Translations under genes and position numbers: made by a program
Notes under the pieces: generated by a model
Databases searched by the model: none
What the model was told of the DNA's origin: nothing
What the model saw: only the letters and a program-made list of their open reading frames with translations
In this document: positions 1 to 28,168 of the stretch, in pieces
How the letters are laid out: each line of letters begins with the position of its first letter
How positions within the stretch are numbered: position 1 is the first letter of the stretch
Source of the DNA: a virus
DNA: 28,168 bases
Strand: one strand, 5' to 3'
Virus record (IMG/VR): IMGVR_UViG_3300045995_000256
Coordinates: 1-28,168 of that record

Positions 1-1
1 A

Positions 2-331
2 AATGGTGACACTTTCGAGTTACATCCAGACAAAGCTATAACTAAAGTGGTTAATAATGCACCCACAATTATAGGTGCTAGAATAGTAGGAGATATTGAC
101 GAAGCTATCGTGCTTTACGTTGCCAAAAATACATCGGAGCTTCGTTTATTTTTAGTTAAACGTAGCTACAACTCAATCTCTTTCTTAATGGATAAGATGA
201 AAAAGATATGGAAGGCATACTTAGAAGACAACATTGACAGTCTTGAAGGATTATGCTATTCTAAAGAGGTAATACAACGTACTAAATGCCGTTACAGAAA
301 TGGGGTGTGTAAATTAGATGAAAACTCCTGA
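2..331 (+). CDS. Unknown phage protein, 5' end cut off by the window
   Basis: The frame is open from base 2 to a TGA at 329-331, so the visible 109 codons are the C-terminal part of a gene that begins outside the window. An internal GTG at 47 could serve as a start, but it has no convincing ribosome site and coding-like sequence continues upstream of it. The product is mixed alpha/beta, basic towards the end, and carries three Cys in the last 40 residues. I recognise no motif and assign no function. Its end overlaps the next gene by 14 bases, which fits translational coupling in one operon. Confidence 0.6.
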   Translation, partial: NGDTFELHPDKAITKVVNNAPTIIGARIVGDIDEAIVLYVAKNTSELRLFLVKRSYNSISFLMDKMKKIWKAYLEDNIDSLEGLCYSKEVIQRTKCRYRNGVCKLDENS

Positions 332-815
332 AGAAATAGCGAAGACCGAATTTAATTTCAACCCTTATAAGGCAGCAGATAAAATTTTTGATGCCCTTGG
401 TACTCATGGGGTTTCATTCCCACCAAACCCAGGGTACATAAAGGAAGAAGACAAACAGTTCCCATTAAGCTTTGATGACTTAACACCTTATGAGATTATG
501 AATAAGATTGCTATCTTCACTTCGTTGTTTGCTTACACAAATGTTTTAGAGGCTACAGCCAAGAGTGAAGTAACATCCTGGGAACGTTCTCTAGAACTTA
601 ATGAGGCTAAGGAATATATCTTAGCTGAAAATACTCAAGTGACTACTAAGAAAGCTTTACGGGATGTTGCTGATTCAGTAGTGGCTACTAAAGAAAAGTT
701 GACAATGGCTGAAGCAAGGTATAGTATATTAAAAGCTATGAGAGAAGGATACGAGCGTTACATATTCGCATTAAGTAGGTATGTAACAGTAGCACAAAAT
801 GAAGCGAATCTATAA
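318..815 (+). CDS. Conserved-looking phage protein of unknown function, mostly helical
   Basis: This is a 165-residue ORF starting with ATG inside the end of the previous gene. The second half, about residues 80-165, is rich in Ala, Glu, Lys and Leu and reads as long helices or a coiled coil (VTSWERSLELNEAKEYILAE, then KEKLTMAEARYSILKAM). There is no signal peptide, membrane segment or Cys motif. Small helical phage proteins of this kind are often DNA-metabolism accessories or chaperones, but nothing here proves that. The stop overlaps the next ATG by one base (TAATG). Confidence 0.7.
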   Translation: MKTPEEIAKTEFNFNPYKAADKIFDALGTHGVSFPPNPGYIKEEDKQFPLSFDDLTPYEIMNKIAIFTSLFAYTNVLEATAKSEVTSWERSLELNEAKEYILAENTQVTTKKALRDVADSVVATKEKLTMAEARYSILKAMREGYERYIFALSRYVTVAQNEANL

Positions 816-1012
816 TGAAAAATCAGCTACCATTATTCGATTGGCCTTACATTAGCAAGGGGCAGACTCCGAGTGGGCATTCATATGGGGTATCTATTAA
901 TTGGGTTGAGGGGGAAGAGCAACACGGATATAATTATATAGCAAAGTCAGCCGAGGAAATAGAAGCCCACGAAAAAGAATTTATGAATAAGTGGTATAAT
1001 AAGAGTGCCTAA
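815..1012 (+). CDS. Small unknown phage protein
   Basis: A 65-residue ORF starts with an ATG overlapping the preceding stop by one base. The product is aromatic and acidic (several Trp and Tyr, and an acidic helix around residues 44-60). No motif is recognised. Its reality rests on tight packing and on stop-start coupling at both ends, since the following gene starts inside its 3' end. It could be a regulator or an anti-host peptide, but the sequence gives no direct indication. Confidence 0.6.
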   Translation: MKNQLPLFDWPYISKGQTPSGHSYGVSINWVEGEEQHGYNYIAKSAEEIEAHEKEFMNKWYNKSA

Positions 1013-1346
1013 AATAAGTCAACAATGGAAAGCTCTGGAAAAAATTGTTGCCAAAAAGCTTGGAGGGATTCGGCTTGAGCGCGGTGATGACTTCGGGGTT
1101 TCCATGTTGGATGTTGAACATGACTGGCTCAGTATTGATTGTAAGTGGCGTACAGAATTAGCTACAGTAACATGGTATAATAAGTTGGTAGAAGATAACA
1201 AGAAGCTCTATCCAGGAGAAAACAAAATACCAATCTTGGTTATCAAGAAGAAAGGGATGCGAGGGGAGCTAGTAGTTATACTTCTTGAAGACTTTATTAG
1301 AGTTGTAAACGAAGAACGATACAAAATCGAATCAAAGGAGAATTAA
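1005..1346 (+). CDS. Putative PD-(D/E)xK-fold endonuclease (Holliday junction resolvase-like)
   Basis: This 113-residue product starts with GTG at 1005, overlapping the upstream gene by 8 bases. The layout matches small phage proteins of the restriction-endonuclease-like fold: an N-terminal helix with Glu12, a Gly-Gly turn (20-21), Asp36 in LDVEH, and the metal-binding core SIDCK at residues 43-47 (Asp45, Lys47). A strand (IPILVIKKKG, about 75-84) and a final helix follow. Such enzymes cleave branched or unmodified DNA using Mg2+. The fold call comes from motif spacing and is moderately sure. Whether the substrate is a four-way junction is inference. Confidence 0.55.
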   Translation: MPKISQQWKALEKIVAKKLGGIRLERGDDFGVSMLDVEHDWLSIDCKWRTELATVTWYNKLVEDNKKLYPGENKIPILVIKKKGMRGELVVILLEDFIRVVNEERYKIESKEN

Positions 1347-1348
1347 AA

Positions 1349-1633
1349 ATGGCAGTCGAGGTTTTAAAAGTGGCAGGGAATACCCCATGTACAAAACTAG
1401 CAGGCGCAATCGCAGGAATCGTTACAAAAGGTAATGACTGTGAACTATTAAGTATCGGGGCGGGGCCGCTAAATCAGACAATTAAAGCACTTTGTATTGC
1501 TCAAAGAATGCTTGCCCCTAACGGTGTTGTTTTATCATTCCGTCCTGGTTTTGTTTCTCTGGATTTGTCACAGGAAAAAGGTGGGAAATCGGACGTAACA
1601 GCTATACGAATAAAGGTTTTAGTAGATAAATGA
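1349..1633 (+). CDS. spoVS: Stage V sporulation protein S (SpoVS) homologue
   Basis: The 94-residue product has the hallmark pattern of SpoVS: a first strand EVLKVAG, then KLAGAIAGIV, a central IGAGPLNQTIKALCIAQRML (residues 36-55), and the following LAPNGVVLSF. Bacterial SpoVS is a small, roughly 86-residue, Alba-like nucleic-acid-binding protein that affects sporulation and cell division in Bacillus. Its length here is normal apart from a slightly longer loop (SLDLSQEKGGKSD) near the C-terminus. A strong ribosome site (AAAGGAG, 1335-1341) precedes the ATG. The stop overlaps the following HNH gene (ATGA). A phage copy suggests modulation of host development or nucleoid, which is inference. 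Confidence 0.85.
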   Translation: MAVEVLKVAGNTPCTKLAGAIAGIVTKGNDCELLSIGAGPLNQTIKALCIAQRMLAPNGVVLSFRPGFVSLDLSQEKGGKSDVTAIRIKVLVDK

Positions 1634-2121
1634 GAGAGATTCTACTTACACGGAGCCAAGTTGCTTTCGTTGATGATGAAGACTACGAATTTATTAATCA
1701 GCATAAATGGCATGCTCTGAAATGTGGAAACACTTACTATGCTGCTAGGCATAAGCCTAAGGAACATGGTGTTTTATTACTCATGCATCGTGAAATTATG
1801 AAAGCACAGCCTGAGCAAGAAGTGGACCATAAAAATAGAAACGGTTCAGACAATCAAAAAGACAACTTAAGATTTGCAACTAATTCAGAGAACCAATATA
1901 ATAAATGCGGTTGGGGGGCATCAGAGTATAAGGGGGTTTCTTGGAGAAAAGACATTAAAAAGTGGGCTTCGTACATAAGATTAAATAGTAACCGATTGCA
2001 TTTAGGTTTTTATAATGATGAGGTAGAAGCAGCTAAGGCGTATGATAAAGCAGCCAAAAATTATTTTGGAGAGTTTGCTAATACTAATTTTAAGGAGAAA
2101 AATGAAGACAACTCTTTATGA
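1630..2121 (+). CDS. HNH homing endonuclease with C-terminal AP2 domain (copy 1)
   Basis: The 163-residue protein has an N-terminal domain typical of phage HNH_3 enzymes (ILLTRSQVAFVDDEDYE, then KWHAL). The catalytic beta-beta-alpha-metal core lies at about residues 53-85: MHREIM with His53, then EVDHKNRNGSDN with Asp66-His67, then NLRFAT. An AP2 DNA-binding domain follows at about 98-153 (YKGVSW, HLGFYNDEVEAAKAY, NYFGEFANTNF). Free-standing AP2-HNH endonucleases nick or cut allelic sites to spread themselves. It is wedged between spoVS and the next small gene, with ATGA coupling upstream and a 20-base overlap downstream. It is related to the copies at 5650 and 22235. Confidence 0.9.
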   Translation: MREILLTRSQVAFVDDEDYEFINQHKWHALKCGNTYYAARHKPKEHGVLLLMHREIMKAQPEQEVDHKNRNGSDNQKDNLRFATNSENQYNKCGWGASEYKGVSWRKDIKKWASYIRLNSNRLHLGFYNDEVEAAKAYDKAAKNYFGEFANTNFKEKNEDNSL

Positions 2122-2392
2122 AAACTTTGAACTTGGTGACTTCTCAATTGAAGTAGGCTTTACTGGTGTTGACCTAGATAAGGTATTTGCTTTGCACGAG
2201 GTTATTTTAAAAACTATTAAAGAGTCTACTAATCCTGAGACTGTGTACACTAGTATTGAGTATGCTGAAATCATTTATCAAAAACTTATCCAGTATTTTA
2301 ATCGTCATTATACTAATACTTCTCTTGCAGTTTTTAAGGTTAGAGTTTTTGATAATGAAGGTCAATACGATGTAGAGGTGACTAATGGGTAA
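2102..2392 (+). CDS. Small unknown phage protein
   Basis: I place the start at the ATG at 2102, 96 residues, because AAGGAG at 2092-2097 sits 4 bases upstream. An earlier in-frame ATG at 2042 lacks such a site and lies deep in the HNH gene. The product is acidic and alpha/beta: ELGDFSIEVGF, a helix (EYAEIIYQKLIQYFNRHY) and a final strand pair (FKVRVFDNEGQYDVEV). The C-terminal rhythm vaguely recalls 6-pyruvoyl-tetrahydropterin synthase folds, but the zinc-binding His residues of that family are missing, so I do not assign it. The overlap with the HNH gene suggests that the endonuclease inserted just before it. Confidence 0.65.
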   Translation: MKTTLYENFELGDFSIEVGFTGVDLDKVFALHEVILKTIKESTNPETVYTSIEYAEIIYQKLIQYFNRHYTNTSLAVFKVRVFDNEGQYDVEVTNG

Positions 2393-2801
2393 GTTAACAC
2401 ATGAAGAATTAATGAGTCATATGGAGTATAAGTGTGCTCGATGTGGGGCAGACTGTGTAAAAACAGACCCTCTTGAACCAATTCTAGGGTACGCTTCTAA
2501 AGTTGATGGAAGTTTTGTTGGTCCTATCTGTAAGGACTGCGAAAAAGTTGTCCCCAAAGATGACAGGAAAGAACAAAAACATTTAACCGCCGCCTTTGTT
2601 GTAGCTATTAGACCTGATGGTGAGGGCTATGCCATTATTCAAGATGGTATCGAGATTCCTTATCTTCGTGATGCTACTGTCTACGAGATTAAATCCGCCT
2701 GCCAGGAAATCGTTAGTGACCTAATTTCATCCAAAACTCTTGCAAGAATGCAAGGAATGAATAAGCAATCTAGTACTACACAACTTCTAAAGAAAAGGTA
2801 G
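2385..2801 (+). CDS. Cys-rich zinc-finger-like phage protein
   Basis: This is a 138-residue product. Two Cys pairs flank a loop: CARCGADC (Cys17, Cys20, Cys24) and CKDC (Cys49, Cys52), a zinc-ribbon arrangement. The rest (about 65-138) is alpha/beta with no recognised motif and ends in a basic tail. It overlaps the preceding gene by 8 bases. The zinc ribbon suggests nucleic-acid or protein binding, but the role is unknown. Confidence 0.7.
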   Translation: MGKLTHEELMSHMEYKCARCGADCVKTDPLEPILGYASKVDGSFVGPICKDCEKVVPKDDRKEQKHLTAAFVVAIRPDGEGYAIIQDGIEIPYLRDATVYEIKSACQEIVSDLISSKTLARMQGMNKQSSTTQLLKKR

Positions 2802-2809
2802 GGGACTGC

Positions 2810-3118
2810 TTGAAAATTCCAAAGAAATTTAAAATTATTGGGAGAGATGTTGCAGTTGTTAGGGACCATGCTGGGTTACTCCGAGAAGGTTGCTATGGCA
2901 TGTTTGAGTGGGAAGAATCTGTAATTAAATTGCGTGAGAGCAAACCATACTTTCATGAATACCAGGAGGCACAAACATTTCTTCACGAAATTATTCACGG
3001 TGTAGATTTTTCTTTCGATATCAATTTACAAGAAGACCAAGTACGAAGATTGGCAGTAGGGTTAATAGCAGTAATACGTGACAACCAGCTTGACTTTCGT
3101 AAACCTGATGGAGGATAA
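2810..3118 (+). CDS. Putative HExxH metallopeptidase-like phage protein
   Basis: The 102-residue product starts with TTG at 2810, preceded by a purine-rich AGGTAGGGGA ribosome-site-like stretch. The motif FLHEIIHGVDF carries HExxH at residues 59-63, and a helix with acidic residues follows (NLQEDQVRRLAVGLIAVIRD), where a third zinc ligand could lie at about Glu75. This matches short phage-borne zincin-like proteins related in layout to the ImmA/IrrE group. Those cleave repressors or regulators in some mobile elements. The substrate here is unknown, and the domain is at the short end for a free enzyme. Confidence 0.6.
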   Translation: MKIPKKFKIIGRDVAVVRDHAGLLREGCYGMFEWEESVIKLRESKPYFHEYQEAQTFLHEIIHGVDFSFDINLQEDQVRRLAVGLIAVIRDNQLDFRKPDGG

Positions 3119-3119
3119 A

Positions 3120-3329
3120 GTGTCAGCAATATTAGGAGGATTGCGAAAGCACTTCTATTGCCCGACAGCATTTAGTTGGAAGGACCAGACACACTTTGTT
3201 GTACAATTAGGACCGAGTGTGTTTGATGGACAGCTATCCTTCCCATTTAAAAACTCAGATTTGGAAGTGGCATACCCAATAGACGTTGTTAATTCAATCT
3301 GGGAATACATTGAGAAGTATGTATTTTAA
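3120..3329 (+). CDS. Small unknown phage protein
   Basis: The start is chosen as GTG at 3120 because a full GGAGG (3110-3114) lies 5 bases upstream and the preceding stop ends at 3118. Longer in-frame starts (ATG 3108, GTG 3078) run inside the upstream gene and would destroy this site. The 69-residue product is aromatic-rich (FYCPTAFSWKDQTHFVVQLG) with a C-terminal helix (VVNSIWEYIEKYVF). No motif is recognised. The stop overlaps the next ATG by one base. Confidence 0.6.
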   Translation: MSAILGGLRKHFYCPTAFSWKDQTHFVVQLGPSVFDGQLSFPFKNSDLEVAYPIDVVNSIWEYIEKYVF

Positions 3330-4024
3330 TGGACTTATATTTATCGGGTGCAGAACACAACTACTACCGTTCTCTATTAGCAGGGGCAGGAATAAAAAAT
3401 GTTTGTCTTGATTTTTCTTATGTCTTAAGAACCCCCAATCTAAATTGGAAAGAAGAGTTGGCAGTTTTTGATAAAGTTATGATTATTCCAGGCAATTTAT
3501 CTGAGGAAGAGATGCCCAGACTAATTGACTTTTTGAATAATAATCAAGAGGTGCTAGACTTTTGTTTAGATGTTCCTGAGTTCTCTACGATTTTGGGGGA
3601 AGAGACAGAGGTTCCTGTTATTCCTATATTTAGATTCTCACATTACGTAGATGGAGATTACATAGCGGTGTTAAAAACACAGACTGAAGAGATATTCTTT
3701 AACAACCATGAGAAAGAGCTGCAGTCTAAATATAAAGTTCATGGATTTGAGTGGCTTCATAAAGACAATGTCTCTGCCAATTCTTCTATGTGGCTACTAG
3801 GGATGCGAGGAATTACGTTCTACTTTGATGGAAAGCAACTGCTAACCTATCCTAAATCACAGAGGAGTGTCAGAGTTTTTCTTGCCAGGAAATACAACCA
3901 CAATAAATTTATAGACATTGACTTAGATGCTATTAAGAAGGAAGATTGGCGAGAAGTGGCTAAATTAAACCTTGTTGCTTGGAGTGACTACATTAAAGGA
4001 GACACATGTCTGACGAAGATATAA
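3329..4024 (+). CDS. Conserved-looking phage protein of unknown function
   Basis: A 231-residue soluble protein. The N-terminus (LYLSGAEHNYYRSLLAGAGI) and a mid-to-late segment (SSMWLLGMRGITFYFDGKQL) resemble blocks I remember from unassigned proteins in other phage genomes; this was not checked. Alternating strands and helices (KVMIIPGNLSEEEMPRLIDF) suggest an alpha/beta fold, perhaps Rossmann- or TIM-barrel-like, but no catalytic motif can be named. I considered a tRNA-guanine-transglycosylase relative and could not support it. It overlaps the previous gene by one base and the next by 19. Confidence 0.6.
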   Translation: MDLYLSGAEHNYYRSLLAGAGIKNVCLDFSYVLRTPNLNWKEELAVFDKVMIIPGNLSEEEMPRLIDFLNNNQEVLDFCLDVPEFSTILGEETEVPVIPIFRFSHYVDGDYIAVLKTQTEEIFFNNHEKELQSKYKVHGFEWLHKDNVSANSSMWLLGMRGITFYFDGKQLLTYPKSQRSVRVFLARKYNHNKFIDIDLDAIKKEDWREVAKLNLVAWSDYIKGDTCLTKI

Positions 4025-4452
4025 TTGAGGTAGAGATTGTAGATGATGGTAAGGAAATTGAAATTTGGAAGCCAGGAAAATCTGTTATTTCTTTGCTTAA
4101 ATGTGCCACCTGTTATCTGCGAACCGCTTGTCCTTACGTAGATGAAGACAGAGGATACTGTGAACTAGAAAAACTACAGACTGTGGAGATTACATCCCCT
4201 GATGACATTATTAATTTTGTTAAAACCCTCTTGGCTATTCAAGCGAGAAGAGTTATAAGGTTAGTTAACTTTGAAGAGGCAGAAGGAGGAATTCCTTCTC
4301 CAGATGTTACAGAGCAGATGATGGCCTATGTTATTCTTGTAGAAAGATTGAAAAAGATTGTGACTGATGATGACACTTTATTTATAAGAGCGTCTGGTAA
4401 AAAGTCAGTAAAAGTTCTTGGTGACCTACTTGGGGGGTTGAAAGATGAGTAG
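4006..4452 (+). CDS. Phage protein with four-Cys cluster; possible small terminase-type partner
   Basis: The 148-residue product begins with ATG within the end of the previous gene. After an acidic N-terminus, four Cys are spaced as a metal site: Cys33-x2-Cys36-x5-Cys42-x9-Cys52. A helical segment follows (DDIINFVKTLLAIQARRVIR, then an acidic EEAEGG stretch and a second helix), with a Gly-rich end. From memory, similar proteins sit near large terminases in some phages, so a DNA-recognition (small terminase) role is conceivable. Here the terminase is 15 kb away, so this stays weak inference. No small terminase is otherwise evident in the window. Confidence 0.55.
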   Translation: MSDEDIIEVEIVDDGKEIEIWKPGKSVISLLKCATCYLRTACPYVDEDRGYCELEKLQTVEITSPDDIINFVKTLLAIQARRVIRLVNFEEAEGGIPSPDVTEQMMAYVILVERLKKIVTDDDTLFIRASGKKSVKVLGDLLGGLKDE

Positions 4453-4675
4453 ACTTGTTGCGTACATAGGGGAGACTTGGGGTTACGTATTTAGTACTTG
4501 GTATAGACATATAGACTGGTGGGTAGTTGTTTGGATAGTAAGCTGCCTAGCTTTTATAGCCGCCCTCCTGGGTGGTATTATTGCTATTGTCGTATCTCCT
4601 TGGTTTATACTTTTAGTGGTGCTTGATTTATTTTTCGGGTTACCTTGGCTTAGGTTTGTACTTAGTCATGCCTAG
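4445..4675 (+). CDS. Small membrane protein with two predicted transmembrane segments
   Basis: A 76-residue, strongly hydrophobic product. Two membrane spans are visible at about residues 24-45 (WWVVVWIVSCLAFIAALLGG) and 49-70 (IVVSPWFILLVVLDLFFG), with a short N-terminal domain containing several aromatic residues. It overlaps the upstream gene by 8 bases. A holin or superinfection-exclusion role is possible from size and topology, but the lysis amidase lies 8 kb away, so the role is open. Confidence 0.65.
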   Translation: MSRLVAYIGETWGYVFSTWYRHIDWWVVVWIVSCLAFIAALLGGIIAIVVSPWFILLVVLDLFFGLPWLRFVLSHA

Positions 4676-4687
4676 AAAGAGGAATAG

Positions 4688-4945
4688 ATGTTAACTAAAC
4701 AAGAAGTAGAACAACGATTAAATGAAGACAACTGCACATTCACTCTAGGAAAACAACATCGTGAAGCACTAGAGACAGCGTTACGTCTTTGGGTAGCATT
4801 AGAGGATGAAGTATTAGGATTTCAAGGACCATTTATGCCTGTACAAAACCCTTTAGATGAAGAGGCATGGAAAAAATATCATGCAGCTATTAGAAACTGG
4901 AGTAATCGTAGACATGAACATTGGTCTTGGTTGGGGTTGGAATAA
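4688..4945 (+). CDS. Small unknown phage protein
   Basis: An 85-residue product starts with ATG, with AAAGAGG (4676-4682) about 5 bases upstream. It is helical and rich in Trp, Glu and His (ALETALRLWVALEDEVLGF, then WKKYHAAIRNWSNRRHEHW). No motif is recognised. It sits directly in front of the glycosyltransferase that starts at the next base after its stop, so the two are probably co-translated. Confidence 0.6.
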   Translation: MLTKQEVEQRLNEDNCTFTLGKQHREALETALRLWVALEDEVLGFQGPFMPVQNPLDEEAWKKYHAAIRNWSNRRHEHWSWLGLE

Positions 4946-5647
4946 ATGATTGATTTAAAAACTATTGACAAAAAGATTATAATAGGGTGCCCTATTCATG
5001 ACAGGGCATGGATTCTTCCTGAATGGTTTAACTGTATTACAAACCAGGCGGGTTTAAATCTGGAACAAACAGAGCTAGTATTCGCAATTACAGACGGGGA
5101 AGATAATACCCGTGAAATAATTGAGCAGTATAGATGGATTTTTAAGGACATTACTTTACTTAACTGCGATGACCTTCCGGCTTATAAAGACAGAAATCAA
5201 GCAAGGTTCTACCCATTGGTAACATTAAGAAATAGGATTGTAGAATTTTTGCGGGAGAAGCAGCCCGACCTCTATTTTTCCTTTGACAGTGATATAATAC
5301 TTCCCAACGACGCCCTTATTACTTTAATAGAGGACGACAAAGATTTAGTGGCTCCTTATGTGGACCTTGTTCCACCGTCTGGTATTCCAAACTGTATGCA
5401 CAGAGGAGCACAGGAATCGTTTGTAAGACGAAAACCTTACAGCCACTATTATCCATTAGGTTCTCTCTATAAAGTTGACTCTGCGTTTGCAGTATTTTTG
5501 ATGAAGAATAAGGTGTTTAATACTTGTCTTTATAAATGGCATCCCGGTGGTGAAGACCCAGGTTTTAGCCTAGAGCTATTAGATGCGGGGTTTGAATCGT
5601 GGATTGATAGTAGGATAATTGGAACTCATATCTATAATAGGTTTTAA
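4946..5647 (+). CDS. GT-A-fold glycosyltransferase
   Basis: The 233-residue enzyme shows a GT-A layout. An initial strand (KIIIGCPIHDR) is followed by a second nucleotide-domain strand (ELVFAITDGEDN) and the metal-binding FDSDIILP, with the DxD at Asp114-Asp116. A later GGEDPGFSLELLDAGF segment (about 200-215) resembles the acceptor-side acidic motif of GT2/Anp1-like enzymes. It should transfer a sugar from a nucleotide-sugar donor, Mn2+ or Mg2+ dependent, in the cytosol. Acceptor and sugar are unknown. It is one of four glycosyltransferase genes in the window. Confidence 0.8.
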   Translation: MIDLKTIDKKIIIGCPIHDRAWILPEWFNCITNQAGLNLEQTELVFAITDGEDNTREIIEQYRWIFKDITLLNCDDLPAYKDRNQARFYPLVTLRNRIVEFLREKQPDLYFSFDSDIILPNDALITLIEDDKDLVAPYVDLVPPSGIPNCMHRGAQESFVRRKPYSHYYPLGSLYKVDSAFAVFLMKNKVFNTCLYKWHPGGEDPGFSLELLDAGFESWIDSRIIGTHIYNRF

Positions 5648-5649
5648 TA

Positions 5650-6129
5650 ATGATTGAAATTTTACTTACCCAAGGGCAAGTTGCTCTAATTGATGACGAA
5701 GATTACGAACTAGTTTCTCAGTATAAGTGGCATGCTGTGAAAGATACAAATACTTATTATGCATGTGCTTATGTCAAAAGGTCTGGGTATAAAAAAATAA
5801 GAATGCATCGTCTTATAGTGAAAGCTAGTTCTGAGTTGCAAGTTGACCATATAGATGGAAATGGACTAAATAACCAAAAGAAAAATTTAAGGCTTGCTAA
5901 TAATGCTCAGAATCATCATAATTTACGAAGAGTGGTTGAAGGAACATCAAAGTATAAAGGAGTGTATAAACATACTGTAAATAAAAATTGGATAGCAAGA
6001 ATAACTTATGAAGGAAAAATAGTTCATTTAGGAGTTTTTAAAATAGAGACAGATGCGGCTTTAGCTTACAATAAGGCGGCAGTAGAGCACTTTGGAGAGT
6101 TTGCATTTATAAATGACTTAGGAGCTTAG
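5650..6129 (+). CDS. HNH homing endonuclease with C-terminal AP2 domain (copy 2)
   Basis: The 159-residue protein is close in design to the copy at 1630: N-terminal ILLTQGQVALIDDEDYE, a MHRLIV helix with His53, the catalytic QVDHIDGNGLNN with Asp66-His67, NLRLAN, and then an AP2 domain at about 100-156 (KYKGVY, HLGVFKIETDAALAY, EHFGEFAFIN). It starts 2 bases after the glycosyltransferase stop and ends directly before the next gene, which is what a homing gene landing at a gene junction looks like. All core residues appear intact, so it may be active. Confidence 0.9.
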   Translation: MIEILLTQGQVALIDDEDYELVSQYKWHAVKDTNTYYACAYVKRSGYKKIRMHRLIVKASSELQVDHIDGNGLNNQKKNLRLANNAQNHHNLRRVVEGTSKYKGVYKHTVNKNWIARITYEGKIVHLGVFKIETDAALAYNKAAVEHFGEFAFINDLGA

Positions 6130-6558
6130 ATGGACACAGAGATTAGATTTAGATTTTTAGATGAGCATTCACTAGAACACGGTGAGGCTTACACCATAAC
6201 AAATATTGAAAGACTAAATCCTCAAGAGATTGTTCATGCACTTAGAGAGTTAACTTATAGAGTAGAACATCAAATTGCAACTAATAATATTAATCGTGTG
6301 ACTGATTTTAAGCTTGAGTCTATTAATCATGGGCCAAGGTATAGACATGAGTTACCTGTTGAGTATCCGCAATATCATAATGGTGGTGTCATTCCTAGAG
6401 TTATAGCTGACCAGTTTTACGGGAATAATACTGGAAGGTATGTTAATGATTACTACAATGAAAGAATTGTTGATTATGGTTTTGTAGACAGATTGAATAC
6501 TATTATGAAAGATGCTGTTTGGCCTCCACTAAAACTACCAAAGAAAGAGTTGATTTAA
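6130..6558 (+). CDS. Unknown phage protein
   Basis: A 142-residue product starts at the first base after the HNH stop. It is rich in Asn, His, Tyr and Arg, especially in the middle (residues 60-120, with LPVEYPQYHNGGVIPRVIAD and YVNDYYNERIVDYGF). The first 50 residues look like a strand pair plus a helix (PQEIVHALRELTYRVEHQIA). No motif is recognised. The stop overlaps the next ATG by one base (TAATG). Confidence 0.6.
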   Translation: MDTEIRFRFLDEHSLEHGEAYTITNIERLNPQEIVHALRELTYRVEHQIATNNINRVTDFKLESINHGPRYRHELPVEYPQYHNGGVIPRVIADQFYGNNTGRYVNDYYNERIVDYGFVDRLNTIMKDAVWPPLKLPKKELI

Positions 6559-6857
6559 TGTTAAAAGAACGAGTACCAAGAGAGACAGTTTATATTTCTC
6601 TAAATGCAGAGAGAGACTACCAAGAAATAAAATGGCCTGGGCACAGACACTCTATTGAAGAGTACATGGTCTACATGATGTACTATATGGACGAAGCTAA
6701 ACGAGTAATTTCTACTGGAGATTACACAGAAGTAACTAACCCTGCTCTAGATATTATTCGTAAAATTACTGCTCTTGGAGTTTCATGTATGGAAGACAAT
6801 GGTGTAACTTGGAGGAAAAATCCTGATGCTAAAGTAAAGGGCTATCATGGCTCATAA
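6558..6857 (+). CDS. Conserved phage protein with an ERxxQ-KW motif (MazG-like flavour)
   Basis: I choose the ATG at 6558, 99 residues, overlapping the upstream stop by one base; a longer frame reaching back to TTG 6519 would lie wholly inside the upstream gene. The segment NAERDYQEIKWPGHRHSIEE followed by YMMYYMDEAKRV and LDIIRKITALGVSCMEDNG is a pattern I associate with widespread phage proteins near nucleotide-metabolism genes. Its ERxYQ..KW core recalls all-alpha NTP pyrophosphohydrolases. It lies directly upstream of, and overlaps by 11 bases, the ribonucleotide reductase, so a link to dNTP metabolism is plausible but unproven. Confidence 0.6.
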   Translation: MLKERVPRETVYISLNAERDYQEIKWPGHRHSIEEYMVYMMYYMDEAKRVISTGDYTEVTNPALDIIRKITALGVSCMEDNGVTWRKNPDAKVKGYHGS

Positions 6858-9126
6858 ATTGGAGCACATCCAGAAACTTTTAGAAAGTCGTTACTACCTA
6901 AGAGGTAGTGATGGAACTCTGCTTGAAGATGACCCTGTCTTAATGTTCGCAAGAGTAGCTGGGGCAGTTGCTCAAGCAGAAAAAACAGATACAGAAAAAA
7001 GTTATTGGTACCATAGATTTTTAGATTTAATGTGCCCTATTAGTGACCATGACCATCCTAAATTTCTTCCTAACACCCCTACTCTTATTAATGCTGGTAA
7101 AGAAAAGGGCGTGTATGCTGCGTGTAATGTACTAGAAGTACCAGATTCTATGACGGGAATTTTTGATACCCTTAAAAAAGCTGCAATCATTTCTAAGTAT
7201 GGTGGGGGATTAGGGATTTCTTTTTCTAACTTGCGCGAAGAAGGAGCCATAGTAAAATCTACAGGACAGACTTCTAGTGGTCCTCTTTCCTTTATGAAAG
7301 TTTTTGATGCTATGTGTGACACTGTTAAACAGGGTGGAAGTAGACGAGGAGCTATGCTTGCTTCATTAAGAGTAGACCACCCAGACATTTATAAGTTTAT
7401 TGAACTAAAAGATGATGGTAAATCCTTTAGTAATTTCAATATGTCCGTTGTTGTTACAGACAAGTTTATGAAAGCTGTTGAAAATGATGAGTCTTGGTCT
7501 TTAGTATCTCCATCTACCGGACTTGCTGTGGGTGGATTTATTAAAGCAAAATCTTTGTGGAATAAGATAGTAGAACATGCTTGGAAAACTGGTGACCCAG
7601 GACTAATTTTTATTGACGAGGCCAACAGGAAAAATCCTTTTACTAAACCTGAATATGAAATAAAAACTTATAACGCATGCGGAGAGCAGCCCCTACTAGA
7701 TAGTGAGTCCTGTGTTCTAGGCAGTATTAATCTCATGGCCTATCTAAAAGAAGATTGGCCTGCGCCTGGGTATACTCCTTTAAAGATTAAGTTTGATTGG
7801 GATGCTTTAGGAGAAGACATTCCTACTATGGTTCGTTTCCTTGATGATATTATTGATAGTAGTCCTTATCCTATTAAGGAAGTAGAAGAAGCTACTAAAA
7901 AGACTAGGAAGATTGGTCTTGGTATTATGGGTTGGGCTGATTGTCTTATTAAAATGCAGCTTCCATATGACAGCCAAGAAGCTTTAGATTTAGCTGAAGA
8001 ACTTATGCAGCTTATTAATGAACAGGCTGAAATAGCTTCTGAGAACTTAGCCGTAGAGAAGGGCGCATTTCCAGCATGGGAAGATTCAACTATAGACATT
8101 CCTAGAAGGAATGCTGTTCTTACTACAGTGGCACCTACAGGTACTCTTAGTAGAATTGCAGGAGTTAGCTCAGGGATTGAACCTAATTTTGCTTGGGAGA
8201 CTCATCATAATTTAGAGGGTCATGAGTATGATGAAGTTCATTGGGCGTGGGAAGAGTTTGATAACGCAAGAACTCATACAGGAACCCCACTACCCGTATA
8301 TATGAGAACAGCTAATGAGATTAGCTGGGAGGGGCATCTTAAGATGCAAGCGGCATTCCAAAAGTATGTCGGTTCTAGTATAAGTAAAACAATTAACCTA
8401 CCTACTGGGGCAACAGTAGAAGATGTAGGATTTATCTATGGAACCGCATGGAAAATTGGACTAAAAGGAATCACAGTTTATAGAGATAAAAGTAAAGAAA
8501 ACCAACCATTGAATAAGATTGAAGAAAGTCCTATGACTAAAATTGCAGGGACTCACTCTGGTCCCGCGTGGGAAGCAGTTTTAGAATGTGTTGAAGAAGA
8601 AAGAAAAAAAGGGTCCTCTCATAGAAAACGTGGCCCTGTAACAGTTGGAGTTACCCATAAGGTAGACACTGGTAAAGGTAAAATCTACATGACTGTTAAC
8701 TATGATGAGCACCATCATGAGCCAGTAGAGATTTTTATCAGATTGGGTCACGCAGCAACTCCTACTGAGCAAGCTTTAGCTGAATTTGTGGGGCGGCTTA
8801 TGAGTGTCTCTTTGAAACACGGAGTTCCTAGTAGTGCTATAATTAAGCAAGGCAACAAAGTATTTAGTGACAACGGTTTCTGGTATTGCCAGAAGTCTTT
8901 CAGCAGTTTGCCCCAACTGATTTGCTACGTTCTCGGGTTTTCTTTTGAAGGGGCTTTAGATAAAGCGGCTTTAGATATCAACAACTTTTTGGAGGAGCCA
9001 GAAGAAACACAGTTAGAGTTGATAGTTGATAGTTCGGGTGTATGGTGCTACAATTGTAGTACCTACTCGATTATCGGGCAGGGCGGGTGTCAAGTTTGTA
9101 CAAATTGTGGATGGGAAAAGTGTTAA
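6847..9126 (+). CDS. nrdJ: Adenosylcobalamin-dependent (class II) ribonucleoside-diphosphate reductase
   Basis: The 759-residue enzyme reduces ribonucleotides to deoxyribonucleotides using a coenzyme-B12 radical. Visible signatures are PNTPTLINAG (75-84), Cys93 in AACNV as one redox Cys, and the Gly-rich SKYGGGLGISFS. The catalytic NACGEQPL has Asn276, Cys278 (thiyl radical site) and Glu280, and the partner Cys289 is in ESCVLGSINL. Next comes APTGTLSRIAGVSSGIEPNF (429-448). The C-terminus is a Cys-rich tail (CYNC near 735, ending CxxCGWEKC) that shuttles electrons from thioredoxin. No N-terminal ATP-cone is evident. No separate radical subunit is needed, so one gene suffices, and B12 must come from the host. 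It overlaps the upstream gene by 11 bases. Confidence 0.95.
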   Translation: MAHKLEHIQKLLESRYYLRGSDGTLLEDDPVLMFARVAGAVAQAEKTDTEKSYWYHRFLDLMCPISDHDHPKFLPNTPTLINAGKEKGVYAACNVLEVPDSMTGIFDTLKKAAIISKYGGGLGISFSNLREEGAIVKSTGQTSSGPLSFMKVFDAMCDTVKQGGSRRGAMLASLRVDHPDIYKFIELKDDGKSFSNFNMSVVVTDKFMKAVENDESWSLVSPSTGLAVGGFIKAKSLWNKIVEHAWKTGDPGLIFIDEANRKNPFTKPEYEIKTYNACGEQPLLDSESCVLGSINLMAYLKEDWPAPGYTPLKIKFDWDALGEDIPTMVRFLDDIIDSSPYPIKEVEEATKKTRKIGLGIMGWADCLIKMQLPYDSQEALDLAEELMQLINEQAEIASENLAVEKGAFPAWEDSTIDIPRRNAVLTTVAPTGTLSRIAGVSSGIEPNFAWETHHNLEGHEYDEVHWAWEEFDNARTHTGTPLPVYMRTANEISWEGHLKMQAAFQKYVGSSISKTINLPTGATVEDVGFIYGTAWKIGLKGITVYRDKSKENQPLNKIEESPMTKIAGTHSGPAWEAVLECVEEERKKGSSHRKRGPVTVGVTHKVDTGKGKIYMTVNYDEHHHEPVEIFIRLGHAATPTEQALAEFVGRLMSVSLKHGVPSSAIIKQGNKVFSDNGFWYCQKSFSSLPQLICYVLGFSFEGALDKAALDINNFLEEPEETQLELIVDSSGVWCYNCSTYSIIGQGGCQVCTNCGWEKC

Positions 9127-9139
9127 TAAAGGAGTTATT

Positions 9140-9289
9140 ATGATTAAGGTATGTGCAGCGAATGTAGTTTTTACATTTAAGAAATGCGACAAGGCAATTT
9201 ATAAAGACGGTGCTGTAACAGTTTATGATAAGGGTGGCACTAAGGTTGCCCTCTTTGAAACTTTTGACTGGGCGCACAGGGATTATTAA
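9140..9289 (+). CDS. Small unknown phage peptide
   Basis: A 49-residue ORF starts at ATG 9140 with an excellent AAAGGAG (9128-9134) 5 bases upstream. The frame also extends upstream to 9026, but that part lies inside the reductase gene and has no ribosome site. The sequence alternates strands (VVFTFKKCDKAIYKDGAVTV, then KVALFETFDW) and could be a small beta-barrel. No family is recognised. Confidence 0.6.
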   Translation: MIKVCAANVVFTFKKCDKAIYKDGAVTVYDKGGTKVALFETFDWAHRDY

Positions 9290-9341
9290 TCTATAATGTT
9301 TAAAAGCACTCGCCCTGCCCATGCATTATAAGGAGTATGTA

Positions 9342-9569
9342 ATGAATAAAGAACCTGTATGCCCAGCTACTAGAGAAATATCTCCGCACCCTGAAACTGG
9401 GGAGTATGTTTCTATCTGTAATATCATCTTTAGGATGCTTGAATCGGGAGATACTAAGTACCCTAACTATATGATTCCCCCAATACACTGCGAACATTAT
9501 ACGGACTGTCCGGTGTGGAGACAGGAAAAGATTAATGCTTACATTGCAAAAAGGAAGGAGAAAAAATAA
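9342..9569 (+). CDS. Small Cys/His-rich phage protein (putative zinc-binding)
   Basis: The start is ATG 9342 because AAGGAG (9330-9335) lies 6 bases upstream; the ATG at 9321 precedes that site. The 75-residue product has Cys7, Cys26, and a cluster His49-Cys50-x-His52-x3-Cys56 followed by PVWRQEK and a basic tail. This Cys...C...HC..Y..CPVW layout recurs in short phage proteins, in my memory, and probably binds zinc. Its function is unknown. Confidence 0.65.
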   Translation: MNKEPVCPATREISPHPETGEYVSICNIIFRMLESGDTKYPNYMIPPIHCEHYTDCPVWRQEKINAYIAKRKEKK

Positions 9570-9571
9570 TA

Positions 9572-10108
9572 GTGGCCTCGGTTAGTCTAACAAAAGATAA
9601 CGAACGCATATGTTCCATTTGCGGGGGACTATTCCCAGCGACCCTAGAGTATTTTCATCAAGACAGAAGAAATTCTATTGGGTTAAGAGGAGATTGTAAG
9701 ACTTGCCGCACTCTTATAACCAAAGCGGATTACGAAAAAAGTAAAGACAAAATAAAATTGTGGCGTGAAAAAAATAAAGAACACCTTGCATTAAAACGAA
9801 AAGAAAATTATATAAAAAATAGAGATGGCTCTATAAAAAATACAATTTTACTAAAGAAATATGGTATCTATCTTGATGACTGCAAAGAAATGTTTGAAAA
9901 ACAAAATGGTGTTTGTGCTATTTGTGGTCAACCTGAAACTAGAATACAAAGAGGCAAACTTGCAGATTTGTCCGTAGACCATGACCACATCACGGGTGAA
10001 GTGAGGGGATTATTATGTAATAAATGTAATATAGGGATAGCTCACTTTTATGACAATTCAGATTTACTTTTATTAGCTTTTAATTACCTAGAAAAGATTG
10101 TAGTATGA
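9572..10108 (+). CDS. Recombination endonuclease VII-like HNH nuclease
   Basis: The 178-residue protein starts with GTG, with GGAAGGAG (9553-9560) upstream. The N-terminal zinc finger has Cys14-x2-Cys17 and Cys42-x2-Cys45, next to LEYFHQDRRNSIGLRGDCKT. A basic helical linker follows. The C-terminal endonuclease VII domain has KYGIYLDDCKEMFEKQNGVC, zinc ligands Cys115-Cys118 and Cys149-Cys152, and the catalytic LSVDHDHITGEVRGLLCNKC (about 133-152). T4 endonuclease VII resolves branched DNA before packaging. Single-domain relatives like this are common in phages and may be resolvases or homing nucleases. It overlaps the next gene by 4 bases (ATGA). Confidence 0.85.
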   Translation: MASVSLTKDNERICSICGGLFPATLEYFHQDRRNSIGLRGDCKTCRTLITKADYEKSKDKIKLWREKNKEHLALKRKENYIKNRDGSIKNTILLKKYGIYLDDCKEMFEKQNGVCAICGQPETRIQRGKLADLSVDHDHITGEVRGLLCNKCNIGIAHFYDNSDLLLLAFNYLEKIVV

Positions 10109-10503
10109 AGCACATAGAAAAAGTAGCTATTATTGAAGGGCGTAGATATTTTGATGAGAGTCATAGTCCCCAATCCGAATTAAAATGGGTAGGACCAAAG
10201 ACCTGGCCTGTTCATATTGTTCCTGAACTATTTGGTTTGGTAAGAAATAGGAAAAAAGATTGGGAACTAAAACGAATAGACTACATACCTTACAGTAACT
10301 ATATAATTGCCGTTCGTGGTGATGTGTGGTTTGGAATTTATAAATACTTGTACAAAGGCTACTATGGATTCAAGCAAGTTTTGGGTAAAATTAGAACCAG
10401 AACTGTGGTTTTCTTTGAGGACAAACTACATATAGGTTACACTCAGGAAGGTACTTATTATAGATGGAGAGACTTACTTAAACGGAGGCCAAAATGGCAA
10501 TAA
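10105..10503 (+). CDS. Unknown basic phage protein
   Basis: A 132-residue product is coupled to the preceding gene by ATGA. It is basic and aromatic (many Tyr, Trp, Lys and Arg), with strands around residues 60-85 (YIPYSNYIIAVRGDVWFGIY) and a basic C-terminus. No Cys motif or membrane segment is present. It is probably an alpha/beta protein, perhaps nucleic-acid binding by charge, and no family is recognised. Confidence 0.6.
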   Translation: MKHIEKVAIIEGRRYFDESHSPQSELKWVGPKTWPVHIVPELFGLVRNRKKDWELKRIDYIPYSNYIIAVRGDVWFGIYKYLYKGYYGFKQVLGKIRTRTVVFFEDKLHIGYTQEGTYYRWRDLLKRRPKWQ

Positions 10504-10727
10504 CTTATAATGTTAGATATGATAATAGTAGCGGCAGTAGCAATAATAATTTTGGCACTTCAAATAACACTTGGGTAACTACCACTAATAACGGTTTTTA
10601 TTCCCCTATCACATACAACATTGTTGAAGCAAAGCCTAAGCACATTTGTCCTAGATGTAAAGCACCTACTTATGGTGCTGCACCGATTAAATGTAAATCG
10701 TGTGGAGCGAAACAGGAGTTACTATAA
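10494..10727 (+). CDS. Asn/Ser/Thr-rich protein with C-terminal zinc ribbon
   Basis: The 77-residue product starts with ATG; an ACGGAGG ribosome site (10483-10489) precedes it. Residues 10-40 are low-complexity Asn, Ser, Thr and Gly. A compact zinc ribbon follows, with Cys52-x2-Cys55 and Cys67-x2-Cys70 (ICPRCKAPTYGAAPIKCKSC). The disordered N-terminus with a ribbon suggests an adaptor, but the function is unknown. The stop overlaps the next ATG by one base. Confidence 0.65.
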   Translation: MAITYNVRYDNSSGSSNNNFGTSNNTWVTTTNNGFYSPITYNIVEAKPKHICPRCKAPTYGAAPIKCKSCGAKQELL

Positions 10728-10921
10728 TGGGATGGTTTTTATCTTTTTATTTTGTGGGGCTTGGTTTTTGGATTGCCTATTGTTTTTCTCTTCCTAAGGG
10801 ATTTCCTATATGGGCAATATTGTTAGGAACCACTTGGTACTTAATAACAGTATCAATTGTTTTAGGAATTGTATATCTAGCAGGTTTAATAAGGAGGTTA
10901 AAAGATGACAAAGCAGCCTGA
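10727..10921 (+). CDS. Small membrane protein with two predicted transmembrane segments
   Basis: The start is taken as ATG 10727 (64 residues), overlapping the previous stop; a GTG at 10700 in frame lies inside the zinc-ribbon gene. Two hydrophobic spans are visible at about residues 3-20 (WFLSFYFVGLGFWIAYCF) and 27-53 (IWAILLGTTWYLITVSIVLG), with a short basic C-terminus (RRLKDDK). Holin-like size and topology are noted, but there is no direct evidence. Confidence 0.6.
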   Translation: MGWFLSFYFVGLGFWIAYCFSLPKGFPIWAILLGTTWYLITVSIVLGIVYLAGLIRRLKDDKAA

Positions 10922-11054
10922 AAAAGAAGTGTGCCCTCAATGTGGTGCTTGTAGATGGGTCACGGGTAAGAAAGGAACCATCTGTTCTAAGTGTGGGTTT
11001 ACTAAAGAGAGTGACTTCTTTAAGATAGACGGGCCAGTAGTAATTGAAAAATAA
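10905..11054 (+). CDS. Zinc-ribbon micro-protein
   Basis: A 49-residue ORF has a perfect AAGGAGG (10891-10897) 7 bases before its ATG; this site lies inside the preceding membrane-protein gene, whose end it overlaps by 17 bases. Cys10-x2-Cys13-x2-Cys16 and Cys27-x2-Cys30 (VCPQCGACRW, ICSKCGFTK) form a zinc ribbon. It could be a small transcription or translation modulator, but nothing more can be said. Confidence 0.7.
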   Translation: MTKQPEKEVCPQCGACRWVTGKKGTICSKCGFTKESDFFKIDGPVVIEK

Positions 11055-11066
11055 AGGGGCTATTGG

Positions 11067-12101
11067 GTGAAAATTAGACTGTCGGGAGCAGCAAATGCCC
11101 ATGATGGGATGGGTGTTATTACTGAAAGCTTAGCTTTAGCATTAGATAAACTAGGAGTGGAAGTTCAGATAAAACCTGCGGCAATATGGTACGACCATAA
11201 CTCCTTAAAACCGCGCACACAAGAACTGGTTAAAAATGAATTAAAAAATATTGACTTTGAGTTATTGATAATGTACCCAGTGTATAGTTTTGATGGAATT
11301 AATAAAAATGCAGCCCTCTTAAGTATGTGGGAAGCAGATAAACTTCCGAGTGTGTGGATTAAAGCTATCAATAGTCTGAATCTTCCTGTCTTAGCCCCTT
11401 CTAAATTCTCAGCAGATGTGTTTAGAAACAGTGGAGTAAAAGTTCCAGTAATTGATTTTCCATTAGGAGTAGATAAGGAGTTTTATGAGTACCGAGAACG
11501 AATATTTCCCACAGATAGACCATTTAGATTTCTCTCAATTGGAAAATTTGAGCCTAGGAAAAATGGAAACACGCTTTTACGGTGCTTTAACAGAACGTTT
11601 CCCGGACGCGATGATATTGAGCTATACATTAAGACACGAGAGAGGTTTATCCCATCCGACTCTGGACGTTCAGCTTCTACTCAAATAAAGTTTTTTTCCA
11701 AAACAGTTTCAGAGAAAGAGTTGAGAGAACTGTACTATAGCTGTAACGCTTTTGTGTATCCTTCTCGTGGAGAGGCCTTTTCATTCCCGCCCAGAAATGC
11801 TATACTCACAGGGATGCCAACACTTGTTACTAATTGGAGTGCTCTTGCTGAAATTCCTGGGGCAAGACTTATAATGACAAAAGGACTCTCCCCCATGTTT
11901 AAGTGCGGATTTTCATACGGGGAAGAAGCAAACCTTTTAATGGCAGACATTGATGAAGAGCATTTATGCAAGCTCTTTGAGAAGATGCTAGACAAAACAT
12001 GGTACGAGGCAGAGTGTGATGATGTTAAGTCTGAGAGAGACACACACCTATCATGGGATGATTGTGCCAAGAATCTAATCAAGTATGTGGAGGGTAACTG
12101 A
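11067..12101 (+). CDS. GT-B-fold glycosyltransferase (GT4-like)
   Basis: The 344-residue enzyme starts with GTG after an AAAGGGG purine stretch. The N-terminal Rossmann domain has MGVITESLALALDKLGVEV, which places the Gly-loop for the acceptor side. The C-terminal donor domain begins at FRFLSIGKFEPRKN (about 155-168) and contains YPSRGEAFSFPPRNAILTG, a GT4 E-x7-E-type nucleotide-sugar motif, followed by MPTLVTNWSALAEI. It should add a sugar from an NDP-sugar to an unknown acceptor. The arrangement matches one complete GT-B enzyme. It overlaps the next gene by one base. Confidence 0.85.
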   Translation: MKIRLSGAANAHDGMGVITESLALALDKLGVEVQIKPAAIWYDHNSLKPRTQELVKNELKNIDFELLIMYPVYSFDGINKNAALLSMWEADKLPSVWIKAINSLNLPVLAPSKFSADVFRNSGVKVPVIDFPLGVDKEFYEYRERIFPTDRPFRFLSIGKFEPRKNGNTLLRCFNRTFPGRDDIELYIKTRERFIPSDSGRSASTQIKFFSKTVSEKELRELYYSCNAFVYPSRGEAFSFPPRNAILTGMPTLVTNWSALAEIPGARLIMTKGLSPMFKCGFSYGEEANLLMADIDEEHLCKLFEKMLDKTWYEAECDDVKSERDTHLSWDDCAKNLIKYVEGN

Positions 12102-12370
12102 TGCCGTATATTACAGAAGTACTAAAGACTAATCTTGAACCAGCATTAAAAAAGTTAGAGGACAGTATCTACACCGTGGGTACTAGGGAGAATTTTAATG
12201 GGGTAATGACCTACATTATTTATAAAATTATAAAAGATAACTACGATGGAGGTTTTGATGACATTAGTGATGGTGTGAAAGTACTAGAGTGTGCGTGTGA
12301 TGAGTTCAAAAGGCGTGTGCTTCATGTTTACGAAGACAAAAAAATTATCGAAAATGGAGATGTGGAATGA
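12101..12370 (+). CDS. Conserved phage protein (DUF6899-like)
   Basis: The 89-residue product is helical: PYITEVLKTNLEPALKKLED, NGVMTYIIYKIIKDNY, then a GVKVLECACDEFKRRVLHVY helix and an EDKKIIENGDV tail. The tail and the preceding E-F-x-R-R-V helix match a family found in very many phages and known to me as DUF6899. Its function is unknown. The assignment is from memory of the pattern. It couples to the next gene by ATGA. Confidence 0.7.
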   Translation: MPYITEVLKTNLEPALKKLEDSIYTVGTRENFNGVMTYIIYKIIKDNYDGGFDDISDGVKVLECACDEFKRRVLHVYEDKKIIENGDVE

Positions 12371-12498
12371 AAATTTATCTTAAGTATCTAGCTGCTATTT
12401 TGTTTTTAGCGGCAGGAGTTGTAGGGATTTTGGACAAGAGTTTGTTTGAGATTATGCTTCCCTTTGGTCTGTTGTTCTTTACCTTCTACTCAGAATAG
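12367..12498 (+). CDS. Small membrane peptide
   Basis: A 43-residue ORF is coupled to the preceding stop by ATGA, with GGAGATG upstream as ribosome site. Two hydrophobic stretches are visible: LKYLAAILFLAAGVVGIL (5-22) and MLPFGLLFFTFY (30-41). Length and hydrophobicity suggest an inner-membrane peptide. Because it lies 270 bases before the amidase it is a candidate lysis accessory, but that is positional inference. Confidence 0.55.
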   Translation: MKIYLKYLAAILFLAAGVVGILDKSLFEIMLPFGLLFFTFYSE

Positions 12499-12507
12499 AG
12501 GAAAAAT

Positions 12508-12753
12508 ATGTTATGGACATTAGATATACCATTAACTACTAAAATTCGTCATCGTCTAATTAAAAAGCTGGCTAAAAATGATTCTATCGCCTTTAATGTT
12601 TCATTTTCTATTCATGACAGCACTAATATTAGTAGTTGCTATCTGTACGATTCTCCCATAAATATAATTGGGGACTGCACTACTATTACAGCTAACCTTA
12701 TTAAAATGAAACGTAGTAAAGCATATGCCATTAAGGTTAAAGGAACTAAATAA
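12508..12753 (+). CDS. Small unknown phage protein
   Basis: An 81-residue product starts with ATG and AGAGGA (12497-12502) upstream. It is basic and Ser/Thr/Ile-rich and alternates hydrophobic and polar residues (IAFNVSFSIHDSTNISSCYL), suggesting a small beta protein. No family or motif is recognised. It directly precedes the amidase. Confidence 0.55.
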   Translation: MLWTLDIPLTTKIRHRLIKKLAKNDSIAFNVSFSIHDSTNISSCYLYDSPINIIGDCTTITANLIKMKRSKAYAIKVKGTK

Positions 12754-12768
12754 AGAAAGAGATATGTA

Positions 12769-13914
12769 ATGAAAATCTTAGTCGCAATATTAGTCTTATC
12801 CTTTATTATTGGAGGTCTTATATCATTGAATAACACTGTTTTAGCCGCAGAATCCCCACTAATTGTTCTTGACCCCGGTCACAGTGGGGGAAACTTACTG
12901 TCTGTTGACCCTGAATGGAACATGAATGACTGGGAATACGATAATGGTGCAGAGAATCATGAAATGTACGATGTGTGCGTGTTAGTAAGGGATGGTTGGC
13001 CGGGTTTTCCTGGATTGCTTGAGCGTGGATATCGAGTCAACCTTACAAAAACTGGACCTGATGATATTGTATCCAAACGAGCTAGAGTAAATGTGGCAAT
13101 TATTAACAATGCTGATTTGTTTGCTAGTGTTCATCGCGACGCGCATACCTTTGGAACATGGGGGCATGTTTATGTTCAACGTGTGAATGATTGGCGTTAT
13201 GATGTTAACGGAGTGAAGAAGTATTTTACTCTGGCTGACGTAGCTGCCGAGTCCAAACGTATTGGTGACGCAATTCTTAAGGCTCGTAAAACTATTGAAG
13301 GCTCCGCTATTACTATGGCTGTTCAAAACTACACTGGTAGGGGCGGTAATATTCCTGGTGGCAACTTAACAATTACTCAGCTTTGGAATACTCGTCCAGC
13401 ACTTCTGTTAGAAGCGGGTGTTTGTAATACAGAAGCTAAGAAGCAGAAGTATGCTCAAGGCATTGTTAATGGAATCATTGCTGCTCTACCTATTGGTGGC
13501 ACTGTAACACCACCAACTCCTCCAGTTATAACTCACACTGTATACGACAATAAAGACAGCCATATAATCAAGACAGGTACTTGGGCAACATTTACTAAGG
13601 CAGAAGCATACAAAGGTAGTTACCAAAGGTCTTCTACTAAGGGAGCAACTGCAACTATTAAATTCAACGGTACTCGTATTGATTATGTTGGTATGAAAGG
13701 CACAACCCTTGGTCTTGTAGATATTTATCTTGACGGAACAAGAATGGCTACTTATAATTTAAATGCCTCTGTTGCTACTTACCAAGTAATAATTTGGTCT
13801 AGTGGAAATTTAGTTCCTGGCACTCATACTCTAAAAATTGTTAGGAATAGTGTTAGTTCTACAGGAAAGTTTATTACTATTGACTCCGTAGATATTTGGG
13901 GGAACATGCTATGA
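12769..13914 (+). CDS. Secreted N-acetylmuramoyl-L-alanine amidase (Amidase_3) with C-terminal beta-sandwich
   Basis: The 381-residue enzyme cleaves the lactyl-Ala bond in peptidoglycan. Residues 1-27 form a signal peptide (MKILVAILVLSFIIGGLISL, cleavage likely after LAA). The Amidase_3 zinc domain spans about 30-240: LDPGHSGG with His38, an acidic ligand near Glu62, SVHRDAH with His122, and the catalytic Glu215 in LLLEAG. A Pro/Thr linker (about 243-256) leads to a jelly-roll-like domain (257-381, with YVGMKGTTLGLVDIYLDG and GTHTLKIVR), of the kind that binds carbohydrate. Lysis or release of progeny is the likely role. Export by the Sec route would make it independent of a classical holin, as with SAR or secreted endolysins, or it could be a host-derived autolysin. 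It couples to the next gene by ATGA. Confidence 0.9.
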   Translation: MKILVAILVLSFIIGGLISLNNTVLAAESPLIVLDPGHSGGNLLSVDPEWNMNDWEYDNGAENHEMYDVCVLVRDGWPGFPGLLERGYRVNLTKTGPDDIVSKRARVNVAIINNADLFASVHRDAHTFGTWGHVYVQRVNDWRYDVNGVKKYFTLADVAAESKRIGDAILKARKTIEGSAITMAVQNYTGRGGNIPGGNLTITQLWNTRPALLLEAGVCNTEAKKQKYAQGIVNGIIAALPIGGTVTPPTPPVITHTVYDNKDSHIIKTGTWATFTKAEAYKGSYQRSSTKGATATIKFNGTRIDYVGMKGTTLGLVDIYLDGTRMATYNLNASVATYQVIIWSSGNLVPGTHTLKIVRNSVSSTGKFITIDSVDIWGNML

Positions 13915-14084
13915 ACGGTGAAGTAGACTACGCCTCCCTTGAGCATATGAAAGAGACTTTAAGAGAAAAAGATATTCAAATTGACGGCATGCTTAGAGTT
14001 GGTTTGCAGCAAGAAGAAGAAATTGAGAGATTAAACAAGAAAATCGCAGAGTATCAAATGTTAGTTGCTATGCTACATGGGTAG
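13911..14084 (+). CDS. Small coiled-coil protein
   Basis: The start is ATG 13911 (57 residues), overlapping the amidase stop, with TTGGGGGA (13896-13903) as ribosome site; a TTG at 13896 is rejected because it forms part of that site. Nearly the whole product is a charged helix with heptad-like spacing (LREKDIQIDGML, then EEEIERLNKKIAEYQMLVAM). It might be an oligomerising accessory of the amidase or a small structural or regulatory peptide. Confidence 0.6.
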   Translation: MNGEVDYASLEHMKETLREKDIQIDGMLRVGLQQEEEIERLNKKIAEYQMLVAMLHG

Positions 14085-14092
14085 GAGGTACA

Positions 14093-14284
14093 GTGCCGAG
14101 TTACGATTATAAATGTCAGTTTTGTGGGGAAATTGTTGAGATAAATTGTTCCATTGCTGGGCGAGAAACAGCCGCCAGTAACTTAGTTTGTGAAAAGTGT
14201 GGTGGAACAAATTTTATACTATCTATTACTCTTTTTTCTTCCCACTTTAGGTACACTAGGAAACAAACTTGGCCCACACGATAG
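14093..14284 (+). CDS. FmdB-type zinc-ribbon protein
   Basis: The 63-residue product starts with GTG and TAGGAGG (14082-14088) lies 4 bases upstream. It begins MPSYDYKCQFCGEIVE, which is the classical start of FmdB-family zinc ribbons (MPxYxYxCxxCG). The ribbon closes with CEKCGG, so the ligands are Cys8, Cys11, Cys33 and Cys36. FmdB-like proteins are putative regulators, and no function is known for phage members. Confidence 0.7.
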   Translation: MPSYDYKCQFCGEIVEINCSIAGRETAASNLVCEKCGGTNFILSITLFSSHFRYTRKQTWPTR

Positions 14285-14310
14285 GATAAATAGCATGGTT
14301 CATTTTCTAA

Positions 14311-14324
14311 CCTTAAATTTAAGG
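14311..14324. promoter_or_regulatory. Perfect 14-bp palindrome overlapping a ribosome site
   Basis: The bases CCTTAAATTTAAGG form a perfect inverted repeat in the 48-base gap before the acyltransferase gene. Its right half is part of the AAGGGAG ribosome site (14321-14327) used by the TTG start at 14333. It could be an operator, or in RNA a short hairpin that hides the ribosome site. Both are inference. A 14-base AT-rich palindrome can also occur by chance. Confidence 0.3.
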
Positions 14325-14332
14325 GAGTTTGA

Positions 14333-14947
14333 TTGAGCTTTATAACAGAACACAATGAAAAGTATAAAGACTTTAGACCTCTTCAACAGAGTATTCCTTT
14401 TAATGAAGAAATGTATGATGTTAAAAGTAATGTAACAATTGGAAAAGGGACTATTCTTTATCCCAATGTAACTATCTATGACAATGTATCCATTGGAGAA
14501 AATTGTGTTATAGACTCAGGTGCAGTAATTGGCGCAGAAGGATTCTCTATTCATTGGGAAGACGGCGAATGGGTAGATATGAAGAATGTTGGTGGAGTTA
14601 TTATCGGAGATAATGTGAAGATTGGAGCCAATACCTGTATAGACCGTGGTTCTCTTCTAGGCCACCATACTATCATTGAGTCTGGTGTGAAGATTGATAA
14701 CCTATGCCATATAGCACACAATGTAAAAATCAGACACCGAAGCATTATTTGCCCACAAGTTTGTGTAGGTGGAAGTACAGATATCGGTGAAGGAGTTTGG
14801 GTTGGTATTGGTGCAAAGTTACAAGAGCATATCGTTATAGGGGATAATTCTTTTATTTGTATGGGGGCAATTGTAACAGAAGATGTACTAAACAACACTA
14901 AAGTAATGCCAGGATGGAAAGTTTATTCCAATAGGAAATTGGTATGA
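14333..14947 (+). CDS. LpxD-like left-handed beta-helix N-acyltransferase
   Basis: The 204-residue protein starts with TTG, with AAGGGAG 5 bases upstream. It consists of hexapeptide repeats of the left-handed beta-helix (VTIGKGTILYPNVTIYDNVS, IIIGDNVKIGANTCIDRGSL). The signature SGAVIGAEGFSI, GGVIIGDNVKIGANTCIDRG and DNLCHIAHNVKI matches LpxD, whose catalytic His lies in IAHNV. LpxD acylates UDP-glucosamine lipids, and related enzymes add acyl groups to other amino sugars. The N-terminal LpxD uridine-binding domain is shortened, so a different nucleotide sugar is likely. It overlaps the de-N-acetylase gene by ATGA, so both likely act on one amino sugar. Confidence 0.85.
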   Translation: MSFITEHNEKYKDFRPLQQSIPFNEEMYDVKSNVTIGKGTILYPNVTIYDNVSIGENCVIDSGAVIGAEGFSIHWEDGEWVDMKNVGGVIIGDNVKIGANTCIDRGSLLGHHTIIESGVKIDNLCHIAHNVKIRHRSIICPQVCVGGSTDIGEGVWVGIGAKLQEHIVIGDNSFICMGAIVTEDVLNNTKVMPGWKVYSNRKLV

Positions 14948-15516
14948 GTAGTCTTATTATTGCACCACATGCAGACGATGAAACTTTAGGATGTACTGGC
15001 TTTTTAAATAAAGCGATAGTGCTTATTTGCAGTTTTGATAGCCAACGAATAGGAGAACTTATAACCGCTTCTTCAAATATAGGATATACATTTATTCTTG
15101 GCGAAGGCAAAGAAAATAATTTAGATATGTCTTATATGGTTGGAGAAGTAGAGTCTTGGGTAAATAGTTTTAGACCAGAAATGGTTTTTATTCCACATTC
15201 TGGGTATCATCAAGACCATCAAGTAGCTTATAATGCTTCTTTTGCTGCTCTTAGACCACATGAAAAGAATTTCTTTGTTAAGAAAGTATTGGTGTATGAG
15301 GGCATTCATGATTTTATTTGGTCTGATGAAAAGTTTATCCCTAATTATTTTATTCCTATAGATATTGAGAAGAAGATAGAAGCGTTTAGTTACTACAAAT
15401 CTCAAATGAAATCTCATAGAAGTTTAGATTCAATAAGGCAGCTTGCAGCATTAAGAGGCAAACAGAGTGGATACCCATATGCAGAAGCTTATAGGATTAT
15501 AAGGTGGTGTGAATGA
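14944..15516 (+). CDS. PIG-L/LmbE-type N-deacetylase
   Basis: The 190-residue enzyme begins IIAPHADDETLG, the zinc-binding AHPDDE motif of the PIG-L family (His9, Asp12, with Asp11 as base), and carries the second half HSGYHQDHQ (His89, Asp91, His92). These enzymes remove acetyl groups from N-acetylglucosamine conjugates. Length is a little short (about 190 instead of 220-280) but the core is complete. It is coupled by ATGA to the acyltransferase upstream and the glycosyltransferase downstream, which suggests that a GlcNAc-type sugar is deacetylated and then re-acylated. Confidence 0.85.
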   Translation: MSSLIIAPHADDETLGCTGFLNKAIVLICSFDSQRIGELITASSNIGYTFILGEGKENNLDMSYMVGEVESWVNSFRPEMVFIPHSGYHQDHQVAYNASFAALRPHEKNFFVKKVLVYEGIHDFIWSDEKFIPNYFIPIDIEKKIEAFSYYKSQMKSHRSLDSIRQLAALRGKQSGYPYAEAYRIIRWCE

Positions 15517-16943
15517 TAAGTGCTAATGTAATTTCTGGTCCATTTTATGAAGTTTTTGCTGAGGCGTCATATCAATCTATTCTGCCTTTAGTTGACGAGA
15601 TTCTTGTAATAGACACGGCTCCTGGGAACAATCCTAACGCTGAAGTTAATAAGAAATACGCTACTAGGATTATAGATTTTCCTGGTGGTGGAACGAAAGA
15701 TTTTTCTTTTGCAGCGGCCAGAGAGTTAGCAAGAACTAACTCTAAGTATGAATGGATTCTAAAATGGGACCAAGATGAAGTGATGCATGAAAAAGATTTA
15801 GCTAGAATTGCTGAAGCTGTTTTAACTACTCAAAAAAATGGCATAGTGCTTTCTTTTTATCACTTTATGGTGTATCCTTGGTTATATCAGTTTATTGACA
15901 CAAAGAGGTTTCTCTTTAAACGTGACTTTAGTGAGTGGCGTGATGATGTGCATGAGGGTGTGTATGTTGAAGGAGACAGATTTGAAAAACTTTATAACGT
16001 AAAAGTATTCCATTACGGATATCTCCGTGGACAAGCAGAAGTGTTTAAACGTTGGAAATTATATGCAGATATTGTGGGCAAACCTAATTGTTATGATGGT
16101 CAAGACCCCAATAATATTATTACTGATAGAATTAGTGCGTGTCAAAATTTTACTGGAGTACACCCTAAAGCAGTACAGGGTGTGTTGAATGAATTATTCA
16201 AAGATGCTACCCCTTTTCAAATACGAGCGATACCGAGGTACGGAATGTCCGATAATTATGTAGGGTTATTACTAATAACTTATAATGATGAAGAGAATTT
16301 GAAGAAGATGATTCCATCTTTTGTGGAAAATCTAGACTACCCTGTAGCACTACATGTGATTGATATGGGTTCTACAGATGAGACACAGTACATACTGCCA
16401 GAGTTTTATGGAAGTACAGACGTTACATCTATGAATATTGAATATTGGCACGAATTAAAATCTCTAACATACACTATGAATCATGGATTCACTTCTTTAA
16501 TGTCGAGACAAGAGTGCGAATATATAGGATGGATTCATCCAGATATGCTTTTTACTCCAGACTGGTTAGTTGAATTAGTAGCCACTCTTCAAGTGCATCC
16601 TGAAATTGGTAAGATTTGCTCTTTTAATAACAGGGATGGTGAACCTAAAATAGAAGATATTTTTGAGGGACAAGAGCAGGCTTACATTATTCGTAGAGGT
16701 ACCTTACTCCAAGTAGGACTGTTCGATGAGAAATTTATTGGTATCGGTGGGCTAGAAGACTGGGACTTAAATAATCGTATTCGTAGAGAAGGTTTAAAAG
16801 TAGCTATTACACCAAAGTCTTTAGTGTGGCATGCTGGAATGGGAACCAGAGAAAAAAGGGACACTACCGCTGAACAGATTTACAATAGAGGGATGTATCG
16901 TAAAAAATGGGGAACAGATGAGGAGTTTATTTCTTTTGCCTAA
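15513..16943 (+). CDS. Two-domain GT2 family glycosyltransferase
   Basis: The 476-residue protein carries two GT-A domains. The first (about 1-235) has VDEILVIDTAPGNNP and the metal-site-like WILKWDQDEVMH, with the DxD-like Asp-Gln-Asp. The second (about 248-476) starts YVGLLLITYNDEENLKKMI, then VIDMGSTDET, IGWIHPDMLF where His-Pro-Asp stands in for DxD, and GGLEDWDLNNRIRREG, the GT2 acceptor-site EDxDL motif. A bifunctional or processive enzyme adding two sugars is the simplest reading. It overlaps the deacetylase by ATGA and the next gene by 26 bases. Confidence 0.85.
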   Translation: MISANVISGPFYEVFAEASYQSILPLVDEILVIDTAPGNNPNAEVNKKYATRIIDFPGGGTKDFSFAAARELARTNSKYEWILKWDQDEVMHEKDLARIAEAVLTTQKNGIVLSFYHFMVYPWLYQFIDTKRFLFKRDFSEWRDDVHEGVYVEGDRFEKLYNVKVFHYGYLRGQAEVFKRWKLYADIVGKPNCYDGQDPNNIITDRISACQNFTGVHPKAVQGVLNELFKDATPFQIRAIPRYGMSDNYVGLLLITYNDEENLKKMIPSFVENLDYPVALHVIDMGSTDETQYILPEFYGSTDVTSMNIEYWHELKSLTYTMNHGFTSLMSRQECEYIGWIHPDMLFTPDWLVELVATLQVHPEIGKICSFNNRDGEPKIEDIFEGQEQAYIIRRGTLLQVGLFDEKFIGIGGLEDWDLNNRIRREGLKVAITPKSLVWHAGMGTREKRDTTAEQIYNRGMYRKKWGTDEEFISFA

Positions 16944-17493
16944 TATACACCTCATAGGAGACAGTCATTGCCTTTGCTTTGATGGGGCAAAAGATGTGGT
17001 TCCTCATTGGTGTGGTGCAGCTACAGCCTACAATTTGTACAAAAAATATGACTTAACTAAGACCTTCTTTGAGGCTATTGAAGACGACTACTGGTTTTGT
17101 TTTGGAGAAATAGATTGTAGACTACATATTTATAGACAAGCCAAACTTCTAAATACTACTGAGCTAGATATTCTAGGGCGCACCGTTGATACTTATATGG
17201 AAGCAGTAAGTGTGTTTGATGGTTGGAATATTGGTGTCATGGCAGTTCCACCCCAAGGGTACGAAGATAATATTTATGGGTATGACTACTACGCTTCACG
17301 AGCACATAGACAACAAATAACTGATGTGTTTAACTTCTGGCTTGAGAACGTGTGCATTGACTATGGGATACCATTTATAGATATTTGGAAACAGGACGAG
17401 ATATGGGCCGAAGAAAACTTCAAAGATGATAAGTGTCATATAAAAAATGAAATAGCAATAAAGTATCTTAAACAATACTTGGAGGTAATATGA
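16918..17493 (+). CDS. SGNH/GDSL-hydrolase-like protein
   Basis: The start is taken as ATG 16918 (191 residues), inside the end of the previous gene; the frame extends to 16831 but that is shadowed. Block I is LIGDSHCLCF (Gly14-Asp15-Ser16), with Ser16 as nucleophile. FGEIDCR (62-68) resembles block III. Block V is DDKCHI with Asp171 and His174 (DxxH). The family removes or transfers acyl (for example acetyl) groups on glycans. Placement after the glycosyltransferases fits trimming or editing of an acylated sugar. The substrate is unknown. Confidence 0.65.
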   Translation: MRSLFLLPNIHLIGDSHCLCFDGAKDVVPHWCGAATAYNLYKKYDLTKTFFEAIEDDYWFCFGEIDCRLHIYRQAKLLNTTELDILGRTVDTYMEAVSVFDGWNIGVMAVPPQGYEDNIYGYDYYASRAHRQQITDVFNFWLENVCIDYGIPFIDIWKQDEIWAEENFKDDKCHIKNEIAIKYLKQYLEVI

Positions 17494-17699
17494 GTACAAC
17501 ATCAATAACTAGATGTGATAGCTGTCACAAAGTAATAGATTATGATGGAACACATAGGATTGAGATAAACAGATTTAATATTGATGGTAAGAAGCCTTAC
17601 TACTATTGGGATATTTGTGATGAATGCATAGTTAACATCCTCGCAGTTTTAGGTTTAACTTGGAAAAAACCTGCACCTAGTAAGAGGAAGAAAAAATGA
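17490..17699 (+). CDS. Small zinc-finger-like protein
   Basis: A 69-residue product is coupled to the upstream stop by ATGA, and TTGGAGG (17479-17485) provides the ribosome site. Cys9-x2-Cys12 and Cys43-x2-Cys46 (RCDSC, ICDEC) frame a loop, and the C-terminus is very basic (KPAPSKRKKK). It probably binds nucleic acid or protein. No family is recognised. Confidence 0.65.
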   Translation: MSTTSITRCDSCHKVIDYDGTHRIEINRFNIDGKKPYYYWDICDECIVNILAVLGLTWKKPAPSKRKKK

Positions 17700-17920
17700 A
17701 TATAGCATGGATTAAATATGATGACAAAGGAGAAAAGTATGGTAAAGCTGTTTATATTGAAGATGAGTTAATAGCTAAAAGTAATCAAGAACAATTAATA
17801 GACCTCATTCTATCTGCTTGTAATTTATTAGCTTGTGATTATGAGTTTAGCTTTAATAAGGAAGTAACAAAACTTAAGCCTTTGCATTTTAAAATTATTG
17901 AAGACAAGGAATGTGGATGA
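17696..17920 (+). CDS. Small unknown phage protein
   Basis: A 74-residue product is coupled to the upstream stop by ATGA. It shows strands at the start (AWIKYDDKGEKYGKAVYI), a central helix (QEQLIDLILSACNLLACDYE) and a final strand (LKPLHFKIIED). It looks like a small alpha/beta domain. No motif is recognised. It ends at the start of the next glycosyltransferase (ATGA). Confidence 0.6.
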   Translation: MNIAWIKYDDKGEKYGKAVYIEDELIAKSNQEQLIDLILSACNLLACDYEFSFNKEVTKLKPLHFKIIEDKECG

Positions 17921-18801
17921 ACATCGCCATACTCACAACTTATAATTCAGCCTGCGGGATAGCAGAATACAGCCGTAATTTAGTTGATGAGTTTTTACGA
18001 ATGGGCCACAATGTTATTATGTTTACTAATAAGCCTAGAACTAGTTTGGAGGCCGAGCCAAGACTAACGGTAGAAAAGATTTTCGGCGTGTATTGGTGGG
18101 GAGAAGACCCAAAAATTGATATCAGAAAATTTGCGGAGGCGTGGTACTACTTTGAAAAAGAACATGGTAAAATTGATGTTTTAAATATTCAGTATCAGTC
18201 AAGTCTTTATGAACCAGAAGGGTTTAATTGGATTCTTCAGAATGTGAAATGCCCAACAGTAATTACTCAACACGATTCAACTATGAGTCCTAAGCATATG
18301 TTCCCTAAGGGTACTAAAAAGATTGTGCATAATGTAGAGATTCCATCTTCCCACTTCATTCCTTTTCCCACAATAGAAAAGCCTACTTCAGTCTTTAGTT
18401 TTGGCATGGGCAGAAACGATTACAGTTTTATTAGTGATGCTTGTGAAGAAATTGGGGTAGAGTTTGACTTCCATGATGCCCGCGAACAAGGGTGGTTGAC
18501 CGAAGACGACCTATTCCATAAGATGCGTAAAGCAGATGCTATTGTTTTGTGGTATAATCATGTTGACTTAAAGGGGCAGTCAGCAGCTTTAAGGACGGCC
18601 ATATCTAGTCACCGCCCAGTTATTGTTAACAATGCTAACTGGTTTCTGGACGCGCCAGGGTTTGTTAAAATGGCGAATAACAAAAATGAATTACAAATTG
18701 CTCTTGCAGAAACTCTTCATCTAGAGTATATTAGAGACAAGTCTTTTACTAAATGTGCTGAAAAGTATCTAAAAGTATTTAGAGGAGAGTATAATGAGTG
18801 A
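17917..18801 (+). CDS. GT-B-fold glycosyltransferase (GT4-like)
   Basis: The 294-residue enzyme starts at ATG 17917, chosen over the ATG at 17911 because AAGGA (17906-17910) then sits 6 bases upstream and the overlap is ATGA. N-terminal domain: NIAILTTYNSACGIAEYSRN, with the GIAEY Gly-loop of GT4 mannosyltransferase-like proteins, then ITQHDSTMSP. The C-terminal half has VFSFGMGRNDYSFI and a donor-site-like LKGQSAALRTAISSHRPVIV. It is shorter than typical GT4 enzymes (about 360), with a slim donor domain. It closes the sugar block. Confidence 0.75.
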   Translation: MNIAILTTYNSACGIAEYSRNLVDEFLRMGHNVIMFTNKPRTSLEAEPRLTVEKIFGVYWWGEDPKIDIRKFAEAWYYFEKEHGKIDVLNIQYQSSLYEPEGFNWILQNVKCPTVITQHDSTMSPKHMFPKGTKKIVHNVEIPSSHFIPFPTIEKPTSVFSFGMGRNDYSFISDACEEIGVEFDFHDAREQGWLTEDDLFHKMRKADAIVLWYNHVDLKGQSAALRTAISSHRPVIVNNANWFLDAPGFVKMANNKNELQIALAETLHLEYIRDKSFTKCAEKYLKVFRGEYNE

Positions 18802-18910
18802 AGTATATGGAGTATGGTTTATTGTTGGTGCAATAATTGGGGTGGTAGCAGTCATTGGAGTTCTATACCTTCTTGATGTGGCAAAACATGGATGGAAAAA
18901 TAATAGATAA
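18794..18910 (+). CDS. Single-span membrane micro-protein
   Basis: A 38-residue ORF overlaps the glycosyltransferase stop by 8 bases, with AGAGGAG (18781-18787) 6 bases upstream of its ATG. Residues 6-28 form one membrane span (VWFIVGAIIGVVAVIGVLYL), followed by a basic tail (KHGWKNNR). Its role is unknown; it may be a lysis regulator, an exclusion peptide or a membrane anchor. Confidence 0.55.
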   Translation: MSEVYGVWFIVGAIIGVVAVIGVLYLLDVAKHGWKNNR

Positions 18911-18919
18911 GGAGAATAA

Positions 18920-19174
18920 ATGAATAGCTATCAAAAGAAATTTTTCAAGTTAATAGAAGATGAGCGAGAACGACAGGACAAGCTTTGGGGTTTGCAGGAC
19001 CATGAAGATTTTGTATGGTCAAGCATTCTTATGGGGGAAATAGGAGATTTGTCTAAAGTTCTTCTAAGGTATAATGATGATGACAGCTCGGATATTGAGA
19101 AAGAAATCATTCATTGTTCAGCGGTTCTGTGTAACATGTTTGAGAATATTCAAAGAGAAGTAGGTGAAGAGTGA
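18920..19174 (+). CDS. MazG-like NTP pyrophosphohydrolase-like protein
   Basis: An 84-residue product has AAGGAG (18909-18914) 5 bases upstream of its ATG. The pattern DERERQDKLWGLQDHEDFVW, SSILMGEIGDLSKVLLR with an acidic E..D helix, and DIEKEIIHCSAVLCNMFE resembles short all-alpha NTP pyrophosphohydrolases of phages (MazG-like). The canonical EExxE core appears reduced to Glu-x2-Asp, so activity is uncertain. It overlaps the next gene by ATGA-like GTGA and forms a small nucleotide-related pair with it. Confidence 0.6.
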   Translation: MNSYQKKFFKLIEDERERQDKLWGLQDHEDFVWSSILMGEIGDLSKVLLRYNDDDSSDIEKEIIHCSAVLCNMFENIQREVGEE

Positions 19175-19557
19175 AAGAAAAATGGAAGGAACTAATTTAT
19201 GTAGCTGGACCGTATCGAGGAAAATGCGAGTGGGATGTTAAACAGAACATTAGACGAGCAGAAGATATTGGTGCTGAATTGTGGTCTTGGGGTTGGGTTC
19301 CTATTGTGCCCCATCTTAATACAAACTTCTTTGGGGGTGCCTACGGTATTCCTGATAATGTTTGGTTAAAAGGTGATTTTGCTATTCTTAAGGTTTGTCA
19401 TTTCTTTCTTGCAACTCCTGGGTGGGGCAAAAGTAGTGGTACTATAGATGAGATTAAAGAAGCTACGTTAAATGATAAGCCTGTTTTATTCTGGGAAATA
19501 GATGAAGACAAAGAGTTTTTAAAGCACTACTATGATTTGACCGATACTTCTAAGTAA
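19171..19557 (+). CDS. DUF4406 / nucleoside 2-deoxyribosyltransferase-like protein
   Basis: The 128-residue product starts with GTG. It shows the N-terminal IYVAGPYRGKCEWDVKQNIR, then GAELWSWGWVPIVPHLNTNF, a GDFAILKVCHFFLATPGWGK segment and SSGTIDEIKEA, where the Glu is the expected catalytic residue. This is the layout of nucleoside 2-deoxyribosyltransferase-like and deoxynucleoside 5'-monophosphate N-glycosidase-like proteins (DUF4406). They cut or exchange bases on deoxynucleotides. A role in clearing or remodelling host nucleotides fits the reductase and MazG-like genes. Confidence 0.75.
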   Translation: MKEKWKELIYVAGPYRGKCEWDVKQNIRRAEDIGAELWSWGWVPIVPHLNTNFFGGAYGIPDNVWLKGDFAILKVCHFFLATPGWGKSSGTIDEIKEATLNDKPVLFWEIDEDKEFLKHYYDLTDTSK

Positions 19558-19570
19558 TGGAGGAAATGTT

Positions 19571-19819
19571 TTGACCCCTGAACAAGAAAAAGCTGGGTGC
19601 CCAAGATGTGGTAAAGACTCTTTTAACTCATTTAGGGTGAAACGTGCAGGCACTTATATGGAAATATGTAAGTGCAAAATCTGTGGTTTCTTATTTTCCT
19701 CAGATGAAAACGTTCTAGACGTAGCCAAAGCTGAGGTTAAGCAACTGTTTATAAACGACTTGAGAGGACTGGGGAAAAATAGAACTAACACCTCAGACAA
19801 CAAAGAAGGTAGTAGATAG
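19571..19819 (+). CDS. Zinc-ribbon protein upstream of the terminase
   Basis: The 82-residue product starts with TTG at 19571, with GGAGG (19559-19563) 7 bases upstream; the ATG at 19566 is followed by a stop after one codon. Cys10-x2-Cys13 (GCPRCGK) and Cys35-x2-Cys38 in CKCKICG form a zinc ribbon. The tail after about residue 65 (NRTNTSDNKEGSR) is polar and shares bases with the start of the terminase frame. It may act as a packaging accessory, or its tail may be a by-product of the overlap. Confidence 0.65.
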   Translation: MTPEQEKAGCPRCGKDSFNSFRVKRAGTYMEICKCKICGFLFSSDENVLDVAKAEVKQLFINDLRGLGKNRTNTSDNKEGSR

Positions 19820-22235
19820 CATTGTAAAATTTTCAGAGGTAATTTCTGAGAGTAACTACTACCCATATCAACTTCCCTTTGCTTCCCGTGTAGCAAAGAG
19901 CTTAGTTGAAAATGAAGGTGCTACGATTACGGCCCTCTTTTCTAGGCAATGCTTAGTAAGGGGGTCTTTAATTTTGTCTGACAGTGGGGAAGTAACCCCC
20001 ATTGAAAAGCACCCTGACGCGTGGAAAACTAATGATTCTGCTGAAGTAGTAGAGCTAAGAGTGCAGGGTGGAGCGGTGATTAGATGCACCAAGGACCATC
20101 CGATTCGCACAAAAAATGGGTGGGAACCTGCGGCTAGTTTAAAACCTGGAGATTTAGTTGAAGTCTTAGACAATTGGGACTGCTTCAACTCTGGTGGTTA
20201 CAACAATGAACTGGCTGAGTTACTTGGTCATGTTGTCACCAATTTAAAAAACTCCCACGTTATTACTTTCCAAAAAGATACCCAACGAATTAAAGCTATT
20301 CTTGATAAGTATTTTCAACCGACTTATGTAAAATCACACAAGCTAGAGGTATTTATAGAGGGTAAGTTTATGGAGTTTTTAAAACGTACTGCTAGACTTA
20401 CTTCTTTTGGATTCCCCCTTGTGGTTAATACCTTTACAAAAGACCAGACTATTGCTTTCTTTAGAGCAGTTTTTTTAAACATTGGTCATGCTATTAGAAA
20501 CGTAGGAACTTCTGTAATCAAATTCACATTCCACGATAAAAAATTCTTAGAGTACTGTAGAGTATTTCTAAATAAACTAGGTTTGATTGGTAACATCGAG
20601 GTTGTACAAAAGAAGTACAGCCTAAACTTATACTGTAAAACCAACTACTTTAGGTTTAAAGAGCTGTTCCCCGACACAGAGATGCCTTTTATTACTTTTA
20701 GAAGTAGGCCAATAGAGTACACAGAGCAAGATACAGGGGCAGTTACTAAGTTTTCAAAGGTTGTATACGTCAAAGATGCGGGGGTATCTGAAGTTTGGGA
20801 CGTTACTTATAAAGACACTGGATGGTTTTTTGCTAACGGAATAAAGGTTGCTAACAGTGGTAAGACACAGAGCGTGTCTATGGTGGTAGCAGCTTGTATG
20901 ATTCTTCTTCCTAAATTAGCAGAACAACTCCCCGAGCTTGCACCTTTATTTGGTAAAGGTTTTTGGTGTGGTATTTTTGCACCTGTCTTAGAGCAGGCAT
21001 CCACATTATTTGACAGGGTCTATGACATTTTAACTACAGATACTTGCAGGGAAGTTCTAACTGGAGAACTTCATATGCCTATTCCATTTAAAGGAGGTTC
21101 CAGAGGAAATGTAATCTCTTTAACAAATGGTTCGGTATGTCGAATGCACTCCGCTAATCTTAGGTCTAGAGTTGAATCTAAGACATACCATCTTATAATT
21201 TTTGATGAGGCACAGGACGTTCCTGAAAAAAAGGCTAACCTGTCAATTCAACCAATGGGCGCTGCTACAAATGCTACAACAGTAGTTACAGGTACTCCTG
21301 GCTATGTTGCGGGATTGTTCTACAACATGATTGAGATGAATAAACGAGATGACATTAGAAGACCCTCTTCTGAACAATGTCATTTTGAAGCTGATTATAC
21401 TGTTGCCCAAAAATCTAATGCGTACTATAAGAAATCTATCGAGCATGAAAAGAAAAAACTAGGAGAAGACTCCGAGGAATTCAGAGCTGCTTATATGCTT
21501 ATCTGGCCTATAAGTAGAGGAATGATGTTCATTAAAGATGTTTTAGTTTTAAAGTGCTACCAAAAAGAGTTAAAATTAGAGGACTCGTACAAAGAATCTC
21601 TTTGCGTGGCTGGTGTAGATTTTGGTAAGGCTCAATTCTCAACAGTGGTTACTGTTTTAAAACCAATATGGGAACAGGCCGATGATGAAGGAAACATGCC
21701 AAAGATTCTTCTTGATTGGTTAGAGCTAGAGGGTGATGAGTGGGAATCTCAGTATCCTCAAATTGTAGATTTTCTTAATAACTACAGGGTTGATACGCTT
21801 GTTTGTGATGCAACAGGACTAGGTGACCCAGTAACAGAAAGACTATCCGTATTACTTCCTGAAGTAACCGTTGCTCCTTTTGTGTTCACTGCCCCAAACA
21901 TAGATGCCGGGTATAAGTACTTAGTAAAAGAAGTTATGGGTGGAAGACTTTTAATACCCCATCACAGTTCAGTGACTAACAAGCAAAGTTTTAAAAAGTT
22001 TGAATTACAAATGACCTCATTAACAAAGCATTATAGTGGGCGTTTTCTAATGCCGCGTTCTATTAACGTTGACAAAATTCCAGAAGACTTTTGTGACTCA
22101 TTAATGATGGCTAACTACGGAACATACTATGACTGTATGCCAGAAGTTGAGGTCAGTAATAACTCATTCTTTGAAAGAGACAGAGTAAATAGTGATATAT
22201 TCGGGTACAAGTATTCCAGAAATAGGAGAGGTTAA
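19779..22235 (+). CDS. terL: Terminase large subunit, interrupted by an in-frame intein
   Basis: This is the packaging ATPase and nuclease. The frame is open from 19764, but no ATG, GTG or TTG precedes the intein; I place the start at ATA 19779 (IELTPQ), as TerL relatives in my memory begin MxLTP. ATT 19821 or a +1 shift from the upstream gene are alternatives. N-extein, about 57 residues, ends ITALFSRQ; the C-extein, 459 residues, begins SGKTQS, so splicing rebuilds Walker A SRQSGKTQS. Walker B is LIIFDEAQDV, then TGTPGY. The nuclease acids are VDFGKAQF, LVCDATGLGD and DFCDSLMMA. The mature protein would be about 516 residues. It overlaps the HNH gene by one base. Confidence 0.85.
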   Translation: MELTPQTTKKVVDSIVKFSEVISESNYYPYQLPFASRVAKSLVENEGATITALFSRQCLVRGSLILSDSGEVTPIEKHPDAWKTNDSAEVVELRVQGGAVIRCTKDHPIRTKNGWEPAASLKPGDLVEVLDNWDCFNSGGYNNELAELLGHVVTNLKNSHVITFQKDTQRIKAILDKYFQPTYVKSHKLEVFIEGKFMEFLKRTARLTSFGFPLVVNTFTKDQTIAFFRAVFLNIGHAIRNVGTSVIKFTFHDKKFLEYCRVFLNKLGLIGNIEVVQKKYSLNLYCKTNYFRFKELFPDTEMPFITFRSRPIEYTEQDTGAVTKFSKVVYVKDAGVSEVWDVTYKDTGWFFANGIKVANSGKTQSVSMVVAACMILLPKLAEQLPELAPLFGKGFWCGIFAPVLEQASTLFDRVYDILTTDTCREVLTGELHMPIPFKGGSRGNVISLTNGSVCRMHSANLRSRVESKTYHLIIFDEAQDVPEKKANLSIQPMGAATNATTVVTGTPGYVAGLFYNMIEMNKRDDIRRPSSEQCHFEADYTVAQKSNAYYKKSIEHEKKKLGEDSEEFRAAYMLIWPISRGMMFIKDVLVLKCYQKELKLEDSYKESLCVAGVDFGKAQFSTVVTVLKPIWEQADDEGNMPKILLDWLELEGDEWESQYPQIVDFLNNYRVDTLVCDATGLGDPVTERLSVLLPEVTVAPFVFTAPNIDAGYKYLVKEVMGGRLLIPHHSSVTNKQSFKKFELQMTSLTKHYSGRFLMPRSINVDKIPEDFCDSLMMANYGTYYDCMPEVEVSNNSFFERDRVNSDIFGYKYSRNRRG
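19950..20855 (+). mobile_element. Intein (302 residues) inside the terminase P-loop
   Basis: The insert runs from Cys (TGC 19950) to Asn (AAC 20853-20855) and is followed by Ser. Block A is CLVRGSLILSDSGEVTPIE. Block B is VIRCTKDHPIRTKNGWEP, with the TxxH pair. Block F is VWDVTYKDTGWFFANG. Block G is IKVAN then Ser, so the penultimate residue is Ala, not the usual His. The middle 180 residues hold two degenerate LAGLIDADG-like helices (ELAELLGHVVTNLKNSHV and IAFFRAVFLNIGHAIR) in which the catalytic acids are gone. Splicing seems preserved while homing activity has probably decayed. Confidence 0.85.
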
Positions 22236-22675
22236 TGGAACTAAAACTCACACAAAGTAAAGTGGTTCTCATAGATGATGAAGACTTTGACTTGATTAGT
22301 CGATATACTTGGTGTGCTCATAAAAATGGGTATGTTTATTACGCTGAAACACAAATTAAAGTAGGTAATAAAAAGTACACCTTAAAGATGCACCGTCTTA
22401 TTATGAGTGCCAAAAAAGGGCAAGAAGTAGACCACAAAAATGGCAACGGCCTAGATAACAGGAGAGAAAATTTACGTTTTTGTACGAGGTCTGAAAATCT
22501 TTCAAACAGAAGAGGTTGGGGGTCATCAAAGTATAAAGGTGTTTGTTGGGAAAAAGGTGTTAAAAAATGGGTGGCATATTATTATAACAGTGAGGGACTA
22601 AAGACGTTTGTAGGACGTTTTGATTCTGAAGAAGTAGCGCATGAAAAACTAAAAGAGATTAGGGGAGGTGATTAA
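22235..22675 (+). CDS. HNH homing endonuclease with shortened AP2 domain (copy 3)
   Basis: The 146-residue protein follows the same plan as copies 1 and 2: LTQSKVVLIDDEDFDL, KMHRLIM with His53, the core QEVDHKNGNGLDN with Asp66-His67, NLRFCT, then AP2-like SKYKGVCWEKGVKKWVAYYY at about 98-117. The AP2 end is trimmed: after GRFDSEEVAHEKLKEIR the usual FGEFAxxN strand is missing. It sits between terminase and portal, overlapping the terminase stop by one base. The catalytic part looks complete. Confidence 0.88.
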   Translation: MELKLTQSKVVLIDDEDFDLISRYTWCAHKNGYVYYAETQIKVGNKKYTLKMHRLIMSAKKGQEVDHKNGNGLDNRRENLRFCTRSENLSNRRGWGSSKYKGVCWEKGVKKWVAYYYNSEGLKTFVGRFDSEEVAHEKLKEIRGGD

Positions 22676-24224
22676 CATAACATTTTCAATGCCTGGAAAT
22701 TTTGAAACACAAGCATCAATGTTCTATAGCTATGTATTCGACCTTGGTGATGATTATGTCATTAGGGAGCAGAAATATACTAACTGTTGGAACTTTTATG
22801 AGGGAAAGCACTGGGATAAAAAAGCCCCTGAAGGGTTTGACCAGATAGTAGTTAACTACTGTAAAGTTTTTTCTAAAAAAATGCGAAGATTTACATTTAG
22901 AAATGACTGGACACTAGCTTTTAATGAGGAACAAAAAGGAAAAAAGATAGATGAGTGGACTATTGATGCCTGGAGAGATAACGACTTACATGAGTTAACA
23001 AATAAATGTGCTGATTTTGCAAGTATATTTGGTGATTTTTATATTTATGTTAAGTGGATTCCTATGACTGATACTGAAGACGGTCGTATTAAACTGACCG
23101 CCCTTGACCCACGAACAGTTTTTCCATTTTATAATGGGCTTACTGGAGAAATGGAACAGTGTATTATCTTATTTCCTTACAGGGAGACTAGAGTTGTAGA
23201 AGGAAGGTTGGAGTCCGTAGTTAAATGGTATAGAGAGGTTCATTCAAAAGATAACATTTATATTCATTCTGCTGAGGAAAAAAGTGAATTTGTTGCAGAA
23301 GATGTTCAACCTAATCCGATAGGAAAAATTTTAATTGTTCACGGAATTAATCAGCCTGTTGCTGGTAGTTTTCATGGATGTAGTGACATTGAAGATATCA
23401 TTGAACCTCAAAAATTAATGGATGAAAAGGTATCAGACATTTCTGACATTCTTGATTACCACGCCTCCCCCGTTACTGTAATTAAAGGAGCAAAAGCACG
23501 GCAGTTAGAAAAAGGTCCGAACAAAGTTTGGTCTGGTTTGCCTGCTAATGCTGATGTTTTCAATCTCTCTAGTGCGGGGAATATCGCAGAAGCAATGCAG
23601 TTTATTGATTTTATTAAAAAGACTATGCATGAAATTTCTAACGTTACGGAGGAGTCTCTTGCTGGTGGTAAGAAAATGAGTAACACATCTGCTGTAGCTT
23701 TAAGTCTAGACTTTGAACCAATGATTGAGTTGGCAGAGGATAAGAGATTTTATTTTGCTAAAGCTATTAAGAAAACTAATGAATTGATTATTGATATTGG
23801 TGTTAACAAGAATAAAATCTCTAAAGAGGGCTTAAAAGATTCTGACTTATACCATTCCGATGTTACTTTTGGTTCATTACTTCCAAGGGATAGACAGTCT
23901 GACTTAAAAGATATTCAAGTTGAAATGTCCTTAAACTTAGAGACACCTCAAGGCGCTCTAGAAAGATTGGGAGAGCACAACCCTGAGAAAAAACTGGCAG
24001 AACTTGAGGAGTTTAAGAAACAGAAAATAGAGGAACAACGTTTAACAGCACTTAATACTGCTGCCGCTGCTAATGCCAACACTCCTCCCCCTAATGATAA
24101 CAAGTCAACAGGAGCACCAGGAGATAAAGGTTCACAGCAAGCAGCTAAAGCTGTTAATGATACTCCCAAGAGTCACGGAGAGCAAGTTGTTGCGGCTCAA
24201 GTTAAGAAAAGAACCACTAGTTAG
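22668..24224 (+). CDS. Portal protein (SPP1 gp6-like)
   Basis: The 518-residue protein is the dodecameric DNA channel at the head vertex. The start is GTG 22668 or possibly ATG 22689; I give the longer frame because it overlaps the upstream HNH gene by 8 bases. Diagnostic parts are EQKYTNCWNFYEGKHWDK near the N-terminus, NYCKVFSKKMRRFTF, DFASIFGDFYIYVKW, LTALDPRTVFPFYN, and the later LMDEKVSDISDILDYHASPV and SNTSAVALSLDFEPM, all usual in gp6-type portals. The Ala/Asn/Pro-rich tail (residues 460-518) looks disordered. It lies between terminase and scaffold, as expected. Confidence 0.9.
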   Translation: MINITFSMPGNFETQASMFYSYVFDLGDDYVIREQKYTNCWNFYEGKHWDKKAPEGFDQIVVNYCKVFSKKMRRFTFRNDWTLAFNEEQKGKKIDEWTIDAWRDNDLHELTNKCADFASIFGDFYIYVKWIPMTDTEDGRIKLTALDPRTVFPFYNGLTGEMEQCIILFPYRETRVVEGRLESVVKWYREVHSKDNIYIHSAEEKSEFVAEDVQPNPIGKILIVHGINQPVAGSFHGCSDIEDIIEPQKLMDEKVSDISDILDYHASPVTVIKGAKARQLEKGPNKVWSGLPANADVFNLSSAGNIAEAMQFIDFIKKTMHEISNVTEESLAGGKKMSNTSAVALSLDFEPMIELAEDKRFYFAKAIKKTNELIIDIGVNKNKISKEGLKDSDLYHSDVTFGSLLPRDRQSDLKDIQVEMSLNLETPQGALERLGEHNPEKKLAELEEFKKQKIEEQRLTALNTAAAANANTPPPNDNKSTGAPGDKGSQQAAKAVNDTPKSHGEQVVAAQVKKRTTS

Positions 24225-24293
24225 TAACGAAACTAAGGTATTATCTTTTAAGCGCCGATACAATCAATAAGTAAAGTAAAAAGGGGGTGATAA

Positions 24294-24491
24294 ATGCCAT
24301 CTCGTGAAACTGACAAAGACCCAAAAAATACAGGTGGTTTAGCCAGTACTTTTTCTAGCACAGTTGCGGCTGTAAGGAATCAGGGTAAGATTGATGATTC
24401 TGCCGTTGTAGATAAAAATCGCGCTATGAAAAACTATCAGATGGAAGACCCACCTGGATTACCCGGCGATTTAAAAAATCCTAAAGAATAA
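24294..24491 (+). CDS. Small polar protein between portal and scaffold
   Basis: A 65-residue product has an AAAGGGGGTGA ribosome site (24280-24290) close upstream. It is polar and probably disordered, with a Pro-rich end (EDPPGLPGDLKNPKE). No motif is recognised. The position in the head module suggests a minor head or scaffold-associated protein, which is inference. It is preceded by a 69-base gap with no recognised element. Confidence 0.6.
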   Translation: MPSRETDKDPKNTGGLASTFSSTVAAVRNQGKIDDSAVVDKNRAMKNYQMEDPPGLPGDLKNPKE

Positions 24492-24516
24492 TATATAAAA
24501 AATAGAGGAGGTAAAA

Positions 24517-25215
24517 ATGCCTGAGGAAGATGGACAAGGAACTGAGACACAGAATGAGACACAGGAAACAGTCAAGACAGAGAGTACTAAAGTTGATTCT
24601 GAGATTATTAGAGAAGCATTAAAGAAAGAAATTGAAGCAAAAGTAATTGAAAAAGTTCGTAAGGAAGAGAAAGACAAACTCTACCCAGAGATTGAGAAGC
24701 TGAAAGGTCAGCTTTTAGAGAAGGAGTCAGGGTTAGAGGAAGCTCAGAAAGCTATTAAAGAGTATGAAGAGAAGAACTTAACTGCGGAGGAGCGAACTAA
24801 CAAGCTTCTAAAAGAATTAGTTGAGACTAATGAAAGTTTGCAGAAGCAGGTGGAATCAGTTAGGACAGATTCTGAGAAGCAGCTTCGTGATATGCAGTTA
24901 AAAGCTTTTAAAGAAAAGGTTATTGATAGTTATAAAGGAAAGATTATTCCTGATTTGATTTCCGGTGCTAGTGAAGAAGATATTGTCGCAAGTGCAGAAA
25001 AGTCAAATCAGCAATTTATGGAAATCTGGGTGTTGAAAGAAAGAGTAGAACTGGAAGAGAAACTCAAGACACCTGTTGGAACCAATATCAACCCTGGAGA
25101 GACTCATGGAAAAGTAAAGGGTGTAGAGATGAAGGACATTGATGCAATTGAGTCCAATGAAGAGTGGCAAAAAGTTCGTAAAGAACTTCTAGCAAAAGCA
25201 GGGATTAAAGCATAA
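24517..25215 (+). CDS. Capsid scaffolding protein
   Basis: The 232-residue product has GAGGAGG (24504-24510) upstream of its ATG. It opens with a Glu/Thr-rich acidic stretch and continues as a long Lys/Glu coiled coil (about 30-120, e.g. LYPEIEKLKGQLLEKESGLE). A helical end contains NPGETHGKVKG and a final basic helix. Scaffolds are acidic and helical, lie directly before the capsid gene and are poorly conserved. Position and composition therefore support the call. Confidence 0.8.
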   Translation: MPEEDGQGTETQNETQETVKTESTKVDSEIIREALKKEIEAKVIEKVRKEEKDKLYPEIEKLKGQLLEKESGLEEAQKAIKEYEEKNLTAEERTNKLLKELVETNESLQKQVESVRTDSEKQLRDMQLKAFKEKVIDSYKGKIIPDLISGASEEDIVASAEKSNQQFMEIWVLKERVELEEKLKTPVGTNINPGETHGKVKGVEMKDIDAIESNEEWQKVRKELLAKAGIKA

Positions 25216-25247
25216 TCTCAATATTGAAGGGGGGTGAAAACAAATAA

Positions 25248-26186
25248 ATGACTTCATATTATAGTTCTAAAGTTGCTAGTGGAGCCGGTTCCGGTTCTTA
25301 TACCGCTACTGCTGTTCCTATTAGCGAATTAATTCTTACTATTTATAGTAAGGACATTCAGTTTTTGGCCCAGCCAAACGCCATGTTCGACCAGTTTGCT
25401 GAAATTAAGACAGAACTAGGAGGCCTTCCTGGGGATAAGATTACTTTCTTCAAATACAATAACCTGTCTCTTGGTGGGAAACTAACTGAAGGTGTAGATG
25501 TTGAAACTGAAGCTCTTGGTGGAAACCAGGTTTCTATTGAAGTGGATGAATACGGTAAGGCAACTTCCGTAACCGAATTGCTTCTTCAAACCTCCTTCGA
25601 TAACGTTATGAGTTCAGCAGCTAAATTGCTTGCAATGAACTACGCTCTTACTCTTGATACTCTCGCAAGGGATGTTCTGATTGAGGGTGCAGCCCATTGG
25701 GTTTACGCTGATGATTCTGCGAACGTTGATGGTATTGGTTCTGGTGATGTTCTAAGCCTTGAAGAGATTAAAGATGCAGTAGAAATTTTGGCTACTCTTA
25801 TGGTTCCCAAAATTGGAGGCGACCACTATGCAATGTTCGTATCTCCACATCAGAGTCGCGGACTTCGGGATGACCCGAACTGGATTGCTGTAGGTAAACT
25901 TGACCCGATTCGTCTTTACAAAGGTCAGATTGGCCGTATTGAGGACGTTATTTTCATTGAAACTACTCAGGTAGATACCAATGCAAATACTCAAGCTACC
26001 CCAGTTACAATTCATTCTGGCGTTATGCTAGGTGAAGGTGCATTCGGTAAAGCCGTTGTCCTTCCCGTAGAAATGCGTGATAATGGTGTTGAAGACTTCG
26101 GACGTAAGCATTCCCTAATGTGGTACAGCATTATGGGTTATGGTATTCTAAACGAGGATAACTTTGTCGTAATTCAGACTGCCTAA
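25248..26186 (+). CDS. Major capsid protein (N4-gp56 family)
   Basis: The 312-residue protein follows the scaffold and has an AAGGGGGGTGA ribosome site (25226-25236), about 11 bases from the ATG, suited to high expression. It shows the N4-gp56-type pattern: IYSKDIQFLAQPNAMFDQFA, GLPGDKITFFKYNNLS, LTEGVDVETEALGGNQVSIE, YGKATSVTELLLQTSFDN, YAMFVSPHQSRGLRDDPNW and a C-terminal GRKHSLMWYSIMGYGIL. These proteins take the HK97 fold and form the shell. No proteolytic prohead tag is visible. Confidence 0.9.
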   Translation: MTSYYSSKVASGAGSGSYTATAVPISELILTIYSKDIQFLAQPNAMFDQFAEIKTELGGLPGDKITFFKYNNLSLGGKLTEGVDVETEALGGNQVSIEVDEYGKATSVTELLLQTSFDNVMSSAAKLLAMNYALTLDTLARDVLIEGAAHWVYADDSANVDGIGSGDVLSLEEIKDAVEILATLMVPKIGGDHYAMFVSPHQSRGLRDDPNWIAVGKLDPIRLYKGQIGRIEDVIFIETTQVDTNANTQATPVTIHSGVMLGEGAFGKAVVLPVEMRDNGVEDFGRKHSLMWYSIMGYGILNEDNFVVIQTA

Positions 26187-26194
26187 GTAAAAAG

Positions 26195-26223
26195 TTGACA
26201 CGACTACCGGGGGGTGTTATAAT
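26195..26223 (+). promoter_or_regulatory. Consensus sigma-A/sigma-70 promoter
   Basis: TTGACA (26195-26200) and TATAAT (26218-26223) are both perfect, with an ideal 17-base spacer. Initiation would be near 26230, about 40 bases before the TTG start of the next gene. It lies in the 85-base gap after the capsid gene and is the only full-consensus promoter I found in an intergenic position, so it likely gives extra transcription of the connector and tail genes by the host polymerase. Confidence 0.75.
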
Positions 26224-26249
26224 GATTATATATCGTTGTAGCATCCCCC
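26210..26249 (+). terminator. Hairpin overlapping the promoter, possible weak terminator or attenuator
   Basis: In RNA reading through from the capsid gene, bases 26210-26222 (GGGGGTGTTATAA) can pair with 26236-26249 (TTGTAGCATCCCCC) with one bulged base and two G-U pairs, leaving a 13-base loop. Five G-C pairs close the base. The sequence after it is only TTATTAA, so termination would be weak. The left arm contains the promoter -10 box, so a transcript started at the promoter lacks that arm and cannot form the hairpin. Confidence 0.5.
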
Positions 26250-26271
26250 TTATTAACTAAAAGGAGTAAAG

Positions 26272-26571
26272 TTGGCAAACACAAAAAAAGATAAACCTGT
26301 GGTACTCAATGAAGAGGTACCCGCATCTATGGAGAAGCTTTTGGGGGAGTTCACTCCTGCCGTTAGAGAAGATACTCCTGCCCCAATAAAAGTAGAGCCT
26401 TCAGTATACAAACCCAGACTAGTAAAAGTTATGGGCCTTAGGAAATACAATTCATCTTTTGGTAAACTTTGGTTTTACGTTGAAAAGGACAAAACACTAT
26501 TAGTGCCAGATTTTGTGGCAGAAGAGTGGTTAAAAGATACTAAAAATCCTAAGATTAAAGTAGTTATCTAG
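26272..26571 (+). CDS. Small phage protein after the capsid gene
   Basis: The 99-residue product starts with TTG at 26272; AAGGAG (26261-26266) lies 5 bases upstream. The first 45 residues are polar and Pro-rich, probably flexible; the rest (KPRLVKVMGLRKYNSSFGKL, WFYVEKDKTLLVPDFVAEEW) forms a small beta domain. No family is recognised. Head decoration or connector association is suggested only by position. It is the first gene after the promoter at 26195. Confidence 0.65.
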   Translation: MANTKKDKPVVLNEEVPASMEKLLGEFTPAVREDTPAPIKVEPSVYKPRLVKVMGLRKYNSSFGKLWFYVEKDKTLLVPDFVAEEWLKDTKNPKIKVVI

Positions 26572-26573
26572 AA

Positions 26574-27032
26574 ATGAATTACTACAGTATTTTTAGACAA
26601 AAGACTGGCATGGCTGGTTCTTCTAGTCTTATGACAGAAACTGAGATTGACACTTACCTAGACCAGGCAACCTTTTTGGTATCTTGCAGGTATGCAACTC
26701 CCTGGTTAGATTTTAATACTGTAGATAACAAATATAAGTATGGTGTCACTCTATTGGCCGCAATTGAATATTGGTGGACAAAAGTTTCTGAGTATGCATC
26801 TAAGTTTGATACTTCTTTTTCACCATCTTCAACTGTTATGGGGCAAAAAAGTGAAACTATGTTTACTAAAGCTTTGACAATGATTAAAGTATTAGGAAAT
26901 GAAATTTCTGAATTAGATATTGTAGTTTCTGGTAGTGGAGATATCCTAGTAGGAGACTTAGTTAGAAGAAGCAAGAGAACAGGATACCTTGTTCCAAGAA
27001 GCGACGATATAAGAGGAGATTGGTTAAGTTAA
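26574..27032 (+). CDS. Putative head-completion/connector protein
   Basis: The 152-residue product starts at ATG 26574, two bases after the previous stop. The N-terminal half is helical (TETEIDTYLDQATFLVSCRY, YGVTLLAAIEYWWTKVSEYA), with a later LVGDLVRRSKRTGYLVPRSD tail. The layout (all-helical adaptor of 100-150 residues directly after capsid) matches head-tail connector proteins that dock on the portal. The assignment is positional plus fold flavour; no specific motif proves it. Confidence 0.6.
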   Translation: MNYYSIFRQKTGMAGSSSLMTETEIDTYLDQATFLVSCRYATPWLDFNTVDNKYKYGVTLLAAIEYWWTKVSEYASKFDTSFSPSSTVMGQKSETMFTKALTMIKVLGNEISELDIVVSGSGDILVGDLVRRSKRTGYLVPRSDDIRGDWLS

Positions 27033-27758
27033 ATGGCAAAAAGTGTTAGTCAAGAGTTTGGTGGGTTGCTTGGTGATTTAACTAAACAACGTTCCCAATT
27101 TAAAATGGGTAGAATGGTAACATCTGGTCAACGTGCTTACGCAGCAGAACATGCTTTAGGTGCTTCAACAGTTGGAGCGGCTATGCTTATAACTCTTGAT
27201 AAAACAGATTTTGCTCATATGGCTGAAAGGATGGAGGAGTATAAACATATTCCTTGGAGAAAAGGTGACAGGGCGTTCGCTAATGTTGCCAACTATATGA
27301 CTGGCGATTACGGGCCGATTACAAGGTATTTTCGTGAAGAAAAAGGGCCACTAGGAGATTGGCCCAGTCTATCTACAGAAGAAGAAATGTGGAGAATAAT
27401 GCAAGGATATGAACCAGAGCCAATTCTTTTTATGAGTGGTGCTTTATATAAAGCAGTACATGACCCACTGCAAATGGTTGAGGTCAGTAAAACAGGGAAT
27501 TATGCTCGTATGATTCTGAGTGGGGAGAAGATTACTGCTGTTAATGAGCGCGGAGAAAGTGTTAAGGATGAGTTCTATACGCAGCTTTTAGGCACATTAA
27601 ACGGCTGGGGGCGAGGCATTGAAATCCCTGCTAGACCTTTCTTACCTGTAAAACCCAGTGATTTAACTAACAGTGAAAAAGGAAATATTAGAAGAGAGAT
27701 TATGGCTGGTATTACTGAAGGCACTATGTTGGACAAAGATGCGGGGGGTAGAAGATAA
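27033..27758 (+). CDS. Putative head-tail joining / virion morphogenesis protein
   Basis: The 241-residue product starts directly after the previous stop. The C-terminal part has KTGNYARMILSGE and the IPARPFLPV segment near residue 200, a feature of Mu gpG-like or HK97 gp10-like tail-completion proteins, which usually read IPARPFLG. The N-terminal 130 residues are extended compared with those families (about 140-170 residues). It should seal the head-tail joint. The stop overlaps the next ATG by one base. Confidence 0.6.
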   Translation: MAKSVSQEFGGLLGDLTKQRSQFKMGRMVTSGQRAYAAEHALGASTVGAAMLITLDKTDFAHMAERMEEYKHIPWRKGDRAFANVANYMTGDYGPITRYFREEKGPLGDWPSLSTEEEMWRIMQGYEPEPILFMSGALYKAVHDPLQMVEVSKTGNYARMILSGEKITAVNERGESVKDEFYTQLLGTLNGWGRGIEIPARPFLPVKPSDLTNSEKGNIRREIMAGITEGTMLDKDAGGRR

Positions 27759-28168
27759 TGGACTCAATTATAGAAGAAAAGATAATCGAATTAATTACTG
27801 AAGCAACTATTGAAGATGTTTCTGAGAATGTTGTTGTTAATATTGCTGACGAATTAAAAGACTGGAATGAGCCTGCGGATTACCCCGCTATTGTTGTTTC
27901 TTCTTATGGTTGGGTTGCAGGAAATCAGCAGATAGGTGCCATTGAAAAGAAGTATACGGTCTACATTGCTGTTCTAGTTATGAAGGAGACAAAGAAAGAA
28001 GCTAAGTTACAGAGGAGTATAATTCATAATCGAGTTGATTCGGTTCTTAGACGGAATCAACAATTAACAGGATTGTCCGATAATACAGGTAGAGAACGTG
28101 CATTTTCTATGAATGTCGCTGAAGTTAGATTCGCACATGCAGGTTTCGCTGGTCAAGTACAAGCAGTT
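27758..28168 (+). CDS. Putative tail terminator/minor tail protein, 3' end cut off
   Basis: The ATG at 27758 overlaps the previous stop and the frame stays open for 137 codons to the window edge. N-terminal helix (SIIEEKIIELITEATIEDV), then strands (YPAIVVSSYGWVAG, KYTVYIAVLVMKETKKEAKL) and RSIIHNRVDSVLRRNQQLTG. This alpha/beta pattern, together with the order after the gp10-like gene, fits the tail-terminator fold (lambda gpU, SPP1 gp17). The sequence is incomplete, so the call stays tentative. Confidence 0.6.
   Translation, partial: MDSIIEEKIIELITEATIEDVSENVVVNIADELKDWNEPADYPAIVVSSYGWVAGNQQIGAIEKKYTVYIAVLVMKETKKEAKLQRSIIHNRVDSVLRRNQQLTGLSDNTGRERAFSMNVAEVRFAHAGFAGQVQAV

Follow-up and report, generated by a model that had tools for sequence, protein, structure and literature searches.

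The 28,168-nucleotide stretch of uncultured phage DNA analysed here (the window) contains what is, on balance, probably a glycan-assembly locus, in which a core of glycosyltransferases (GTs) would build a glycan, an LpxD-like acyltransferase and a PIG-L-type deacetylase would decorate it, and the product would most likely be carried on the virion. The genes belong to recognisable enzyme families with conserved catalytic residues, the core and the decorating genes evolve separately, and an acyltransferase is recurrently paired with a deacetylase across diverged phages. That homologs keep both synteny and catalytic residues argues that the gene set at 14333-18801 probably reflects more than chance.

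The coordinates and gene overlaps given in the original prediction are exact when re-derived, with the addition that all seven genes of the 14333-18801 unit overlap (Table 1). ATGA overlaps hold the ATG starts of the PIG-L and tandem GT2 genes, the SGNH gene overlaps the latter by 26 bp (start 16918) or 113 bp (start 16831), and the two small genes and the GT-B gene also overlap their neighbours, so that the unit is continuous throughout. The acyltransferase gene starts with TTG, preceded by AGGGAG. The unit is a portion of a larger locus that includes the GT4 gene at 11067 and, probably, the GT-A-like gene at 4946; terminase (TerL), portal, and capsid genes lie directly downstream.

Table 1. 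Genes of the proposed glycan locus in the window.
Product	Position	Strand	Basis
LpxD-like left-handed beta-helix (hexapeptide) N-acyltransferase, 204 aa, predicted	14333..14947	+	Hexapep and LpxD subfamily scores
PIG-L/LmbE-type zinc de-N-acetylase, 190 aa, predicted	14944..15516	+	PF02585 above cut-off
Tandem GT2 glycosyltransferase, two fused GT-A domains	15513..16943	+	Two GT2 stretches, homologs
SGNH/GDSL-fold hydrolase or O-acyltransferase, predicted	16918..17493	+	GDSH/DxxH and structure model
Small CxxC protein	17490..17699	+	47% homolog in L055
Small protein without recognised relatives	17696..17920	+	Profile and homolog searches
GT-B fold (GT4-type) glycosyltransferase, downstream border of variable region	17911..18801	+	GT4 profile and model
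GT4 glycosyltransferase, upstream border of variable region	11067..12101	+	Profile match and syntenic homologs
GT-A-like protein, probable further glycosyltransferase-core member	4946..5647	+	Weak PHROG glycosyltransferase match and homologs

The motifs noted originally are present (HIAHNV, PHADDE/HQDH, DQDE/EDWDL, and GDSH/DKCH), and family or model matches bear out all five named enzymes (acyltransferase, PIG-L, GT2, SGNH, and GT-B). The acyltransferase scores 94 bits against the Hexapep profile, 180 bits against an LpxD subfamily model (under its cut-off of 207), and 176 bits against the LpxD equivalog TIGR01853 (under its cut-off of 242.5). It has a left-handed beta-helix with the catalytic histidine of HIAHNV; this residue, His129, corresponds to His239 of E. 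coli LpxD and is invariant in 11 phage homologs, an outcome favoured by the use of HIAHNV as search pattern. Homology begins at about LpxD residue 144, with no match to the N-terminal uridine-binding domain (PF04613), and the C-terminal ACP-binding helices of LpxD are also absent. From its sequence, the protein is classified as LpxD-like and not as LpxD; its nearest homolog (in L059) is 58% identical. The missing uridine-binding domain hints faintly at an assembled glycan rather than a UDP-sugar as substrate, a weak argument because LpxA also lacks this domain.

The PIG-L protein exceeds the PF02585 cut-off (32.7 against 28.2 bits), is 42% identical to its L059 homolog, and carries the PIG-L/LmbE signature (P/A)HxDD...DH of metal and base residues, with the metal-binding and catalytic H9, D11, D12, and H92 invariant in 22 phage homologs. 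The "dual GT2" gene does contain two GT2 stretches (57.3 bits), with the correction that it joins two genes which L051 keeps as separate ORFs; homologs are also present in L055, L061, and L064-L067, and the N-terminal half alone in L059. For the SGNH gene product, a Pfam search gave no match; its structure model (pLDDT 82.6) matches GDSL/sialic-acid esterases (E 3e-6, TM about 0.6), the GDSx block I and DxxH block V signature lies on a GDSL fold, and GDSH and DxxH are invariant in four homologs. The GT-B protein scores 37.5 bits against the GT4 profile, its structure model matches GT-B enzymes, and its homologs occur in nine records at 29-67% identity; the CxxC-protein homolog in L055 lies immediately 5' of the GT-B gene. 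Homologs of the GT4 at 11067 are syntenic in L051, L055, L059, and L061 and distant in L064-L067, and those of the 4946 product occur in L055 (54%) and L064-L067, with an ORF of like type in L089. Among the named phages of a 50,697-record set, no homolog of the GT-B or tandem GT2 protein was detectable, the L066 homolog also being used.

Comparison with relatives resolves two separately evolving parts, a conserved GT core and a variable middle. The core occurs in members of the window's own lineage and, in more distant form, in phages unrelated to it. What fills the middle varies: the acyltransferase/PIG-L pair, or genes for methyltransferases, nucleotidyltransferases, or deoxysugar enzymes. 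In relatives, the corresponding place holds RmlC/RmlD/epimerase, nucleotidyltransferase, and FkbM genes, which supports the glycan nature of the locus. A fixed five-gene cassette is rejected: the pair is missing beside the core of L055, L061, and L051, and elsewhere it is found without the core. The conserved five-gene order looked for in other phages is thus not kept, whereas the acyltransferase/PIG-L pair is. With its conserved GT borders and variable middle of sugar-decorating genes, the locus resembles bacterial O-antigen and capsule loci; unlike these, it is phage-borne, adjoins structural genes, and has no recognised polymerase or flippase.

Viral contigs retrieved by the acyltransferase alone, together with the window and L059, gave 11 acyltransferase lineages that are mostly 29-49% identical. 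PIG-L lies within 8 kb of the acyltransferase in nine of these, at 3-5 kb in L048 and L113 and directly adjacent in six, with the acyltransferase first in the window, L059, and L120, and PIG-L first in L050, L114, and L116. Since adjacency occurs in both gene orders, the association probably arose more than once. All six newly tested PIG-L proteins passed the PF02585 cut-off. In L115 and L118, the two lineages without PIG-L, a NodB-like protein is encoded immediately upstream, although this assignment is weak (Pfam and NCBIfam gave no match; best profile-to-PDB E 7e-4). In contrast, neither deacetylase occurs in any of eight related cassettes that lack the acyltransferase (Fisher p = 6e-4 for PIG-L alone and 1e-5 for either deacetylase, rough values given that the lineages are partly dependent). 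As to phage origin, the portal model phrog_12 matched five of the records checked for phage hallmarks, hallmark genes were not confirmed in L113, L115, and L119, and phrog_2, which we take to be a TerL model, matched 0/9 records. The pairing lends strong comparative support to the predicted acyl swap by the two enzymes together, and supports a putative deacetylase/N-acyltransferase couple acting on a phage glycan.

In the proposed mechanism, the core GTs (4946, 11067, 15513, and 17911) would assemble the glycan, with a GT adding an N-acetylated hexosamine. The PIG-L zinc centre would then strip the acetyl group to give a free 2-amine, which the acyltransferase, through its catalytic histidine, would N-acylate, taking a different acyl group from a CoA or ACP donor. 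O-acyl groups may be edited or transferred by the SGNH enzyme, and the finished glycan would be borne on virion proteins. Here, we infer the reaction order, substrate, acyl group, and virion attachment. The LpxC/LpxD pair of lipid A synthesis offers a precedent (PMC6286764), in which a zinc deacetylase likewise acts before an N-acyltransferase of the hexapeptide type; the phage enzyme keeps the catalytic histidine of the latter. Similarly, in teicoplanin (Tei2/Tei11; PMC8987122) and Nod factor synthesis (NodB/NodA of NodC/NodB/NodA; PMC5080398), GlcNAc is de-N-acetylated on an assembled glycoconjugate and then N-acylated, as proposed for the phage. Unlike LpxD, however, the phage acyltransferase lacks the uridine- and ACP-binding parts, and its gene has GT genes rather than lpxA/fabZ around it. 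The PIG-L and LpxC families also differ, and the Tei2/Tei11 and NodB/NodA systems have acyltransferases of other families, yield secreted small molecules, and have, to our knowledge, no phage link.

It is conceivable, if unlikely, that the two enzymes work independently, with the acyltransferase acetylating an amino sugar that a host aminotransferase supplies, PIG-L deacetylating something else, and their proximity merely reflecting a shared pool of phage-collected glycan genes. In L113, a DegT-like aminotransferase is encoded near the acyltransferase, which there could serve another amine, and a DegT aminotransferase lies next to a Clostridia relative (L096). Additionally, some phage homologs (L048 and L050) have GNPA(K)-type C-terminal motifs, which are typical of acetyltransferases, so the acyl donor may be short-chain. 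Such independence accords poorly with the 9/11 co-occurrence, the adjacency in both orders, and the empty control cassettes; moreover, neither the window nor the L059 cassette has a recognised aminotransferase, leaving PIG-L as the only visible amine source.

For a concerted couple, gene position makes virion proteins the most likely carrier, because, in several unrelated phages, the neighbours of the locus or the pair are head or tail genes. For instance, the pair is directly 5' of portal and head protease genes in L120, near tail sheath/tube genes in L048, and near a tail fibre gene in L116, and the core GTs follow the capsid gene in L068 and lie 5' of a tail gene in L064. Of the originally suggested targets, virion proteins thus gain indirect support and DNA gains little. 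Phage GTs decorate capsid and tail-tube proteins in mycobacteriophages Che8, Corndog, and Myrna, as described in PMC12363180 and PMC12619734, where no account of a deacetylase/acyltransferase couple was found. The locus might instead act during infection on the host's cell-wall glycan or a surface polymer, so as to exclude superinfection or mask the receptor, a doubtful reading despite an amidase with a signal-like N-terminus upstream at 12769 and the established phenomenon of prophage-type serotype conversion by GTs (PMC12619734). The GT proteins match soluble GT2/GT4 families and not membrane seroconversion enzymes, as judged by family, the pair or core sits within head/tail gene blocks of unrelated phages, and no lysogeny gene was recognised among the searched window ORFs. 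Base hypermodification of phage DNA, with PIG-L baring an amine by analogy with the gene sets through which other phages modify DNA, is very improbable: some phage GTs glycosylate DNA, PIG-L of phages L002-L005 and L012 adjoins ParB-like and WbqC-like ORFs, and that of phage IME392 is near a thymidylate synthase annotation, but a thymidylate-synthase-type hydroxymethylase was found in 0/11 GT-core records (some possibly incomplete) and 1/9 other acyltransferase records (several being fragments).

The presence of the couple in many unrelated phages suggests particles decorated with acyl-modified sugars. More tentatively, many such phages may have built it independently and use it to put amino sugars with an acyl group other than acetyl, possibly a fatty one, on their virions; the particles would then carry acyl- or lipid-tagged glycans, and cassette swaps would switch the glycan identity. 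If the acyl swap itself holds true, phages possess an N-acyl-swapping pathway, of which lipid A, Nod factor, and glycopeptide antibiotic synthesis are the cases known so far, and use it to diversify a glycan that is most likely virion-borne. This would widen phage-particle chemistry, with bearing on adsorption, immunity, and particle stability, and would add a new compact sugar-acylating enzyme pair. Because the pairing is recurrent, the hypothesis is directly testable with two purified proteins.

A genome-collection scan with the acyltransferase gave no host lead: all matches were bacterial LpxD or hexapeptide proteins, and distant ones. Thirteen INPHARED acyltransferase matches, some of them Helicobacter and Salmonella records, were rejected as phage carriers; in those inspected (Pseudomonas "phage Y1", Acinetobacter MD-2021a, and faecal scaffolds), the surroundings are those of a bacterial chromosome, in most cases with lpxD-type genes. 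For TerL and portal, the closest proteins of named phages belong mostly to Streptomyces and Bacteroides phages and reach no more than 29-34%. A SpoVS gene and low GC in the window suggest a Bacillota-like host. An LpxD-like protein beside Gram-positive features, originally considered unusual, is not without parallel: acyltransferase relatives occur in 8 of 291 Clostridia genomes, some adjoining glycan genes, and in three of the eight loci a NodB-like protein is encoded immediately upstream.

The original prediction had described the genes at 14333-18801 by their coordinates, overlaps and catalytic motifs, all of which were correct on rechecking, and overlaps join all seven ORFs of this unit (an LpxD-like acyltransferase, a PIG-L deacetylase, a tandem GT2, an SGNH protein, two small genes and a GT-B). 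The PIG-L, tandem GT2 and GT4-type assignments are based on Pfam, and the predicted SGNH and GT-B identities were confirmed by structure models. The acyltransferase scored 180 bits against the LpxD subfamily model, which is under the cut-off, and its alignment to LpxD covers the beta-helix only, starting at approximately LpxD residue 144. Acyltransferase His129 corresponds to the catalytic base of E. coli LpxD, His239, and His166 corresponds to His276 (residue roles from PMC6286764). His129 was kept in 11/11 proteins, although this count is biased because the search pattern included HIAHNV, and PIG-L H9, D11, D12 and H92 were unchanged in 22/22. Such conservation of catalytic residues favours both enzymes being active.

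Comparison with other, mostly viral, loci (L-numbers) supports a probable coupling of the acyltransferase and deacetylase. In L059, the two genes are direct neighbours that overlap (58% identity to the window acyltransferase and 42% to its PIG-L), and occupy another spot in the locus than the window pair. The unrelated phages L048 and L050 were retrieved by the acyltransferase alone, and PIG-L is present in both. A profile of four acyltransferases yielded eight further viral loci, with L117 a duplicate of L116. Using HMMs made in this analysis, PIG-L was scored within 8 kb of the acyltransferase in 9 of the 11 acyltransferase lineages, a small sample; all six PIG-L proteins newly tested were above the Pfam cut-off. 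The genes are directly adjacent in six lineages, in one order in the window, L059 and L120 and in reverse in L050, L114 and L116, which argues that the pair was probably assembled repeatedly.

L115 and L118 are without PIG-L and encode an RHDVD-type (NodB-like) protein directly 5' of the acyltransferase. A protein of this RHD(V/I)D type is likewise directly upstream in L113 and in Clostridia L121, L126 and L128; among Clostridia loci, it is immediately upstream in 3/8 and at 1.2 kb in a fourth. Its profile matched polysaccharide deacetylases weakly (best E 7e-4), and no match was found in Pfam or NCBIfam. Neither deacetylase type was present in any of eight related cassettes lacking the acyltransferase. 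Set against these controls, the acyltransferase lineages gave a Fisher p of 6e-4 when PIG-L was counted and of 1e-5 when a deacetylase of either type was; these values are rough because the controls have common ancestors and the NodB-like class had been spotted in the same data. The converse fails: among PIG-L-retrieved loci, only L040 had an acyltransferase match, and a weak one. The phage PIG-L genes of L002-L005 and L012 have ParB-like and WbqC-like ORFs as neighbours and seem to form a different system, perhaps a DNA-modification set. In marine phage L008, PIG-L adjoins a DegT-like aminotransferase, a radical SAM protein and an RmlD-like protein similar to that of L059, a neighbourhood that is another putative phage sugar cassette.

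Phage hallmarks were confirmed in L048, L050, L114, L116, L118 and L120; in L113, L115 and L119, none of those looked for was confirmed. Two public phage records, L106 (OQ572403, Pseudomonas 'phage Y1') and L111 (Acinetobacter 'phage' MD-2021a), hold chromosomal lpxD neighbourhoods with rseP, bamA, fabZ and lpxA, and are apparently bacterial contigs bearing a phage label.

The unit belongs to a larger locus. L051, retrieved via the tandem GT2, has the order GT4, GT2, GT2, SGNH, FkbM methyltransferase, methyltransferase, nucleotidyltransferase-like, GT-B, TerL, portal; since each GT2 domain has its own gene there, the window tandem GT2 is a fusion. This frame is shared with L055, L061 and L059, with TerL, portal and capsid downstream and ribonucleotide reductase (RNR) upstream where the contig extends far enough. 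Between GT4 and GT-B, L055 and L061 carry FkbM methyltransferases and a nucleotidyl- or cytidylyltransferase, and L059 carries an epimerase, RmlC-like and RmlD-like proteins, the acyltransferase, PIG-L and an additional GT2. The distant high-GC phages L064-L067 retain GT2c, GT4, tandem GT2 and GT-B, while L068 has a GT-B relative and a tandem-GT2-like ORF; a tail gene follows the core in L064, and a capsid gene precedes it in L068. No homolog of GT-B or the tandem GT2 was found in 50,697 named phage records (tblastn, E 1e-3).

Gene position favours the virion as the probable destination of the glycan. In L120, the genes for portal and head protease come immediately after the pair; in L048, tail sheath and tail tube genes are nearby, as is a tail fibre gene in L116. 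In the window's lineage, the pair is 5' of the terminase gene. Capsid and tail tube glycosylation is reported for mycobacteriophages (PMC12363180, PMC12619734). DNA would be a less likely target because a thymidylate-synthase-type enzyme is nearly absent from the records (0/11 core records and 1/9 others). Precedents for the proposed chemistry of the acyltransferase-deacetylase pair are Tei2/Tei11 (PMC8987122), LpxC/LpxD (PMC6286764) and NodB/NodA (PMC5080398); the transferred acyl group could be short.

The window, which is the whole IMG/VR record (28,168 bases), covers part of the genome of a tailed phage.

Features of the window outside the seven-gene unit
Feature	Position	Remark
SpoVS (stage V sporulation protein S) homolog	1349-1633	70 bits to PF04232
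Related HNH/AP2-like homing-endonuclease-type ORFs (three)	1630-2121, 5650-6129, 22235-22675	
RNR	6847	
Further HNH ORF	9572-10108	
Amidase	12769	
TerL intein	19950-20855	inside TerL gene
SPP1-like portal	22668	
Capsid	25248	

The HNH-type ORFs look mobile because copies are at differing positions in the relatives L051 and L055. The intein is inserted directly ahead of the Walker A motif of TerL (FSRQ^SGKT), and L055, L058, L059 and L061 also align to the intein region; in the TerL of L051, the same site is unbroken (FSRQSGKS).
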